Assembly: GCF_002217435.1 (NCBI RefSeq)
Contig: NZ_MUHF01000019.1
Coordinates: forward strand, 301,769-365,768
DNA: 64,000 nucleotides
Source of the DNA: Flavobacterium reichenbachii
GTDB lineage: Bacteria > Bacteroidota > Bacteroidia > Flavobacteriales > Flavobacteriaceae
Direction of reading: 5' to 3'
A program made the translations under genes and the position numbers. Below the pieces are notes generated by a model. It saw nothing but the letters and a program-made list of their open reading frames with translations, made no database searches and was not told the origin of the DNA. Positions 1-64,000 of the stretch are shown piece by piece; within the stretch, counting starts at the first letter, position 1; every line of letters begins with the position of its first letter.

Positions 1-3000
1 CAATCAACGATCGGAATTGGGAATATAGTTTCGGCTACAGCCAAAAACGGAATGCCGGCCGTTGCGATGACAGATACCGGAAACATGATGGGAGCTTTTC
101 ACTTTGTGAGTGCCGTTATGAATCACAATAAAGCAGCATCTGGAAAAAATAAAGCTTTGGTTGAAGCTGGTGAAGAGCCAACAGAAACTGAAATAAAGCC
201 AATTGTGGGCTGTGAGTTTAATATCTGTGAAAACCATTTAGATAAAAGCAAAAAAGACAACGGTTATCAGGTTGTTCTGATGGCCAAAAACAAAGCAGGT
301 TATCACAATCTGGCAAAAATGGCTTCGATTGCGTATACCGAAGGATTTTACTATGTCCCAAGAATTGACAAAAATATTGTTGAAAAATACAAAGAAGATA
401 TTATGGTTTTGTCTGGGAATTTATACGGAGAAATTCCGAGTAAAATCCTAAACATTGGAGAAAACCAAGCCGAAGAAGCTTTAATCTGGTGGAAAGAACA
501 ATTTGGCTCAGATTTCTATTTAGAAGTAATGCGTCATAATCAGGAAGATGAAAATCGTGTAAACAAAACCCTGATTGAGTTTGCTCAAAAACACAATGTC
601 AAATTAATAGCGACAAATAATACCTATTATTTAAATAAAGAAGATGCCAACGCGCACGATATTTTACTTTGCGTAAAAGACGGTGAAAAGCAGGCAACAC
701 CAATTGGCCGTGGACGAGGTTATCGTTACGGACTGCCAAATCAGGAATACTATTATAAATCAGAAGAAGAGATGAAAAAACTCTTTTCTGATCTTCCCGA
801 GGCCATTATTAACATTCAGGAAATCATTGATAAGGTCGAAGGTTATTCGCTTTATCGAGATGTATTGCTTCCTAAATTTGATATTCCAGAAGAATTTTTT
901 GTAGTCGAAGACGAAGCGGACGGTGGTGTGCGAGGTGAAAATAAATATTTGCGACATCTAACTATGGTTGGAGCAGCAAAAAGATACGGCGAAATTACAG
1001 AATCAATTCAGGAACGTTTGGATTTTGAGTTATTGACGATTTCAAACTCCGGATATCCGGGTTACTTTTTGATTGTGCAGGATTTTATTGCCGAAGCCAG
1101 AAATATGGACGTTTCGGTTGGACCAGGACGTGGATCTGCAGCGGGTTCTGCCGTTGCCTATTGCTTGGGAATTACCAATATTGACCCGATTAAGTACGAT
1201 TTGCTTTTTGAGCGTTTCCTAAATCCGGATCGTGTATCGATGCCCGATATTGATATCGATTTTGATGATGAGGGTCGTGGTCGTGTAATGGAATATGTAA
1301 TCAACAAATACGGAAAAAATCAGGTGGCCCAGATTATCACGTATGGTAAAATGGCAACCAAATCTGCGATTCGTGATACGGCTCGTGTATTGGACTTACC
1401 ATTATTTGAAGCTGATAGAATTGCAAAACTGATTCCGGGAATGATGCCGTCAAAATGGAATTTGGCGCGTTTTATTTCGGAGAGTGAAGAAGAGGTCAAA
1501 AAAGCCCTTCGTTCTGATGAATTTGAGAATGTAAAAGAATTGATCGCCATTGCCAATGAAGATGATTTGGCAGGAGAAACCATTCAGCAGGCAAAAATTC
1601 TTGAGGGATCGATGCGAAATACCGGAATTCACGCTTGTGGAGTAATCATTACACCATCAGATATTACGAATTTCGTTCCCGTGACCACAGCAAAAGATTC
1701 CGATTTATATGTAACGCAGTTTGACAACTCAGTTGCAGAAAGTGCCGGATTGCTTAAAATGGACTTTTTGGGTCTAAAGACCCTTACGCTGATAAAAGAT
1801 ACGGTAAAACTAGTAAAATACAGAACAGGAAAAGAGCTGGATCCAGACACATTCCCGATTGATGATGAAGAAACGTATGCACTTTTCCAAAGAGGAGAAA
1901 CGGTTGGAATCTTCCAATACGAGTCGCCCGGAATGCAGAAATACATGAAAGATCTGAAACCAACGGTTTTTGGAGATTTAATTGCCATGAATGCACTTTA
2001 TCGTCCGGGGCCTTTGGAGTATATTCCATCTTTCGTTCGAAGAAAAAATGGAGATGAAGAAATCAAATACGATTTGGATGCCTGTGCCGAATATTTATCA
2101 GAAACTTATGGAATTACGGTTTACCAAGAGCAGGTAATGCTTTTGTCTCAGTCTTTGGCAGGATTTACAAAGGGTGAGGCCGACGTTTTGCGTAAAGCGA
2201 TGGGTAAGAAGCAAAAAGAGGTACTGGATAAAATGAAGCCTAAGTTTGTGGAACAAGCCTCAGCAAAAGGTCACGATGCAAAGATTTTAGAGAAAATCTG
2301 GAAAGACTGGGAAGCTTTTGCGAGTTATGCCTTTAATAAGTCGCACTCAACATGTTATGCCTGGATTGCTTATCAAACAGCATTTCTAAAAGCGCATTAC
2401 CCTGCTGAATATATGGCGGCAGTACTTTCGAATAACATGAACGATATTAAGCAGGTTTCCTTTTTTATGGAAGAATGTAAACGTATGGGATTACAGGTTT
2501 TGGGCCCAGACGTAAACGAATCGTACTATAAATTCACCGTAAATGATGATTATGCCGTTCGTTTTGGAATGGGAGCGATCAAAGGTGTGGGTTCTGGAGC
2601 GGTAGAAACTATTGTAGAAAACAGAAAAGACGGAAGATATAAATCGATTTTTGACTTGGCAAAGCGAATTGATCTGCGTGCTGCCAATAAAAAAGCTATC
2701 GAAAACTTAGCACTTGCAGGTGGTTTTGATTCGTTTGAAGGAACCACAAGAGCGCAATATTTTCATGATGATGGTGACGGAATAACTTTTTACGAAAAAG
2801 CAATTCGTTACGGATCGAAATTTCAGGAGAATGAAAATTCATCGCAGGTAAGTTTATTTGGAGAAACCAGCGAAGTTCAGATCGCAGAACCAGTCGTACC
2901 GCCATGTGAAGACTGGAGTACGATGGAAAAACTGGCCAAAGAAAAAGAAGTGGTAGGGATTTACATTTCCGGACATCCGCTGGATGATTTTAGATTTGAG

Positions 3001-3717
3001 ATGAAATACTTCTGTAATGCCCGATTAGAAGCGCTGAAAAGTATGAATGAATATGTGGGGAAAAATCTAACTTTTGCCGGAATTATAAATAATGTACAGC
3101 ATCGTGTGGCTAAAAACGGAAAAGGCTGGGCGGCTTTTAATTTAGAAGGTTACGATGAGAGTTTTGAGTTTAAGATTTTTGGTGAAGAATATTTAAAATT
3201 CCGTCACTTTTTGATTCAGAATAATTTTGCCTTCCTAAAAATATTGATAAAAGACGGCTGGGTAAATCATGATACAGGTAAAAAAACAGATCCAAGAATG
3301 CAGTTTGTTGAGGTAAGGCAACTGCAGGATATTTTGGAAGCTTTTGCTAAAAAACTGATTTTATTATTGAACATTAAAGATCTTCAGACAGACTTTATTC
3401 ATAGATTAAGTCATTTATTTAATGCTTATAAAGGTGATAATACAGTGACTTTTGAAATCATGGAATTAGAAAAAATAAAACGTTTGGTTGAGGTAGAAAC
3501 TCCAACGGATTTTGAGGAAACTGAAGATGCTGTTTTTGAGGAAGAAAACGACAGTGAAGATACCGTTCAGGAGACTAAAATTCAGGAAGTAAATGAAGTA
3601 GAAGAAATAAAAGTAGTTACTAAATTAACGATGCCAAGCAGGCGTTTAAAAGTGAAAATTTCTAATGAATTACTACAGGAATTAGAGAAAATGCAAATTA
3701 ATTTTAAATTGAACTAA
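1..3717 (+). CDS. dnaE: DNA polymerase III alpha subunit, 5' end outside window
   Basis: Replicative DNA polymerase catalytic subunit acting in the cytoplasmic replisome. The reading frame is open from base 1, so the gene starts upstream; 1238 codons are visible. The visible part opens inside the PHP domain (TDTGNMMGAFHF at about residue 25). The polymerase core has GPGRGSAAGSAVAY near residue 375 and PDIDIDF at residues 415-421, which carries catalytic aspartates. The helix-hairpin-helix region and an OB-fold (about 1020-1070) follow, then an acidic tail rich in Glu. Bacteroidetes DnaE proteins often carry a fused N-terminal DnaQ-like exonuclease, but that region would lie outside the window. 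The 178 bp after the stop hold the promoter of the next gene, so dnaE appears to be the end of its unit. Confidence 0.97.
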   Translation, partial: QSTIGIGNIVSATAKNGMPAVAMTDTGNMMGAFHFVSAVMNHNKAASGKNKALVEAGEEPTETEIKPIVGCEFNICENHLDKSKKDNGYQVVLMAKNKAGYHNLAKMASIAYTEGFYYVPRIDKNIVEKYKEDIMVLSGNLYGEIPSKILNIGENQAEEALIWWKEQFGSDFYLEVMRHNQEDENRVNKTLIEFAQKHNVKLIATNNTYYLNKEDANAHDILLCVKDGEKQATPIGRGRGYRYGLPNQEYYYKSEEEMKKLFSDLPEAIINIQEIIDKVEGYSLYRDVLLPKFDIPEEFFVVEDEADGGVRGENKYLRHLTMVGAAKRYGEITESIQERLDFELLTISNSGYPGYFLIVQDFIAEARNMDVSVGPGRGSAAGSAVAYCLGITNIDPIKYDLLFERFLNPDRVSMPDIDIDFDDEGRGRVMEYVINKYGKNQVAQIITYGKMATKSAIRDTARVLDLPLFEADRIAKLIPGMMPSKWNLARFISESEEEVKKALRSDEFENVKELIAIANEDDLAGETIQQAKILEGSMRNTGIHACGVIITPSDITNFVPVTTAKDSDLYVTQFDNSVAESAGLLKMDFLGLKTLTLIKDTVKLVKYRTGKELDPDTFPIDDEETYALFQRGETVGIFQYESPGMQKYMKDLKPTVFGDLIAMNALYRPGPLEYIPSFVRRKNGDEEIKYDLDACAEYLSETYGITVYQEQVMLLSQSLAGFTKGEADVLRKAMGKKQKEVLDKMKPKFVEQASAKGHDAKILEKIWKDWEAFASYAFNKSHSTCYAWIAYQTAFLKAHYPAEYMAAVLSNNMNDIKQVSFFMEECKRMGLQVLGPDVNESYYKFTVNDDYAVRFGMGAIKGVGSGAVETIVENRKDGRYKSIFDLAKRIDLRAANKKAIENLALAGGFDSFEGTTRAQYFHDDGDGITFYEKAIRYGSKFQENENSSQVSLFGETSEVQIAEPVVPPCEDWSTMEKLAKEKEVVGIYISGHPLDDFRFEMKYFCNARLEALKSMNEYVGKNLTFAGIINNVQHRVAKNGKGWAAFNLEGYDESFEFKIFGEEYLKFRHFLIQNNFAFLKILIKDGWVNHDTGKKTDPRMQFVEVRQLQDILEAFAKKLILLLNIKDLQTDFIHRLSHLFNAYKGDNTVTFEIMELEKIKRLVEVETPTDFEETEDAVFEEENDSEDTVQETKIQEVNEVEEIKVVTKLTMPSRRLKVKISNELLQELEKMQINFKLN

Positions 3718-3841
3718 AAAATTAACAGTTAAAATTTAGAATAAATTTAGTTTTAAATGTTAAAAATATGCATGCATAATACTTTTTTAATATTATTGCC
3801 CGAAATTACAACGATTTCGTTACAAGTCTAACCATACAAAC

Positions 3842-3872
3842 TTTACGATTATGTTAAAATACTCTAAATTTG
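3842..3872 (+). promoter_or_regulatory. Bacteroidetes-type promoter for the barrel gene
   Basis: TTTA at 3842-3845 and TAAATTTG at 3865-3872, spaced 19 bp, match the TTTG-n19-TAnnTTTG Bacteroidetes consensus. The -7 box ends 23 nt before the ATG at 3896. Confidence 0.7.
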
Positions 3873-3895
3873 TATTAATTAATTAAATCAGAGAT

Positions 3896-4855
3896 ATGAA
3901 AAAGAACCTATTTTTATTAGGACTATTAATTTGTTCTATGGCAACAATAGCACAGACACAAACAACAGATAAACCAGAAAGCTGGTATTTTAAATTAGGC
4001 GGATCTTATTTCATGCAGACCGCTGCAACAGAATTTCCAACTGTATCAGGAGCATTACCTAATACTGATGTTTATGCAGCAGATGGTACAACTTTAGTTT
4101 CAAGAGAAACAAATCATGGTTCTTTTGGTGAAGGTTTTCGTAGTGGCTTAACTGCTGGATACCGTTTTTCACCACGTTTAGGTGTAGAGTTAGGACTTAA
4201 TTATTTTTCTAGTGCCAGCAAAACTATGGTTGAAACAACTAATAGATTAGTAGCTGCAGGACCAACTTTTGCAACAGGTAGAGCAGAAGGAAGAATTAGA
4301 GCTTTTGATGTCGCTCCGGCACTTGTTATGTTTTTAGGAGAAGCTCATGGTTTTGAACCTTATACTAAAGTAGGTGTAATCGTTCCGGTTCATGGAGATT
4401 TAACAATTGAAACAAACAGAACTTATACAAATCCAGCAGGAGTAACTAAAACTTATACTAAAGATGTTGTGAAACCAAACCCAACAGTTGGATTCTTAGC
4501 TGCAATTGGTACATCTTACAAATTAGGAACTCATATATCTATTTTTGCTGAATTGGAATACCGTAATTTTACAGTACACGGAAAAACAAAAGAAACTGAA
4601 GTGTATACTGAAAATGGAGTTGATAAATTAAATACTCCTACTACTTTCCGTGCAGATGCATCATATTCTGCAAGTCATGTTGATTATGTTAAACAATTAA
4701 ACAGCACTTCTAATAATCCTTTATTTAACCCTAATACAGCAACAACTACAATTCCTGGTGATACCACTAGACCAAATGAAGCAATGAATGACATCAGTTC
4801 TTTTGTTGGGATTTCTGGTTTAGGTTTGACTTTTGGACTTAAATACAGTCTATAA
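3896..4855 (+). CDS. Outer-membrane beta-barrel protein
   Basis: A 319-residue protein with a Sec signal peptide (MKKNLFLLGLLICSMATIAQ, cleavage after AQ at about 20). The mature part has alternating hydrophobic/aromatic strands and glycine-rich turns, for example LGGSYFMQTA, TAGYRFSPRLGVELGLNYFS and a final strand GLGLTFGLKYSL. This layout fits the small OmpA-like/outer-membrane barrel proteins. It would sit in the outer membrane as a porin-like or structural barrel; no ligand can be inferred. It is monocistronic, with its own promoter and a perfect terminator. Codon use is biased and the barrel is abundant in Thr/Asn, consistent with high expression, though that is inference. Confidence 0.8.
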   Translation: MKKNLFLLGLLICSMATIAQTQTTDKPESWYFKLGGSYFMQTAATEFPTVSGALPNTDVYAADGTTLVSRETNHGSFGEGFRSGLTAGYRFSPRLGVELGLNYFSSASKTMVETTNRLVAAGPTFATGRAEGRIRAFDVAPALVMFLGEAHGFEPYTKVGVIVPVHGDLTIETNRTYTNPAGVTKTYTKDVVKPNPTVGFLAAIGTSYKLGTHISIFAELEYRNFTVHGKTKETEVYTENGVDKLNTPTTFRADASYSASHVDYVKQLNSTSNNPLFNPNTATTTIPGDTTRPNEAMNDISSFVGISGLGLTFGLKYSL

Positions 4856-4881
4856 TTTTATTCCGCTATTATATTTTACAG

Positions 4882-4914
4882 AAAAGGATATTCGAAAGAA
4901 TATCCTTTTTTTGT
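4882..4914 (+). terminator. Intrinsic terminator after the barrel gene
   Basis: Perfect 12-bp stem (arms 4882-4893 and 4898-4909) with a GAAA tetraloop, followed by a T-run. It also has an A-run on the other side, so it could serve the converging gene. Confidence 0.9.
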
Positions 4915-4951
4915 GGTTTTGTCATTTCGATTGAAAGGAGAAAAGACAATA

Positions 4952-5947
4952 CTATGACTTCAAATCTCTAAACTCCTTCAAAACTTCATCAATAACCCAA
5001 GTGGTTCTCGCGCCAGAAATTCCTTTTGACGGCGAAGCTCCTTCATTGCCCAATAGTTCTGCAACGACAGTTTCTATAAACGGCTGCTGAATATGAAGCG
5101 GATTTTCGATAGTAATGCTTTCTTTTTCACCGTTTATATATTGAACATGAATTGGGTCATTTCCAAAGGTAGAAAAAGAAATTCTTCCTTTATCGCCGAC
5201 AATTTCAGTATTGTCATAACGCTCAAAACTGGCAAAATTCCATAATCCAGAACCGTGAACTCCATTTTCGAATAAAAAAGACATCGAAACAGTATCTTCA
5301 GCAGGGTAAGCCAAAAGCTGAGAGCTCGCATGTCCGCGAACAGATTTTATAGGCCCAAAAACAAAATCTAAGAAATCTAAAGTATGGCAAGCCAAATCAA
5401 CAAATATTCCGCCTCCGGAAATATGAGGCATAACTGTCCAGGGAAGATTAATTTCGTCGTCGTAACGTTCTTCAAACGGATGATATAAAACACAGTTTAC
5501 ATGTCTTACAGTTCCGATTTTGCCTTCGTCAATAAGTTCTTTTATTTTTAGGAATCTTGGCAGGCTTCTTCTGTAATAAGCAACAAACAACGGTACATTG
5601 TTTTCTTTGCAGATGCTGATCATTTCGTTGCATTCTTCAAAAGTTAAAGCCATTGGTTTCTCTACATAAACTGGTTTTCCTGCTTTAGCGCATAAAATAG
5701 TATATTCTTTATGAGAAGATGGAGGTGTTGCGATATATACAGCGTCAACATCGGGATCATTTATTAAATCTGCTGCATTTGAGTACCATTTGGGAACATT
5801 GTGACGCTTGGCATAATCTTCGGCCAATGCTGCATCTCTGCGCATCACGGCAACCAGAGCTGAATTTGGTGCTTTCTGAAATGCGGGACCGCTTTTTACT
5901 TCGGTAACATTGCCACAGCCTATAATTCCCCAATTTATAATTTTCAT
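4952..5947 (-). CDS. Gfo/Idh/MocA family oxidoreductase
   Basis: A 331-residue cytoplasmic NAD(P)-dependent oxidoreductase, probably acting on a sugar, inositol or related polyol. The N-terminal Rossmann fold begins NWGIIGCGNVTEV (glycine motif at about 8-13), followed by AVYIATPPSSH and the family hallmark EKPMALTFEEC (about 95-105), whose Lys is a known catalytic residue. The C-terminal alpha/beta dimerisation domain holds GGGIFVDLACHTLDF, with the His typical of the active site. Length is normal for the family. No sugar-catabolic neighbours allow a substrate assignment. A TAAATTTG -7 box lies at 5968-5975 on the same strand, upstream of the ATG. Confidence 0.93.
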   Translation of the reverse strand: MKIINWGIIGCGNVTEVKSGPAFQKAPNSALVAVMRRDAALAEDYAKRHNVPKWYSNAADLINDPDVDAVYIATPPSSHKEYTILCAKAGKPVYVEKPMALTFEECNEMISICKENNVPLFVAYYRRSLPRFLKIKELIDEGKIGTVRHVNCVLYHPFEERYDDEINLPWTVMPHISGGGIFVDLACHTLDFLDFVFGPIKSVRGHASSQLLAYPAEDTVSMSFLFENGVHGSGLWNFASFERYDNTEIVGDKGRISFSTFGNDPIHVQYINGEKESITIENPLHIQQPFIETVVAELLGNEGASPSKGISGARTTWVIDEVLKEFRDLKS

Positions 5948-6003
5948 TTTTGATCTTTTTAGTTATTCAAATTTAAGAGAAAAGAATTGCTTAAAAAAGG
6001 TTT

Positions 6004-6109
6004 GCCACGAATTACACGAATTTTCACGAATTGCTTATTTTCAATTGGCTTAAAAAAATAAGCCACGAATTCACGAATTTAATTGGTGTAAATTCGTGTA
6101 ATTCGTGGC
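6004..6109. repeat. CCACGAATT-family intergenic inverted repeat
   Basis: Perfect 20-nt inverted arms at 6004-6023 and 6090-6109 (outer GCCACGAATTACACG), with a further direct copy of the arm at 6062-6080. It can fold into a long hairpin between two minus-strand genes. A second copy is at 33047-33128. Confidence 0.85.
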
Positions 6110-6131
6110 TAAAAAAATTTAAGCGTTAGTC

Positions 6132-8240
6132 TTACTTTTTAGGCAAAGCTTTAAAACCCATATTATAAAGTGTGAAAGCTTGAATATCTACATTTTCCTG
6201 AATGCTTGCAGCAACAGATTTTCCTGCTCCATGACCTGCTTTTACGTCAATACGAATTAAAACCGGATTCTCTCCTGCTTGTTTTTCTTGTAATTCTGAA
6301 GCAAATTTAAAACTGTGTGCCGGAACAACACGATCATCATGATCGCCAGTTGTAACCATAGTTGCAGGATATTTAGTTCCTTTTTTAACGTTTTGAACAG
6401 GAGAATATCCTTTTAAATATTCAAACATTTCTTTACTGTCTTGTGCAGTTCCGTAATCAAAAGCCCATCCTGCACCAGCTGTAAAAGCATTGTAGCGTAA
6501 CATATCCATAACTCCAACTGCCGGAAGCGCTACTTTCATTAAATCTGGGCGCTGTGTCATTGTTGCCCCAACTAGTAAACCTCCGTTTGAACCTCCGCGA
6601 ATTGCTAAGAAATCTGAAGAAGTGTATTTTTGAGCAATTAAATATTCGCCTGCAGCTATAAAATCGTCAAATACATTTTGTTTTTGCAGTTTTGTACCCG
6701 CATCATGCCATTTTTTCCCGTATTCACCGCCGCCTCTTAAGTTTGCTACAGCATAAACACCTCCGTTTTCTAACCAAACAGCATTGGCAATACTGAAACT
6801 TGGTGTCAGACTGATATTAAATCCTCCGTAACCGTATAAAATGGTTGGATTTTTACCGTCTAATTTCAATCCTTTTTTATAAGTAATGATCATCGGGATT
6901 TTAGTTCCGTCTTTAGAAGTGTAAAAAATTTGTTTAGACTCGTAATCTTCACTTTTAAAATCTACTTTAGGTTTTTGGTATATTTCAGATTTTCCAGATT
7001 TTGGATCAAAAGAAAAAATAGTTCCCGGAGTAGTGTAATTTGTAAAACTGTAATAAATTGTTTTTTCTTTCTTTTTGCCTCCAAATCCGGCTGCAGTTCC
7101 AACAGAAGGAAGTTTAATTTCGCGAACTAATTTTCCGCTGTAATCATATTGTTTTACCAGCGAAACCGCATCTTTTACATAATTGGCAAAGAAATAACCT
7201 CCACCCGTAGAAGGAGCTAAAACATTTTCGGTTTCTTTAATAAAATCCTTCCAGTTTTCTGGTTTCGGAGCACTTACATCAACTGTTACGACACGTTTAT
7301 TAGGAGCATTCAAATCAGTATCAATAAATAATTTGCTTCCTTCGTTTTCGATAATGTTGTTTTCACTATTAAAGTTGTCCACAATAGTTACAATCGGACT
7401 GTTTGGTTTTGTCAAGTCTTTAATGTACAATTCGTTTCCGTAAGTAGAATTTGCAGCAGAGATTACCAGATAATGATCATCTTCTGTAACGTAACCGCCA
7501 ACATATCTTCTTTTTTCTTCTGCTCCAAAAATTACTTTATCTTGTTTTTGTGAAGTTCCTAATTTGTGGAAATACAATTTATGCTGATCTGTTTTTGCAG
7601 ACAATTCACTTCCTTTTGGTTTTTCGTAGCTTGAGTAATAAAAGCCTTCGTTGCCCAGCCAGGATACACCGCTGAATTTTACATCAACCAAAGTATCTTC
7701 TAAAACTTTTTTAGACAAAGCATCAATAATAATAACTTTTCTCCAATCGCTTCCTCCTTCAGAAATAGCGTAGGCAGCTTTTGTTCCGTCTTTAGAAAAA
7801 TCCAAACCTCCAAGAGAAGTTGTTCCATCTTTTGAGAAGGTGTTTGGATCTAAAAAAACTTCGTCTTTGCCATTATCTCCTTTTCTGTAGATAACAGATT
7901 GATTTTGCAGACCATTATTTTTAGAGTAATACGTGTGTTTTCCTTCTATAAAAGGCGCACTTATTTTCTCAAAATTCCAGAGCTTTTCCATTCGCTTTTT
8001 AAGTTCTTCGCGAAACGGAATTTTATCTAAATAACCATAAGTTACTTCGTTTTGAGCTTTTACCCAAGCTCCGGTTTCAGCAGATTTATCGTCTTCAAGC
8101 CAGCGGTAAGGATCGCTTACTTTTGTATCAAAATAAACATCTACAGTTTCGCCTTTTTTAGTTTCAGGATACTGAATTTTGTTCTGACCAAATGAAATTC
8201 CTGCAGTTGTAATTGCCATTATAAGAAATGTTTTTTTCAT
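6132..8240 (-). CDS. Prolyl oligopeptidase family serine peptidase (S9A), secreted
   Basis: A 702-residue peptidase that would cleave after proline in short peptides. It has a signal peptide (MKKTFLIMAITTAGISFG), so it is probably periplasmic. The N-terminal DPYRWLEDD motif and seven-bladed propeller are followed by an alpha/beta-hydrolase domain from about residue 430. The nucleophile Ser lies in GGSNGGLL near residue 550, the Asp in GDHDDRVVPAHS near 633, and the His in KAGHGAGKS near 670, so the triad is complete. Length is typical of S9A enzymes. It is preceded by its own promoter and seems monocistronic. A role in peptide nutrition is the likely function, by inference. Confidence 0.95.
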   Translation of the reverse strand: MKKTFLIMAITTAGISFGQNKIQYPETKKGETVDVYFDTKVSDPYRWLEDDKSAETGAWVKAQNEVTYGYLDKIPFREELKKRMEKLWNFEKISAPFIEGKHTYYSKNNGLQNQSVIYRKGDNGKDEVFLDPNTFSKDGTTSLGGLDFSKDGTKAAYAISEGGSDWRKVIIIDALSKKVLEDTLVDVKFSGVSWLGNEGFYYSSYEKPKGSELSAKTDQHKLYFHKLGTSQKQDKVIFGAEEKRRYVGGYVTEDDHYLVISAANSTYGNELYIKDLTKPNSPIVTIVDNFNSENNIIENEGSKLFIDTDLNAPNKRVVTVDVSAPKPENWKDFIKETENVLAPSTGGGYFFANYVKDAVSLVKQYDYSGKLVREIKLPSVGTAAGFGGKKKEKTIYYSFTNYTTPGTIFSFDPKSGKSEIYQKPKVDFKSEDYESKQIFYTSKDGTKIPMIITYKKGLKLDGKNPTILYGYGGFNISLTPSFSIANAVWLENGGVYAVANLRGGGEYGKKWHDAGTKLQKQNVFDDFIAAGEYLIAQKYTSSDFLAIRGGSNGGLLVGATMTQRPDLMKVALPAVGVMDMLRYNAFTAGAGWAFDYGTAQDSKEMFEYLKGYSPVQNVKKGTKYPATMVTTGDHDDRVVPAHSFKFASELQEKQAGENPVLIRIDVKAGHGAGKSVAASIQENVDIQAFTLYNMGFKALPKK

Positions 8241-8262
8241 TGTTTAAGTTTAACGGTTGTAG

Positions 8263-8293
8263 CAAAAATAGCACTTTTTGTGAGATTGGTAAA
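8263..8293 (-). promoter_or_regulatory. Promoter of the prolyl oligopeptidase gene
   Basis: Read on the minus strand: TTTA (8293-8290), 19-bp spacer, TATTTTTG (8270-8263). The -7 box ends 22 nt before the ATG at 8240. Confidence 0.65.
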
Positions 8294-8296
8294 TAT

Positions 8297-8460
8297 TTAA
8301 CCGCAAAGCGCGCAAAGTGTTTTTCACAAGGTTCGCAAAGTTTTTTATTTAAATCTCGCAAAGCCGCAGAGTCGAAAAGAAAATAAACTTTGCGCCCTTG
8401 CGGCTTTGCGTGAAATAAGTTAGCGTTCCTTGCGTAAATCTTAGCGTTCTTTGCGGTTAA
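8297..8460. repeat. CGCAAAG-family intergenic repeat
   Basis: A 164-bp block built of repeated CGCAAAG/CTTTGCG words, bounded by inverted ends: TTAACCGCAAAG at the left and CTTTGCGGTTAA at 8449-8460. An inner pair pairs CGCAAAGCCGCA with the CTTGCGGCTTTGCG stretch at about 8398-8410. Related blocks are at 31030-31080, 48531-48600 and 49052-49160. Confidence 0.75.
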
Positions 8461-8463
8461 AGA

Positions 8464-10671
8464 CTAAAGATTAAAATTTACACCTAAAACGATATTTCTT
8501 CCAATATTTGGAATTCCGTCTGTTTTTAATCTTGAAAGATGTGCGATATAACTTTTATCGAATAAATTGTTTCCGTTTAAATTCACGTCAAAAGCAGTTT
8601 TTCCTAGTTTAACAGTTCCTCCAAAACCTAAATTTACCAAAGTATAACCTTTAGAAGCAGTTTCAAAACCACTTACATTATCCTGACTGAAAGTAGAAGA
8701 AACATTTAGAGATGCAAAACCTTCGCTAAGCCAGTTTTTGATGTTAAATTCTGTTCTAAGCGTATTGTTCCAATTATTGGCAGGAATTAAAGGAAGATAA
8801 TCATTATTGTCTTTTTTACCTGTTACAGTTTCAAAACTAGTTTCAAAATGCAGCCAATCTAACGGATGAGGATGAAAATGCAGACCAATTTCTCCTCCAT
8901 ATAATTTTGCATTGTCCTGAACGTAAGCAAAAACATCGTTATCATCCAGAACATCTCCAGTTGGAGAAGTATAGATGTAATTATTGATATGATTGTAAAA
9001 TCCGTTTACGAAAAATTCAAAATGGGTATTTTTATATTCTAAATTCAAATCGGTTTGAACATTTTGTTCTGTTTTTAAATTTGAATTTCCAATTTCGTAT
9101 CGATTCGTTCCTTCGTGAACTCCGTTTGAAGTCAATTCGGCTAAATTTGGGGCTCTAAATCCTGTGGCCACATTCAATCGAAGCGTTAACGGTTCTGCCA
9201 GTTTTGTTTTATATCCTAACGACGCATTAAAACTATCAAAAGATTTGTCTAAAGCTTCAAAATATCCTTCTTCACCTTCAGTTCCATGAGCCTGAGAAGT
9301 AATGTTTCGGTTGTCAAAACGTAATCCGGCTTGTACAACACTGTTGTCCCATTCGTAATTTGCTGTTCCAAAAACACCAAAATCATTTGTTGTTGCATCT
9401 GGAATTAAATATTCTTCTCCAGAATTGGTATTGGTCTGGTGCATTCCCTGCACTCCAAGAATTGTTTCGATTTTACCCAATTTAGGGAAGTGATATTTAG
9501 CATTGTAATTAAAAGTGTTTAATTTCATGCGTAAAGATGCTTCATTGCTGTCTTCAAACTCGCTTCTGTCATTTGAAATATAACCCAGATCAACATCTAA
9601 TTTTGAGTTTTCAAAAAAGATGACATTGTTTAAACTCAATAAATGATTAAAGATGCCTTGTCTCGGAAATTGTGTGTCTTTGCTTGAAGACTGTTCGGCG
9701 ATTCCGTCTTCTGGAATACCAATATCAAGTTTGTTATAGTTGTATCTCAAAACACTTGAAAAACTCGAATTGCTGTATCCGATTCCGGTTTTAAAATCAG
9801 TTTCGTTATAACGTGAATTGGTTACACGGTCACCATCTGCAATTTTATAATCAGAATGGGTGTTAAAACTTCCTCTGGCCAGAAATTTCCAATTATCTGT
9901 AGAAGTTTTTAAGCCGATAGAAGAATTGCTTCCTTGTGTGTTTGTGAAATATTTTTGACTGAAATTGGCTTTGAAGGTATTAGCATCAGCAAATTTTTCA
10001 GGATTAAAATATAAAACACCTCCCAAAGCATCAGATCCATATAATAGAGAAGCGGGACCTTTTATAACTTCGACACTTTCGATTCCGGCATCGTTTAAAC
10101 CCAGACCGTGTTCGTCTCCAAACTGCTGATTCTCGATACGAACGCCTTGCGAATAAACCAAAACACGATTACCGCTAAGTCCTCGAATAACCGGTTTTCC
10201 TATAGAAGTTCCTGTAGAAATCTGAGACACTCCAGGAATTGTGGCCAAACCTTCTATTAAGGTTGAAGTTCCCTTTTGCTGTAAGGTTTTAATGCTTTCG
10301 TGTTCTACTTTCATTACGTTTTGCGATTGCAGTTTGTTAAAAGGAGTTGACACAATTACTTCATCCATTTCTAGAATAGATTCTGCTAAAGTGATGTCTA
10401 AAGTATTTTCTTTTAATAATTTAGCAATTGTGTTGTTTTGCGTTGTATATCCTATAAAGGCAAAAGAAAGGTGTAAACTTCCGTTTGGAAGATTGCTAAA
10501 TTGATATTTCCCATTTGTATCTGTAGTAGTTCCTTTATGCAATTCTGGTGCATAAACAGAAACTCCCGGCATTGGCTGGTTTTGAGAATCGGTTACAGTT
10601 CCCGAAACAGAATTTTGAGCAGAAAGAATGCTGGAAAACCCTAAAATAAGGGCAATTATTATTTTTTTCAT
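8464..10671 (-). CDS. TonB-dependent outer-membrane receptor
   Basis: A 735-residue outer-membrane active transporter. It has a signal peptide (MKKIIIALILGFSSILSAQ), then a carboxypeptidase-like regulatory domain (about 20-105, VSGTVTDSQNQPMPGVSVY). The plug follows (about 115-225, with GVSQISTGTSIGKPVIRGLSG and IKGPASLLYGSDALGG), then a 22-strand barrel ending in FNL. Length is that of ordinary metal or siderophore receptors rather than SusC proteins, and there is no SusD partner. The upstream same-strand neighbour is a short His/Cys-rich protein, which suggests metal uptake, by inference only. The plug motif resembles zinc/copper and heme receptor types. Confidence 0.95.
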   Translation of the reverse strand: MKKIIIALILGFSSILSAQNSVSGTVTDSQNQPMPGVSVYAPELHKGTTTDTNGKYQFSNLPNGSLHLSFAFIGYTTQNNTIAKLLKENTLDITLAESILEMDEVIVSTPFNKLQSQNVMKVEHESIKTLQQKGTSTLIEGLATIPGVSQISTGTSIGKPVIRGLSGNRVLVYSQGVRIENQQFGDEHGLGLNDAGIESVEVIKGPASLLYGSDALGGVLYFNPEKFADANTFKANFSQKYFTNTQGSNSSIGLKTSTDNWKFLARGSFNTHSDYKIADGDRVTNSRYNETDFKTGIGYSNSSFSSVLRYNYNKLDIGIPEDGIAEQSSSKDTQFPRQGIFNHLLSLNNVIFFENSKLDVDLGYISNDRSEFEDSNEASLRMKLNTFNYNAKYHFPKLGKIETILGVQGMHQTNTNSGEEYLIPDATTNDFGVFGTANYEWDNSVVQAGLRFDNRNITSQAHGTEGEEGYFEALDKSFDSFNASLGYKTKLAEPLTLRLNVATGFRAPNLAELTSNGVHEGTNRYEIGNSNLKTEQNVQTDLNLEYKNTHFEFFVNGFYNHINNYIYTSPTGDVLDDNDVFAYVQDNAKLYGGEIGLHFHPHPLDWLHFETSFETVTGKKDNNDYLPLIPANNWNNTLRTEFNIKNWLSEGFASLNVSSTFSQDNVSGFETASKGYTLVNLGFGGTVKLGKTAFDVNLNGNNLFDKSYIAHLSRLKTDGIPNIGRNIVLGVNFNL

Positions 10672-10836
10672 TTGAAAATGATGCTATAGTTAATGGATTT
10701 TCTTTTTAAAATAAAATGAAACTAACAGTAAAACTTTCCGATCCCAATGAATATTTGGACTGGAAAATTGAACTGATTTTTGCAAATCAATTTAAAGCGA
10801 AACAATTGTTTTTTTTGAATTCGATTATTCGAAAAA

Positions 10837-11190
10837 TTAAGAAACTAAAGTTGCGGGAGGACCGCGTAATAAATAAGAGCTTCCGGAAAATGTAAATATA
10901 TTTTCTTCGGCAGTAAAAAAATAAGGAGTTTCTCCCTGAAAAGTTTGAAAGTGAAATGAAAAATTATCAGGAATTATAAAGCTTCCGAAAACAAAATCGC
11001 AGACGTAACATAAATCAAAATTATGATGCTGATGCGTTATTTCGCCATTAGGATCATTGTAATCATGATGGCATTGTTTTTCTGAAAGCTGTTTTACAAT
11101 ATGCTCATAACTGTGTATGGACTGAAACAGCATTGAAAACAATACTATTACAGCAAAAGAGAAACTTAGTATGAGCTGTTTTTTCTTCAT
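10837..11190 (-). CDS. His/Cys-rich small membrane-anchored or secreted protein
   Basis: About 117 residues. I chose the ATG at 11190 (MKKKQLIL) over the upstream TTG at 11199, because it places the Lys cluster directly before the hydrophobic helix (ILSFSFAVIVLFSMLFQ). After the helix come H- and C-rich segments: SYEHIVKQL, CHHDYND, THQHHNFDLCYVC. These could bind a metal in the periplasm. The gene lies 165 bp upstream of the TonB-dependent receptor on the same strand and is probably co-expressed. I do not recognise a named family. A TACCTTTG box at 11204-11197 is very close to the ATG, so the 5' end is uncertain. Confidence 0.7.
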   Translation of the reverse strand: MKKKQLILSFSFAVIVLFSMLFQSIHSYEHIVKQLSEKQCHHDYNDPNGEITHQHHNFDLCYVCDFVFGSFIIPDNFSFHFQTFQGETPYFFTAEENIFTFSGSSYLLRGPPATLVS

Positions 11191-11412
11191 TTCCAGCAAA
11201 GGTATAAAAGATCTCCTGAAAATTGATTTATTTTTTAGATCTCTGGCGCTGGTTTGTTGAAAATAATGCAGTAAATCATTTTAATCCGGGTAAAAAAGAG
11301 AATATTTGTTTTCTAATCGTATCCTGAGGCAGCATTATATTATATTTGTAAGTAAAATAAATTAACTCCAAAAAACGTTTACCTGATAACCTTCAAAAAA
11401 ACAAAAGACAAT

Positions 11413-12117
11413 ATGCGATTCATTTTTAGCTGCTTATTTTTAGTAACGTTTTTCAATATGTCTGCACAGGAAGAAGTTAAACCTGAAATTAAGCCGTTGG
11501 TAAAAATCGATTCTTTGTATCGCGAAGATCAGTTTTACTTTTCGGTAACCTATAATATGTTTACAGATGTTCCTGTAAAATTCAGGCAGAATAAATTTTC
11601 GCTTGGACTTTCTGGTGGTTTTCTTCGGGATATACCTTTAAATAAAAGCAGAACAGTAGCTTTTGCTACAGGATTAGGGTTGAGTTATCAGAATTATTTT
11701 CAAAATCTTACCATTTCTAAAGATGCGGATGGTGCACGGGTTTACGGTGTAAATGATTATGGAGAATTTGTCTCTAACCGATACAGACAGTATGCAGTTG
11801 AGATGCCGGTAGAATTTAGATGGAGAAATTCGACTTTTGAGAGTACTAAATTCTGGAGGATTTATGGCGGAATGAAATTCAGTTATATATTTTCGAGCAG
11901 TTCTATTCTGGACGATGGAGAAAATACATACAGAATTAACAACAATCCAGACATCAATAAACTTCAGTACGGAGTTTATCTTTCTACAGGTTATAATACC
12001 TGGAATCTTTATTTGTATTACGGCTTAAATCCTTTATTTAAGTCTGCAAAAACTGTTGCAGGAGATAATGTTAATATAAAATCGCTTAATGCCGGGCTGA
12101 TTTTCTATATCTTATAA
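11413..12117 (+). CDS. Outer-membrane beta-barrel protein (porin-like, OMP_b-brl family)
   Basis: A 234-residue protein with a signal peptide (MRFIFSCLFLVTFFNMSAQ). The mature protein shows the eight-strand pattern of PorT-like barrels: FYFSVTYNMF, FSLGLSGGFLRDIPL, VAFATGLGLSYQNYF, YAVEMPVEFRWR, FWRIYGGMKFSYIF, YGVYLSTGYN, LYLYYGLNPLF and LNAGLIFYIL. It resembles the family of the gliding/type 9 secretion protein PorT, but the neighbourhood is not that of porT, so I give no symbol. A TATATTTG box lies at 11341-11348. The stop overlaps the 3' end of the converging gene by 6 bp. Confidence 0.8.
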   Translation: MRFIFSCLFLVTFFNMSAQEEVKPEIKPLVKIDSLYREDQFYFSVTYNMFTDVPVKFRQNKFSLGLSGGFLRDIPLNKSRTVAFATGLGLSYQNYFQNLTISKDADGARVYGVNDYGEFVSNRYRQYAVEMPVEFRWRNSTFESTKFWRIYGGMKFSYIFSSSSILDDGENTYRINNNPDINKLQYGVYLSTGYNTWNLYLYYGLNPLFKSAKTVAGDNVNIKSLNAGLIFYIL

Positions 12118-12717
12118 CCACAAAAACAAAAACAAAACCTGTGGCATAACACCAATTATCAATCCGAGGAAAATCTCTTTTGGAGTATGTGCTCTCATTT
12201 CTAATCGTGATGATGCAGTAATACCAGTCATTAAAACCAAAAACGCAGACCAATACGGATTTTGCATCTGCAGATGAATGTTAAGTCCGATTACAAAAAT
12301 AGTCAGACTGCTAACAGCAAGCATATGCAAACTGGCTTTAATCTTAAAAAGAGAACAGATTAAAGCTATAATAGTACTGAACAAAGCACCCAGAAAAAAG
12401 AAATGCAGCTCTGGATAACGAAGAATAACAATGCTTCTTTTTACCAATAAAATATACAAAAAACACTGTAGAACAAGCGGAATCCTGCGCTCGGCAGTTT
12501 CAGGAAGCATAATAGATTTTACATGTCCCGTTGAGCGAAGCAACAGAAAAAACAAAATTGGAACCGCAATTGTAATGATCAAAATCTGAAACAAAACAAA
12601 GTACTTTTCCTGATTAGAAAAAAGATCTTTTTTGCAAAAAAGGTAAAATAAAGTGGCATAGATCGATATAAATATCGGATGCAGGATATAGGAGAATAAA
12701 GGGAGGATTTTTTTCAA
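12112..12717 (-). CDS. PAP2-like integral membrane protein
   Basis: A 201-residue protein with about six transmembrane helices. The likely start is TTG at 12717, giving the normal MKKILPLFSY start; no ATG lies upstream in frame, and a TATATTTG box (12748-12741) sits just before it. The C-terminal segments KASLHM and SSRLEMRAHTPKEIFLG resemble the second and third PAP2 phosphatase motifs (PSGH and SR-x5-H). The sequence matches them only partly, so catalytic activity is uncertain. It might act on undecaprenyl- or lipid-phosphates in the inner membrane. It converges on the barrel gene with a 6-bp overlap. Confidence 0.65.
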   Translation of the reverse strand: MKKILPLFSYILHPIFISIYATLFYLFCKKDLFSNQEKYFVLFQILIITIAVPILFFLLLRSTGHVKSIMLPETAERRIPLVLQCFLYILLVKRSIVILRYPELHFFFLGALFSTIIALICSLFKIKASLHMLAVSSLTIFVIGLNIHLQMQNPYWSAFLVLMTGITASSRLEMRAHTPKEIFLGLIIGVMPQVLFLFLWL

Positions 12718-12806
12718 AGCAACAAGATTTGTGGTTTCAACAAATATAAGTAAATATAATTTTTAGGCGTGAATTTCATTAATTTTGACAAAAAGAAACT
12801 TTATAA

Positions 12807-15275
12807 ATGAGCATAAATTTAAAAAGCCTTGTTTCGGTTCTTGATGCCGAATGGAATGGCTCAGATATCGATATTTTTGTTGATCACATTTCGATTGACA
12901 GCCGATCTTTACAAAACGGACCTCAAACATTGTTTATTGCCCTTTCTGGTGTTAATAATGATGCTCATTTGTATATAGCTGAACTAATAGAAAAAGGAGT
13001 TCAGAATTTTGTCGTGCAGTATATTCCGGAAAATGTTAAAGGCAAAGCCAATTTTTTTATTGTAAAAAACACCCTAAAAGCACTCCAGGAATTGGCGGCT
13101 TATTACAGGAATTTATTCCAGATTCCGATTATTGGATTAACGGGAAGCAACGGAAAAACAATTGTAAAAGAATGGCTTAATTTCTTATTGAGCCCAGATT
13201 ATAATATCATCAGAAGTCCAAAAAGTTACAACTCGCAGGTTGGTGTGCCGCTGTCTGTTATTGCGATTAACGAGAAACACAATTTAGGAATATTTGAAGC
13301 CGGAATTTCGACCGTTAACGAAATGGCTAATCTGGAGAAAATCATCAAGCCGACTATTGGTGTTTTAACGAACATTGGTTCTGCACACGATGAGGGCTTT
13401 TTAAATTTAGTCCAGAAGATCGATGAAAAATTGATTTTGTTTAAAGATTGTCCGGTAATTATCTATCAAAAAACTGAAGTTGTCGACTCTTGTTTGACCC
13501 AGTTTGCTGCAGAATATATGATGCATCCGCGAAAGCTGTTTTCTTGGAGTTTTACAGATAACAGCGCCGATGTTTTTATTCTGAAAAAAGAAAGTAAAAA
13601 CGAGCATACTCACATTCAATATCAATATAAAGGAGAAAATTTTAGTTTAGAAATTCCGTTTAGCGATTCGGCTTCTGTAGAAAATGCTATTTCCTGCTTG
13701 TTAGTTTTGTTGTATTTTAATTATAATCAAGAAGTTATTCAAAGTCGAATTGCGATGCTTTATCCCGTTCGAATGCGTCTTGAAGTGAAAAACGGAATTA
13801 ACAATTGCAGTATCATAGATGACAGTTACAGTTCTGATTTTCAATCGCTCAAAATCGCTTTGGATTTTCTGGAAAGTCAAAAGAAAAACGCATCCAAAAC
13901 AGTTATTTTATCTGATATTTTTCAGAGCGGCTTTTCTAAAGAAGAATTGTACTCAAAAGTGGCCCAGCTGATTTCAGACAATAAAGTAAATCGTGTAATT
14001 GGTATTGGATCCACAATTTCTTCTTTTGCGTCTAAATTTGCCAACAGCCGAATGTTTCAAAACACGGCCGATTTTATTAATGAAATAGAAAATCTTAATT
14101 TCAATAACGAAACAATTTTAATAAAAGGAGCACGTTCTTTTCAGTTTGAAGAAATTGTTTCGCTTCTTGAAGAGAAAACACACGAAACAGTTCTCGAAAT
14201 TAATTTGGATGCTATTACGCATAATTTTAATTACTTTAAATCTAAGCTTAAACCAGATGTTAAAATGATGGTTATGGTAAAAGCTTTTGGTTACGGAAAC
14301 GGCGGTTTAGAAATCGCAAAATTACTCGAGCATCATAAAGTCAATTATTTGGGTGTGGCTTTCGCCGATGAAGGAATTTCACTAAAAAACGGAGGCATCA
14401 CGCTGCCAATTATGGTGCTAAATCCAGAGTCTACCAGTTTTCCTTCGATTATTCAGTATCAATTAGAACCTGAAATTTATAGTTTAAAAGGATTAAATGC
14501 CTTTTTAAAGATTGCCAGAGAGAAGAATTTAAAAGATTTTCCGATTCATATCAAAATAGATACCGGAATGCATCGTTTAGGTTTTGAAGACAACACAATC
14601 GATGAATTAATCGTGACTTTAAAAGGAAATTCGACCGTTCGTGTTCAAAGTATATTGTCACATTTGGCAACAAGCGATGATCTGCAGCATTTTGATTTTG
14701 TAAATCAACAAATCGATTTATTTGAGAAATTGTCATCAAAATTAATGTCAGAATTGAATATAAATCCGATTCGTCATATTTTAAATACGTCTGGAATCAG
14801 TAATTTTCCTGATGCGCAATATAATATGGTGCGTTTGGGAATTGGTTTATACGGAGTTTCTAATGATCCGGCAGAACAAAAATATCTTGAGAATGTAGGC
14901 ACTTTAAAATCGATTATTTCGCAGGTGCGCACTATTCCCGCGGGCGACAGCGTAGGTTACGGACGTCGTTTTATGGCTGAGAAAGAAACAAAAATTGCAA
15001 CAATACCAATTGGTTATGCAGACGGAATTTCGAGATTATGGGGAAATGAAGCAGGTTTCGTAGTCATTAAAAATCAAAAAGCAAAAATTGTCGGCAGTGT
15101 CTGTATGGATATGCTGATGGTGAATGTAAGTCATATTGATTGTAAAGAAGGCGACTCCGTAATAATTTTCGGCGAAAGCCCAACAGTTATCGAAATGGCC
15201 GAAGCTTTAAAGACTATTCCGTATGAGATTATGACGAGTATTTCGCAGCGCGTGAAACGAGTATTTTTTAGATAG
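12807..15275 (+). CDS. murF-alr: Fused MurF ligase / alanine racemase
   Basis: An 822-residue bifunctional cytoplasmic enzyme for peptidoglycan precursors. The MurF half (about 1-445) adds D-Ala-D-Ala to UDP-MurNAc-tripeptide; its ATP loop is GLTGSNGKTIVKEW near residue 110. The alanine racemase half (about 455-822) makes the D-alanine that MurF needs. Its PLP lysine is Lys492 in MVKAFGYGNGG, and the VGYGRRF motif holds the second catalytic Tyr near residue 718. This fusion is a known Bacteroidetes arrangement. A TAATTTTG box at 12780-12787 is the probable -7 element. Confidence 0.97.
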   Translation: MSINLKSLVSVLDAEWNGSDIDIFVDHISIDSRSLQNGPQTLFIALSGVNNDAHLYIAELIEKGVQNFVVQYIPENVKGKANFFIVKNTLKALQELAAYYRNLFQIPIIGLTGSNGKTIVKEWLNFLLSPDYNIIRSPKSYNSQVGVPLSVIAINEKHNLGIFEAGISTVNEMANLEKIIKPTIGVLTNIGSAHDEGFLNLVQKIDEKLILFKDCPVIIYQKTEVVDSCLTQFAAEYMMHPRKLFSWSFTDNSADVFILKKESKNEHTHIQYQYKGENFSLEIPFSDSASVENAISCLLVLLYFNYNQEVIQSRIAMLYPVRMRLEVKNGINNCSIIDDSYSSDFQSLKIALDFLESQKKNASKTVILSDIFQSGFSKEELYSKVAQLISDNKVNRVIGIGSTISSFASKFANSRMFQNTADFINEIENLNFNNETILIKGARSFQFEEIVSLLEEKTHETVLEINLDAITHNFNYFKSKLKPDVKMMVMVKAFGYGNGGLEIAKLLEHHKVNYLGVAFADEGISLKNGGITLPIMVLNPESTSFPSIIQYQLEPEIYSLKGLNAFLKIAREKNLKDFPIHIKIDTGMHRLGFEDNTIDELIVTLKGNSTVRVQSILSHLATSDDLQHFDFVNQQIDLFEKLSSKLMSELNINPIRHILNTSGISNFPDAQYNMVRLGIGLYGVSNDPAEQKYLENVGTLKSIISQVRTIPAGDSVGYGRRFMAEKETKIATIPIGYADGISRLWGNEAGFVVIKNQKAKIVGSVCMDMLMVNVSHIDCKEGDSVIIFGESPTVIEMAEALKTIPYEIMTSISQRVKRVFFR

Positions 15276-15342
15276 TGTAAGGTACTTTCGGGAAAATTGC
15301 TTATTTTCGATCTTCATTTATTAAAATCTAAAACTAACAATT

Positions 15343-15726
15343 ATGAGTATAATTTCGGAATTTAAGGAATTTGCAATGAAAGGCAACGTAGTCGATTTGG
15401 CTGTCGGTGTAATTATTGGAGCGGCTTTTGGCAAAATAGTAAGCTCATTAATTGAAAATGTAATAACGCCATTGATCTTGAAGCCGGCCTTAGATGCCGC
15501 ACATTTATCTACTATCGAAGAATTGACTGCTTTTGGTGGTGTAAAATACGGCTTGTTTATTTCGGCAGTAATTAACTTTATAATTGTTGCTTTTGTTTTA
15601 TTTTTAATCATAAAAGGAATAAATAACCTTAAAAAGAAAGAAGAGCCGGCACCAACTGCACCAGCAGGACCAACTCAGGAAGAACTGCTTATTCAGATTA
15701 GAGATCTTTTAAAGAATAAACAATAA
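15343..15726 (+). CDS. mscL: Large-conductance mechanosensitive channel MscL
   Basis: A 127-residue inner-membrane channel that opens under hypo-osmotic shock. The signature N-terminus is present: SEFKEFAMKGNVVDLAVGV followed by IIGAAFGKIVSSL. Two transmembrane helices (about 15-45 and 65-90) flank a short periplasmic loop, and a charged C-terminal helix ends the protein. Length is normal for the family. The gene has its own terminator and lies 67 bp after murF-alr, possibly co-transcribed with it. Confidence 0.97.
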   Translation: MSIISEFKEFAMKGNVVDLAVGVIIGAAFGKIVSSLIENVITPLILKPALDAAHLSTIEELTAFGGVKYGLFISAVINFIIVAFVLFLIIKGINNLKKKEEPAPTAPAGPTQEELLIQIRDLLKNKQ

Positions 15727-15757
15727 ATAATATATACCGCTGCACTAAGTCTAACTT

Positions 15758-15788
15758 AACCGCTTCTTGATTGAGGCGGTTTTTTTTT
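15758..15788 (+). terminator. Terminator after mscL
   Basis: Stem AACCGCTTC (15758-15766) with GAGGCGGTT (15773-15781), one G-T wobble, followed by eight T residues. Confidence 0.85.
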
Positions 15789-15814
15789 AATCTAATACTA
15801 AAGATTGTAAGAAT

Positions 15815-16429
15815 ATGAAAATACAGGTTTTAAATGAGCGAGTTCAGAAGCTTTTTAGGAGCGGTTCATATTCTATGGATACAACTAAACAAATTGAAGC
15901 AAAGCTTAAAACGTTAAAGAAAGAAAAGGGAGTTGCTATTTCAGATCTGTTGCTGTTTAATTTGAATAATAAAGATTTAAAAGGAGTGAACGCTATACTG
16001 GGCTTTTTGATGGCTGTTTATGATTTTGAAGGAGAAGAAGAGCAGATAATAAGTCTTGCCCTGATTAAAATACTGGCAAAACTTACGCCATTGTATCGTA
16101 AATCAGGTAATCTGGAGATAGAAACTTTGTATTACTTGATTTTTGATATTATTTTTCAGAATACGGGGCTTATAGAAGAATTAGATCTGAAATCAAAAGA
16201 GGCTCTGATCTGTGAAATTATTGAAATCTCAAAATTGAAATACTCAGAAGACAAAACCAAGGATAGTGATTTACTAATGGCACTTCAAAAAATTATAGAT
16301 ATCGGATTTTATTTTGGAGATCAGAAAGGAAAAAAAATGTTGGAAAGTGGCTTTTTGAATCATTTCGATGAGTTTATTGCAGGTTGTGCAAAAGATGAAT
16401 TGGAGACAAATTGGCCTGATAGCATTTAA
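15815..16429 (+). CDS. Hypothetical alpha-helical protein
   Basis: A 204-residue soluble protein with no signal peptide and no transmembrane segment. It is dominated by amphipathic helices rich in Leu, Lys and Glu (IEAKLKTLKKEKG, ALIKILAKLTPLYRKSG, LMALQKIIDIGFYFGD), suggesting an all-helical repeat-like fold. I do not recognise a family. It lies between mscL and asd, with its own possible transcription start in the 88 bp after the mscL terminator. Codon use looks like that of its neighbours. Confidence 0.7.
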   Translation: MKIQVLNERVQKLFRSGSYSMDTTKQIEAKLKTLKKEKGVAISDLLLFNLNNKDLKGVNAILGFLMAVYDFEGEEEQIISLALIKILAKLTPLYRKSGNLEIETLYYLIFDIIFQNTGLIEELDLKSKEALICEIIEISKLKYSEDKTKDSDLLMALQKIIDIGFYFGDQKGKKMLESGFLNHFDEFIAGCAKDELETNWPDSI

Positions 16430-16498
16430 AATTATTTGTACTTAGATAATTTTACACATTGTTTGATTTGTAACATTTTGTTATTTTTTGTGAAGCCC

Positions 16499-16529
16499 CT
16501 TGTTTTGTTTTTTATTATGGCTACTTTTG
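16499..16529 (+). promoter_or_regulatory. Promoter of asd
   Basis: CTTG at 16499-16502 and TACTTTTG at 16522-16529, spaced 19 bp; the -7 box ends 38 nt before the asd ATG. Confidence 0.6.
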
Positions 16530-16567
16530 CAGAGTAGATTAAGATTAATGATATTAAAAATATAAAA

Positions 16568-17557
16568 ATGAGAATAGCAGTTGTAGGTGCTACCGGAATG
16601 GTAGGCGAGGTAATGCTTAAAGTTTTAGCAGAAAGAAATTTTCCTGTTACAGAATTAATTCCCGTTGCATCTGAAAGATCAGTAGGAAAAGAAATTGAAT
16701 ATAAAGGAACAAAATATAAAGTAGTAGGTTTACAAACAGCAGTTGACTTAAAAGCTGATATTGCGGTTTTTTCTGCAGGAGGTGATACATCTTTAGAATG
16801 GGCGCCAAAATTTGCAGCTGCCGGAACAACCGTTATTGATAATTCATCTGCATGGAGAATGGATCCTACAAAGAAACTTGTAGTTCCGGAAATCAATGCT
16901 TCATCTTTAACAAAAGAAGATAAAATTATTGCAAACCCAAACTGTTCTACAATTCAGATGGTTTTGGCTTTGGCTCCTCTGCATAAAAAATACAACATTA
17001 AAAGAATCATTGTTTCTACTTACCAATCGATCACAGGAACTGGTGTAAAAGCGGTAAAACAATTAGAAAACGAATACGCAGGAATTCAGGGTGAGATGGC
17101 TTACAAGTATCCAATTCACAGAAATGCAATTCCACACTGCGACAGTTTTGAGGAAAACGGATACACTAAAGAAGAAATGAAACTGGTTCGTGAAACTCAA
17201 AAAATTCTTGGCGATAATACCATTAGAGTAACAGCGACAGCAGTTCGTGTACCAGTTGTTGGCGGACACAGCGAGGCAGTAAACGTAGAATTTACAAATG
17301 ATTTTGATGTAAACGAAGTTCGCGAAATTCTTCATAATACAGACGGAGTAACGGTACAAGATAATTTAGACACCTTTACGTACCCAATGCCATTATACGC
17401 TGAAGGTAAAAATGATGTTTTTGTTGGAAGAATTCGTCGTGACGAAAGCCAGGAAAATACACTAAACATGTGGATTGTTGCAGATAACTTAAGAAAAGGC
17501 GCTGCTACAAACACGATTCAAATCGCTGAATATTTGATTCAGGCTGGTTTGGTTTAA
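16568..17557 (+). CDS. asd: Aspartate-semialdehyde dehydrogenase
   Basis: A 329-residue cytoplasmic enzyme that reduces aspartyl phosphate to aspartate semialdehyde, the branch point to lysine, diaminopimelate, threonine and methionine. The Rossmann start VVGATGMVGEVML binds NADP. The catalytic Cys is Cys126 in NPNCSTIQM, and the later active-site region is NAIPHCDSF and VRVPVVGGHSEAVNV, including the family His. Length is normal. Diaminopimelate supply links it to the peptidoglycan genes upstream. It is transcribed alone, from its own promoter to its own terminator. Confidence 0.97.
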   Translation: MRIAVVGATGMVGEVMLKVLAERNFPVTELIPVASERSVGKEIEYKGTKYKVVGLQTAVDLKADIAVFSAGGDTSLEWAPKFAAAGTTVIDNSSAWRMDPTKKLVVPEINASSLTKEDKIIANPNCSTIQMVLALAPLHKKYNIKRIIVSTYQSITGTGVKAVKQLENEYAGIQGEMAYKYPIHRNAIPHCDSFEENGYTKEEMKLVRETQKILGDNTIRVTATAVRVPVVGGHSEAVNVEFTNDFDVNEVREILHNTDGVTVQDNLDTFTYPMPLYAEGKNDVFVGRIRRDESQENTLNMWIVADNLRKGAATNTIQIAEYLIQAGLV

Positions 17558-17587
17558 TTTGAAAAATTAAAGAAAATTGTTATAAAG

Positions 17588-17625
17588 AAAAAACCGTAAT
17601 TGCAGTGATGTAATTACGGTTTTTT
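17588..17625 (+). terminator. Terminator after asd
   Basis: Perfect 14-bp inverted repeat (arms 17588-17601 and 17612-17625) ending in a T-run. It belongs to a 58-nt sequence (17575-17632) that occurs again at 18340-18396. Confidence 0.9.
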
Positions 17626-17732
17626 CGATTTTATCAATGTCTTGTTTTTTAGTTTTATGGTTTTTTAGAGTTGATGATATTTTGTAAAAGCCTAATGATA
17701 TATATATTTATTTCAATCAAAACATTCGAATT

Positions 17733-18341
17733 ATGGGATTAGATCTACGATTATTCGCAATTTCATACGAAGCAAATTTTGTTCTTGAAAAGGCAAAATC
17801 AAATCTTTATTATGCAATAGACTTCGATAAGATTTTAGATACCGAAACTCTAAAGTTGCATTTAAGGATGATTCAGAAAAATCCAGAGGGAATACCAGAA
17901 AATATAATGCAAGAGCTAATTGAAGATTCAATAAAAGTTATCAATTGTTATCCTAATAAAAATAAAGATAATTACAGTTTTTATAGTTTTACAAGGGGTT
18001 ATGAAACGTTGAATTATCTTTTAAAAGAGTATTTAAAAGACAAAATTAATGTTGAAGTTTCTGAGCTGTTTTATTCGGGAATTGAAATCGAAAATGAATC
18101 GCAATTTGTGCGATTTCATTATATAGATAAAGAAGAGGTACAAAGAATATATGAATTACTAGAGCCAATTGAGTTTAATGAACTTATCAAATATTATCAT
18201 TATGACATCATGATTGAAAATATTTACAAATTGGTACTTTCTGATCGTTTTAAATTTTTGGAGGAAGAATTTAATAATCTTAAGAAATTTTATTTTGAAT
18301 CAAAAATGATTGATGCTTTTGTAATTATTAAAATTTCATAA
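17733..18341 (+). CDS. DUF1877-like protein, possible immunity protein
   Basis: A 202-residue soluble protein without signal peptide. It starts MGLDLRLFAIS and ends with LKKFYFESKMIDAFVIIKIS, which resembles the MG start and the FYxxA...V end of DUF1877 proteins. That assignment is from memory of the family and is moderate. The gene is AT-rich even for this window. It lies between two nearly identical terminator-like repeats and just before an Imm22-like gene, so an orphan immunity function against a polymorphic toxin is a reasonable inference. No toxin gene is nearby. Confidence 0.7.
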   Translation: MGLDLRLFAISYEANFVLEKAKSNLYYAIDFDKILDTETLKLHLRMIQKNPEGIPENIMQELIEDSIKVINCYPNKNKDNYSFYSFTRGYETLNYLLKEYLKDKINVEVSELFYSGIEIENESQFVRFHYIDKEEVQRIYELLEPIEFNELIKYYHYDIMIENIYKLVLSDRFKFLEEEFNNLKKFYFESKMIDAFVIIKIS

Positions 18342-18396
18342 TTGTTATAAAGAAAAACAGTAATTGCAGTGATGTAATTGCGGTTTTTTTGATTTT
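18340..18396 (+). terminator. Decayed second copy of the asd terminator
   Basis: 57-nt near-copy of 17575-17632 (about 54 of 58 positions equal). The stem is weakened by one mismatch and one wobble but retains a seven-T run. It starts at the stop codon of the DUF1877-like gene. Confidence 0.7.
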
Positions 18397-18459
18397 GAAA
18401 GGAATATAAATTGTACTTTGCATTAACATAAAATCAAAATTATTAAAGAGATTAAAATT

Positions 18460-18852
18460 ATGAGAAAAGAAACCAGTCATTTTTGGTTTGGGAACTTTAA
18501 GACCGAAGAGCAGTATTTTGATTTTGTTGGTGAAAGTGAAGATTATTATCTAGAAGATGAAGAAGACGATGAAAAATACATTTCTGAATTTGCAAGATCG
18601 CAAGGGAAACATTTTTTAGATCATGATTTTATGGAAAGCGGATTTGCAAATGAAGCGATTTCGTTTGAAGAAAAATTCAAAATCTATTCTTATTCACCCC
18701 AATGGATTAAAATAGCCAAAGAAAGGCTAGAAGATCTAGACTACGATTTATCTCAAATTAATACGGTTGTTTTTATAACAAAAGAGTTAATTAAAAGCCC
18801 GGTGTCAATTGACAATCTATTGTATATTGGAGAAATCGAGTACGAAATTTAA
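18460..18852 (+). CDS. Imm22-family-like immunity protein
   Basis: A 130-residue acidic cytoplasmic protein. The N-terminus SHFWFGNFKTEEQYFDF, then SEFARSQG and FLDHDFMESGF, fits the Imm22 (DUF4284) pattern: a WxGxF start and an acidic D-x-D-x-x-E stretch. Members of that family are immunity proteins in polymorphic toxin loci. There is no adjacent toxin, so this is an orphan immunity-type gene. It is preceded by a TACTTTG-like sequence at 18414-18420 and followed by a bidirectional terminator. Confidence 0.7.
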   Translation: MRKETSHFWFGNFKTEEQYFDFVGESEDYYLEDEEDDEKYISEFARSQGKHFLDHDFMESGFANEAISFEEKFKIYSYSPQWIKIAKERLEDLDYDLSQINTVVFITKELIKSPVSIDNLLYIGEIEYEI

Positions 18853-18872
18853 AAAGAAGTATCTTAGAAAAT

Positions 18873-18903
18873 AAAAAGGCGAGAATCAAATTCCCGCCTT
18901 TTT
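18873..18903. terminator. Bidirectional terminator
   Basis: AAAAAGGCG (18873-18881) pairs with CGCCTTTTT (18895-18903), with one mismatch before a further GAA/TTC pair. It has A- and T-runs on both sides and sits between the converging Imm22-like and ferredoxin genes. Confidence 0.85.
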
Positions 18904-18911
18904 AATTATTT

Positions 18912-19229
18912 TTAATATTCAGGAGCCAGTTCTAACTCCAGTCCTTCCAATTCTGTAGTAATAGGGATCTGACAGCCTAAACGACTATTAGATTTAACAT
19001 AAAACGCTTCAGAAAGCATGGCTTCTTCCTCGTCTCCCATTTCTGGTAATGCCACATCGTTTAGAACATAACATTGACAGGAAGCACACATGGCCATTCC
19101 TCCGCAGGTTCCTTCAACAGGAAGCTCGTATGCTTTGCATAACTCCATTATGTTCATTGCCATATCAGTTGGAGCTTGTAATTCATGTATAACTCCTTCT
19201 CGATCTTTAATCTTTATTAATACATCCAT
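18912..19229 (-). CDS. 2Fe-2S ferredoxin, adrenodoxin type
   Basis: A 105-residue cytoplasmic electron carrier. Three cluster cysteines are Cys42, Cys48 and Cys51 in GTCGGMAMCASCQC, and the fourth is in SRLGCQIP near residue 86. This C-x5-C-x2-C-x(~35)-C spacing is that of adrenodoxin-type ferredoxins, which serve Fe-S assembly or oxygenases. Length is normal. It lies with NifU- and Mrp-type genes on the same strand within 2.5 kb, consistent with a role in Fe-S cluster metabolism, but an unrelated gene lies between them. Confidence 0.93.
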   Translation of the reverse strand: MDVLIKIKDREGVIHELQAPTDMAMNIMELCKAYELPVEGTCGGMAMCASCQCYVLNDVALPEMGDEEEAMLSEAFYVKSNSRLGCQIPITTELEGLELELAPEY

Positions 19230-19286
19230 TTTTATATTTGGAATTTATTGACTGGATTTTATAACGTGAGAAAATCCTAATGTATA

Positions 19287-19766
19287 TTAACTATTTGGTT
19301 TTGTGCTAAAAGCAAATTCCCTTCTTTTGTTTTCTTTAAGGCGCATTTGAACACCAAGAATATTATCATCTTTTTCCATAATAGTTACTACAGCAACTAC
19401 AGAATAATAATCTTTATCTGATTGGAAAATTAATGTTCCCTCATAAGTCGAGTTTAATATGCCCTGCTTATCAGTTGCTTCTGTAATTTTTTTAGGATGA
19501 GAAAATGCAGCTGTACTGTAAACAGCCTTGTTTGATAATTTCCCTCTTCCTTCTACAAAATCATACAAAAAATCATAATTTCCAATTCTTAAGCTTCCTG
19601 GTTCATCGTTTGGATTAACAGAAAATACAATCTTTCCGGCGTATGCAAAGTCTGCCCATTCTTCTGCTTCATTTACCCAAGCTTTATCAACAATAAAAGT
19701 TTTACTTTGTCCATAGCTGACAGAGACAAGAAAAATAGATAAAAGCAACGTGTAAAATTTTTTCAT
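19287..19766 (-). CDS. Hypothetical secreted protein
   Basis: A 159-residue protein with a signal peptide (MKKFYTLLLSIFLVSVSYG, cleavage before QSK). The mature part is rich in beta strands (KIVFSVNPND, LRIGNYDFLYDF, SVVAVVTIMEKDD, VQMRLKEN) with no cysteine and no motif I recognise. It is likely periplasmic. A TAAATTTG box at 19801-19794 ends 27 nt before the ATG. It sits between the ferredoxin and NifU-domain genes on the same strand. Confidence 0.75.
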   Translation of the reverse strand: MKKFYTLLLSIFLVSVSYGQSKTFIVDKAWVNEAEEWADFAYAGKIVFSVNPNDEPGSLRIGNYDFLYDFVEGRGKLSNKAVYSTAAFSHPKKITEATDKQGILNSTYEGTLIFQSDKDYYSVVAVVTIMEKDDNILGVQMRLKENKRREFAFSTKPNS

Positions 19767-19948
19767 AAAATTTAAGATTTAGGGTTATGCCGGCAAATTT
19801 AATTTAAAATTGTAAAACAGGCTTAACTCAAAATCTCAATTTTTTATGGTGTTTTTTGTCGCATCTTTAAAAAAAGAATAGAATATGATGTTATTATTGA
19901 TAATTTTACAACTTTTCGTACTAAAAAGTTTTGCTATTATCTCCAATA

Positions 19949-20188
19949 TTACATTATGTTAACCACCGTTTCTATCTGCGGTGCATATTTTTTTATTGTT
20001 GTTTCAACTCCGGCTTTCAGTGTCATCTGATTTACGCTGCAGCTAATGCATGCTCCTTCTAGACGAACTTTAACGTGTTTGTCATCATCTATAGAAATAA
20101 GTGTTATATCTCCTCCATCAGATTTTAAAAACGGTCTGATTTCATCAAGAGCTAATAATACATTGCTTGTTAATTCTTCTGTTGTCAT
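19949..20188 (-). CDS. NifU-like C-terminal domain protein (Fe-S scaffold/carrier)
   Basis: 79 residues from the ATG at 20188 (MTTEELTSNV). The longer frame opens with TTG at 20215 and adds residues unlike the family, so I reject it. It consists of a single NFU domain, with PFLKSDGGDITLISI and the cluster-binding CxxC at Cys47 and Cys50 (GACISCSVNQMTLKAG). It would carry or deliver 4Fe-4S clusters in the cytoplasm. It lies 96 bp downstream of the Mrp-type gene on the same strand, a functionally sensible pair. Confidence 0.93.
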   Translation of the reverse strand: MTTEELTSNVLLALDEIRPFLKSDGGDITLISIDDDKHVKVRLEGACISCSVNQMTLKAGVETTIKKYAPQIETVVNIM

Positions 20189-20284
20189 AATTTTATCAAT
20201 TAGAAAATTTGTCAATTAGGGAATGAGATAATTATCAAAATTAACAATCATCTCATTTTCTAATTATCTCCTTATCTTATTATA

Positions 20285-21415
20285 TTAATTCTTTTTTACT
20301 GCTGAACATCCAGCCATTGTTGTAATTTTAATAGCTTCGGTTTCAGGCAGACTTTCGTTTCTGCTTACTACTTCCTGCACTACATTTCTTGTGATTCCTT
20401 CAAAAATAGCTTCAATTGGAGAAGCTGTTTGAAGAGCTGCCGGACGACCATAATCTCCAGCTTCACGAATAGATTGTACAATTGGCACTTCTCCTAAGAA
20501 AGGAACACCCAAATCTTCTGCAAGATTTTTTGCACCTTCTTGTCCAAAAATATAATATTTGTTTTCTGGTAATTCTTCAGGTGTAAAGTATGCCATGTTT
20601 TCTATAATTCCTAAAACAGGCACATTAATGTTATCCTGCATAAACATAGCAACTCCTTTTTTTGCATCGGCAAGAGCAACAGCTTGCGGCGTACTTACTA
20701 CAACAGCTCCTGTTATAGGCAGTGACTGCATAATAGAAAGGTGAATATCTCCGGTTCCTGGAGGTAAATCCAGAAGCATAAAGTCTAATTCTCCCCAGTC
20801 TGCATCAAAAATCATTTGATTTAAGGCTTTTGCAGCCATTGGACCTCTCCAGATTACAGCTTGACTTGGTGCTGTAAAGAAACCAATAGAAAGCATCTTG
20901 ATTTCGTAACTTTCAATAGGTTTCATTTTTGATTTTCCGTCAACAGTAATAGAAACTGGCTTTTCGTTCTCTACATCAAACATAATCGGCATAGAAGGAC
21001 CGTAAATATCAGCATCAAGAACTCCAACCTTAAATCCCATTTTTGCCAGAGTTACGGCTAGATTAGCGGTAACAGTAGATTTTCCGACACCTCCTTTTCC
21101 AGAAGCAACGGCAATAATATTTTTAATTCCAGGAATAGCACGACCTTTAATTTCGTTTTTCTCAGGAGTTTCAACTTTAATATTTACTTTAATTTTTGCT
21201 TCTGGCGATACCAATTCGTGAATTGTTTTTTTGATATCGTCTTCAGCTCTTTTCTTGATATGCATTGCAGGAGTGTGCAGTATTAAATCTACTACAACTT
21301 CATCGCCAAAAGTAATAACATTAGCAACGGCGCCGCTTTCTACCATATTTTTCCCTTCGCCAGCTATAGTGATTGTTTCTAGAGCTTTAAGAATTTCTTT
21401 TCTGTCTAATTTCAT
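20285..21415 (-). CDS. Mrp/NBP35-family Fe-S cluster carrier ATPase
   Basis: A 376-residue P-loop ATPase that binds and transfers Fe-S clusters (ApbC/Mrp family). An N-terminal DUF59-like domain (about 1-95) precedes the deviant Walker A GKGGVGKSTVTANLA near residue 115. DLPPGTGDIHLSIMQS is the Mrp signature. The C-terminal CxxC seen in many Mrp proteins is not present in the usual place; a single Cys is near the end (MAGCSAVKKN). It probably forms a unit with the NifU-domain gene. A TATCTTTG box lies at 21493-21486. Confidence 0.92.
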   Translation of the reverse strand: MKLDRKEILKALETITIAGEGKNMVESGAVANVITFGDEVVVDLILHTPAMHIKKRAEDDIKKTIHELVSPEAKIKVNIKVETPEKNEIKGRAIPGIKNIIAVASGKGGVGKSTVTANLAVTLAKMGFKVGVLDADIYGPSMPIMFDVENEKPVSITVDGKSKMKPIESYEIKMLSIGFFTAPSQAVIWRGPMAAKALNQMIFDADWGELDFMLLDLPPGTGDIHLSIMQSLPITGAVVVSTPQAVALADAKKGVAMFMQDNINVPVLGIIENMAYFTPEELPENKYYIFGQEGAKNLAEDLGVPFLGEVPIVQSIREAGDYGRPAALQTASPIEAIFEGITRNVVQEVVSRNESLPETEAIKITTMAGCSAVKKN

Positions 21416-21828
21416 TTTGATGTGCTGTTTTCTATGAATGAAATCAATTTAAGGTATTGTCTTTATTTAAACTGATTTCAGACTGCAAAGATAACAGATT
21501 AAGTTCGGATTTATACCCTTTTAAATTGGATTTATCGATATACAGATTGTTCAAAACGATGATTAAAAATATATTGAATGCCAGTAAATCACATTTTATA
21601 AAATAAAAAGTATGACGGTATGCTTTTATAAAGATCAAAAAAGATAAATTTTGGATCTTAAATTTTGCAGTTTTATAGATAAATTCTCGCAAAAAACACG
21701 TACATTTGATAGCCTTAAATCTATGATTTCCAATTATTAAAAAATTTGTGAAAGCTTGTTTTTAGAGTGCTCTATTGGTCTTTCCGTATTTTTTAATAAA
21801 TTTTTTTTAAAATTTAAATATAAAAAAT
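21416..21828. other. 413-bp intergenic region between divergent genes
   Basis: Very AT-rich. It holds a TATCTTTG box for the mrp-type gene (21493-21486) and a TACATTTG box at 21701-21708 that could serve the L,D-transpeptidase. A long open frame on the minus strand (21444-21692) starts with TTG and has no protein-like features, so I do not call it. I see no RNA gene or repeat here. Confidence 0.5.
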
Positions 21829-23445
21829 ATGCGAAATTTTACTTTTCTTCCTGTTGTTGCTTTGAGTTTTTTTATATTTTCTTTTAAATCTGTACCTGAA
21901 GATTCAAATTATAAAAAGACGTATCATTCTTCAGAAAAACATTCTGTCGCTGCCACTTATATTTCTATCATTTCTATTGATGCAGCAGTGATTAATGATT
22001 TCTTTAAGCGGTATCCCAAATTAAAAAAATATCAAAAAGACGTTCAGGAAATTTATAAAACCAAATCGTATAAATCTATTTGGTACGATGAAAAAAACAT
22101 TAGTGAATTTGGGGCATTATTATATCAAAAAGTAAACGTGCTGAAAGATCAGGGAATAGACAGCAAAATGCCTTATAAAGAAATAATTGATCAGGCATTT
22201 AACGAAAGTGATAATATTGATCCGCCAAAAATAGACACAGAATTACTCCTAACCAGCATGTATATTTTTTATGCCAGTAATGTTTATTCTGGCGTAGATC
22301 CGGCAACGTTAAAGAAAATTGGATGGTATTTACCGGCCAAAAGTATTTCGTATTCCAAAATTTTAGATTCTCTAATTGTCGATACAAATCGATTGAATGA
22401 AGACGATAATCTTTTATTCAGTCAATATTACAAGCTGAAAGATGCCTTAAAAAAATATCGTAAAATCGAAACCGATAATCTTTGGCAGAAAATTACAATT
22501 GACAGTGCTAATTATAAAGATTTGAGACCCGATGATACCAGCGTTGCCATTAAACAAATTAGACAGCGTTTGTTTGTTGTGGGAGATCTGAAACGCGATT
22601 CTCAAAGTGATGTTTATGACGAAGAATTAATGGCGGGCGTTTTGAATTATAAAAAAAGATACAATCTCAAATTAAATTATGCCATAACGAGAGATCATAT
22701 CAATCAATTGAATGAACCCATCAGCAAAAGAATTAAAACGATTATGCTGAATATGGAAAGATGCAGGTGGATTCCGACCAATTTGTCTAAAGCAAGTGAA
22801 TATGTAATGGTTAATATTCCGTCCTTTAGAATGTTTTATGTGAAAGACGGACAATATGCACTGGTTTCGGATATTTTCGTTGGTAATAGGCTGAGTGAAA
22901 CGGTGATATTCAGCGGTACTATGGACCGTATCGTTTTCAGTCCGTATTGGTATGTTCCGAACAGCATTATTCAAAACGAATTAAAACTCCAGATTGCAAG
23001 CAATAAAAACTATCTGGCCGAACATAATATGGAATGGAATGGAGGGAAAGTGAGACAAAAGCCAGGGCCTAAAAACTCTTTAGGATTGGTAAAATTTATG
23101 TTCCCAAATCCGAATGATATTTATATGCACGATACGCCTGCAAAAAGTTTGTTCGAATTTGAAAACCGTACTTTTAGTCATGGCTGCATTAATGTGAAAG
23201 AGGCAAAAAATTTGGCTTTGGCTATTTTAAAAGATGATCCAGACTGGCCGGCAGATAAAATTGATAAAGCTATGAGCGGTGAAAAAGAAACGACTTGTAT
23301 GCTTAAAAATAAGATTCCGGTGTATATTGGATATTTTACAGCTTGGGTTCAGGACAATGGCGAAATAAACTTTTTTCCAGATGTTTACAGCCGTGATGAG
23401 AGTTTAGATAAATTGCTTTATTCTGATTCTGTGAGCATGAAATAA
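21829..23445 (+). CDS. L,D-transpeptidase (YcbB/LdtD type)
   Basis: A 538-residue cell-wall enzyme that would form 3-3 cross-links or attach other groups to peptidoglycan. An N-terminal hydrophobic stretch (FLPVVALSFFIFSFKS) is a signal or anchor. The middle has a peptidoglycan-binding-like part (SVAIKQIRQRLFVVGDL, about 230-280). The YkuD catalytic domain (about 320-490) has the HDTP motif and SHGCINVKEAKNLA, with nucleophile Cys453. Length and domain order fit the YcbB group. The neighbouring genes on the plus strand are unrelated. It converges on the ABC permease. Confidence 0.93.
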   Translation: MRNFTFLPVVALSFFIFSFKSVPEDSNYKKTYHSSEKHSVAATYISIISIDAAVINDFFKRYPKLKKYQKDVQEIYKTKSYKSIWYDEKNISEFGALLYQKVNVLKDQGIDSKMPYKEIIDQAFNESDNIDPPKIDTELLLTSMYIFYASNVYSGVDPATLKKIGWYLPAKSISYSKILDSLIVDTNRLNEDDNLLFSQYYKLKDALKKYRKIETDNLWQKITIDSANYKDLRPDDTSVAIKQIRQRLFVVGDLKRDSQSDVYDEELMAGVLNYKKRYNLKLNYAITRDHINQLNEPISKRIKTIMLNMERCRWIPTNLSKASEYVMVNIPSFRMFYVKDGQYALVSDIFVGNRLSETVIFSGTMDRIVFSPYWYVPNSIIQNELKLQIASNKNYLAEHNMEWNGGKVRQKPGPKNSLGLVKFMFPNPNDIYMHDTPAKSLFEFENRTFSHGCINVKEAKNLALAILKDDPDWPADKIDKAMSGEKETTCMLKNKIPVYIGYFTAWVQDNGEINFFPDVYSRDESLDKLLYSDSVSMK

Positions 23446-23452
23446 AAATATT

Positions 23453-23484
23453 AAACCCGGCAGATTTAGAAAATTGCCGGGTTT
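23453..23484. terminator. Hairpin between converging genes
   Basis: AAACCCGGCA (23453-23462) pairs with TGCCGGGTTT (23475-23484). The T-run is short, but the position between two converging stops fits a bidirectional terminator. Confidence 0.65.
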
Positions 23485-23508
23485 AAGTAAAAAAAATGGT
23501 CTACAAGC

Positions 23509-25941
23509 TTATTCGTATTTTAAATATTTTAAAACATCTATTTTCGTAACCTGATATGCTTTTGCTAAAACAATTAGCAATGTTAGAATTAATAGTGAAA
23601 CCAATGCAATGCTAAATGGAATTACAGAAATATTAATTCTGAAAGCAAAATTCTCCAGCCATTTTTGCAATAAAATATAAGCTGGCACAATCCCGATTGC
23701 AAATCCCAATAAGCAGAAAACGATATATTGTTTTGATAATTCTTTCAATAAAACATCTGTTTCTGCACCCAGCGTTTTTCTAATTGCAATTTCTTTCAGT
23801 CTTCTCTCCATCGAAAATGATGCCAAAGCAAACAATCCGAAGATGGCAATTACAATTACAACAAGATTTAAAATAAAAAACAGGTCTTTTTGTTTTACTT
23901 GTTCCTCGTATGTTTTGGCAAATCCTTTATTTACAAATTCGTAGAAAAAAGGATAATCCTGATTAACATTTTTCTCAAAATAAGTCTTGAGTTTAGCTAA
24001 GGTTTCCGTTAAATTATTTGGAGAAACTTTGACAAGGATATTTTGAAAATTGTACGTTTTTAAAGTTTTCATATTCACAAATACCATTGGCGGCACTTTG
24101 TTTTGTAATCCTGTAATATGAAAGTCTTTCACCACTCCAACTACCTTAAATTTTAAGCCGTCAGAACCACCATCGCTAAACCCGGATGTTATCACCGTAT
24201 TTATAGGATTTTTTAGACCCAGCGCTTTTACACAAGCTTCGTTGATCAGCCAGTTGTTTATCGTATCCGAAGCATATTTTGGAGACAGATTACGGCCTTT
24301 TACAACTTTAATTTTCATCATTTCAAGAAAATCAAAATCCATTTCTACATTTCGGGGCTGTACAAACATACCATTATGGGTAAAACCAGAACTGGAGTTT
24401 GTACTATAACCTAATGTTCCGGCAAAAGTAGATACATTTTCGACTCCCGGTATTTTTAGAATCTCCTGTTTAGTGGTGTAATATTTTCCTCCTTTAGTTT
24501 TGTAATCATCATAATTGAATGCAACTCTAATGACCTGACTGCCGCTAAAGCCCAAGTCTTTATTCATCATGTAATTAACCTGCGAGTTTACAATTAAGGC
24601 ACCAATGATAAAAAATGCCGCGATGCCAAATTGAAAAATAAGCATCGAATTTCTAATCCAGATACCGCTTTTACTTCGGGAGAAATTGCCTTTTAAAACC
24701 TTCAAAGTTTCGAAATTTGAAATATAAATGGCAGGAAAAATACCAGCAAGTCCAATGACTAATACAAATATAAAAATGAGCTGCAGGTAAAATTCACTGC
24801 CATTCAAAATCAAAGTCTTTTTCAGGAAAGTGTTATAATACGGTAATGATATTTCTACAATTGCCAAAGCAAAAAGAATAGATAAAACAACAACTATGGC
24901 AGTTTCAAAAATAAACTGTGATATGATTTGAGATTTACTTGCACCAACAATCTTACGAACGCCTACTTCTTTTGCACGCTTAATAGCAGACGCTGTCGCC
25001 AGATTAATGTAGTTTACCAGTGATAAAACTAAAATCAAAATAGAGAGACCAACCATGATATAAAGCAATTGAAGATTACCGTCTCCTTCAGGAAAATTTC
25101 TTCCTCCAGAAGACTTAGTTCCGTGCAGGCGTGATTTTTCCAGTTGATCTATAATAACCGTAATCTCACCGTTTTCCTTTACATACTGCTCAACCGTCTG
25201 CCCGCTTTCTTTGGCATCTTTTAAAGTTCGGTTAACAAAATTTACATTTTGCATTTTCTTTAAAACAGCTTCAGGATCAGCGTTTTTCTTGATTTTAATC
25301 ATCAAGCCGTAGCTGAAATTTCCCCAGCTGTTGAGATCATTTTCGCGGACAATATCACCAAAAACATATTCTGGTTCGATAGAAGAAGGCGATATAATTT
25401 GATAAACAGATTTTATTACATAAGATTTATTGTCATAAGTAATTATTTTGCCTATCGGATCTTCATCTGCAAAAAGCAGTTTTGCCTGTTCCTCAGAAAT
25501 GGCGGCGCTGTTTTTTTCTTTTAAAATATTTTTTTTGGCACCTTTTATAATTGGGAAAGGGAACATATCAAAAAAACCATTGTCTGAAACGGTAATTTTT
25601 TTAGCTATAATTTTTTTACTTCCAAATTTAATTACACCATCATTATACCAGGTATTCATAAACGAAATCTGCTCAATTTCAGGAATAGTCGCTTTGCAGG
25701 TATTTCCAAACGGAATTGAACAAGAAGCCCAAATATCTCCGGTAATACCAATTTTATTCAGAACCATATAAGAATTTTCTTTTTCAGAATTCCATCGATT
25801 GTATGCATTTTCGTTGTTCCAATATAAAATCGCAAAGATGACACCTGCAATCCCAATACTAAGTCCTAAAACATTTAAAAATGAAAACAGTTTGTTTTGC
25901 TTTAAATGATAAATAAAAATTTTAAACCAATTGTAAATCAT
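23509..25941 (-). CDS. ABC transporter permease, FtsX/MacB type
   Basis: An 810-residue inner-membrane permease of the Bacteroidetes FtsX type. A first transmembrane helix (about 18-38) precedes a periplasmic MacB core domain. A three-helix FtsX block (about 290-405), a second helix plus periplasmic domain (from about 425), and a last FtsX block (about 690-800) follow. EVGVRKIVGASKSQIISQF and KEIAIRKTLGAETDVLLKEL are the two coupling motifs that contact the ATPase. Together with the adaptor and ATPase it would export a substrate across the envelope. The substrate is unknown. It ends the operon, 4 bp after a 40-residue ORF. Confidence 0.93.
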   Translation of the reverse strand: MIYNWFKIFIYHLKQNKLFSFLNVLGLSIGIAGVIFAILYWNNENAYNRWNSEKENSYMVLNKIGITGDIWASCSIPFGNTCKATIPEIEQISFMNTWYNDGVIKFGSKKIIAKKITVSDNGFFDMFPFPIIKGAKKNILKEKNSAAISEEQAKLLFADEDPIGKIITYDNKSYVIKSVYQIISPSSIEPEYVFGDIVRENDLNSWGNFSYGLMIKIKKNADPEAVLKKMQNVNFVNRTLKDAKESGQTVEQYVKENGEITVIIDQLEKSRLHGTKSSGGRNFPEGDGNLQLLYIMVGLSILILVLSLVNYINLATASAIKRAKEVGVRKIVGASKSQIISQFIFETAIVVVLSILFALAIVEISLPYYNTFLKKTLILNGSEFYLQLIFIFVLVIGLAGIFPAIYISNFETLKVLKGNFSRSKSGIWIRNSMLIFQFGIAAFFIIGALIVNSQVNYMMNKDLGFSGSQVIRVAFNYDDYKTKGGKYYTTKQEILKIPGVENVSTFAGTLGYSTNSSSGFTHNGMFVQPRNVEMDFDFLEMMKIKVVKGRNLSPKYASDTINNWLINEACVKALGLKNPINTVITSGFSDGGSDGLKFKVVGVVKDFHITGLQNKVPPMVFVNMKTLKTYNFQNILVKVSPNNLTETLAKLKTYFEKNVNQDYPFFYEFVNKGFAKTYEEQVKQKDLFFILNLVVIVIAIFGLFALASFSMERRLKEIAIRKTLGAETDVLLKELSKQYIVFCLLGFAIGIVPAYILLQKWLENFAFRINISVIPFSIALVSLLILTLLIVLAKAYQVTKIDVLKYLKYE

Positions 25942-25945
25942 CGCG

Positions 25946-26068
25946 TTATTGTTTTAGAATTATTTCGGTTACGGTACGAACAGAAACAGTATTTCTGTTT
26001 TCTAATGTCGTTATTTTGCAAAGAAATCCTGCCAGGATTAAAATTGCAGTTACAATAAATTTGATCAT
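25946..26068 (-). CDS. 40-residue small membrane protein inside the ABC operon
   Basis: ATG at 26068-26066, stop at 25948-25946. It begins MIKFIVTAILILAGFLCK, a Lys followed by one hydrophobic helix (about 4-17), and has a short polar tail ending in EIILKQ. It fills the gap between the ATPase stop (26076) and the permease start (25941) with spacings of 7 and 4 bp, the packing expected of a real gene in a polycistronic unit. It could be a small subunit or regulator of the transporter. No family is recognised. Chance ORFs of 40 codons are common, so the evidence is mainly position, helix and spacing. Confidence 0.55.
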   Translation of the reverse strand: MIKFIVTAILILAGFLCKITTLENRNTVSVRTVTEIILKQ

Positions 26069-26075
26069 TTTGATT

Positions 26076-26783
26076 TTATTTAGCATCCATAAAAACATCC
26101 ACATTTCTCTGGTTTAATCTTTCAGAGAAAATAACGCCATCTTTCATATGGATAGTTCTTTGAGAAAAAGAAGCATCATAATCAGAGTGGGTCACCATCA
26201 GGATTGTAGCACCTTTAGCATGCAGATCGGTTAAGAGTTCCATTACTTCATTACCATTTTTACTGTCTAAGTTTCCGGTTGGCTCATCGGCAAGAATGAT
26301 TTTAGGATCATTTACCAATGCTCTTGCAACAGCAACTCTTTGCTGCTGTCCTCCCGAAAGCTGCTGCGGAAAATGTTTTAAACGGTGAGAAATGTTTAAT
26401 TTTTCAGCAATCGCTTCAATTTTTTGCTTTCTATCAGATGCTTTAACATTGTTGTAAAGCAAAGGCAGTTCGATATTATCATAAACCGAAAGCTCGTCGA
26501 TCAAATTGAAATTCTGGAAAATAAATCCGATATTTTCTTTTCTTACTTTGGCTCTTCCTTTTTCTTTTAAGCCGATCATTTCCTGATCTAATAATTTATA
26601 GCTTCCGTCTGAAGCGCTGTCAAGCAGTCCGATAATATTTAATAAAGTCGATTTTCCACAGCCCGAAGGTCCCATAATTGTTAAGAAATCTCCTTTTTGA
26701 ATCTGTAAATTAATGCCGCTCAAAGCTGCAGTTTCGATCTCTTCTGTTTTAAAAACTTTGGTTAAATTCTGAATTGTGATCAT
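26076..26783 (-). CDS. ABC transporter ATP-binding protein, LolD/MacB type
   Basis: A 235-residue ATPase on the cytoplasmic side of the inner membrane. Walker A is GPSGCGKST near residue 40, the Q-loop lies in GFIFQNFNLIDELSV, the signature is LSGGQQQRVAVARAL near 143, Walker B is IILADEP near 162, and the switch His is in MVTHSD near 200. It powers the FtsX-type permease downstream. Length is typical. The 121 bp between it and the adaptor contain a TGAAACC repeat. Confidence 0.96.
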   Translation of the reverse strand: MITIQNLTKVFKTEEIETAALSGINLQIQKGDFLTIMGPSGCGKSTLLNIIGLLDSASDGSYKLLDQEMIGLKEKGRAKVRKENIGFIFQNFNLIDELSVYDNIELPLLYNNVKASDRKQKIEAIAEKLNISHRLKHFPQQLSGGQQQRVAVARALVNDPKIILADEPTGNLDSKNGNEVMELLTDLHAKGATILMVTHSDYDASFSQRTIHMKDGVIFSERLNQRNVDVFMDAK

Positions 26784-26841
26784 AATTTTTTAGGTTTTAA
26801 TGTTGTTAAAATGTTTTTTGATTGATGATTGAGTTTTTTTT

Positions 26842-26901
26842 GTTTCAAGTTTCAGGTTTTCCGCAACGTAACTTGAAACCTGAAACCTGAAACCTGAAAC
26901 C
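26842..26901. repeat. TGAAACC tandem repeat with inverted partner
   Basis: Four TGAAACC heptamers in tandem at 26874-26901. The upstream GTTTCAAGTTTCAGG (26842-26856 region) can pair with them to form a hairpin inside the ABC operon, between the adaptor stop and ATPase start. Confidence 0.8.
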
Positions 26902-26904
26902 ATT

Positions 26905-28149
26905 TTACTCTCTATTAATTGATAATTCTTCAATGTCTTTATAATCTGCATAAGTTGAGGTAATTACAGATTCGCCTTCTTTTAGGCCTTCCAAAACTTC
27001 AAAATAAGAAGGATTTTCTCTTCCTAATTTTATATTTCTTCGTTCTGCTTTGTTTCCTTTTACTACAAAAATCCATTTCCCTGCTGTTTCCTGATTAAAG
27101 CTTCCTTTTGGCACCACCAAGGTTTTATTTTTCTCCGATAAAATTAGTTTTACCCCAAAGCTAAGTCCGTCCTGCAAAGTGATATTTTCTTTTGATGCAA
27201 AAGCCAGTTCTACTGTAAAACGGCCTCCTTTTACTTCGGGAATTACTTTGGTTACCAGAACTTCTAGCGTTGTGCCTTTATATTCTACCTGACCTTTTAA
27301 ACCTTCTCTAATTTTCTCCAGATAAAATTCATCTACCGCTGCGACAAGTTTATATCCTTTATTAGAATCGATTCTGCCGATGCTTTCTCCAGCTTGAAAT
27401 GTTTTTCCTAAAACAGGTTCAAAAGAAGTCAGTCTTCCAGATTCTGGTGCCGTAATCAAAAAATTCTTTTTATTGTTTCTTAAAATATCCAGACTTTTTT
27501 CCATTGTTTGTATCGAACGGTTAATTTGAGAAATCTGAACCTGATTGCTTTGTTTTTCTTTTTGAATGCTCTGCTGAATCGTTCTTTTTCGTTCTTCCTG
27601 AAAACGTAGACTTTCTTTAAAAGTATTCCAGTCATTTTTTGAAATCACCTCTTTGGCAAACAATTTCGAATTCATATCGTACAATCTTTTAGCATCATTA
27701 TAATCATGTTCAATCAAAACGAAATCTTTTGTAAGGTTCAATTCCTGATTTCTAATGTTTAATTTTCCGTTATTCAAATTATTAATTTGTTCTATAATAG
27801 CAGTTTCCTGCGTTAGGTAATTAAGTTCTGTATTTGGGTTGTACAAACGTGCCAGTGACTGGCCTTTGCTGACCATTGCCCCATTTTCTACAAAAATCTC
27901 TTTTACAGATCCTCCTTCGGTTACGTTTACCAGCATTACATTTAAAGGCTCAACTTTTGCCTGAAAAACAACAAAATCTTCAAAAAACGCTTTTTCTACT
28001 TTCTGAACAGTCAATTCATCTGCTTTTACATTTAAACTTCTTTTACTGTTAAAAGAAAAAAATACAATTACAGCCAAAGCTAAAAAAACGCCTATTACTA
28101 TTGTTAAAGATCTAAATTTTCTATTTTTACGAGGAATTATCGTGTCCAT
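26905..28149 (-). CDS. Periplasmic adaptor subunit (MacA/HlyD type)
   Basis: A 414-residue membrane-fusion protein that would link the ABC permease to an outer-membrane channel. One N-terminal transmembrane helix (SLTIVIGVFLALAVIVFFSF, about 14-33) anchors it. The biotinyl-lipoyl-like part (VTEGGSVKEIFVENGAMVSKGQ, split by the helices) encloses a coiled-coil hairpin (about 115-235). A beta-barrel and membrane-proximal domain follow, including VPKGSFNQE. It is the first gene of the operon adaptor-ATPase-small ORF-permease. No TolC gene is in this operon; one is encoded about 22 kb away. Confidence 0.92.
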   Translation of the reverse strand: MDTIIPRKNRKFRSLTIVIGVFLALAVIVFFSFNSKRSLNVKADELTVQKVEKAFFEDFVVFQAKVEPLNVMLVNVTEGGSVKEIFVENGAMVSKGQSLARLYNPNTELNYLTQETAIIEQINNLNNGKLNIRNQELNLTKDFVLIEHDYNDAKRLYDMNSKLFAKEVISKNDWNTFKESLRFQEERKRTIQQSIQKEKQSNQVQISQINRSIQTMEKSLDILRNNKKNFLITAPESGRLTSFEPVLGKTFQAGESIGRIDSNKGYKLVAAVDEFYLEKIREGLKGQVEYKGTTLEVLVTKVIPEVKGGRFTVELAFASKENITLQDGLSFGVKLILSEKNKTLVVPKGSFNQETAGKWIFVVKGNKAERRNIKLGRENPSYFEVLEGLKEGESVITSTYADYKDIEELSINRE

Positions 28150-28178
28150 TTTTTTAATAATTTACTGATAATCAATAG

Positions 28179-28193
28179 GTAAATACTGTGCCA
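28179..28193 (-). promoter_or_regulatory. Sigma-54-like promoter for the ABC operon
   Basis: On the minus strand TGGCAC (28193-28188), then five bases and TTAC (28182-28179). This has the -24/-12 spacing of the sigma-54 consensus TGGCAC-n5-TTGC with one change in the -12 element. It lies about 30 bp before the adaptor ATG, next to a divergent NtrC-type regulator gene. Confidence 0.55.
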
Positions 28194-28220
28194 GTAAATT
28201 TATTATTTGTAAAGTGTTGA

Positions 28221-28239
28221 TTTTAAAGAAGCTTTAAAA
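28221..28239. promoter_or_regulatory. Palindrome, candidate regulator binding site
   Basis: TTTTAAAG and CTTTAAAA, 8-bp perfect arms with a 3-bp centre (28229-28231). It lies 28 bp upstream of the sigma-54-like promoter, so it could bind the NtrC-type regulator. It may also be chance in AT-rich DNA. Confidence 0.35.
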
Positions 28240-28306
28240 ACATTCTAAAAAAGGAGTGTTCGATAATGAACAGTTGACCGTTCAGAATCGGACAAAAAAA
28301 GACAGC

Positions 28307-29650
28307 ATGCGAAAAAAACAAGCTCAAATATTAGTTGTAGACGATCAGGAAGAAATTCTTTTTTCGGCAAAAATGATTCTCAAAAAGCATTTTGAATCCA
28401 TTTTTACAACCAGCAGTCCCAAAAAAATCATCTCAATTCTAAACGAAAATGAAATAAATGTCGTCTTGCTGGATATGAATTACCGTATAGGTTTTGAGGA
28501 TGGACGCGAAGGAATTCACTGGCTTAAAGAAATTAAAACACTTTCGCCTAAAACAATTGTGATTTTGATGACGGCTTTTGGTAAAATCGAAACCGCTGTC
28601 GAAGGGATAAAAATTGGCGCTTTTGATTATGTTTTAAAACCGTGGCATAACGAAAAATTGCTTGATATAATTGATAAAGCAGTTCTTGAAAGCCGAAAAA
28701 ACACTAAAAAAGTTTTAGTCGAAAACTCAGGCAAACGATATTTTAACGGTTCCTCTCCTAAAATAAAACACGCCTATACAATAGCCGAAAAAGTAGCCAA
28801 AACCGATGCAAATGTTTTGATTTTGGGCGAAAACGGAACAGGAAAATATGTCTTCGCAGAGTTTATTCACCAAAATTCAGAAAGAAACACAGAACCTTTT
28901 GTGCATGTAGATTTGGGTTCTTTGAGCGATAATTTGTTCGAAAGTGAACTTTTTGGATATGCCAAAGGCGCTTTTACAGACGCAAAATCAGATACGGCCG
29001 GAAGATTTGAAACAGCCTTAAACGGAACGATTTTTTTGGATGAAATTGGAAATATTCCGCTTCATCTGCAATCTAAATTGTTACATGTTCTGCAGACCAA
29101 AACCGTTACGCGCTTGGGAGAAAGCAAACCAAGACCTTTAAACGTCAGAATAATTGCAGCAACCAATAATGATATAAAAGCCGAAGTAAGAAACAAGACA
29201 TTCCGCGAAGATTTATTGTACAGAATCAATACAATGGAAATCAATATTCCTGCTTTGCGCGAAAGAAAAGAAGATATTGTGCCGATGGCCAATTTTATAT
29301 TAGAACAGCTTGCCGAAAAGTACAATCAGACTGGCTGGCGTTTTGATGATAATACGGCTTCGTATTTAGAAAAATATCCGTGGAAAGGAAATGTGCGTGA
29401 AATGGAAAATAAAATAGAACGCGCTTTGATTTTGGCCGATAATAATACAATTTCTGTAACCGATCTGGATATTCTTGACTTTGAAGATTTTCAGGATAAA
29501 GATGATAATCCATTATCTGAAATGGAAAAAATGGCAATCGAAAAAGCTTTGTTTAAGCACAGTGGCAATATTAGCAAAACAGCTGAAGAACTGGGTTTGT
29601 CACGCGCCGCTTTGTACCGCAGGATTGAAAAATACGATTTAAAAAGTTAA
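28307..29650 (+). CDS. Sigma-54-dependent response regulator (NtrC family)
   Basis: About 447 residues from the ATG at 28307 (MRKKQAQILVVDDQEE). An open GTG at 28256 adds 17 residues not typical of the family. The receiver domain has its phospho-acceptor at Asp56 (VVLLDMNYR). The AAA+ domain has Walker A LGENGTGKYVFAEF and the sigma-54 loop as GYAKGAFTDA, with Asp in place of the usual second Gly of GAFTGA. The Fis-type HTH is ISKTAEELGLSRAALYRRIEKY. It would activate sigma-54 promoters such as that of the divergent ABC operon. The kinase gene follows 2 bp after the stop. Confidence 0.94.
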   Translation: MRKKQAQILVVDDQEEILFSAKMILKKHFESIFTTSSPKKIISILNENEINVVLLDMNYRIGFEDGREGIHWLKEIKTLSPKTIVILMTAFGKIETAVEGIKIGAFDYVLKPWHNEKLLDIIDKAVLESRKNTKKVLVENSGKRYFNGSSPKIKHAYTIAEKVAKTDANVLILGENGTGKYVFAEFIHQNSERNTEPFVHVDLGSLSDNLFESELFGYAKGAFTDAKSDTAGRFETALNGTIFLDEIGNIPLHLQSKLLHVLQTKTVTRLGESKPRPLNVRIIAATNNDIKAEVRNKTFREDLLYRINTMEINIPALRERKEDIVPMANFILEQLAEKYNQTGWRFDDNTASYLEKYPWKGNVREMENKIERALILADNNTISVTDLDILDFEDFQDKDDNPLSEMEKMAIEKALFKHSGNISKTAEELGLSRAALYRRIEKYDLKS

Positions 29651-29652
29651 TC

Positions 29653-30978
29653 ATGAAAAACCAAAAACTTTATAACGGTTTGTTTGCAAGAATTTTGCTG
29701 ACAATGATATTGTTTTTCTTGTGTGCTTTTCTGATTGGCAGAACGTTTTATTACAACGCCGTTTTAGTGGGTCTTTTTGGAATTATATTGTTGTTTGAAA
29801 TGTATTTTTATGTCAAAAATCAATTTTCATTTCATGATAAAATACTGCTTTCGATTTTAAAAAAAGATTTCTCGGCCAATTTTCCGGAAGATAACAGAAA
29901 TGGCAATTTTAAGAATTTATATCTTGTTTATGACGCTTTAAAAGTTCGCGAAAAAGAACAAACTTCTAAGGAACTGATCTATAAGTCTATTTTAAACAAT
30001 ATTGATACAGCGTCTCTGATTTTAGAAAAAGAAAAGGATTCCTGGAATGTTTTTTTAATGAATGACTGTTTCTCGGATTTATTCAAAGTACCGAAAGTAA
30101 GTCACTGGAAATATCTTAAAAATTACCTTCCGTCGCTTTGTGATGAAATTGAAAAAACGGGTTTTACCGACCTAAAATCTGCAGTTAACATTAAAATCGA
30201 AGATCGGGACTTACAGACTTTTGTATTGCAGACTTCAAAAACACAAACGTATGATAAAGAATATTTTATCATTTTATTGGATAGTATTCAGCGTGTAATT
30301 GAGAAAAAAGAAAAAGAAGCGTGGGTTAATTTAATGAAGATTATCTCGCACGAATTAATGAATTCCTTAACGCCGATTCGGGCACTTTCGCAGAATTTAC
30401 TTCATATTGTCGATCAGGAAAAACTCGAAGAAGAAGATTTTGAAGACATTAAAAGCAGTATTTCTACGATAATAAACAGAAGTGATCATCTGCAGGTTTT
30501 TGTCGAAAATTACAGAAAACTAGCAATGCTTCCGACTCCGAGCAAACAAATGACGCCTATAAATGCTCTTTTTGAAGATTGTCTGCGTATTATGAATCCG
30601 ATTTTGAGATCAGAAAATATTGTATTGGAAAACGAAATCAACAGCTCTCGTTCGATTTTGATTGACAAAAACCAAATGGAACAGGTTATTATTAATTTAA
30701 TTACCAATAGCATATTTGCTCTTAAAGAAAAAACAGAAAAAAAACTAGTTTTGTCTAGTTATACAGAAAACAACCGCTTTTTTATTGTGATTTCTGATAA
30801 CGGAAAAGGTGTTGATAATGAGATTAGAGATAAAGTATTTCTTCCGTTTTTTACCACTCGCAAAGACGGAGCGGGAATTGGTCTTACGCTTTCTAAAAAT
30901 ATTATAGAAGCGCACGGCGGTTACTTAAGTTTTCAAACCGATGAAGATAACACAAGCTTTGTAATTTGTCTGATTTGA
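29653..30978 (+). CDS. Sensor histidine kinase
   Basis: A 441-residue inner-membrane kinase. Two transmembrane helices (about 10-30 and 32-50) flank almost no periplasmic loop, so it probably senses within the membrane or cytoplasm. A PAS-like region follows (about 95-200). The H-box is KIISHELMNSLTPIRALSQ with the phospho-accepting His near residue 235. The N-box is NLITNSIFALKEK, and the G-boxes are ISDNGKGVD and GAGIGLTLSKNI. It pairs with the NtrC-type regulator 2 bp upstream and likely responds to envelope stress or the exported compound; the latter is inference from the neighbouring ABC operon. Confidence 0.94.
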   Translation: MKNQKLYNGLFARILLTMILFFLCAFLIGRTFYYNAVLVGLFGIILLFEMYFYVKNQFSFHDKILLSILKKDFSANFPEDNRNGNFKNLYLVYDALKVREKEQTSKELIYKSILNNIDTASLILEKEKDSWNVFLMNDCFSDLFKVPKVSHWKYLKNYLPSLCDEIEKTGFTDLKSAVNIKIEDRDLQTFVLQTSKTQTYDKEYFIILLDSIQRVIEKKEKEAWVNLMKIISHELMNSLTPIRALSQNLLHIVDQEKLEEEDFEDIKSSISTIINRSDHLQVFVENYRKLAMLPTPSKQMTPINALFEDCLRIMNPILRSENIVLENEINSSRSILIDKNQMEQVIINLITNSIFALKEKTEKKLVLSSYTENNRFFIVISDNGKGVDNEIRDKVFLPFFTTRKDGAGIGLTLSKNIIEAHGGYLSFQTDEDNTSFVICLI

Positions 30979-30986
30979 TTATTTGA

Positions 30987-31136
30987 ACCATATAAGTGAT
31001 ATAAGTTCATATTAAGTATTGTGTATAAATCTCTCGCAAAGAAAATTAAAAACTTTGCGACTTTTCGTTTTTGCGAGATTAAATGACAAAGTAAATCAAG
31101 ACAATATTTTAAATGAACTTATATCACTTATATGGT
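30987..31136. repeat. Nested intergenic inverted repeat (ATATAAG family)
   Basis: Perfect 24-nt inverted arms at 30987-31010 and 31113-31136 (outer ACCATATAAGTGATATAAG). Inside them is a second inverted repeat TCTCGCAAAG...TTTTGCGAGA (about 31031-31078) of the CGCAAAG family. It fills the space between two converging genes. Single copies of the outer arm are at 55445-55468 (exact) and 57434-57457 (two changes). Confidence 0.9.
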
Positions 31137-31144
31137 GAAAACTT

Positions 31145-31471
31145 TTAAAGTTCAACTTCTGGTTTCCAAAAGTGTTTTTCAAGATCTACGATTTGATTAT
31201 CGATTATTTCAATGCCTTCGCTTTCCAGTAATTGCTGCATTAAATTTGTTCCGTCAAAATGGTGTTTTCCGGTCAAAAGTCCTTTTTGGTTTACAACCCG
31301 ATGCGCAGGAATATCTTCCATGTTATGACAGGCATTCATCGCCCAGCCTACCATTCTGGCAGATCGCGCTGCTCCCAGAGCTTTTGCAATAGCACCGTAA
31401 GAAGTTACTTTTCCGTATGGAATCTGTCTTGCAACTGCATAAACTCTTTCGAAAAAATTTTCGTCAGCCAT
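31145..31471 (-). CDS. Alkyltransferase-like (ATL) DNA-repair protein
   Basis: A 108-residue member of the O6-alkylguanine DNA alkyltransferase family. The DNA-binding helix is GKVTSYGAIAKALG with the arginine finger in ARSARMVGWAMN. The active site reads IPAHRVV where true transferases have PCHRV, so the acceptor Cys is Ala. Such ATL proteins bind alkylated guanine and hand it to nucleotide-excision repair instead of removing the alkyl group. Length fits ATL proteins. It acts in the cytoplasm on DNA and appears monocistronic. Confidence 0.9.
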   Translation of the reverse strand: MADENFFERVYAVARQIPYGKVTSYGAIAKALGAARSARMVGWAMNACHNMEDIPAHRVVNQKGLLTGKHHFDGTNLMQQLLESEGIEIIDNQIVDLEKHFWKPEVEL

Positions 31472-31624
31472 AGTTTTTTTGCCGAATTATACGAATGAAC
31501 ACGAATTTTAAATTTACAATCTATTTAAATCTTCTGTCATTCCTAATAGTTGTCAGGATAAAGCATTAAGAATACAATTAAATAACTGCCTGCTTAGATC
31601 TTTTAAAATCTGCGGCTCTAATTA

Positions 31625-32263
31625 TTATCCAAAATAGTAATTCAAAATATTAAAAAGTGTTACCACAGCAATTATACCTGTAATACTGCCAATAATGGTA
31701 TTCATATTTCGCATGATATAATCGGTTTTCTTTTCTATTCTTCCAAAGAAAGCAATATAGCTGTACAAAACTGCAAATGATCCTAGAACAGAACCCAATA
31801 CAAAGGTAAAAATAATGCTGTTTTCAAATACAAAAAGATGGTACGAAGCCAAAGTAACACTTACCACAACATAATATGGAATAGGGAAGAAGTTTAATCC
31901 GGAAAGAAGCATTCCCAGAAAAAAACGACTCTTTTTACTGCTTTTTTTAATCTTTGATTTTTTCTTGGTTGAAGGATCTTTGGCAATAAACAAAAAGTAG
32001 ATGGTTAAGATAGAGAAAATCACAAAACCCACTTCACGCAGTAAAGTCACCACATCTGGCCGATTGTCAATTACCTGTGCAAATAAAACAGCAAGATATA
32101 CCTGAAGAAAAATTACCAGAACGGCACCAATTACAAACCATAAGGCATTCTTTTTTCCTTCTTTCAAATTTATTTTGGCTGCAGTCATGTTGATTAATCC
32201 TGGTGGAATAATCCCAATGAAAGCGGCAATAAAACCTGAAATAAAAGGAGTAAGTAAAACCAT
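31625..32263 (-). CDS. LysE/RhtB-family exporter
   Basis: A 212-residue inner-membrane protein with about six helices. The N-terminus has the family feature GIIPPGLINMTAAKINLKEG, followed by the helix GVALVIFLQVYLAVLFAQ-type region and a basic loop KKKSKIKKSSKKSRFFLG. It would export amino acids or related small molecules. The substrate cannot be assigned. It lies downstream of trmB on the same strand with about 40 bp between, so co-transcription is possible. Confidence 0.8.
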   Translation of the reverse strand: MVLLTPFISGFIAAFIGIIPPGLINMTAAKINLKEGKKNALWFVIGAVLVIFLQVYLAVLFAQVIDNRPDVVTLLREVGFVIFSILTIYFLFIAKDPSTKKKSKIKKSSKKSRFFLGMLLSGLNFFPIPYYVVVSVTLASYHLFVFENSIIFTFVLGSVLGSFAVLYSYIAFFGRIEKKTDYIMRNMNTIIGSITGIIAVVTLFNILNYYFG

Positions 32264-32304
32264 TTAGTTGTTTTGGGGCGTTAAATATTTGTTTTTAAAA
32301 TTAA

Positions 32305-32982
32305 TTAATCCTTAATTTTAAAACGAATATACGTAATTGCCTTGTTAATTTCTAAATATTGTTTTTCATAAAAAGTCTGAAAAGCAGTTACTTCTTCCGG
32401 GCTTCCTTCGTTTTTATAAACATTATGGTTCGCATACAATACTTCGTGTCCTTCACCATGAAGAAGTCCAAGTGTGTAGCCATGCATAAATTCGCTGTCG
32501 GTTTTAAGGTTTACGACACCGTCTTTTTTAAGGATTTTTTTGTACAATTTCAAAAATTCAGAATTGGTCATTCTGTGTTTTGTTCTTTTGTATTTAATCT
32601 GCGGATCTGGAAAAGTAATCCAGATTTCGTCTACTTCACCTTCAGTAAAAATATGATTAATCAACTCGATTTGAGTTCGGATAAAAGCAACATTATGCAA
32701 TCCGGTTTCTACAGCCGTTTTGGCACCGCGCCAGAAACGCGCCCCTTTAATATCAATTCCGATAAAATTTTTGTTTGGATATCTTTCTGCCAGTCCAACA
32801 GAATATTCTCCTTTTCCGCATCCTAATTCTAAAACTAAAGGATTATCATTTTTAAAGAAATCAGAATTCCATTTTCCTCTTAAAGGCATTAGATTGCCTA
32901 CAACTTCTTCTCTTGTTGGTTGAAAAACGTTTTGAAATGTTTCGTTTTCTCTGAATCTTTTTAGTTTATTTTTACTTCCCAC
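32305..32982 (-). CDS. trmB: tRNA (guanine-N7)-methyltransferase
   Basis: About 225 residues, starting at GTG 32982 (VGSKNKLKRF), which gives the conserved N-terminus of the family. The open frame extends to a TTG at 33003, but its residues are unlike the family. It methylates G46 of tRNA using S-adenosylmethionine. The SAM site is LVLELGCGKGEYSVGLA, and the GxDxKxxR-type region is GIDIKGARFWRG. The catalytic region is WITFPDPQIKYKRTKHRM, with the PDP-x-K motif and the TrmB-typical H-R. Length is normal. Confidence 0.94.
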   Translation of the reverse strand: MGSKNKLKRFRENETFQNVFQPTREEVVGNLMPLRGKWNSDFFKNDNPLVLELGCGKGEYSVGLAERYPNKNFIGIDIKGARFWRGAKTAVETGLHNVAFIRTQIELINHIFTEGEVDEIWITFPDPQIKYKRTKHRMTNSEFLKLYKKILKKDGVVNLKTDSEFMHGYTLGLLHGEGHEVLYANHNVYKNEGSPEEVTAFQTFYEKQYLEINKAITYIRFKIKD

Positions 32983-33046
32983 TTTTACAAAAATTTTCAG
33001 CAAAATTAAGGAATATAAACGAAGTAATTAAAGTTTAAATTTATTT

Positions 33047-33128
33047 GCCACGAATTACACGAATTTTCACGAATGTTTTAGTGGTATTCTGTAAAATGGA
33101 CACAATAAGAATTAGTGTAATTCGTGGC
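33047..33128. repeat. CCACGAATT-family intergenic inverted repeat
   Basis: Left arm GCCACGAATTACACGAATT (33047-33065) and right arm about 33110-33128 with one mismatch. Same family as 6004-6109. It lies between the amt stop side and the trmB start. Confidence 0.8.
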
Positions 33129-33140
33129 AATAAAATATTT

Positions 33141-34523
33141 TTAACCGTAATGTGGTTCAGTAATCGGCTGAGCTTTTGGGTCAAGTGATTCATCGTGCTG
33201 CGATAAATCCAGTCCGATATGTTCTGATTCCTCAGAAACTCTTAGCGGAATAATAAAATTGGTTACTTTGAATAAGAAATAAGCTCCGAAGAAAGTAAAA
33301 ATCGAAACCAAAACCAATGCCATCATATGGTGTCCGAATACGCTCCATCCTCCGTGCAGTAAACTTGCATTTTCTCCATGAGCAAACACAGCCGTTAGGA
33401 TCATTCCCATAATACCGCCGACACCGTGGCAGGCAAAAACGTCTAAAGTATCATCAAATCTTTTTGAGAAACGACAGTTTACAGCAGAATTTGAAACCAA
33501 TGCCGTAACAAATCCGAAGAACATACTTTCTGGCACAGAAACATATCCTGCAGCAGGCGTAATGGCAACCAAGCCCACAACGGCACCGATACAAGCACCA
33601 AGAGCCGAAACTTTTCTTCCGTTCATGCGATCGAAGAAAATCCAGGTCAACATCGCCGCTGCCGATGAAGTTGTAGTGGTTGCAAAAGCCATAGCGGCAG
33701 TTCCGTTGGCGGCAAGAGCAGATCCAGCATTAAATCCAAACCAGCCAAACCATAACATTCCTGTTCCTAATAATACAAACGGAATATTGGTTGGAATATG
33801 AAGACTATTTTTTCTTTTACCTAAAACAATAACTCCGGCCAAAGCTGCAAAACCAGAACTCATATGCACGACAGTTCCTCCGGCAAAATCTTTTACTCCA
33901 AAATAACTTCCTAAAACTCCCGTAGGATACCAAACGGCGTGGCATAATGGAGCATATATAAAAATGGTGAATAAGCTGATGAAAACCAAATAAGAGATAA
34001 AACGAACACGTTCTGCAAACGATCCCGTGATAATTGCCGGACAGATAATAGCAAATTTCATCTGAAACAAAGCAAAAAGCATAAACGGAATCGTGCTGGC
34101 TAATTTTTTATGAGGCAGTATATTGACATAATCCATAAAAGCAAAAGTAGTCGGATTGCCAAAAAAGCTGTAAAAATGATCTCCGGAACCAAAACCTACG
34201 GGATCTCCAAAGGCAAGACTAAAACCAACCACAACCCATAAAAGTGTTACGACGCCTAAACAGATAAAACTTTGAAGCATAGTCGAAATTACATTTTTCT
34301 TACCGACCATTCCTCCGTAAAAAAAGGAGAGTCCTGGTGTCATAATCAAAACAAGGCAGCACGAAGTCAGCATCCAGGCAACATCTGCAGGAACTATAGT
34401 ATCGAGAGTGCCAAATTCTGCTAAAACATAATTATTCTCAGTTACAGTTGGCCAGAATGCACCAATTGTGCATACGACACTAATCATGATAAAGGAAATG
34501 ATCCAGCGTTTTTCTATTTTCAT
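33141..34523 (-). CDS. amt: Ammonium transporter
   Basis: A 460-residue inner-membrane ammonium channel with about 11-12 helices. Family motifs include GLSFFYGGMVGKKNV, DFAGGTVVHMSSGFAALAG and FACHGVGGIMG, the last with the pore His typical of Amt proteins. Length is usual. No GlnK/GlnB PII gene is adjacent, unlike the common amtB-glnK pair. A TAACTTTG box lies at 34568-34561. The 5' region of the next gene upstream is 262 bp away, so amt is probably monocistronic. Confidence 0.96.
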   Translation of the reverse strand: MKIEKRWIISFIMISVVCTIGAFWPTVTENNYVLAEFGTLDTIVPADVAWMLTSCCLVLIMTPGLSFFYGGMVGKKNVISTMLQSFICLGVVTLLWVVVGFSLAFGDPVGFGSGDHFYSFFGNPTTFAFMDYVNILPHKKLASTIPFMLFALFQMKFAIICPAIITGSFAERVRFISYLVFISLFTIFIYAPLCHAVWYPTGVLGSYFGVKDFAGGTVVHMSSGFAALAGVIVLGKRKNSLHIPTNIPFVLLGTGMLWFGWFGFNAGSALAANGTAAMAFATTTTSSAAAMLTWIFFDRMNGRKVSALGACIGAVVGLVAITPAAGYVSVPESMFFGFVTALVSNSAVNCRFSKRFDDTLDVFACHGVGGIMGMILTAVFAHGENASLLHGGWSVFGHHMMALVLVSIFTFFGAYFLFKVTNFIIPLRVSEESEHIGLDLSQHDESLDPKAQPITEPHYG

Positions 34524-34785
34524 TTTAAAATACTTTGTTTAACCCTATTTTTTTTGGGGTCAAAGTTAAAAAAAATAAAATATTTAGACTTTAGAGCCTG
34601 TTAAAAGAGTGGTGTGTGTTTTATTTTAGTTGATTTTTTAAAATTCAGCATCATTTTTTGATACAATCTTATTTTGCACTTCCAATTTGAGCCTAATATT
34701 GTCAATTGCATTATAATTAAATTGTCAGTCGTTTTTGTAAACTGCTATAAAAGTTATGTTTATAATAAGAAAGTGTCAAATTGTT

Positions 34786-35274
34786 TTATTTCTGTTTGAG
34801 CTTCGTAATTAAAAAATCTTCGATTGGTGTTTTAATCTTTGTTACGGCATCAACCTCATCATTAGGAATAGTCATAGATAAAACATAGTGCTGAATTTTC
34901 CATTCTTTTCCTACTTTAATCAAAACGCCGGAACCGCGGCAGATTTTCATCTGTGTATTGAGTAATTCATCAAACCAGGCAATTTTTCCAGATTTATCAA
35001 AAAAGATGTGACGTTCTAAAGCGGTAAAATTCCAAGTGGTACCTTTATCAAAATAAGGTTTTGCCCAAGCTTTAAAAGCAGGTTTTGTCCAGTTTTCTGT
35101 GGCATCAGTTCCAATATAAACAGCATCGTCTGCAAGAGTGTTGAAATAAGCATCAAATTTTACATCGGCTGCTGCTTTGTGCCACGTATCCAGGGTTTGA
35201 GTAATTTTGTCTTTGTCGGTCTGAGCGTTTGCAAGAGAAACGGCTAATAAAAGAAGTAGAATTGTTTTTTTCAT
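34786..35274 (-). CDS. Secreted NTF2/SnoaL-like protein
   Basis: A 162-residue protein with a signal peptide (MKKTILLLLLAVSLANA). The mature part has the SnoaL/DUF4440 pattern: TQTLDTWHKAAADVKFDAYF, LADDAVYIGTDA, FKAWAKPYFDKG, then a beta sheet KIAWFDELLNTQ and WKIQHYVLSM. NTF2-like folds bind small ligands or act as isomerases; here no catalytic assignment can be made. It is likely periplasmic. It is divergent from the triplicated-motif lipoprotein with 164 bp between them. Confidence 0.8.
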   Translation of the reverse strand: MKKTILLLLLAVSLANAQTDKDKITQTLDTWHKAAADVKFDAYFNTLADDAVYIGTDATENWTKPAFKAWAKPYFDKGTTWNFTALERHIFFDKSGKIAWFDELLNTQMKICRGSGVLIKVGKEWKIQHYVLSMTIPNDEVDAVTKIKTPIEDFLITKLKQK

Positions 35275-35438
35275 GAGTAGTATTATTTGACTTTAAAGGT
35301 ATTAATTTTTTAAATTCTAAGAAATATACAGTCAGATTGATTTAAACAATGAAACTTTAAGCTAAAATTATCTTATAATACTTATATGGTTTAAATTCAA
35401 AAAACAAGTATATTTGAAAGCTTTAAAATACTACCACT

Positions 35439-36092
35439 ATGAATCCTAAAATCTTACTATATTCTTTGGCCATTAGTTCTGTATTTCTTGTTTCGTGCAA
35501 AAAAGAATTAGAACCTCAGGAAAGCACATCAAATTCTGAATTGATTAGACTGGGACTGGCAAAAGATACGACCAAAACGGCAACGCCTGTTGCGCAGGCA
35601 TTACCTGCCAACCCAAATACCGTTTTAAGCGATACCAAAGGTTTAAATCCGGCACACGGACAACCTGGACACCGCTGCGATATTGCTGTTGGCGCACCAT
35701 TAAATTCTGCTCCTGCGCAAACTACTGCAGCGCCGGCGCAGACGGTTCAGGTAAATCCGAATCAGCAGCAGCAAACAGTTGTAACGACAACAACGGCACA
35801 ACCTGTAAAAACAGCTAAAGGAATGAATCCGCCGCACGGACAAGCGGGTCACAGATGTGATATTCCGGTTGGAGCGCCTTTAAATTCTCCAGCAGTAAAA
35901 ACTACTGCAGCTTCAACACCGCAGAGTGGAACGGCGACACAAAATTTTACAGTTACACCGCCTGCAGGTTCCAATGTTCCGGCATTGTTGAGTACAGAAA
36001 CCCAAGCAGTAGCAGAAGGAATGAATCCAGCTCACGGACAACCAGGTCACAGATGTGATATTGCAGTTGGAGCTCCGCTGCCAAAATCGTAA
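35439..36092 (+). CDS. Lipoprotein with triplicated HGQxGHRCDI motif
   Basis: A 217-residue protein with a lipoprotein signal peptide (lipobox LVSC, Cys at about residue 20). Three near-copies of a 20-residue unit occur at nt 35640-35699, 35820-35879 and 36018-36077. The unit reads G-M/L-N-P-x-H-G-Q-x-G-H-R-C-D-I-x-V-G-A-P-L, and each holds two His and one Cys. The linkers are Ala/Thr/Gln/Pro-rich and look unstructured. The unit resembles a motif that I believe recurs in Bacteroidetes proteins. A metal- or heme-binding role is inference. A TATATTTG box lies at 35409-35416. Confidence 0.8.
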   Translation: MNPKILLYSLAISSVFLVSCKKELEPQESTSNSELIRLGLAKDTTKTATPVAQALPANPNTVLSDTKGLNPAHGQPGHRCDIAVGAPLNSAPAQTTAAPAQTVQVNPNQQQQTVVTTTTAQPVKTAKGMNPPHGQAGHRCDIPVGAPLNSPAVKTTAASTPQSGTATQNFTVTPPAGSNVPALLSTETQAVAEGMNPAHGQPGHRCDIAVGAPLPKS

Positions 36093-36120
36093 ACAAGATC
36101 ATCAAATTGATATAAACAAA

Positions 36121-36150
36121 AAAGACGTTTCTAAATGAAACGTCCTTTTT
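36121..36150. terminator. Bidirectional terminator
   Basis: GACGTTT (36124-36130) pairs with AAACGTC (36138-36144), with A- and T-runs extending the stem. It separates the lipoprotein gene and the converging hpf gene. Confidence 0.75.
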
Positions 36151-36169
36151 TATTAAAAGTCCAACACAA

Positions 36170-36484
36170 TTAGTGTGCGTTTATTTTTTCGTAAGTTGTA
36201 GTAAGAACTTTTTTAGCTTTTGCCAAAGCACCGCTAAAAGCTTTTTCAAGAGTGTCTGAATGTTCTGTAACAGTGATTGGCTGTAATTTTACAGGACGAA
36301 TTTCGATTACGCATTTCTTATCATTAAGGCTGAATTTCTCGCCGTTTTCGTCTCCAAAATGCACTTCTACGCGAGTTATTTTATCTTCAAAGCGGTCTAA
36401 GCTTTTTTCTATCTCTGCAGAAAAATACGATTCTAATCTTGCGCTTCCTTCAATGTTTTTGTCGGTGTTGATTTGTACTTTCAT
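36170..36484 (-). CDS. hpf: Ribosome hibernation-promoting factor (HPF/RaiA family, short form)
   Basis: A 104-residue cytoplasmic protein that binds the ribosomal decoding region and inactivates ribosomes in slow growth. The beta-alpha-beta-beta-beta-alpha fold is visible: MKVQINTDKN, LESYFSAEIEKSLDRFEDK, RVEVHFGDENGEKF, KCVIEIRPVKLQPITV and DTLEKAFSGALAKAKKVL. It is the short form without the long-HPF dimerisation tail. It has its own promoter. The basic C-terminal helix fits the family. Confidence 0.88.
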   Translation of the reverse strand: MKVQINTDKNIEGSARLESYFSAEIEKSLDRFEDKITRVEVHFGDENGEKFSLNDKKCVIEIRPVKLQPITVTEHSDTLEKAFSGALAKAKKVLTTTYEKINAH

Positions 36485-36513
36485 AATCGGATTATATTTT
36501 AATGATTGTTTCT

Positions 36514-36545
36514 CAAAGCTATTTTTTTTAGATTAGAAAGCCAAA
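36514..36545 (-). promoter_or_regulatory. Promoter of hpf
   Basis: Minus strand: TTTG (36545-36542), 20-bp spacer, TAGCTTTG (36521-36514); the -7 box ends 29 nt before the ATG. Confidence 0.65.
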
Positions 36546-36689
36546 CGAGTTAAGGAAACATTATGAAATTTTTTAATGATGTGTTTATCAATTTTGTAAT
36601 TTAGAAGGAAAAAAAAATTGAATTTAGTCTTCTAAATATAAAAAATAAGAAAAAACTTATAATTAATTTAATTTTTAGTATTTTAGCAG

Positions 36690-36835
36690 TCCTAAACGTT
36701 AAAAATTATGACTTCAAAAAAATTCTTGCCCGCGTGGTATGGTGGCGGTATTGGAAACAACTGCAACGCTTTTAACGGCGTAGGACACCTTAGCTATGCG
36801 GGTTTTATATTTTTCCTAAACGTTAAAAATTATGA
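36690..36835 (+). repeat. GC-rich hairpin element between 22-nt direct repeats
   Basis: Identical 22-nt sequences at 36690-36711 and 36814-36835 (core CCTAAACGTTAAAAATTATG) are spaced 124 bp apart, the second running into the ATG of the 76-residue gene. Between them is a GC-rich block. GCCCGCGTGGT (36728-36738) pairs, with wobbles, with 36793-36803, and GGTG (36741-36744) pairs with CACC (36786-36789). A nested inverted set is also visible: TTTTAAC at 36770-36776 with GTTAAAA at 36822-36828, and TAGGA at 36781-36785 with TCCTA at 36814-36818. This resembles an integron attC or a small non-autonomous element; no integrase is in the window. Confidence 0.6.
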
Positions 36836-37062
36836 GTACAAACACCCTTTCAAAAGAAACAGAATTAAGATTAGCCGATCTTTTCAACAATACAATTGAT
36901 TCGAAAAGTATGGCAAAAACAATCCGACAAGTAAATTATCTGCTTGCCTTGAATGTAATGAAAAATGAAATCGGACAGCCCGAGACCATAAATCTCGAAG
37001 ATAATTTCTACTGGTTGAATAAATTAGCAGAAACTCTTGATCCTTATCTGGATGCTGAATGA
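36832..37062 (+). CDS. Conserved small protein (76 residues), paralogue of the gene at 58358
   Basis: A 76-residue soluble acidic protein, no signal peptide and no cysteine. The centre MAKTIRQVNYLLAL and the C-terminus LEDNFYWLNKLAETLDPYLD are almost identical to those of a second gene at 58358-58591, so the fold is conserved and helical. I know of no function. The start is set by the ATG at 36832 that lies in the second direct repeat. The gene has its own terminator and is not in an operon. The GC-rich hairpin element sits directly upstream and may control or have inserted before it. Confidence 0.85.
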   Translation: MSTNTLSKETELRLADLFNNTIDSKSMAKTIRQVNYLLALNVMKNEIGQPETINLEDNFYWLNKLAETLDPYLDAE

Positions 37063-37075
37063 TTTTATAGAATTG

Positions 37076-37103
37076 AAAAAGCCACTTGAGAGAGTGGCTT
37101 TTT
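37076..37103 (+). terminator. Terminator after the 76-residue gene
   Basis: AAAAAGCCACT (37076-37086) pairs perfectly with AGTGGCTTTTT (37093-37103), followed by T. Confidence 0.9.
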
Positions 37104-37259
37104 TGTGTTCTTATAAAAATAATAATAGCTCTGATGGGATAAAAAATTGAAGAACAGCAGGAAATAGCTTCTTAAAATTTCAATCTTTGTCGATCTACTA
37201 GTGCGATTCCTCATTCTTCGGAATGACAAGATTATGGGATTTGTGGTTTATTTAGGATT

Positions 37260-39719
37260 TTACTTCCCCTTCTTCCCCCATTTAATCTTCATCTTTCCTT
37301 CTTCATCTACAGCAAGTAAATGCAATACAATGCCGCGTTCTCTTACAGCATCGCGTTCTTCCTTGCTTTCTATTTGAGCATCGTTTTTTGAATTACGAAG
37401 CGGAACCGTCAGTGCGAGATTAGTGCCTCGGCCGAAAGAATAAATGCCTTCTATATCAAAGTTGAGAACGCTGGAACTTATCGTAAGATCGTTAATGTCT
37501 ATTTGTTCGCCCCGAAGTGTAAGATCACCCGATAAATCGCTGAAAGTTATGTTTTTGACATCACGAAACGGAAAAGCAAACTTACCAACCTTTACTATTG
37601 GATCAAAATTGATCAAAGCTCCCTGATTGACATTAAATTTTAAATTCCCGCGCATAGAATTTACAATCAAATCGCCTTTAGCGCTCATCAATCCCGTAAC
37701 ATTGGCGTTGCTGCTGAGTTTTCCTTTTATATTTCTTGGATCAAAAGATTTAATCTGGAAGTTGTTGAAGGATTTTAAAAAACTCGCAATATCTACGCGG
37801 TTTACCTGCGCTACAGAACTAAAAATGTAATAATTTCCTTTTGGCTCGATAGCACCATTAAATGTTATTGTGCCTCCGGAAGTTTGTACGCTTCCGTTTT
37901 TGAGCAATAATTTGGAGTCCAGCATTTGCAGCGTTGCTCTGGTATTGGTCGCGGTTAGCGCGCCGTAATTGAGATTATCTGCTTTTAGGTTGATGATTAC
38001 ACTGCATTTTTCGATTACCGATTTCATCTGGTTCGAGAAATTGACATTCTTTTTGGCAGATTTTTGCTGTGTGGCTGCAGACTGTGATTTTCTCAACACG
38101 CCCAAAAATTGTTTTACATCGATATTTGGGCAGTAGATATTCCAGTTTACGACCATTTTCTCTGGTGCGTCGTAATAGAGATTTAAGAAATTATCTATTT
38201 TTCCGTTGATCTGAATGATGTTTTTCTTGTGTTTGTACGCTATTTTTTTAATATAAAGCGCCTGTTCTGTAAACGACAATTGTACCGCGGTTTTCTCTGC
38301 GCGAACGTTTTTAGGAAGATAATCAAACGTGGCGTCTTTTATATCGACATCGCCAATAAAACGCGGTTTGGTAATGTATAAATCTACAATATCAAACTGA
38401 AATTTTAAATTGGCTCGCGCATGACCGCTTTCAAAATGAAACATTTTTTCATTCATCATTTCATTTAGTTTCGTAACATCAAAATCAGAATTTACAATTC
38501 CGGTTGCAATGGGTTTTTCTAAATTGCTAATTACAGCCTGCGGAATTTTTAGCGGAATGTTTTCATAATCGCCGCTAAAATGCGTGAGAACAACTGCCGA
38601 ATTAGCATCGTTAAAGCCGTTGGCAGGTTTAAAATTATTGGTAAAAATACCGTTGAAACTGCAATTGGTAAACAAACCGTCGGGAATAGTAAGTTCGTTG
38701 TTTTTAATAACCGCCTGCACTACTATTTTAGGATCGCCTTCGGCATTAAAATCACCATTTATAGCACAGTTTACTTTTATTGGTTTCTTTAAATTGAACT
38801 GATCCAGTTTAGTGCTGATATTTCCGGACAATAAATCTGAGGCACTTTTCCATAAAATAGAAGTATTGATATTGATTCCGAACAGCGCATTTTTTCCAAT
38901 ATTAAAATAGGCTTTAATATCAAATTTATCTGAGCCGATTTTGAGTTTTTTGGTTTCGATATTTAGAAGCTGTTTTTCATCAATATAAGCAATATCAAAA
39001 TTGCCTTCGAGTTCTCTGGCTTTGGCAAAACTTCCATGAACGGTATTAAACGCCAGACTGTTTATTTTGGTTTTCAGATATAAATTGGTCTTCCAGTCTT
39101 CATCGTCAAAATTTATTTTCGATTCTAATTTTACAACTTCAAAATCAAACAATTTATGACCTAAATGATTGTCTATTGTTAAATGTACGTTGTTGAGGTT
39201 TATATCGTCAATTGTAGTTTCGCGTGTTTCGCCTGGAGCAATTTTTTTCTTTTTTGGTTTAAAGATATTTACATTAGAATAACCATTTTCGGCTTTGTAA
39301 ATATAAATGTCGGCATCATTAATCAGGATTTTATGAATGTTGATTTCGTTTTGCAGTAAACTCCAAATGTTTAAGCGAGCTTCTATTTCTTTGGCTTTTA
39401 GTAAAGTATGTTTGTGAATGGCCCACTGATTGTCTTTAATCTCGACTTCTTTTAAGGCTAAAGTAAAATTGGGAAAACCAGTGAGAAACTTGTACTGAAA
39501 ATCTTCGACATGAAATTTCCCGTTTATATTCTCATTGATTTTGATATTGATTTTGGCAATAATTTCGGTTTTATTCTGATTAAAATAGAGTGCTAGTCCG
39601 CCACAGGCAAGTAAAACAAAGACAATTAAACCTAAAACGAATAAACCGAATCGTTTTAAGTATTTCCTGAAAACAGCTGTCTCAAGAAAAGTTTGTATTT
39701 GATGTACTATTTGTGGCAT
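37260..39719 (-). CDS. AsmA-family inner-membrane-anchored envelope protein
   Basis: 819 residues from the ATG at 39719 (MPQIVHQIQ); the open frame begins with TTG at 39728. One transmembrane helix (FGLFVLGLIVFVLLACGGLALYF, about 27-49, given in part) anchors it in the inner membrane. The long periplasmic part has repeated beta-rich AsmA-like segments, for example KEVEIKDNQW, NEINIHKILINDADIYIY, and the C-terminal AsmA-type region SGDLTLRGEQIDINDLTISS. Family members act in outer-membrane lipid or protein homeostasis, the long ones as probable lipid conduits. It converges on the small-protein gene and is divergent from trxA. Confidence 0.85.
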   Translation of the reverse strand: MPQIVHQIQTFLETAVFRKYLKRFGLFVLGLIVFVLLACGGLALYFNQNKTEIIAKINIKINENINGKFHVEDFQYKFLTGFPNFTLALKEVEIKDNQWAIHKHTLLKAKEIEARLNIWSLLQNEINIHKILINDADIYIYKAENGYSNVNIFKPKKKKIAPGETRETTIDDINLNNVHLTIDNHLGHKLFDFEVVKLESKINFDDEDWKTNLYLKTKINSLAFNTVHGSFAKARELEGNFDIAYIDEKQLLNIETKKLKIGSDKFDIKAYFNIGKNALFGININTSILWKSASDLLSGNISTKLDQFNLKKPIKVNCAINGDFNAEGDPKIVVQAVIKNNELTIPDGLFTNCSFNGIFTNNFKPANGFNDANSAVVLTHFSGDYENIPLKIPQAVISNLEKPIATGIVNSDFDVTKLNEMMNEKMFHFESGHARANLKFQFDIVDLYITKPRFIGDVDIKDATFDYLPKNVRAEKTAVQLSFTEQALYIKKIAYKHKKNIIQINGKIDNFLNLYYDAPEKMVVNWNIYCPNIDVKQFLGVLRKSQSAATQQKSAKKNVNFSNQMKSVIEKCSVIINLKADNLNYGALTATNTRATLQMLDSKLLLKNGSVQTSGGTITFNGAIEPKGNYYIFSSVAQVNRVDIASFLKSFNNFQIKSFDPRNIKGKLSSNANVTGLMSAKGDLIVNSMRGNLKFNVNQGALINFDPIVKVGKFAFPFRDVKNITFSDLSGDLTLRGEQIDINDLTISSSVLNFDIEGIYSFGRGTNLALTVPLRNSKNDAQIESKEERDAVRERGIVLHLLAVDEEGKMKIKWGKKGK

Positions 39720-39955
39720 TTGTATCAATTTTCCTAATCCTTAAAGTTAAGACAAAAAAATATGCTATTGCCTAAAAAAGACCTTCAGTTTGCGTACAAT
39801 TAAACTTACTTTTACTAAACATGGTTTATATATAAAAAATGACAATGCATTTATAACGAAAACTAATTTGCGGATGGTGTTTGATTAATTTTAAATTTTT
39901 AAATTTGTACTGTAGTTTGAAATTAACAATCAGACATAATTTAAATATAAATATT

Positions 39956-40273
39956 ATGGCATTAGCAATAACAGATGCTACTTTTGATGAAGTAGTTTTG
40001 AAATCAGATAAACCAGTAATGGTAGATTTTTGGGCAGCATGGTGTGGTCCTTGTAGAATGGTTGGTCCAATTATTGACCAATTAAGCGATGAGTACGCTG
40101 GTAAAGTAGTTGTTGGTAAAGTAGATGTAGATGCTAACCAAGAATTTGCTGCAAAATACGGTGTGCGTAACATACCAACTGTTTTAGTTTTTCATAAAGG
40201 TGAAGTAGTGGGTAAACAAGTAGGAGTTGCTCCTAAACAAACTTACGCAGACAGCTTAGATGCATTGTTGTAA
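39956..40273 (+). CDS. trxA: Thioredoxin
   Basis: 105 residues from the ATG at 39956 (MALAITDATFDEV); the longer frame from 39881 is not protein-like upstream. The redox site is WCGPC with Cys30 and Cys33, followed by the cis-proline loop NIPTVLVF. It reduces disulfides in the cytoplasm with electrons from thioredoxin reductase. A TAAATTTG box lies at 39900-39907. Length is typical. It ends in a strong terminator. Confidence 0.97.
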   Translation: MALAITDATFDEVVLKSDKPVMVDFWAAWCGPCRMVGPIIDQLSDEYAGKVVVGKVDVDANQEFAAKYGVRNIPTVLVFHKGEVVGKQVGVAPKQTYADSLDALL

Positions 40274-40295
40274 TCGTTAAGATTATAATTTATAT

Positions 40296-40326
40296 AAAAA
40301 AGGCTTGACATTGTCAAGCCTTTTTT
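40296..40326. terminator. Strong terminator shared by converging genes
   Basis: GGCTTGAC (40302-40309) pairs with GTCAAGCC (40313-40320), loop ATT, with A6/T6 extensions on both sides. The stop codon of the converging kinase gene lies in the T-run (40325-40327). Confidence 0.92.
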
Positions 40327-42403
40327 ATTGGAAAGAAATAATAAAAGAAGTTCCTAAATCTGGTTTGCTGTTTACTTCTATCTTGCAATTTATGGTAGCA
40401 GCGAGATCTCGAATTAAGTGCAGTCCGAGTCCGGATTTAATTCCGATTACTTCAGAATCATTGTATAATGCTTTAAATTGTTCCTGCGTACCGCCAGATC
40501 CATTATCAGTAATAGAAAGATAATTTTGGCTGTTTGCTGTCCAGGCTTTCCAGATTATTTTTCCATTTTGGTTTTTATCGAGAGCTTTTATGGCATTTCC
40601 TGTTAGATTTCTGATAATCGTTTTCAGGTAATTTTCATCAGTATCTAAGATAATATCGTCTGGATTTTCGAATGTAATTACGATGTTTTCTACACTCGAA
40701 AAATGTTTTTTTGTTTCTTCGAATAAAACACTGACAGGGACTTTTTGAGTATGCGGTTTAAAGTTTTCCATCTGGCCTTTGCTCCATAATAAAATATCCT
40801 CCATAGAAGACAGCAGATTTTCGGCGCCGGACATAATTTTTGTCTGCATTCGCAAAGCCGTTTCCTCGTCTATAAGTTCCGGACTTTCTTTTTGAAGATG
40901 CAGAAAGTGAATTAAATTTGAAACCGGACTTCGTAAATCATGGTTTAAAATACCAAAAAAACGTGCTTTTATTTTATTGGCTTCATCCAGTTCCTGATTT
41001 AAAAGCTGTAGTTTTTGATTTGTTTTTTTGCGGTTCCGGCTCTGATTAAACAACAGCAATCCGATAATAGCCACAAGCAGAAGTCCGCCGATTAAAAAAT
41101 AGCGCTGTTTGGCAGCATCTTCAATCTGAATGTTTTTTATCGTATTCTGAATCGATAGATTCTTTATTTCCTGGCCTTTGGTTTTGTTTTGATATCGGGC
41201 TTCGGCATTGGCAATGTTTTGTTTGGCAGATTGCTGCATCATTTCGTCATTGGCTTTGCTGTAAATTTCGTTGTATTTGTAAGCTTCTTTCCAATTGGCT
41301 ACTGCGGCATAGCTTTGAGCTAATTTTTTATTAATATTTACAAAAGATTCCTTGTCGTAGTTCAAAGCATTTTGAGAAGCTTTTTTGAGTGTTTCAATTG
41401 CCTTTTGATATTCGCCTTTTTCATATAAAACTCTTCCCATTACAGCATTGGCTTCCATTATAATATCGTTGTCATTGGATTTTTGTCCAAATCGAATTGC
41501 TTTCTGCGCGTAACGATAAGCAGTATTTATTTGTCTTTCATTGGCATAATATTCAGACATGCTTCTGTTTGCAAAACTTAAATTAAGAAATAAAGAATCT
41601 TTTTTGGTCGGATAGGTATAGATGAGCTTATAATATTTTTGAATACTGTCTGTCTTTTTTAGCGGAACAAAACACTGCAGATAATAATTACAAGAAAATG
41701 CACTAATATAAGGAGAGGTTTTAATGTAAGGATTTGCATAATTTAAATATTCAATTGCTTTGTCGTATTGTTTCATTTTGGTGTACGCTGCAGCAATCTG
41801 ACAATACGAAACGCCTATTGTTTCTTCGTTAGGAACTGTTTTTTTGAGTAGTTTTTTATAATTAACAGCTTTTAATTGATAGTGAATAAAGGTTTCATAT
41901 TCTGCATTATCAAGATAATATTCTCCCAGACTTCCGTTGAGTACAGAATGCGTGTAAGTGTTTTTTGTAGTGTCTAGAATTTGTTTGATATATTGTATTA
42001 ACTGTTTTCTTTTTGAAGTTTGATTAAGCGCATAATACGTATAATTAAGACGCATTAAAATCGAAGTTTGGTTTTTAAGATGCCTGGCTTTTTTGGCGTG
42101 TTTTAGTGCAAGCTCATAATTCTCAAGTGCTTTTTGGTATTGGTTGTTGCTGAATTCGTAGGCGTTACCTTTATAAAAATAAAACCGGCTTAAATAAGCA
42201 GGATGATTTTTTGCAAGTGTAATTCCTTTTTCTGTCGCCCGCAGCAGTTTTGGATAATCTTCTGCGTCTAAGATTTCATTGCAGTATTTCAGCCAGACTT
42301 TTAGTTTTTCATTACTGGTTTTGTATGGTGCTAAATTGGGTTCCTGCTGCGCAAAAGCAGTAAAGCTGATAAAATATAAAAGCAGGAAACCTATCTTTCT
42401 CAT
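40325..42403 (-). CDS. TPR-containing sensor histidine kinase
   Basis: A 692-residue kinase with a signal peptide (MRKIGFLLLYFISFTAFA), a periplasmic array of TPR repeats (about 60-400), one transmembrane helix (FLIGGLLLVAIIGLLLF, about 430-447) and a cytoplasmic kinase. The H-box is FGILNHDLRSPVSNLIHF, the N-box is IIRNLTGNAIKALDK, and the G-boxes are TDNGSG and GLGLHLIRD. TPR-anchored kinases of this type are common in Bacteroidetes. The gene overlaps the upstream LytTR regulator by 4 bp (ATGA), which indicates translational coupling and a cognate pair. Confidence 0.92.
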   Translation of the reverse strand: MRKIGFLLLYFISFTAFAQQEPNLAPYKTSNEKLKVWLKYCNEILDAEDYPKLLRATEKGITLAKNHPAYLSRFYFYKGNAYEFSNNQYQKALENYELALKHAKKARHLKNQTSILMRLNYTYYALNQTSKRKQLIQYIKQILDTTKNTYTHSVLNGSLGEYYLDNAEYETFIHYQLKAVNYKKLLKKTVPNEETIGVSYCQIAAAYTKMKQYDKAIEYLNYANPYIKTSPYISAFSCNYYLQCFVPLKKTDSIQKYYKLIYTYPTKKDSLFLNLSFANRSMSEYYANERQINTAYRYAQKAIRFGQKSNDNDIIMEANAVMGRVLYEKGEYQKAIETLKKASQNALNYDKESFVNINKKLAQSYAAVANWKEAYKYNEIYSKANDEMMQQSAKQNIANAEARYQNKTKGQEIKNLSIQNTIKNIQIEDAAKQRYFLIGGLLLVAIIGLLLFNQSRNRKKTNQKLQLLNQELDEANKIKARFFGILNHDLRSPVSNLIHFLHLQKESPELIDEETALRMQTKIMSGAENLLSSMEDILLWSKGQMENFKPHTQKVPVSVLFEETKKHFSSVENIVITFENPDDIILDTDENYLKTIIRNLTGNAIKALDKNQNGKIIWKAWTANSQNYLSITDNGSGGTQEQFKALYNDSEVIGIKSGLGLHLIRDLAATINCKIEVNSKPDLGTSFIISFQ

Positions 42404-43107
42404 GAGATCAGGTTTAGGTTTTCCTTATAACTTCTCCCAACCGGAATAGCAGTATTGTTGTTTAAAATAATTTCGCTGGAATTAATCTTCTGAATAAACT
42501 GTTTCTGAACCGCATAACTTCTGTGAATACGGATAAAAGACTGAAAATGATCTTCTTTTAAAAGATTTCCGATGCTGGACAAAACGCAGTGTCTTTTTTT
42601 ATCAGTAATAATCAACGTGTAATCTTTTAGAGCTTCAAGGTATAAAATTTCATGAAGTTTTACTTTGGTCTGTTCGTGGCCTTCTTTTATATAAATCGTA
42701 TCACCGCCAATACTTGCTTCAAAAAGAGAAGCTTTTAGTTTGATTTCCATAAACTCCTCGATACGGCTTATGGTTTGTGTAAAACGGTCGAGCTTTAATG
42801 GTTTTACAATAAAATCTAAAGTTTCGATCTGAAAACTTTCTACTGCATGCTCCGGATGCGCAGTGATAAAAATACAAACCGGAATTTCTAAGGTTTGCTT
42901 TCTAAAATCAATTCCGTTTAAGCCCGGCATATCAATATCCAGAAACAAAATGTCAATTTTTTCTTTTTCTAAAAAAGGGAGCGCATTTTCTGCCGATTCA
43001 AAAACACCTAAAATATCCAGAATCGGGAATTTTTTAGCAAATGATAATACAGTAAGACGGTCAATTTCGTCATCATCAACAATAATACAAGTGTATTTTT
43101 TCATCAT
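42400..43107 (-). CDS. LytTR-family response regulator
   Basis: A 235-residue response regulator. The receiver domain (1-125) has the acidic pocket VDDDEID and the phospho-acceptor Asp in LFLDIDMPGLNG near residue 57; the T-loop is ITAHPEHA and the conserved Lys is in IVKPLKLD. The LytTR DNA-binding domain (about 135-235) has ILYLEALKDYT, FIRIHRSYAVQKQFI and IPVGRSYKENL. It forms an operon with the TPR kinase, whose start overlaps its stop. The target genes are unknown; the two lipoproteins divergent from it (43311 on) are a plausible guess only. Confidence 0.93.
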   Translation of the reverse strand: MMKKYTCIIVDDDEIDRLTVLSFAKKFPILDILGVFESAENALPFLEKEKIDILFLDIDMPGLNGIDFRKQTLEIPVCIFITAHPEHAVESFQIETLDFIVKPLKLDRFTQTISRIEEFMEIKLKASLFEASIGGDTIYIKEGHEQTKVKLHEILYLEALKDYTLIITDKKRHCVLSSIGNLLKEDHFQSFIRIHRSYAVQKQFIQKINSSEIILNNNTAIPVGRSYKENLNLIS

Positions 43108-43310
43108 TCAAACTTAATTTATGTTGTCTGTCTATTTAAAATGTTGTTCGTCTATTGGCTGTTTTGGGCTTGAACTTATTGGCGCAAATTTGTCTTGTAA
43201 TTAATTCAGGAGCTGTAAAATAAACATCAAATATAGCTTTCTGAGTGTTACAAAAATAATGTTATTGAATTAAAAAAGAACCATTTGACCAATTTAAAAC
43301 TAAAATTATT

Positions 43311-43847
43311 ATGAAATTTTTAAAATCCATTTTTACAATTTTATTACTTGCAATTTTCACGATTTCTTGCAGCAGTGATGACGGAACAGACGGAACAAAC
43401 GGAGTTGATGGACAGCCAGGAGCAGCCGGAACAGCAAATGTTATTTACAGCACATGGCTGACAGCACCAACGGCAGTTGCAGAAACGATAGACGGTACTT
43501 CTGGAATGTCTACGACTATTAATGCACCGCAACTATCAGCAGACATTCTGGCAAAAGGAACCATATTGGTTTATATGTCTTTTGGAACCGGTACATACAC
43601 ACTGCCTTACACATCAACAGCTGGCGGAGCGGCTAATACGGTTACAGCTATTTCTACATTACAAAAAATCAAACTATTCAGATTCAGACATGATGCAGCA
43701 GGAACAGTAGGTCTTCCAACAACGCTTAGCTGGCGCTATATTTTGATTCCCGGAGGAGTTGCTGCAACTACATCAAAAACGGTAAAGCTGGATTATTCTA
43801 AAATGAGCTACGAAGAAGTCTGCGCACATTTTAATATACAACAATAG
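43311..43847 (+). CDS. Surface lipoprotein with short collagen-like stretch
   Basis: A 178-residue lipoprotein (signal ending in TISCSSDD, Cys near residue 20). The residues after Cys, S-S-D-D, resemble the lipoprotein export signal of F. johnsoniae described for surface lipoproteins, so exposure on the cell surface is inferred. Six Gly-X-Y triplets (GTDGTNGVDGQPGAAG) follow. The rest is beta-rich with FGTGTYTLPY and ends in an alpha segment YEEVCAHF. No enzyme motif. The start region closely resembles that of the next gene, so the pair may share an origin. It lies divergent from the LytTR gene. Confidence 0.75.
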   Translation: MKFLKSIFTILLLAIFTISCSSDDGTDGTNGVDGQPGAAGTANVIYSTWLTAPTAVAETIDGTSGMSTTINAPQLSADILAKGTILVYMSFGTGTYTLPYTSTAGGAANTVTAISTLQKIKLFRFRHDAAGTVGLPTTLSWRYILIPGGVAATTSKTVKLDYSKMSYEEVCAHFNIQQ

Positions 43848-43905
43848 TTTCTGAGAATACATAAAACAATACACAAACGAAATAAGAATTAAAACCAAAA
43901 TTATT

Positions 43906-44499
43906 ATGAAAACTTTAAAAAACATTTTTGCCATTTTATTAGTTGCGATTTCTGTTGTTTCCTGCAGCAGCGACGACGATAAACAAGAGTCTGTAAAATA
44001 TGCAGAAGAAAATCCTTTAGACGCTTATATGGCAGGTTCAGGATTTAGCCAAAAAGCAGTTGATGTAAAAAATTCCGGAATTTACGAGTATGGTTTCAGC
44101 TTTAAACCAAAAGTAAACGGAAAAATAAATTCCCTAATTGTAAAAATTCCAGACGTAAATACTGCGTTAAGAATCACTTTGTGGGATGCAGCAACAAAAA
44201 CAGTTATAAAATCTGAAACCATAAGTGTTCCTACAGCAAATGTTACAGTAGAAAAAGTAATCGCAGCCATTCAGTTAACAAAAGACAAAGAATATTTTTT
44301 TACCGTGAACAGCGACGACTGGATCAACAGAACAAAAACAGACGGATCTGCAGCAACTTATCCTATTGTTGCAGGAAATATAACAATTACAGGATACGCT
44401 TATATCTCAAGCACTGCTTCAGAAACTATTTTTCCAACCAATGCTCGTAACACCTATTACGCAGGAGATATGACTTTTAAATTTCAACAAACTGAATAA
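43906..44499 (+). CDS. Surface lipoprotein, DUF4082-like
   Basis: A 197-residue lipoprotein with Cys in VSCSSDDD, again with the acidic signal after Cys that suggests surface export. The mature part resembles a DUF4082-type domain, from YGFSFKPKVNGKINSLIVKI and LRITLWDAATKTVI, to the aromatic YYAGDMTFKF end. That family assignment is moderate. Both its leader and signal peptide are close to those of the upstream gene, 58 bp away. A polysaccharide- or surface-binding role is inference. Confidence 0.72.
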   Translation: MKTLKNIFAILLVAISVVSCSSDDDKQESVKYAEENPLDAYMAGSGFSQKAVDVKNSGIYEYGFSFKPKVNGKINSLIVKIPDVNTALRITLWDAATKTVIKSETISVPTANVTVEKVIAAIQLTKDKEYFFTVNSDDWINRTKTDGSAATYPIVAGNITITGYAYISSTASETIFPTNARNTYYAGDMTFKFQQTE

Positions 44500-44532
44500 T
44501 TTTATTTTTGGATAGTTTGAATTAGTAAGTGG

Positions 44533-44566
44533 AAAAAGGTTTGGCAAAAGTCAAGCCTTTTTTTGT
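44533..44566 (+). terminator. Terminator after the lipoprotein pair
   Basis: AAAAAGGTTTG (44533-44543) pairs with CAAGCCTTTTT (44552-44562), with one wobble, followed by T. Confidence 0.85.
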
Positions 44567-44690
44567 TGTTTAAAGCTGAAAAGTTTTTAAAAGCTATTAA
44601 GCTTGCGTCAAAGTAATTCGGGAATTCATGGAAAACTTTTTAGAATGGACGTTTTTTTCTATTTTTAACGAATCTTATATTCTCCTAAAT

Positions 44691-47264
44691 ATGAAAATCA
44701 GTTCCAGCTTTCTTGTCTTTTTTATGTTGATTACAATCGGTTATTCTCAATCCAAACCAAAAGAAAGTGTTATTTTAGAAAATGGTGTTTCAGAAGCATT
44801 GGCTCAATTCCGCAAAAAACAGATTTCAGAAGTTCGATATGATTTGTCCTTTGAAATTCCGAATCAGAAAAATCAAGATATTAATTCTCAACTGACCGTA
44901 AATTTGAATTTGTCAGATTTAAGCCAGCCCTTAGTTTTAGATTTTAAAGAGAAAACTTCCAACATAAAATCTATTAAAGTAAACGGAAAAAATGCTGAAA
45001 TTCTTCATGATAAAGGACATGTTGTTATTACACCAAAAGATCTTATTTTAGGAAAAAACAGCATTTCGATTTCTTTTATTGCCGGCAATTTATCATTAAA
45101 TAGAAATGATGATTTTCTATATACACTTTTAGTTCCCGATCGCGCCAGTACATTGTTTCCTTGTTTTGATCAGCCGGATATAAAGGCAACTTATAAATTG
45201 AGTCTTTCTGTGCCAAAAGATTGGTCTGTTTTGGCTGGAGCCGATGTCAAAGAGAAAGTTGAAAAAGGTGATTTTACTTCTTATACTTTTGGAGAATCAG
45301 ACAAAATGAGCACTTATTTGTTTTCGTTTGCTGCAGGGAAATTCAAAAGCGTTACGCAAAAACCGGGCTTAGAAATGACAATGCTGTATCGCGAAAATAA
45401 TCCTGAAAAAATTCAAGTCAGCACCGATACCATCTTCAAACTGCATCAGCAATCTTTAGATTTTTTAGAAAAATACACCAATTATAAATTCCCTTTCCAG
45501 AAGCTTGATTTTGCTTCGATTCCGGTTTTTCAGTATGGCGGAATGGAACATGTGGGCGCGATACAATACAGAGAATCGACTTTGTTTCTGGACAACAGCG
45601 CAACCGACAGCGAGAAATTAAACCGTGCAAAACTTATCGCACACGAAACTTCGCACATGTGGTTTGGCGATTTGGTCACCATGAAATGGTTTGATGATGT
45701 CTGGATGAAAGAGGTTTTTGCCAATTTTATGGCCGATAAAATCATGAATCCGATTTTTCCTAAAGTCAATCATAATCTGCAGTTTTTTACCGCGCATTAT
45801 TCCAGCGCTTACGCGGAAGACCGATCGTTGGGAACACATCCGATAAAACAAAAACTTGCTAATTTAAAAAACGCAGGATCGCTTTACGGAGCTATTATTT
45901 ACAATAAAGCGCCAATCATGATGCGTCAGCTTGAAGCTTCGATGGGAAAAGAAGCTTTCCAGAAAGGAATTGAAAAATACATTAAAAAATACGCCAACGA
46001 CAACGCTGACTGGAATAATCTGGTAGAAATCCTGGATGCAGAAACACCTTTAGATTTGAAAAAATGGAGTGAAGTCTGGGTAAATAAATCTGGAAGAGCA
46101 ATTTTTACAGATAAGATAAAATATGATTCTAAAAACAGAATCGAAGCTTTTGAAATTCAGCAAAAAGCAGAAGATAAATCAGGCAATATCTGGCCTCAGA
46201 TTTTTCAGATTGGTTTGGTTTATAAAGATAATGTAAAGGTTTTAACAGCAAATATTAAAGATAAAAGCCTTATTTTAAAAGAAGCCGTTGGACTCGAAAA
46301 ACCGTTTACTATCATTTACAATTATAATGGATTTGGATATGGTGTTTTTCCGCTTGACGGGAATAATTTAGATGTACTTTCAAGTTTAAAAGATGAGGTG
46401 GCAAGAGCATCTTCTTATAGTAATCTTTATGAAAACACGTTGATTGGAAATGTTTCTCCGAGCAAAGCTTTTGATTGTTTTGTAAAAGCAATTCAATCGG
46501 AAGAAAATGAATTGGTTTTGCGAACGGCCTCAAATAATCTGAATACTATTTATTGGAGATTTTTTACCGAAAAACAGCAGAATAAAGTTCAGAAACAGCT
46601 TGAAGACCTGCTTTATAATCGTTTACAAACAAATTTATCGGCCAATATCAAAAAGACACTATTCGGATTGTTCAGTTCAATTGCCTATTCTGATTCGGCG
46701 AAAGCCAAATTGTACCAGATCTGGAATAAAGAAATTGTGATTTCAGGTTTAAAACTGAACGAAGATGATTTTACGAATATGGCGATGAATCTTGCTATTT
46801 TTAAACATGAAAAGGCAGATGAAATCTTAGAAAAAACCAGAACAACGATTGCAAATCCAGACAAAAAGAAACGATTTGAGTTCCTGCTTCCGTCATTATC
46901 AAAAGACGAATCGGTTCGATCTGCGTTTATGGAATCTTTAAAAGACGACTCGAATCGTGAAAAAGAATCGTGGGTTTCTGTTGGTTTAGCCAATATTCAT
47001 CATCCGCTTCGTCAGGAAAGTGCGCAGAAGTATATCAGATTTTCATTAGATTTGACAGAAGAAATTCAGCGTACGGGAGATATTTTCTTTCCAAAAGACT
47101 GGCTGGACAATACAGTTGGGAGATATTCGTCTAAATATGCTTTTGATGAAGTACAGCGATTCTTAAAAGAAAACCCTAATTTTAGTCCGATCTTGAAGCG
47201 TAAATTATTTATGGCGGCAGATTTGCTTTATAAAGCACAAAATAGTAAAAAAGAAACCGAATGA
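44691..47264 (+). CDS. M1-family zinc aminopeptidase, secreted
   Basis: About 857 residues, started at ATG 44691 (MKISSSFLVFF) because a clear signal peptide follows (to IGYSQ); the frame extends upstream to 44628 with no such feature. It would remove N-terminal residues from peptides in the periplasm. The zinc site is HETSH with His318, Glu319 and His322, and Glu341 in WMKEVFANF. The exopeptidase motif reads GGMEH instead of the usual GxMEN. Length is close to aminopeptidase N. Its stop overlaps the next gene start by 4 bp. Confidence 0.94.
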   Translation: MKISSSFLVFFMLITIGYSQSKPKESVILENGVSEALAQFRKKQISEVRYDLSFEIPNQKNQDINSQLTVNLNLSDLSQPLVLDFKEKTSNIKSIKVNGKNAEILHDKGHVVITPKDLILGKNSISISFIAGNLSLNRNDDFLYTLLVPDRASTLFPCFDQPDIKATYKLSLSVPKDWSVLAGADVKEKVEKGDFTSYTFGESDKMSTYLFSFAAGKFKSVTQKPGLEMTMLYRENNPEKIQVSTDTIFKLHQQSLDFLEKYTNYKFPFQKLDFASIPVFQYGGMEHVGAIQYRESTLFLDNSATDSEKLNRAKLIAHETSHMWFGDLVTMKWFDDVWMKEVFANFMADKIMNPIFPKVNHNLQFFTAHYSSAYAEDRSLGTHPIKQKLANLKNAGSLYGAIIYNKAPIMMRQLEASMGKEAFQKGIEKYIKKYANDNADWNNLVEILDAETPLDLKKWSEVWVNKSGRAIFTDKIKYDSKNRIEAFEIQQKAEDKSGNIWPQIFQIGLVYKDNVKVLTANIKDKSLILKEAVGLEKPFTIIYNYNGFGYGVFPLDGNNLDVLSSLKDEVARASSYSNLYENTLIGNVSPSKAFDCFVKAIQSEENELVLRTASNNLNTIYWRFFTEKQQNKVQKQLEDLLYNRLQTNLSANIKKTLFGLFSSIAYSDSAKAKLYQIWNKEIVISGLKLNEDDFTNMAMNLAIFKHEKADEILEKTRTTIANPDKKKRFEFLLPSLSKDESVRSAFMESLKDDSNREKESWVSVGLANIHHPLRQESAQKYIRFSLDLTEEIQRTGDIFFPKDWLDNTVGRYSSKYAFDEVQRFLKENPNFSPILKRKLFMAADLLYKAQNSKKETE

Positions 47265-48187
47265 AAATTGAGTCAGAAATAGAGAAAGTTTCCAGTTTTC
47301 AGCATCTCGAAATGCTGGCGAATCAAGTTGTAGAAGGTTTTATATCCGGAATGCACAAAAGTCCGTTTCATGGATTTTCTGCAGAATTTTCGGAACATAA
47401 AGTATACAATGCCGGCGAAAGCACCAAACATATCGATTGGAAATTGTTTGCCAAAACCGACCGTTTGTATACCAAACGATTTGAGGAAGAAACCAATATG
47501 CGCTGTCATATTATTGTCGATAATTCGTCGTCGATGCATTATCCTGAACTAAAATCGAATCAGCCGTTTTACGAAAAGAAGATTGGTTTTGCTGTTTTGG
47601 CTTCGGCAGTTTTAATGAATATTTTAAAGAAACAGCGTGATGCAGTCGGTTTAAGTGTTTTCTCAGATAATTACGAATATTACGCTCCAGAAAAAGGAAG
47701 CGATCGCCATCATAGAATGCTGCTCAACAAATTAGAGCAATTATTAGAACAGCCAAAAGTCAAAAAAACGACCGATACCATTACTTATCTGCACCAAATC
47801 GCAGAAAAAATGCACCGCCGTTCGATGATTATTTTGTTTACCGATATGTTTCAGTCTGCAGATGACGAGAAATTGTTTAGTGCCCTGCAGCACCTTAAAC
47901 ATAATAAACATAAAGTCGTACTATTTCATGTGGTAGATAATAAAACAGAACTTCAATTTGATTTTGATAATACACCGCGTAAATTTATCGATGTAGAAAC
48001 TGGAGAAGAAGTTTCTATTTATGCCGATAATGTTAAAGAAGAGTACGAGAAACGAGCAGAAGCGTACTTTAAAAATTTAGCTTTATCCTGCGCAAAGAAC
48101 CAGATTAAGTACGTTTCGGTAAATGTGGGCGATAATTTTGAAAAAATATTGACGACTTATTTGGTTGAAAAACAAAACTTTGGGTAA
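47261..48187 (+). CDS. DUF58 / vWA-like protein
   Basis: A 308-residue cytoplasmic protein. The DUF58 signature is present: GFSAEFSEHKVYNAGESTKH and IDWKLFAKTDRLYTKRFEEE. The vWA-type MIDAS motif is IIVDNSSSMHYP near residue 90, then ASAVLMNILKKQRDAVGLSVF and MIILFTDMF. Such proteins usually act with MoxR ATPases; none is in the window. The start ATG overlaps the M1 peptidase stop (ATGA), implying translational coupling, although no functional link between them is known. Confidence 0.9.
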   Translation: MKIESEIEKVSSFQHLEMLANQVVEGFISGMHKSPFHGFSAEFSEHKVYNAGESTKHIDWKLFAKTDRLYTKRFEEETNMRCHIIVDNSSSMHYPELKSNQPFYEKKIGFAVLASAVLMNILKKQRDAVGLSVFSDNYEYYAPEKGSDRHHRMLLNKLEQLLEQPKVKKTTDTITYLHQIAEKMHRRSMIILFTDMFQSADDEKLFSALQHLKHNKHKVVLFHVVDNKTELQFDFDNTPRKFIDVETGEEVSIYADNVKEEYEKRAEAYFKNLALSCAKNQIKYVSVNVGDNFEKILTTYLVEKQNFG

Positions 48188-48224
48188 TTTTTTAAAGAAA
48201 AATTTCATTTTTTTTATAAAAACA

Positions 48225-48255
48225 CTTGCAGAAACGAAATTCTGTTATATCTTTG
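48225..48255 (+). promoter_or_regulatory. Promoter of the first tRNA-Asp
   Basis: CTTG (48225-48228), 19-bp spacer, TATCTTTG (48248-48255); 18 nt before the mature 5' end. Confidence 0.75.
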
Positions 48256-48273
48256 CAACCGCAATAACGCAGA

Positions 48274-48347
48274 GGTTTGGTAGTTCAGTTGGTTAGAATA
48301 CATGCCTGTCACGCATGGGGTCGCGGGTTCGAGTCCCGTCCAGACCG
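48274..48347 (+). tRNA. tRNA-Asp (GTC)
   Basis: A 74-nt cloverleaf. The 7-bp acceptor GGTTTGG/CCAGACC has one G-T wobble. The anticodon loop is CTGTCAC with anticodon GTC at 48308-48310. The T loop is TTCGAGT. The discriminator is G; CCA is not fully encoded. An identical gene lies 656 bp downstream. Confidence 0.97.
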
Positions 48348-48360
48348 CAATATTGGGAAA

Positions 48361-48388
48361 AGCCTTTCTTAACAGAAAGGCTTTTTTG
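48361..48388 (+). terminator. Terminator of the first tRNA-Asp
   Basis: AGCCTTTCT (48361-48369), TAAC loop, AGAAAGGCT (48374-48382), then T. The same hairpin follows the second copy. Confidence 0.92.
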
Positions 48389-48426
48389 CCCAAATACGGT
48401 ATCTAAGATTAGTTGTGTTGTTTTGC

Positions 48427-48497
48427 TGCGACTTTGTAACTCGCAGCTGGTTTAGTAGTTAGACCAATGAAAAGCTTTCCACTTTTGTGGATGGCTT
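48427..48497 (+). pseudogene. Probable tRNA-Asp remnant with terminator-like hairpin
   Basis: CTTTGTAACTCGCA followed by GGTTTAGTAGTT (to about 48460) aligns with the upstream region and 5' end of tRNA-Asp (CTTTGCAACCGCA, GGTTTGGTAGTT), with an internal deletion. It is followed by a hairpin (48470-48475 AAAAGC, TCCAC/GTGGA, ending in a T-run to 48497). The rest of the tRNA is missing, so it is not functional. The similarity is short. Confidence 0.4.
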
Positions 48498-48530
48498 TTT
48501 TGATTTACGACACTTTTGATTTTTTGTATT

Positions 48531-48605
48531 TAACCGCAAAGAACACAATCCCGAAGTCTCGGGATACGCAAAGTCCGCAAAGTTTTTTTAAGCTTTGCGG
48601 ATTTT
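48531..48605. repeat. CGCAAAG-family intergenic repeat with TCTCGGGA block
   Basis: TAACCGCAAAGAAC, then AATCCCGAAGTCTCGGGAT and CGCAAAG words, then AAGCTTTGCGGA. The AATCCCGAAGTCTCGGGAT block recurs exactly at about 49071-49089. Confidence 0.75.
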
Positions 48606-48649
48606 TTGTTTACAATGATTTTTGAATTGAATTTTAAACATAACCCTTG

Positions 48650-48722
48650 GTCTCAACCACGGGTTTACGGATTGTGATTTGTATGGTTATTATGATTGTG
48701 CCCCCGTGGTTGAAACTATGGG
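48650..48722. repeat. Inverted repeat (CTCAACCACGGG family)
   Basis: Left arm with CTCAACCACGGG (48652-48672 region) and right arm CCCGTGGTTGAAAC (about 48702-48716) face each other over about 40 bp. Similar hairpins are common between Flavobacterium genes, as far as I know. Confidence 0.65.
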
Positions 48723-48764
48723 CTATGTTTGACAAGAAGATTTATTTTTTTTCTGTACGAAAAA

Positions 48765-48795
48765 CCTTTGTCAAAGTTCGAAACTTTGACAAAGG
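48765..48795. repeat. CCTTTGTCAAAGTT hairpin
   Basis: CCTTTGTCAAAGTT (48765-48778) with AACTTTGACAAAGG ending at 48795: a near-perfect palindrome. A copy with the same arms is at 55479-55509. Confidence 0.85.
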
Positions 48796-48879
48796 TGTGC
48801 ATATTTAATCTAAATTTCAGATTTTAAAATATTGGCATTTAACCAATTAAAAATTTCTTAAATTTTATTCCTAAAAACC

Positions 48880-48910
48880 CTTGCAGAATCCAAGTTCTAT
48901 TGTATTTTTG
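48880..48910 (+). promoter_or_regulatory. Promoter of the second tRNA-Asp
   Basis: CTTG (48880-48883), 19-bp spacer, TATTTTTG (48903-48910); 19 nt before the tRNA. The arrangement matches the first copy. Confidence 0.75.
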
Positions 48911-48929
48911 CACTCACAATAACGCAGTT

Positions 48930-49003
48930 GGTTTGGTAGTTCAGTTGGTTAGAATACATGCCTGTCACGCATGGGGTCGCGGGTTCGAGTCCCGTCCAGA
49001 CCG
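48930..49003 (+). tRNA. tRNA-Asp (GTC), second copy
   Basis: Identical 74 nt to the gene at 48274; anticodon GTC at 48964-48966. The ATG inside it is part of the tRNA and does not start the next gene. Confidence 0.97.
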
Positions 49004-49016
49004 CAATATTGGAAGA

Positions 49017-49044
49017 AGCCTTTCTTAACAGAAAGGCTTTTTTG
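49017..49044 (+). terminator. Terminator of the second tRNA-Asp
   Basis: AGCCTTTCT (49017-49025), TAAC loop, AGAAAGGCT (49030-49038), then T. Confidence 0.92.
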
Positions 49045-49051
49045 TTTTTTG

Positions 49052-49160
49052 GTCTAACCGCAAAGAGCGCAATCCCGAAGTCTCGGGATACGCAAAGTTC
49101 GCAAGGTTTTAATGCAGCTTTGCGAACTTTGCGCTTTTACCTTGTGTGGTTTGCGGTTAA
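49052..49160. repeat. CGCAAAG-family intergenic inverted repeat
   Basis: Left end TAACCGCAAAGAGCGCAA, an internal AATCCCGAAGTCTCGGGAT block, and right end GTTTGCGGTTAAA. The arms face each other and can form a hairpin in front of the AraC gene. Confidence 0.75.
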
Positions 49161-49203
49161 ATTTCTTTCTTATCTTTATAGTACGAATCATCGTATCACT
49201 TCA

Positions 49204-50025
49204 ATGGAACAATCAAGTTTTAAAGTAGACCAATATTACATTACCAAAGTAGATGCCGATAAAAAGAGCATTTATTGCCATCATGATGTTATGGGCGAAT
49301 TACTGGTTCCTACTCATAAACACGATAAAGCACAAATGCTGTATGCAGAAGGTGATGTGGTTTTTGTGACAACAGAGACTAAGACTTATTTTTTGCCGGC
49401 GAGACATTTTATCTGGATTCCGAGTGGAGTCGCACACAGTATTCATCCCAAATCTGAGAATGTGATGATGCGAAATTTATATTTTCCAGTTGAAAAAAAT
49501 GAAGATGAATTTTATCAAAGCGAAGGCATTTATCCGGTAAATAATTTACTTCTTCAAATGATGCTTTTTACAAATCAGTGGAATGGAGATTTGAAAAAGG
49601 GTTCTCCAAATTTTGTAATTGCTAAAGCTATAAAAGCGATTCTTCCTCAAATATGCTTAACAAATCTTCCTTTAGAATTGCCTCTGCCAAAAGATGCACG
49701 TTTGGGAAAAATTTTGCGTCATGTCGAGAATAATCTCGGAGAAACAATTTTGTTTGCCGATGTAGCGCATGAATTTGGTTACAGCGAACGTTCTTTATAT
49801 CGCTTGTTTCAAAAAGATCTTAAAATGTCTTTTATTCAATATTATACTATTCGAAGAATCTTAAAAGCGATTGAACTTTTATTAGAACGAAAACTTTCGG
49901 TAAAAGAGGTAGCCCAGGAAGTTGGTTATAATAGTGTTCCCACTTTTAGTAATACGTTTTTCAAAATTTTAGGACAAAGACCTTCCGATTACTTAAACGG
50001 TGAAGAAATTTTAGAACGAAAATGA
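49204..50025 (+). CDS. AraC-family transcriptional regulator
   Basis: A 273-residue regulator from the ATG at 49204 (MEQSSFKVDQYY). An upstream in-frame ATG lies inside the tRNA-Asp gene and is rejected. The N-terminal cupin/AraC-binding domain (about 15-110) has LVPTHKHDKAQMLYAE and HFIWIPSGVAHSI. The C-terminal double HTH (about 175-270) has FADVAHEFGYSERSLYRLFQK and VKEVAQEVGYNSVPTFSNTF. It probably controls the TolC-EmrA-EmrB-type operon that starts about 380 bp downstream; the ligand is unknown. It lies in the same direction. Confidence 0.93.
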   Translation: MEQSSFKVDQYYITKVDADKKSIYCHHDVMGELLVPTHKHDKAQMLYAEGDVVFVTTETKTYFLPARHFIWIPSGVAHSIHPKSENVMMRNLYFPVEKNEDEFYQSEGIYPVNNLLLQMMLFTNQWNGDLKKGSPNFVIAKAIKAILPQICLTNLPLELPLPKDARLGKILRHVENNLGETILFADVAHEFGYSERSLYRLFQKDLKMSFIQYYTIRRILKAIELLLERKLSVKEVAQEVGYNSVPTFSNTFFKILGQRPSDYLNGEEILERK

Positions 50026-50402
50026 TCTGTTTTTCTCTCGCAGATTTAGCAGATAATTTTAACACATAGAAACATAGTTTTTCGTTGCGTTAAAAGGCGT
50101 TTCACTTTGTATTAATGCACATAGCTGTGTGTAAATGATGTGTCATTTATTTTAATCTTTTATCCAATTAAAATAAACCTATGTTCCTATGTGTTAATAA
50201 TATTTATTTTGCATAGAAAAAATATAATCTGCGTTCATCTGCTTAAATTCTTTTAAATCTGCGTGAAACATCTCAGATCAAATCAATTTTATAATAAATT
50301 GTTTTTCAGTGTTTTAATATAACGTTTTCGGAAAATGCAATTTTAACATTTGTCCGAAATGAATATGTCATTGACTTTTTAGAATTATCAGTCAACAGAA
50401 AA
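50026..50402. repeat. Intergenic region with repeat arms between AraC and the efflux operon
   Basis: 377 bp without a gene. TCTCGCAGATTTAGCAGAT at about 50037 and AATCTGCG words near 50226-50267 form one inverted pair. Inside it, AACACATAGAAACATAG (about 50060) faces CTATGTTCCTATGTGTT (about 50180). These nested arms could form a large hairpin. I see no clear -33/-7 pair before the TolC start. Confidence 0.6.
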
Positions 50403-51794
50403 ATGCAGGAACTTTGCAGTATAAATTATTTAATATTCATGTTCCTTAAAACAACACATTCTACAGAAAATTGTTTTCTCAAAATCCTACTCTTATTTCT
50501 AATCGCCTTTGCATTCAATAATGTACAAGCTCAGGAAATTCATTCGGTTTCGTTAAAAGAAGCGGTGAAATTGGCGAAAGAAAACAATAAAAAAATCCTT
50601 AGATCTCAACTAGAGGCTGCGCTTTCTGAGCAAAACATCAAAGAGAGAAAGGAACTCCGTTTGCCGGATATCGAATTAAACGGCGAATATTCCAGAATTA
50701 CCAATATAACGGAATTTAAAGGAAACGGTTTCTTAAACGGAAAAGAAGTAACGAAGGCTATTCCAGAAATCTATAATGTTAATTCGGCCTTTAAAATGCC
50801 AATTTATGCTGGAAACAAAATTAATAATGCCATTAAAATTGCGAATCAGGAAAGTGAAATTGCGAAAATAAGAACTGAAAAAACTCAAAATGATGTTGAG
50901 CTTGAAGTTGTCGCAAATTATCTGGCGATTTATAAAATGATGGAACTTCAGAAAATTTTTGAAGAAAACATTAAAGAAGAAAAAAACCGCTTGAAAGAAG
51001 TGCAGTCGCTTCAGAAACACGGAACAATTACTAAAAATGAAGTTATTAGAGCCGAATTACAGCTTTCGGATCGTGAATTAAATGCGCTTACAAATTCCAA
51101 AAACATTAAAATTGCGCTTCACGATCTGAAAACTTTAATTCAACTTCCGGAAAATGAAGAAATAGCAATTGATACAACTTCCAGTCTGGACGAAATGAAC
51201 GGTTTGGATCCGTATGATTTTTATTTAGAAAAAGCTTTCGCTAATGAAGAAATGCGAATCGCAAGTCAGGAATTAAATATCAAAAAAACAGAACTGCAAT
51301 TGGTTAAAGGAAATTATCTGCCAACGGTAAACTTCTTTGGTAACTATGGTTTTTATTATCCAAACTATAAATTTTTTCCGCCAAATCCGTATTTGTACAC
51401 TTTAGGGCAAGTAGGCGTTGAAGCGAGTTTTGATATTTCGGCTTTATATAAAAACAAAACCAAAGTACAGCAGGCCAATACCAAAATCGAATGGCAGAAA
51501 ATGCAGTCTGAAATTATAAAAGATGAAATTCAGGATCAGCTTTTTAAGGAACATACCCAATATCAGGAAATCCTTGAAAAATTTGTGGTTGTCGATAAAG
51601 CCTTGGATTTGGCCAATGAAAATTACCGAATTGTAAAGCTGAAATATTTTAACCAACTGGTTTTAATAACCGAAATGGTTGATGCAGATAATGCGTTGCT
51701 TCAGGCAAAATACAATAAAATTTCTACCCGATTGGATGCGGTTTTAAAACATTACGAATTGCTTCATACAGCTGGAATACTTCCGCAGAGTTAG
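50403..51794 (+). CDS. TolC-family outer-membrane efflux channel
   Basis: A 463-residue outer-membrane factor. A signal peptide ends near VQAQ; the start could also be the in-frame ATG at 50439, which gives a more compact signal. Two OEP repeats form the long helical barrel: VSLKEAVKLAKENNKKILRS, NDVELEVVANYLAIYKM, the coiled part IKEEKNRLKEVQSL, and a second set beginning FYLEKAFANEEMR. It would pair with the adaptor and MFS pump downstream in a tripartite efflux system. Length is normal. Confidence 0.93.
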   Translation: MQELCSINYLIFMFLKTTHSTENCFLKILLLFLIAFAFNNVQAQEIHSVSLKEAVKLAKENNKKILRSQLEAALSEQNIKERKELRLPDIELNGEYSRITNITEFKGNGFLNGKEVTKAIPEIYNVNSAFKMPIYAGNKINNAIKIANQESEIAKIRTEKTQNDVELEVVANYLAIYKMMELQKIFEENIKEEKNRLKEVQSLQKHGTITKNEVIRAELQLSDRELNALTNSKNIKIALHDLKTLIQLPENEEIAIDTTSSLDEMNGLDPYDFYLEKAFANEEMRIASQELNIKKTELQLVKGNYLPTVNFFGNYGFYYPNYKFFPPNPYLYTLGQVGVEASFDISALYKNKTKVQQANTKIEWQKMQSEIIKDEIQDQLFKEHTQYQEILEKFVVVDKALDLANENYRIVKLKYFNQLVLITEMVDADNALLQAKYNKISTRLDAVLKHYELLHTAGILPQS

Positions 51795-51810
51795 ATTTTT
51801 AGAAGTTAGA

Positions 51811-51866
51811 AGAAAGAGGCAAGAAGAAAGAGGCAAGAAGCAAGAGGCAAGAAGAAAGAAAATAGA
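51811..51866. repeat. 14-bp tandem repeat between tolC-type and emrA-type genes
   Basis: AGAAAGAGGCAAGA at 51811-51824 and 51825-51838, a one-base variant at 51839-51852, and a decayed fourth unit to 51866. It is purine-only except for the C in each unit. Confidence 0.85.
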
Positions 51867-51904
51867 ATATAGAGAATAGAAAATAGACAAAAGATATAAA
51901 GTTT

Positions 51905-52957
51905 ATGGTTAAGATAAAAAATGAAACTAGAGCAAACAGATCGTTTCATATCATAATAACAATTATTGCGTGTGTGCTTATAGTAAGCGGGATCACTTTG
52001 GGAATTTGGTTTTATGTATTCAACAGAAATCACGAAGAAACCAATGACGCGCAGGTAGAACAATATGTTACGCCAATTATGTCCAGAATTACGGGTTATG
52101 TTCAGGATGTTCGTTTTGATGAAAATCAGTTTGTTCATAAAGGTGACACTTTGGTTGTAATTGATAATAGAGAATATCAGTCGAAACTAAATGTGGCGCT
52201 TGCAGATGTTCAAAGTGCGAAACAAAGCAGTGTTGTGGCTCAGAAAAATGTGGCTACAACAGCAAGCTCAACCGCAATTGGAGAATCACAATTGGCTGGT
52301 GCAAAAACTAATCTTTGGAAAACAAAATTAGAATACGACAGATACAAAGCTTTGGTAAAAGAAGAAGCAGCGACTTCGCAGCAACTTGAAAAAGTAAAAG
52401 CCGATTACGAATCAGCGCAAGCTCATTTTCAGGAAATGCGAGACAGAATTCAGTCTTCAAACTTGAGTACTTCTCAGGCTCAGGCAAATGTTCCCGCGAT
52501 GCAGACCAATATTGCGGCTAAACAAGCTGTGGCAGATAATGCGGCTTTATTTCTTTCGTACACCATAATAACTGCGCCTTATGATGGCTGGATTGGAAAA
52601 AGAATCCTGCAGCCGGGACAAATGGTAAAAGAAGGGCAGTCGTTACTTTCGATAGTAAGTAAAGAAAAATGGATTACGGCCAACTTTAAAGAAACGCAAT
52701 TGCAGTATTTAACAGTTGGTCAGGAAGTTAAAATTCATGCTGATGCAATTGACGGAAAAGAATTTAAAGGAATTGTAATGTCATTGTCTCCGGCAAGCGG
52801 CGCAAGGTTTTCGTTATTACCTCCGGATAATGCAACAGGAAACTTCGTCAAAATCGAGCAAAGGATTCCGGTTAGAATTCAATTAAAAGATACCGACAAA
52901 CAGGCTGATTTTTTAAGAGCCGGAATGAATATTACCGTTATTGCCGAACACCAATAA
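51905..52957 (+). CDS. HlyD/EmrA-type membrane-fusion protein
   Basis: A 350-residue adaptor. One N-terminal helix (IIITIIACVLIVSGITLGIW, about 15-35) anchors it. EETNDAQVEQYVTPIMSRI and the lipoyl half VRFDENQFVHKGDTLVVIDN are the EmrA hallmarks. A long coiled-coil hairpin follows (about 90-190), then YTIITAPYDGWIGKRILQPG and the beta-barrel part. It links the MFS pump in the inner membrane to the TolC-family channel. The MFS gene starts 1 bp after its stop. Confidence 0.94.
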   Translation: MVKIKNETRANRSFHIIITIIACVLIVSGITLGIWFYVFNRNHEETNDAQVEQYVTPIMSRITGYVQDVRFDENQFVHKGDTLVVIDNREYQSKLNVALADVQSAKQSSVVAQKNVATTASSTAIGESQLAGAKTNLWKTKLEYDRYKALVKEEAATSQQLEKVKADYESAQAHFQEMRDRIQSSNLSTSQAQANVPAMQTNIAAKQAVADNAALFLSYTIITAPYDGWIGKRILQPGQMVKEGQSLLSIVSKEKWITANFKETQLQYLTVGQEVKIHADAIDGKEFKGIVMSLSPASGARFSLLPPDNATGNFVKIEQRIPVRIQLKDTDKQADFLRAGMNITVIAEHQ

Positions 52958-52958
52958 A

Positions 52959-54542
52959 ATGGAAGATAAAAGTATTTTTAAATCCTGGGTTCCAAAATGG
53001 GCAATCATTATTATTTTGTTTGTCTGCCTTTTACATTCCATGATTTTATTGGGAGTTTATACGTCAAACGTAACGTATGCAGCAAGTTTTCTGGATATCG
53101 AGCCAGAAGATCTGCAGTTTGCAATGTGCGTAACCTACGGAACTTTACTCGCAACGATTTTGATAGAAAGCCGATTTTCGAGTTTTTTCCCTGCCAAAAA
53201 TTATCTGATGGCAGTATATTCCCTAATCGGAATTACAATTATTTCATCGGCTTATATTACCAATTTTTATCTCTTTTTATTACTGCGAGTTGCCGAGGGA
53301 ATTTTAATGGCGCTTCCGGTAATCACAATCAGACAATTATTGATTGAGCAGTTTCATTCTAAAAATGCCATTATAATTGGTTTTTCCTTCTATTACGGTT
53401 CGTTGTTATTGTCAACACCTTTTATTATGAATATTGCGGTTTGGTTTCTGGATCATTACGATTGGAAATACATGCTGTATGTTTCGGGCGGATTGCAGGT
53501 TTTGAATGTTTTTTTGATTTTGGTGACTTTTCGCGGACATAGAATTACAAAGAAAATTCCGCTGTATCAAATCGACTGGATCAGTTATATTTTGGTTTTA
53601 ACGGCGATTCTTTGCGGCGCTTACTTTTTTGTTTATGCCGAAAAAAAGTATTGGTTTGAATCTTCTCATATGGTTGTAATGCTCATGATTGCGCTGATTA
53701 CGGGAGGTTTATTTGTTTTTAAAGAACTCTTGGTAAAAAGGCCGACTTTTAATTTTGAAGTTTTTAAATATGCCAATCTGCGCATTGGGTTTTTATTGTT
53801 TTTTCTTTTTTACATCAGCAGAGCCACGCTGAGTCTTTGTCATTCGGCTATGTTTTCCATTTGGAATTGGGATCCCTCGCGTCTTGCGGGCGTGCAATAC
53901 ATAAACGGATTAGGAAATGTAATTGGATTAATTTTAGCTGCATTTTTTCTGATGAAATCCGTTTCGACGAAAATCATTTTTATCATTGGCTTTTCGTTGA
54001 TTGCGTTATTTCATTTTTGGTTTACCTTTCTTTTTGTGCCCGATGTGGCTTTATCAGATATTATTATTCCATATATTTTACAAGGCATTGGAGTTGGATT
54101 TTTATTTGTGCCTTTAATATTATTTACAACATCTTCGGTTCCGGCAAAAATGGCAGTTTCTTCTGGAATTGTTGGTGTTTCCGGGCGTTTTTGGGGAAGT
54201 ACAATTGGGTTTTGTGTGATGCAGAATGCGACAGTATTTTTAAATAAAAAACACTTCTTAAAACTAAGTCAGTTTGTAACCGGCGAAAATCCCGAAGCAC
54301 AGCAAACTATTGCCTCTACAGCACAGAGTTTTATAGCAAAAGGATATTCGGCAGATAATGCGAATACCTTGGCTCTAAAAAAAGTATTCGGAACAGTGGC
54401 CAAACAAGCCACTTTATTGGCCGATATGGAGATTTATACGATTGTTGGTTATGGTCTTGTGGTTTTAATTATTCTAATTGCGTGTAATCAGCATTTAAGA
54501 CAAACGATGACTTTGGTAAAAAGTAAAATTTGGATTGGCTAG
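52959..54542 (+). CDS. MFS drug-efflux transporter, EmrB/DHA2 type
   Basis: About 527 residues from the ATG at 52959 (MEDKSIFKSWVPKW); an upstream TTG frame overlaps the adaptor and is rejected. About 14 hydrophobic helices are visible, as in DHA2 pumps. MFS A-like loop and an inter-helix segment lie between helices 2 and 3, and the gate region is YWFLDHYDWKYMLYVSGG-like (split). It would expel drugs or other compounds by proton antiport through the EmrA-type adaptor and TolC-family channel. The gene closes the three-gene operon. Confidence 0.9.
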   Translation: MEDKSIFKSWVPKWAIIIILFVCLLHSMILLGVYTSNVTYAASFLDIEPEDLQFAMCVTYGTLLATILIESRFSSFFPAKNYLMAVYSLIGITIISSAYITNFYLFLLLRVAEGILMALPVITIRQLLIEQFHSKNAIIIGFSFYYGSLLLSTPFIMNIAVWFLDHYDWKYMLYVSGGLQVLNVFLILVTFRGHRITKKIPLYQIDWISYILVLTAILCGAYFFVYAEKKYWFESSHMVVMLMIALITGGLFVFKELLVKRPTFNFEVFKYANLRIGFLLFFLFYISRATLSLCHSAMFSIWNWDPSRLAGVQYINGLGNVIGLILAAFFLMKSVSTKIIFIIGFSLIALFHFWFTFLFVPDVALSDIIIPYILQGIGVGFLFVPLILFTTSSVPAKMAVSSGIVGVSGRFWGSTIGFCVMQNATVFLNKKHFLKLSQFVTGENPEAQQTIASTAQSFIAKGYSADNANTLALKKVFGTVAKQATLLADMEIYTIVGYGLVVLIILIACNQHLRQTMTLVKSKIWIG

Positions 54543-54598
54543 AACCAAAATTCCAAAAATGGATTGTATTTAATCCCGAAAAAGGCGAAAATTTATTC

Positions 54599-54682
54599 TC
54601 TCGCAGATTTGACAGATTAAGCAGATTTAATTTTTTAAAATATGATAATAATAATCCGCATAATCTGCCAAATCTGCGAGAG
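54599..54682. repeat. CGCAGATTTG inverted repeat
   Basis: TCTCGCAGATTTGACAGATT at the left faces AATCTGCCAAATCTGCGAGA at the right (ending about 54682). The two arms are about 84 bp apart end to end. The next 80 bp repeat CTCTGCGA words. The region lies between the MFS and HAD genes. Confidence 0.75.
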
Positions 54683-54775
54683 TAAAAAAAAACCTTAGCG
54701 AATCTCTGCGAAAAATCTCCGAGCAACTCTGCGGAAAAACTTATCTTGCGACCGTTAAAAAAACAAAAATAAATA

Positions 54776-55435
54776 ATGAAACAGCAATGTGTAATTTTTG
54801 ATATGGATGGCGTGATTTCTCACACTAATCCGCATCATGTGAAGGCTTTTGAGGCGTTTTTCGATAAATATAATGTCCCTTATACCAATGAAGAGTTTGA
54901 AGAACATATGTACGGAAAACATAACAGCTATATTATGACGCATTTTTTTAAGCGTCCAATTGAGGGAGAAGAACTTCTAAAACTCGAAGACGAAAAAGAA
55001 GGAATGTTTCGCGAAATTTATAAAGACAAAGTCGATACGATTCCGCATTATTTGGATTTTTTAAGCGAATTAAAATCTCGCGGATTCAAAACGGCTGTTG
55101 CCACATCAGCGCCGCGTGCAAATTTAGATTTGATTGCAAACGCCTTAAAAATCTCAGACAAAATGGATTCGATGATGTCCAGCGAAGACGTTACGTTTCA
55201 TAAACCAAATCCCGAAGTTTATCTAAAATCGGCAGAACATGTTGGCGTTTCTCCGTCTGATTGCGTGGTTTTCGAAGACTCTTTTTCGGGCGTTACAGCG
55301 GGACTAAATGCAGGAATGAAAGTCGTTGGTGTTTTGAGTACGCATACAAAAGAACAGTTGCCGCCATGTGATTTTTACATCAATGATTACAGCGAAATCA
55401 ATGTGGATAAGATAATTGAGTTATTAAACAGCTAG
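54776..55435 (+). CDS. HAD-family phosphatase, beta-phosphoglucomutase-like
   Basis: A 219-residue cytoplasmic hydrolase. Motif I is FDMDGVISHTNP with the nucleophile and acid-base Asp pair; a cap domain follows (about 20-85). Motif II is VATSAPRANL, and motifs III and IV lie in FHKPNPEVYLKSAE and VVFEDSFSGV. The AVT-type sugar-phosphatase or beta-phosphoglucomutase sub-branch is likely. Without the signature substrate residues of the mutase confirmed, I would leave it as a sugar-phosphate phosphatase/mutase. Confidence 0.88.
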   Translation: MKQQCVIFDMDGVISHTNPHHVKAFEAFFDKYNVPYTNEEFEEHMYGKHNSYIMTHFFKRPIEGEELLKLEDEKEGMFREIYKDKVDTIPHYLDFLSELKSRGFKTAVATSAPRANLDLIANALKISDKMDSMMSSEDVTFHKPNPEVYLKSAEHVGVSPSDCVVFEDSFSGVTAGLNAGMKVVGVLSTHTKEQLPPCDFYINDYSEINVDKIIELLNS

Positions 55436-55444
55436 GATTTTTAA

Positions 55445-55509
55445 ACCATATAAGTGATATAAGTTCATTTAAATACAGCCTTTGTCAAAGTTTTAAACTT
55501 TGACAAAGG
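55445..55509. repeat. ATATAAG arm followed by CCTTTGTCAAAGTT hairpin
   Basis: 55445-55468 is an exact copy of the 24-nt arm at 30987. 55479-55509 repeats the hairpin of 48765-48795. Two repeat families lie in tandem between converging genes. Confidence 0.85.
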
Positions 55510-55576
55510 TTTTTTCATATTATAGTCGCAAAGTATTGTCATTTTTAGGAAGGAGAAATAACAAACTAATGAATTG

Positions 55577-55603
55577 CCTCCAGTTTTAACTGGAGGTTTT
55601 TAA
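55577..55603 (+). terminator. Terminator after the HAD gene, overlapping the next stop
   Basis: CCTCCAGTT (55577-55585) pairs with AACTGGAGG (55588-55596), followed by a T-run. The TTA at 55586-55588 inside the loop is the stop codon of the converging lipoprotein gene. Confidence 0.85.
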
Positions 55604-56539
55604 TTTTTTCTTAAGAAACAAACCGTTGTCTCCTATTGCAAATACCACATTATCTTTGGCAATAATTTTTACGATTGGTTGAGTAGTTTTATTGTAAACT
55701 ATTTTCCAATCTAAGCCAGCATTTGTAGTTTCTAAAATCTGCCCGTCATAGGTTGAAAGGTATCCCGTATTTTCATTAATAAAACAAACAGATAATGGAG
55801 AACCAGTCAAGTTTGATATTTTTGTCCAACTATTAGAGCCGTTAATGGTTTTGTATAATTCGTTTTTAGCATTAATGTAATAACCAATATTATCTGATAT
55901 AAAGGAAATTGATAAAATGTTTGAATTTGAATTCAATATTTTAGTCCAGGATTGACCACCATCTGTAGTTTTGACAATTTCACCTGCATCTGTATTGTCA
56001 TAGGTAGCTCCGCCTGAAGCGTATGAAACCAAATCCGAAGTTATTTGTAAATTTTTTAAAGAACTGAAACTTTCATTATTGTACTTTTCTGTCCAATTAT
56101 TTCCAGAATCGGTTGATTTTAAAATTGAATTTCCTCTTAATAGTAATCCCTGAGCAGGATTATAAAACTTAATGGCAAAAATACTTGAGCCGCTTGAGAG
56201 ATTTTCATTTTTTTTAAACGCAGTACCAGAATTTGAAGTAGCAAACAGGTCAAGTCTTGCGGTGTAGAAATTTTGTTCGTTTAGCATAAAAGCACTCATA
56301 AATGTTTGAGTAGTTCCTACATCTAATTTATTCCACGTTTTTCCTCCATCATTAGTTTTTGCCAAAAATCCTATACTGCCGCAAATTATTCCTTGATTTT
56401 TATTTATAAAGGAAATGTCAGTTAAGCTTTGAGTGGTATTGGTATCCATTTTTTCAAATGCATCTACAATTTTATCTTCATCAGAAGAACAGCCAAGAAT
56501 TCCTAAAGTTAGAATCAAAAAGCAAATCAATTTTTTCAT
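55586..56539 (-). CDS. YCF48-like beta-propeller lipoprotein
   Basis: A 317-residue lipoprotein (Cys in ILGCSSDED, with the acidic S-S-D-E signal that suggests surface export). The body consists of repeated BNR/Asp-box units with the S-x-D-G-G-x-T-W pattern: AKTNDGGKTWNKL, LKSTDSGNNWTEKY, VKTTDGGQSWTKIL, YKTINGSNSWTKI and LETTNAGLDWKIVY. It would fold as a YCF48-type beta-propeller. A binding rather than catalytic role is likely. It is on its own, upstream of the DUF1080 gene. Confidence 0.85.
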   Translation of the reverse strand: MKKLICFLILTLGILGCSSDEDKIVDAFEKMDTNTTQSLTDISFINKNQGIICGSIGFLAKTNDGGKTWNKLDVGTTQTFMSAFMLNEQNFYTARLDLFATSNSGTAFKKNENLSSGSSIFAIKFYNPAQGLLLRGNSILKSTDSGNNWTEKYNNESFSSLKNLQITSDLVSYASGGATYDNTDAGEIVKTTDGGQSWTKILNSNSNILSISFISDNIGYYINAKNELYKTINGSNSWTKISNLTGSPLSVCFINENTGYLSTYDGQILETTNAGLDWKIVYNKTTQPIVKIIAKDNVVFAIGDNGLFLKKKLKTSS

Positions 56540-56614
56540 AACAATCTTTTTTAAGAAGATGATTGATTATCAAAACGGTTGCGTAGAATTAGGAAGAATT
56601 TTTTTGTTTAAATA

Positions 56615-57268
56615 CTATTTCGAGATATTTTTTATTCTAATATTTTTAAAATCAATCGGTGAACGCTCATAATTTAAAGAGATTTTGCCTTCTGTCGAAG
56701 AAGCTTCCGTGCATTCGTTTACTAATTTCCCGTTTAAATACTGCGTGATTTTTCCGTTTAAGGATTTAATGACAATCGAATTCCATTCGCCATACGGATT
56801 TTCATTTTCTAAAAATTTAGGAGAAACCACACTGGCACCGGCTTCAACCAATTTTCCGTTTACTTTTGCCGTTACTTGATCCAAAAAGATAAAATCTCCT
56901 GTAGTCTTTTCTTTTATTTGAAATTGAATTCCTTTTGGCCAGATTTTGTCAGAAGCGTCTAACGGAATATTATACATTACACCGCTGTTTTTGGCGCCTT
57001 TTGTTTTGTATTTCTCTTCAAGATTCCATCTGTATTCTAGAGTAAGTTCAAAATTTTTATAGCTTTTATTCGTCATCAAACAACTTTGATCTTCTCCGTG
57101 CATGCGAATGATTCCGTCTGCAAATTCATACACGTTTGACGGTTCCTGCTGCGCTGTATTTGTTTTCGAAAAAGCATACCAATCGTCTATTTCTAAGCTT
57201 TTTGGTTTAATAGCACATGAATTTAAGACAACAAGAAAAACAATGGCAAAAGTTGATTTTTTGAACAT
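56615..57268 (-). CDS. DUF1080 lipoprotein (3-keto-disaccharide hydrolase-like)
   Basis: A 217-residue lipoprotein (Cys in VLNSCAIKP). The DUF1080 jelly-roll is visible: NVYEFADGIIRMHGE, LTLEYRWNLEEKYKTKGAKNSG (split), VMYNIPLDASDKIWPKGIQFQI and GEWNSIVIKSLNGKITQYLNG. Members of this family include 3-keto-glycoside hydrolases, so it may cleave oxidised sugars in the periplasm. It appears complete. Its relation to the Gfo/Idh/MocA gene far upstream is unknown, although such pairs do occur. Confidence 0.85.
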   Translation of the reverse strand: MFKKSTFAIVFLVVLNSCAIKPKSLEIDDWYAFSKTNTAQQEPSNVYEFADGIIRMHGEDQSCLMTNKSYKNFELTLEYRWNLEEKYKTKGAKNSGVMYNIPLDASDKIWPKGIQFQIKEKTTGDFIFLDQVTAKVNGKLVEAGASVVSPKFLENENPYGEWNSIVIKSLNGKITQYLNGKLVNECTEASSTEGKISLNYERSPIDFKNIRIKNISK

Positions 57269-57433
57269 GAGTATAAGTTTAAAACAAAGCCGATTAACCT
57301 GATTGAGATTTATTAAAAAGTAAAAATAATGATACAGGTTAATATAAAAAATAGGTAATTCTGGTTTTTTGTTTTGAAATTTTTAAACACTCAGTTATTT
57401 ATGAAAAACGAAAATGAAAAGGTGAGATTTTAA

Positions 57434-57457
57434 ACCATATAAGAAATATAAGTTCAT
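57434..57457 (+). repeat. Variant ATATAAG arm
   Basis: ACCATATAAGAAATATAAG and onward; 22 of 24 positions match the arm at 30987, and it is followed by TTAAATA as in the copy at 55445. Confidence 0.8.
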
Positions 57458-57536
57458 TTAAATAAAAGAACATAATTTGAATAGGCTTTAGTTTTAACTT
57501 GAGGTTTCAAAGAAAGTCTTTCGTTGAAATTTAAGA

Positions 57537-58010
57537 TTATCTGTTCTTTATTTTCAAAAAAACATTGTTTCTAAACCAATTTTCATCTTCTGTAGTTTCA
57601 AAAATTCGTTTTGGAAGAAAAAGTGTCTGACCTTTAGAAAGGTATAAAAGATAAAGATCTTTTAACTCCAAAACTTTTATGAAATTCTGTACAGCAATTG
57701 TGCTTTCTGATATTTCACCCATATTAGTAATTATTCTATCAGGGAAAATTTCGTGTTGTCTTTCGTTGTAAATAATCTTGTTTTCATTTGAATTTGCAAA
57801 ATTCCAATATTTATAAATAGTAAGAATAGGATATATAAATCCAAGAACTATAATAAAAACGCTAAGAGAATCATTCTTTCCGGTAAAAAGAACTACAGAA
57901 GAAAACATCCACATAAAAGCAAATAACCATCCTCGTCTTTTTAATTCAAGTCTAGTAAGGAACATGAAATATTCTTTTTTGGTAAGTTGAAATTTTTTGG
58001 TTTTAATCAT
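57537..58010 (-). CDS. YcxB-like membrane protein
   Basis: A 157-residue protein with two helices (about 27-48 and 52-70) and a C-terminal soluble part that has the YcxB pattern IIYNERQHEIFPDRIIT, FIKVLELKDLYLLYLSKGQT and LFLPKRIF. It would be an inner-membrane protein with a cytoplasmic domain. It lies 30 bp downstream of the XRE regulator on the same strand and is probably co-transcribed with it. No function is established for the family. Confidence 0.82.
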   Translation of the reverse strand: MIKTKKFQLTKKEYFMFLTRLELKRRGWLFAFMWMFSSVVLFTGKNDSLSVFIIVLGFIYPILTIYKYWNFANSNENKIIYNERQHEIFPDRIITNMGEISESTIAVQNFIKVLELKDLYLLYLSKGQTLFLPKRIFETTEDENWFRNNVFLKIKNR

Positions 58011-58040
58011 TGAAGGTTGTTGAAATTGGATTTAAGTTTT

Positions 58041-58271
58041 CTATTTCAAAGGAAAATCAAGCAATTCTTTAGGTTCAATATCTAAAGCATTTGCAATTTT
58101 TACAAGAGTTTTTACACCAGTATTTAATTTAGCTACTTCTATTCTTGCTATTTGAGATTTAGTAATATTACAATCATCGGCTAAACCTTGTTGGGATAAG
58201 CCTTTCTTTTCACGTAACTGTCTAATGTGAATTCCGAGATTTACAAGAAAAGTTTCTTCTGAAATATTCAT
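58041..58271 (-). CDS. XRE-family transcriptional regulator (76 residues)
   Basis: A 76-residue Cro/C1-type HTH protein. The recognition region is LSQQGLADDCNITKSQIARIEV (split at the helix turn), followed by TLVKIANALDIEPKELLDF. It probably represses or activates the divergent small-protein gene and its own operon with the YcxB-like gene. The ATG is clear. Length matches stand-alone XRE proteins of antitoxin type, but no toxin partner is evident. Confidence 0.93.
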   Translation of the reverse strand: MNISEETFLVNLGIHIRQLREKKGLSQQGLADDCNITKSQIARIEVAKLNTGVKTLVKIANALDIEPKELLDFPLK

Positions 58272-58357
58272 ATTTCAAAAGTCACAAGATTTATTTTGTT
58301 CATGTAAGCAAATTTGCCTACAAATTATTATATTTGAAGAATATAAAAAATAAGACA

Positions 58358-58591
58358 ATGACTACAGAAAGCTTTTCAAAAGAGGTTGAAACAAGACTTA
58401 AAGATTTTTTTATTGATGTTATGGATCCCAAAGATATGGCAAAGACAATTCGACAAGTAAATTATGTTCTTTCTTTATGTTTAATGCGGGGCTGCGAAAC
58501 TGCAGAATCTGAAATAAAAAATATTGAAGATAATTTTTATTGGCTCAATAAATTAGCTGAAGTCTTAGATCCTTATTTGGATGTTGATTAA
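58358..58591 (+). CDS. Conserved small protein (77 residues), paralogue of the gene at 36832
   Basis: A 77-residue protein started at ATG 58358 (MTTESFSKEV); the open TTG at 58334 is not needed. MAKTIRQVNYVLSL and IEDNFYWLNKLAEVLDPYLD align with the first copy almost without change. It differs in the region between them, which carries two Cys. A TATATTTG box lies at 58329-58336. It is divergent from the XRE gene with 86 bp between. Function unknown. Confidence 0.85.
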   Translation: MTTESFSKEVETRLKDFFIDVMDPKDMAKTIRQVNYVLSLCLMRGCETAESEIKNIEDNFYWLNKLAEVLDPYLDVD

Positions 58592-58899
58592 ATAGAAGAT
58601 TTGGTTTTCTGTAAAGTTTGTCATTTCGACCGAAGTATTCTAAACCCGACAGGTTTTTAAAACCTGTCGGGTTTGATGCAAGCTTATCACTTCTATAAAT
58701 TGCGATATTGTGATTACCTTGCGCTTCAAGGGATTGAAATCCCTTGCTACAAAATAAATCATTCCTTCGGAATTTTACATTTAGCGTTACGTAGGAACAA
58801 ATTATATTGTAGGGATAGATTTTAATCCATCTGAGCAATCAGAATCGTCATTCCAACTAACGAGCGTACAGTATTTTTTGTTTTAAAGATTAGTAAAAT
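58592..58899. repeat. 308-bp gene-free region with repeats
   Basis: 58642-58674 is a perfect 16-bp palindrome, arms AAACCCGACAGGTTTT and its complement, with one central base. After 58725, AAGGGATTGAAATCCCTTG forms a smaller hairpin and the region holds words such as ATTTTAATCCATC. No ORF, promoter pair or RNA gene is evident. Confidence 0.75.
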
Positions 58900-59748
58900 C
58901 TAAATTGTTTCAATCGATTTAAAATGTAGTAACATTTGATAATGTTCATTTTCTTGCACGGGATAAATTATATATTGGAATTCATCTACTCTTTTTGCTT
59001 TTGGAGCAATATATTTAATGAAATCGTCAAAAGCTACTTTTACAATTGCTTCATTTTTTTTAATCAAAAATATATAATCAGCTTTAGGTAATAAAACTTT
59101 AAAGTTCGCAGGAAATATAGTTATTGATTTTTCTTCTTTTTCATCTGGAAAATCCATTATGCGTACAGAAGGAAACTCTATGTCATTTTCTTGGTCTTCT
59201 AAGTATTGAATTTTTCTGATTTCTTCTATCAATCTGTCATTTAACATTTCTGGAGAATGAATATTCTGAGAAAGTTTATTAATTATGTAGTCACCGGCAT
59301 AATAATGTCTTATGCATCCCATAAAAGTTAATGCTCCACCAGTTTCTTGTATCATGTGGATAAAACTTTCCATTGATAAATGCTTTACTTCTTCAATCCA
59401 TTTTTCATTGTAATTTTTTTCAAATTTATCAAGAGAAATTTCATCATCAAATTCCGGTTCTATTGTTGAGTCATTAATTTCTCCCAATGCTAAAGAAATT
59501 TTAACGGCCAATCTCCAATCATCTTTTGTTGCTCCAACATTAACTTCAACATCATATTTATCAGGATTTGTTGTAACGGCAACTCCTCTTGAAGATAGTT
59601 TTGGCAGATAAAACTTTGAGTATCCATCTAAAGGTTCTTGAGGATTTATTCCAAATGAAATTTTAGTTTCGGCTGGTAAGTGTTTATTATTTAATAGTTG
59701 ATCGTACTTAATTTTTTGTTTGTTCTTGATGTAAATATGGAAGCTCAT
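58900..59748 (-). CDS. Hypothetical cytoplasmic protein
   Basis: A 282-residue protein without signal peptide or transmembrane helix. It starts MSFHIYIKNKQKIKYDQLL and has acidic segments (EPEFDDEISLDKFEK, EDQENDIEFPSVRIMD) and the stretch GYSKFYLPKLSSRGVAVTT. I do not recognise the family; an immunity-type or phage-defence accessory function is possible from its style, but unsupported. It stands alone between a repeat region and tRNA-Leu. AT-rich like its neighbours. Confidence 0.75.
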   Translation of the reverse strand: MSFHIYIKNKQKIKYDQLLNNKHLPAETKISFGINPQEPLDGYSKFYLPKLSSRGVAVTTNPDKYDVEVNVGATKDDWRLAVKISLALGEINDSTIEPEFDDEISLDKFEKNYNEKWIEEVKHLSMESFIHMIQETGGALTFMGCIRHYYAGDYIINKLSQNIHSPEMLNDRLIEEIRKIQYLEDQENDIEFPSVRIMDFPDEKEEKSITIFPANFKVLLPKADYIFLIKKNEAIVKVAFDDFIKYIAPKAKRVDEFQYIIYPVQENEHYQMLLHFKSIETI

Positions 59749-59894
59749 TTTTAATAAGATATAAGATAATTGATTTTTACTTTAGCTAAAGAATCAAATA
59801 TAAAAAATTTCTTAAAACGGATAAAAGAGCTTTTGTCTGTTTAAGATTTTTATAAAAGAATAAGTAGTAGATCAAATAAAAAATACTCAAAAAC

Positions 59895-59926
59895 AAAAAA
59901 GCTTCTGATTTCTCAGAAGCTTTTTT
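59895..59926 (-). terminator. Terminator of tRNA-Leu
   Basis: GCTTCTGA (59901-59908) and TCAGAAGC (59913-59920) with A6/T6 extensions; the U-run is formed on the minus strand. Confidence 0.9.
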
Positions 59927-59929
59927 CAG

Positions 59930-60011
59930 TGCGGATAATAGGACTCGAACCTACACGCCTTGCGGCACCAGATCCTAAGTCTGGCATGTCTACCAATTTC
60001 ACCATATCCGC
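59930..60011 (-). tRNA. tRNA-Leu (TAG)
   Basis: An 82-nt class II tRNA on the minus strand. The acceptor GCGGATA pairs with TATCCGC. The anticodon loop is CTTAGGA, giving anticodon TAG at 59977-59975. A short variable arm (GTGCCGCAAGGCG region) and T loop TTCGAGT are present. Confidence 0.95.
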
Positions 60012-60024
60012 GTAATTGTGGGTG

Positions 60025-60054
60025 CAAAGATAAGCATACTTTCGAATATTCAAA
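60025..60054 (-). promoter_or_regulatory. Promoter of tRNA-Leu
   Basis: Minus strand: TTTG (60054-60051), 18-bp spacer, TATCTTTG (60032-60025), 13 nt before the mature 5' end. Confidence 0.7.
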
Positions 60055-60120
60055 GAAAAATATCAAAAAAAATATTAATTCTCTTTTTTGTACATTTGGG
60101 TTTGTATAAAAATAATTTAA

Positions 60121-61509
60121 ATGGAAAATATTAAATCCTACGTTCAACAACATAAAGATCGGTTTATCAACGAATTGATCGAATTATTAAAGATTCCGTC
60201 GGTAAGTGCCGACACTGCATACTCACAAGATGTTATCGATACTGCCGAGGCTGTAAAAGAAAGTTTATCAAAAGCAGGGTGCGATTTAGTAGAAGTTTGC
60301 GACACTCCGGGTTATCCAATTATTTATGGAGAGAAAATAATCGATCCAAATCTTCCGACGGTTTTAGTTTACGGACACTATGATGTGCAGCCGCCAGATC
60401 CTTTAGAATTATGGACTTCACCACCGTTTGAACCTGTTATTAAAACTACAGATATTCACCCAGATGGTGCAATCTTCGCCCGCGGTGCCTGCGATGACAA
60501 AGGTCAGATGTACATGCACGTAAAAGCGCTTGAATATATGGTACAGAACAATGTTTTGCCTTGTAACGTAAAATTCATGATCGAAGGAGAAGAAGAAGTT
60601 GGTTCGGCAAGTTTAGCGTGGTTTGTAGAACGCAATCAGGAAAAGCTAAAAAATGATGTAATCCTGATTTCAGATACTGGAATGATTTCTAATCAGCAGC
60701 CGTCAATTACGACAGGTTTGAGAGGTTTGAGTTATGTAGAGGTAGAAGTTACGGGGCCAAACCGCGATCTGCATTCTGGTTTATACGGCGGAGCAGTGGC
60801 GAACCCAATTAATATTTTGGCAAAAATGATTGCTTCTTTGCATGATGAAGACAATCATATTACGATTCCGGGATTCTACGATAAAGTTCAGGAATTATCT
60901 GCCGAAGAAAGAGCCGAAATGGCAAAAGCGCCTTTTAGTTTAGAAAAATATAAAAAAGCTTTAGACTTAAACGATGTTTACGGCGAAAAAGGATATGTAA
61001 CAAACGAACGTAACTCCATCCGTCCGACATTAGACGTAAACGGAATCTGGGGTGGTTACCAAGGCGAGGGAGCAAAAACAGTAATTGCAAGCAAAGCTTT
61101 TGCTAAAATCTCAATGCGTTTGGTTCCAAATCAGGATTGGCATGAAATTACCGATTTGTTTACAAAACATTTCACAAGCATTGCGCCAGCTGGAGTTACG
61201 GTAAAAGTAACGCCTCATCACGGTGGCCAGGGTTACGTGACGCCAATAGACAGTATTGGTTATCAGGCAGCAAACAAAGCGTATACAGAAACGTTTGGAG
61301 TTCCTGCAATTCCGGTTCGTTCTGGAGGAAGTATTCCAATTGTGGCTTTGTTTGAGAAAGAATTAAAAAGCAAAACAATTTTAATGGGATTTGGTTTGGA
61401 CAGTGATGCAATTCATTCACCAAACGAACATTTCGGAATCTTTAATTACTTAAAAGGAATCGAAACTATTCCGTTGTTTTACAAATATTTTGTAGAATTA
61501 AGTAAATAA
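60121..61509 (+). CDS. M20-family dipeptidase
   Basis: A 462-residue cytoplasmic zinc dipeptidase of the CNDP/PepV-like group. The metal-site motifs are VYGHYDVQPPDP (His and Asp), GACDDKGQMYMHV, and IEGEEEVGSASL (the catalytic Glu pair). The dimerisation domain (about 195-350) interrupts the catalytic domain, which resumes and ends with IHSPNEHFGI. Length is normal. It would hydrolyse dipeptides. A TACATTTG box at 60091-60098 is the likely -7 element, 22 nt before the ATG. Confidence 0.95.
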   Translation: MENIKSYVQQHKDRFINELIELLKIPSVSADTAYSQDVIDTAEAVKESLSKAGCDLVEVCDTPGYPIIYGEKIIDPNLPTVLVYGHYDVQPPDPLELWTSPPFEPVIKTTDIHPDGAIFARGACDDKGQMYMHVKALEYMVQNNVLPCNVKFMIEGEEEVGSASLAWFVERNQEKLKNDVILISDTGMISNQQPSITTGLRGLSYVEVEVTGPNRDLHSGLYGGAVANPINILAKMIASLHDEDNHITIPGFYDKVQELSAEERAEMAKAPFSLEKYKKALDLNDVYGEKGYVTNERNSIRPTLDVNGIWGGYQGEGAKTVIASKAFAKISMRLVPNQDWHEITDLFTKHFTSIAPAGVTVKVTPHHGGQGYVTPIDSIGYQAANKAYTETFGVPAIPVRSGGSIPIVALFEKELKSKTILMGFGLDSDAIHSPNEHFGIFNYLKGIETIPLFYKYFVELSK

Positions 61510-61662
61510 GTTTTTTGCTCTCAAAGGCAAAAGGCCGCAAAGTTTAATTTTTAAGATATAGAATCCGTTCAGAAATGAGCGGATTTTTTTTGTTTACTAT
61601 CGAAGTAATCTCTTTAGTTTAATTTAGTATTTTTATCACAAAACAACCCAAAAACCATCATT

Positions 61663-62379
61663 ATGCTTTTTAAAATTAATTCAGGATTTAAGATTACTAT
61701 AGTTCCAATTTTGGTTTTACTGCTTCTGTTTAGTTCCAAAAGCTTTAGCCAGGAAACAAAAATATTAGAGACTTATTATGCCAAAACTACTTTTAACATT
61801 AAAGATGAAAAAGGCGATATCACAGGCGAAAAAAGATTTGATGCTCTCACTATAAAAGAAATAAAAACGCTCCAAAATATTTTCTATAAGGATATTGACG
61901 AAGTTAGAAAAAGTGTATTGCATTCAAATAAAGGGATTGATAAAAAGATTGATGAAAAGATTAATGAAAAGATTGCTAAAAAGATTAAAGATGGAGGACC
62001 AAATGTTGTCGAAATAGACGTTTATAAAATAAGAAAAGGGTTTGATGCTGTAAACGGAGTATATCCTGCGGGAAATCTAACAGTGAAACCAACATATCCG
62101 GGAGGAATGGAGGAGTTTTATAAATTTGCTGGTCATTTTTTTAAAGTTCCTAAAACCCCTGACGGTGTCTTGCTAAAAGGAAAGATATATGTCACTTTTG
62201 TGGTAGAAGAAGATGGTTCTCTAACCGGTTTTAGAGTCTTGCGAGACTTAGGTTACGGAACAGGAGAAGAAGCATTGCGTATTTTGCGAATGTCTCAGAA
62301 GTGGATTCCGGGAGAAATACACGGCGAAATAGTGGCAGCTCAATATACTTTGCCTATAAGTATTCAGGATGCTAAATAA
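61663..62379 (+). CDS. TonB C-terminal-domain protein with signal peptide
   Basis: A 238-residue protein. A long N-terminal hydrophobic segment (ITIVPILVLLLLFSSKSFS, about 11-29) ends in a signal-like SFSQE. The TonB-type C-terminal domain (about 145-235) is recognisable in YPGGMEEFYKFAGHFF, KIYVTFVVEEDGSLTGFRV and EEALRILRMSQKWIPG. True TonB proteins have a Pro-rich spacer and inner-membrane anchor; here the linker is Lys-rich (KKIDEKINEKIAKKIKDGG) and there is probably no stable anchor. It may bind periplasmic partners instead of energising receptors. Confidence 0.82.
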   Translation: MLFKINSGFKITIVPILVLLLLFSSKSFSQETKILETYYAKTTFNIKDEKGDITGEKRFDALTIKEIKTLQNIFYKDIDEVRKSVLHSNKGIDKKIDEKINEKIAKKIKDGGPNVVEIDVYKIRKGFDAVNGVYPAGNLTVKPTYPGGMEEFYKFAGHFFKVPKTPDGVLLKGKIYVTFVVEEDGSLTGFRVLRDLGYGTGEEALRILRMSQKWIPGEIHGEIVAAQYTLPISIQDAK

Positions 62380-62385
62380 ATTTTT

Positions 62386-62530
62386 TTAAAAAGGGGCAAA
62401 GGTGCAAAGTTGCAGAGGGACAAAGGTTTCAAAATAGTTTTTTTTAGTTTAGCTAAAGACTATTTCGAAACCTTTGCTTTAAAAAAAAAACTATGAACCT
62501 TTGATTCTCTGCAACTTTGCACCTTTTTTT
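62386..62530. repeat. Long imperfect inverted repeat (GCAAAGTTGCAGAG family)
   Basis: Left arm with AAAGGTGCAAAGTTGCAGAG (about 62397-62416) and right arm with CTCTGCAACTTTGCACCTTT (about 62506-62525) face each other. An inner pair places CAAAGGTTTC opposite GAAACCTTTG. It is an intergenic hairpin of about 145 bp. Confidence 0.8.
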
Positions 62531-62539
62531 TCCTTTTTA

Positions 62540-62570
62540 TTTGTTTATTAAAAATTAAACTCTACATTTG
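62540..62570 (+). promoter_or_regulatory. Promoter of the YwqK-like lipoprotein gene
   Basis: TTTG (62540-62543), 19-bp spacer, TACATTTG (62563-62570): an exact consensus. The -7 box lies inside the left arm of an inverted repeat (CTCTACATTT 62560-62569; AAATGTAGAG 62586-62595). Confidence 0.75.
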
Positions 62571-62601
62571 TAGAACAACATCTATAAATGTAGAGTAAGA
62601 A

Positions 62602-63027
62602 ATGAAAGACCTTTTTTTAATATTGTTTTGCGGGTTATTGCTTTTGGGATGTAAAAGCAAACCGATCAATCAGAAAATTGATCATAAAAAAGAAGGTGTC
62701 TGGATTGATAATTATACACAAGACAGTACCAATTATAAATCTTACGAATATTATAAACATGATGTTCCGGTAAAAAAGTGGAAATCTTATATTAATGGTA
62801 AAATCTACAAAACAGAGAAATATAAAAACGGAATCTGTATTGTAAAAAGTTATTACGAAAATGGAAAACTAGAATCAAAAGGAAAAACAAAATTAGAAAC
62901 AAATTCGGTTGAGACCCATTGGTTTTATTTTGGAGAATGGAAATTCTATTCAGCAAAAGGAAAATTAGTCGAAATTAAAAATTACAATAAAGGAGAATTA
63001 GTCTCGGAACAAGAAATAAAACATTAG
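62602..63027 (+). CDS. YwqK/MORN-like lipoprotein
   Basis: A 141-residue lipoprotein (Cys in LLLGCKSKP). The rest consists of repeated aromatic-Gly strands of MORN/YwqK type: GVWIDNYTQDS, YEYYKHDVPVKKWKSYING, YKNGICIVKSYYENGKLES, YFGEWKFYSAKGKLVEIKNY. YwqK was annotated as an antitoxin in some genomes, but no toxin partner is visible here. It is followed 10 bp later by the DUF6624-like gene and likely co-transcribed. Confidence 0.82.
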   Translation: MKDLFLILFCGLLLLGCKSKPINQKIDHKKEGVWIDNYTQDSTNYKSYEYYKHDVPVKKWKSYINGKIYKTEKYKNGICIVKSYYENGKLESKGKTKLETNSVETHWFYFGEWKFYSAKGKLVEIKNYNKGELVSEQEIKH

Positions 63028-63037
63028 CTTTAAATTT

Positions 63038-64000
63038 ATGAGAAAAATAATTGCTTTCTTTTTTATCGTAATTAATATTAGCTTCTTACAAGCCCAAAGT
63101 TATAAAGACTGTGTTGCAAAAGCAGATTCCTGTTATAGGGCAGGGAACTATAAAATGTCTGTTAGTTATTACGAAAAAGCCTTTAAAATTGAGCAAAAAT
63201 CATCAAAAGATTTTTACAATGCAGCATGTTCCGCATCTATGGCTAAGGAAAATGAAAAAGCATTTAAGTGGCTCAATCTGGCAATTGATAACGGATATGA
63301 AAATATCGCACACATACAAGTTGAGAGTGATTTGATGTCTTTGCATACAGAAAAAGAATGGAAAAAGACAATTGATAAACTGCAAGAAAAAGCAGATAAT
63401 CTTAGTGCGGATTTTGATAAACCGCTGCAAAAGGAACTTTTAGATATTTATACAGATGATCAGAGCATTCGTGGAAAATTTATGGATGTTTATAAAGATC
63501 CTAAATCAGATAAAAGGAAAATTGACAGCATTGGTCAATTAATGAATAAACAAGACAGTATAAATCTCATTAAGGTGATGAAAATACTTGACGAAAAAGG
63601 CTGGATTGGAAAGGATGTTGTGGGTGCGGAGGCAAATAAAACCATATTTTTGGTTATTCAGCATTCTCCTTTAAAATATCAGCAAAAGTATTTACCTATG
63701 ATGAGAGAGGCGGTAAAAAAGGGAAATGCAAATAGGGTTAACTTAGCCTATTTGGAAGACAGAATAGCTTTAAGGGAAGGAAGGCATCAAATTTACGGAA
63801 GTCAAACAGCAAAGAATAGAATAACGAATAAATGGTATGTATCGCCTTTGATAGATCCGGATAATGTAGATAAGAGGCGTGCTGAGGTTGGACTTGGTCC
63901 TATGTCCGAATATGCGGCAAAAATGAATATCGAATGGAATGTGGAGGCTTATAAAAAAGAATTGCCTGAATTAGAAAAACTTGAAAACATTAAAGAATAA
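63038..64000 (+). CDS. TPR plus DUF6624-like secreted protein
   Basis: A 320-residue protein with a signal peptide (FFFIVINISFLQAQ). Two TPR-like helix pairs (about 20-105, for example YRAGNYKMSVSYYEKAF and ACSASMAKENEKAFKWLN) precede a DUF6624-like domain with FLVIQHSPLKYQQKYLPMM, LAYLEDRIALREGRHQIYG and the C-terminal GLGPMSEYAAKMNI. It is complete; its stop codon is the last three bases of the window. Probably a periplasmic partner of the lipoprotein 10 bp upstream. Confidence 0.82.
   Translation: MRKIIAFFFIVINISFLQAQSYKDCVAKADSCYRAGNYKMSVSYYEKAFKIEQKSSKDFYNAACSASMAKENEKAFKWLNLAIDNGYENIAHIQVESDLMSLHTEKEWKKTIDKLQEKADNLSADFDKPLQKELLDIYTDDQSIRGKFMDVYKDPKSDKRKIDSIGQLMNKQDSINLIKVMKILDEKGWIGKDVVGAEANKTIFLVIQHSPLKYQQKYLPMMREAVKKGNANRVNLAYLEDRIALREGRHQIYGSQTAKNRITNKWYVSPLIDPDNVDKRRAEVGLGPMSEYAAKMNIEWNVEAYKKELPELEKLENIKE

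Follow-up and report, generated by a model that had tools for sequence, protein, structure and literature searches.

Positions 36690-36835 of the window, the 64,000-nucleotide stretch of the Flavobacterium reichenbachii genome analysed here, very probably hold a leader with an antisense RNA of the C4 type. It would be related to the region that controls c4-icd-ant in phage P1, but located on a chromosome, and most likely silences the small protein encoded behind it. The RNA belongs to an established family and lies between two copies of its target. Its loop covaries with both copies, and a small-protein gene follows it in a recurrent layout.

A c4-2 RNA between two direct repeats

The 22-mer TCCTAAACGTTAAAAATTATGA is present in two exact copies at 36690-36711 and 36814-36835 with a spacing of 124 bp, as the initial annotation had reported. 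This pair is the longest exact repeat within 36400-37300 (500 dinucleotide shuffles: mean 10.7, maximum 15) and lengthens to 29 nt at 93% identity. The first 15 nt of the 22-mer are found in the own genome only in the two window copies. The downstream copy includes the ATG of a 76-aa ORF at 36832-37062, which had also been noted. The GC content was 43% at 36700-36799 compared with 17-23% in stretches starting at 36500-36600, in agreement with the GC-rich core described before. Folding of 36726-36810 gave -33.9 kcal/mol (z -4.1, with 0/200 shuffles equally stable) and reproduced the outer and inner stems of the annotated hairpin. As a separate observation, a lipoprotein-like ORF at 35439-36092 carries three copies of a GMNPAHGQPGHRCDIAVGAPL-like motif.

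The core at 36728-36805 (+ strand), consisting of a closing stem, an inner stem and two hairpins, matched the Rfam c4-2 RNA (RF02944) over the full length of the model (positions 1-79) with 74.2 bits and an E value of 7.3e-15, above the gathering score of 41 bits. The structured leader RNA, which the initial annotation had named as one of its alternatives, is borne out by this match. In Rfam, c4-2 is grouped in clan CL00128 together with C4 (RF01695) and c4-a1b1 (RF03163). It is typed as 'sRNA' with no stated mechanism, and its 79-position model spans the RNA alone, so that the target repeats and the protein partner lie outside it. The family was reportedly defined by Weinberg et al. in NAR in 2017. 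The RNA family is already known. Our survey of the c4-2 literature other than the defining paper turned up one row of a table in the paper on Rfam 15; among the titles listed, none dealt with this arrangement, and no published target code, partner protein or stand-alone form was found. Part of it may be in print.

Complementarity of the RNA to both repeats

In the window, the b' loop TTTTAACG (36770-36777) and the a' segment TAGGA (36781-36785) are exactly complementary to the b box CGTTAAAA and the a box TCCTA of both repeats, all on the + strand. The upstream copy contains a1 at 36690-36694 and b1 at 36697-36704; the downstream copy contains a2 at 36814-36818 and b2 at 36821-36828 and ends in the start codon region, with 4 nt between b2 and the ATG. 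The inner six bases of b' and four of the five bases of a' are unpaired in the predicted fold. Two features of a C4-type control region are found here: the RNA carries an a' and a b' that can pair with the a and b boxes on either side of it, and the downstream boxes lie where translation of a small ORF begins.

The analysis was extended to 131 distinct c4-2 places, taken mainly from the best-scoring among the listed matches, so that weak or decayed RNAs are under-represented. The predicted duplex energy between the antisense part of each RNA and its own flanks averaged -15.8 kcal/mol upstream and -13.9 kcal/mol downstream, compared with -10.6 and -9.3 kcal/mol for the flanks of other loci, and none of 2000 permutations reached the values of the own flanks. 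The loops were analysed at 123 places, the remaining 8 having no recognisable a' motif, and comprised 58 different strings with 45 distinct inner loops. The longest perfect complement of the loop had a median length of 7 on either side. Complementary runs of at least 7 to the own copy were seen upstream in 91/123 and downstream in 97/123 places, whereas loops of other loci with a different string gave such runs in 4.3% and 5.9%. Both sides had runs of at least 7 in 86/123 places and neither side in 21/123. Similar results were observed at a single genomic site, beside hpf, where the 36 places comprise 16 strings with 13 inner loops. Runs of at least 7 were found there in 27/36 on each side, compared with 3.8% upstream and 7.6% downstream for foreign loops.

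Pairing was also scored position by position, with the box picked as the best match in the flank and foreign loops handled identically as the control. Loop positions 4-8 were paired with each copy in 37-39 of 39 unique triples (G-T pairs counted), and a given position changed among A-T, T-A, G-C and C-G, using up to four kinds of Watson-Crick pair; positions 1-3 were looser. Seven of eight positions were reached by 79% and 84% of the own loops, compared with 3.4% and 5.6% of the foreign ones.

The a' segment is nearly invariant, with TAGGA in 112/123 places. Its exact complement TCCTA was present upstream in 94/112 and downstream in 62/112 of them (control windows, 20/784). Among the rare forms, TAAGA was matched upstream in 4/4 and downstream in 1/4 cases, TAGAG downstream in its single case, and TAGAA and CAGGA in 0/6 by exact match. 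The covariation of a with a' is thus thin and weaker than that of b with b'. Six further places carry a diverged RNA subtype in which the RNA pairs with the start codon region of the gene: the starts TGCAAAA, TGACAAAA and TGACTAAA each match their own RNA, and in L013 and L014 the RNA varies in step with the first codons, even where the change is a synonymous one (Thr). L015 is an exception, its own start being matched by 6 and that of L013 by 8.

A cis-acting riboswitch or attenuator, in which the hairpin would sense a ligand or terminate transcription and the repeats would be parts of alternative folds of one transcript, is unlikely. Such a reading would be consistent with the position of the RNA in a 5' leader, the short U-run after the closing stem, the ability of the b' loop to pair in cis with either repeat, and the Rfam type 'sRNA', which states no mechanism. 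However, it is the pairing loop that varies freely in the c4-2 RNA, the predicted fold of the whole leader retains the c4-2 structure, and the homologous C4 of P1 acts as an antisense RNA according to the accessible text of PMC5320573 and PMC8198154.

Selection that would insulate the copies within a genome from one another was also considered and was unsupported by two tests. Runs of at least 7 occurred in 8/92 same-genome pairs, the same as between genomes; a shared loop string was seen in 0/92 same-genome pairs and in 2.1% of pairs between genomes (one place, L006, carries no genome label). For hpf loci against other loci, runs of at least 7 were found in 13.7% of 51 same-genome pairs, compared with a permuted mean of 12.6%, and 1437 of 2000 permutations were at or below the observed value.

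A one-gene unit with variable occupancy

A -7-like box, TATTTTAG, lies at 36679-36686 (+ strand) with one mismatch to TAnnTTTG, which we take to be the Bacteroidota -7 promoter box. A box of the form TAnnTT(T/C)(G/A) was present 75-30 nt before the RNA in 117/131 c4-2 places compared with 79/783 control windows, and in 108 places it ends 4-5 nt upstream of the a1 CCTA. The window is among the 14 places without the full box and has the one-mismatch form only. From the position of the box, transcription would start at or just before the upstream repeat. On the other side, a terminator-like stem of 14 pairs with a T-run, found by consensus scan at 37074-37105 (+ strand), closes the one-gene unit and is followed by an AsmA-like gene on the other strand; no antirepressor gene was found behind the unit in the window. 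Neighbouring second c4-2 copies, some without an ORF or a promoter box, were noticed at L047/L064, L048/L066, L119, L076, L078 and L103 and are possible decoys or decay products.

The upstream repeat might instead be the translated start of a leader peptide, in the window a 63-aa ORF at 36708-36899 that runs through the RNA and would control it. An ATG is present in the 40 nt upstream of the RNA at 102/131 places, and the upstream ORF of the window does read through the RNA, but the remaining 29/131 places have no ATG there. The frames relative to the main ORF are mixed (36, 27 and 22, with 17 unassigned), and the upstream ORF stops ahead of the RNA in 11 cases, within it in 30 and past it in 61. 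We consider a leader peptide very unlikely in the window, and as a general feature it is ruled out by the mixed frames.

The 76-aa protein (36832-37062, + strand) is predicted to form a three-helix bundle (AlphaFold pLDDT 82.9). Sequence searches of Pfam, NCBIfam, PHROGs, PADLOC and PDB returned nothing convincing, Foldseek against PDB gave no match at E 0.001 or better, and the protein search found no relatives in named phages and plasmids. The leader DNA gave two short matches to phages (E 0.4).

An ORF of at least 45 aa lies right behind the RNA in 118/131 places, a few of them spurious frames by eye, and is lacking in 13/131; the C-terminal motif of the window family was found in 101/131. 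The association was also seen when starting from the protein: among the 80 best of its 314 relatives, 69 have c4-2 just upstream of the gene. The RNA match is absent from 11/80 protein-found loci, among which by eye two carry decayed-looking RNAs (L178, L202) and two a divergent HTH-like gene (L167, L183). At L178, L182, L186, L190, L194, L200 and L202, the c4-2 leaders ahead of the same protein family look decayed or strongly diverged by eye but retain the outer stem.

The own genome holds two c4-2 copies and three members of the protein family. One of these members, at 58358-58591 (+ strand) in the window, has no Rfam c4-2 match and lies divergent from a Cro/C1-type HTH gene (HTH by Pfam) at 58041-58271 (- strand), with a near-perfect palindrome at 58303-58322 between the two genes. 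The presence of either a dedicated antisense RNA or an adjoining Cro/C1-type gene suggests that the protein must be kept off. The small ORFs behind c4-2 that fall outside this family make up separate groups (L007/L012/L013/L014/L015/L067; L023/L033/L122; L089; L110). They are not recognisably related to the window protein, and the c4-2 module seems to have changed partners. Viral relatives of two of these other groups were searched for and none was found.

The unit is narrowly distributed. Matches to c4-2 at E 0.001 or better were found in 74/398 sampled Flavobacterium genomes, 71 of them over the curated cut-off, with up to 8 per genome. In the phylum-wide sample, 11/395 genomes were positive, comprising 10 Flavobacterium genomes including the own genome and one weak, below-cut-off match elsewhere. 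The small-protein family was found in 1/170 genera (12/395 genomes) of the phylum sample and in 1/235 genera (2/249 genomes) of the family sample.

An hpf homologue lies within the flanks of about 1.5 kb in 36/122 c4-2 loci. In a sample of the genus, an hpf match was found in 21/41 genomes, and c4-2 lies beside hpf in 4 of these 21. Among the 17 without it, the one with comparable flanks, genome G015 (L209), matches on both sides and lacks the unit. The missing piece comprises the promoter, both repeats, the RNA, the ORF and the terminator, and the 488 nt of the empty site contain neither TCCTA nor CCTAAA. At L134 and L154, the protein is kept beside hpf without an RNA match.

These data bear on the main proposal of the initial annotation, a mobile cassette or integron attC-like element whose repeats were made by insertion. 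The variable occupancy of the hpf site, including the empty site with matching flanks, and the several copies per genome agree with mobility, and the variable occupancy is the part of the idea that stands. The cassette reading itself fails because the core matches a known RNA family. The repeats lie inside the unit that is present or absent, differ by locus and track the RNA loop. The annotation had also proposed a comparison of relatives for one leftover repeat copy; at L209 none is left, the whole unit from promoter to terminator being gone. Integron attC boxes follow GTTRRRY/RYYYAAC, and by eye the window arms depart from this pattern at the terminal Y (GTTAAAA) and the terminal R (TTTTAAC). 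Both annotated arm pairs, TTTTAAC/GTTAAAA and TAGGA/TCCTA, are present but reflect RNA against target, the upstream repeat taking part equally, and not recombination boxes. Repeats as insertion ends are contradicted and a cassette of this kind is extremely unlikely; a mobile unit with other ends may exist.

Proposed mechanism and comparison with known systems

We propose that the C4-type leader works as follows. One promoter would give a transcript that carries, in order, a1/b1, the c4-2 RNA of about 78 nt, a2/b2 ending at the AUG, the 76-aa ORF and its own terminator. The c4-2 RNA would fold with most of the b' loop and the a' segment unpaired, and both could base-pair with their counterparts b2 and a2 directly ahead of the AUG. 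Ribosomes would then be kept from entering, and the small protein would normally be off. Repression by c4-2 is proposed by analogy with C4 of P1. The same RNA could also bind a1/b1, close to where the transcript begins, and might in this way regulate newly made transcripts in trans or limit itself.

The annotated order in the P1 record is promoter P1c4, a1, b1, C4 RNA, a2, b2, icd (73 aa) and ant1, with the a1 and b1 sites called 'putative' by the annotation itself, and both C4 and c4-a1b1 were found in P1 by Rfam. A sub-threshold isrK RNA match (35.1 bits, gathering score 50) was seen over the P1 a1-b1 region (L123, 48230-48311).

Two viral contigs (L204 and L205) carry distant homologues of the window protein. 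In L204, positions 5735-6853 contain a C4-like stretch, the small-protein homologue and an AntA antirepressor gene in a P1-like order. The homologue is 34% identical over residues 13-76, and the AntA/AntB antirepressor gene lies 4 nt behind it (AntA Pfam E 1.6e-25). Since icd precedes ant1 in P1, the place of the small protein in at least one viral contig corresponds to that of icd. The approximately 80 nt before the homologue can form a closing stem and two hairpins (z -2.3, 2/200 shuffles equally stable) and contain an 11-nt perfect complement to the gene start, a length reached in 1/5000 shuffles of a region chosen post hoc; the complementary matches on the upstream side are weaker. This candidate RNA was not recognised by Rfam and is put forward on its fold and complement. 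L205 has a Bro-N gene two ORFs upstream of the homologue, and no C4-like RNA was found there by Rfam or by a purpose-built model.

Judging from the one contig, L204, the chromosomal units are most likely descendants of a phage immunity operon and would have kept its RNA and small-protein gene but lost its antirepressor gene; the opposite direction, from chromosomal unit to phage operon, may also apply. More speculatively, Flavobacterium may have turned a phage immunity switch into host-owned, individually addressed units, each silencing by its own code a small protein that controls growth or phage. Such a unit would fire once its RNA is diluted, destroyed or titrated by an incoming phage or plasmid. 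This extension is doubtful. If it were true, the loop, the upstream copy and the downstream copy would have to change together at the same site, which needs a mechanism of its own.

For the c4-2 RNAs, for which no stated function was found, the C4-type leader offers a mechanism that can be tested, together with a target and a protein partner, and it places the C4-type layout in stand-alone chromosomal units of Bacteroidota. The 45 natural loop versions, most with matching targets, form a set for studying how a three-way pairing code changes without loss of function; the same series is useful for the insulation of codes within one cell.

In type I toxin-antitoxin systems, an antisense RNA prevents a small protein from being translated, and several copies occur per genome. 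The c4-2 unit as proposed here resembles them in both respects, but its RNA is encoded on the strand of its target and forms part of the target's own leader. The C4-derived sRNAs of Acinetobacter baumannii likewise have many copies per genome and a variable specificity loop; they are related to phage C4, and the accessible text describes no fixed cis target or small-protein partner for them (PMC5320573).

P1 offers the closest comparison. In the accessible text, C4 of P1 and P7 is processed by RNase P to an RNA of about 77 nt and the b' loop of P1 C4 covers the ribosome-binding site (PMC5320573), and the P1 operon is described with Icd as an inhibitor of cell division (PMC8198154). Unlike P1, the window unit is chromosomal and stand-alone, has no antirepressor behind it and exists in many pairing-code versions, and c4-2 was over the cut-off in one genus only among the samples searched. 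The sequences of the small protein and Icd show no resemblance (BLASTP E 5.8; hhalign probability 0.1%), so that only the layout is held in common with P1. Within that layout, both have a promoter, a1-b1, the RNA, a2-b2 and an ORF of about 75 aa in the same order, both RNAs consist of a closing stem and two hairpins with b' in a hairpin loop and a' behind it, and in the targets of both the a box precedes the b box.
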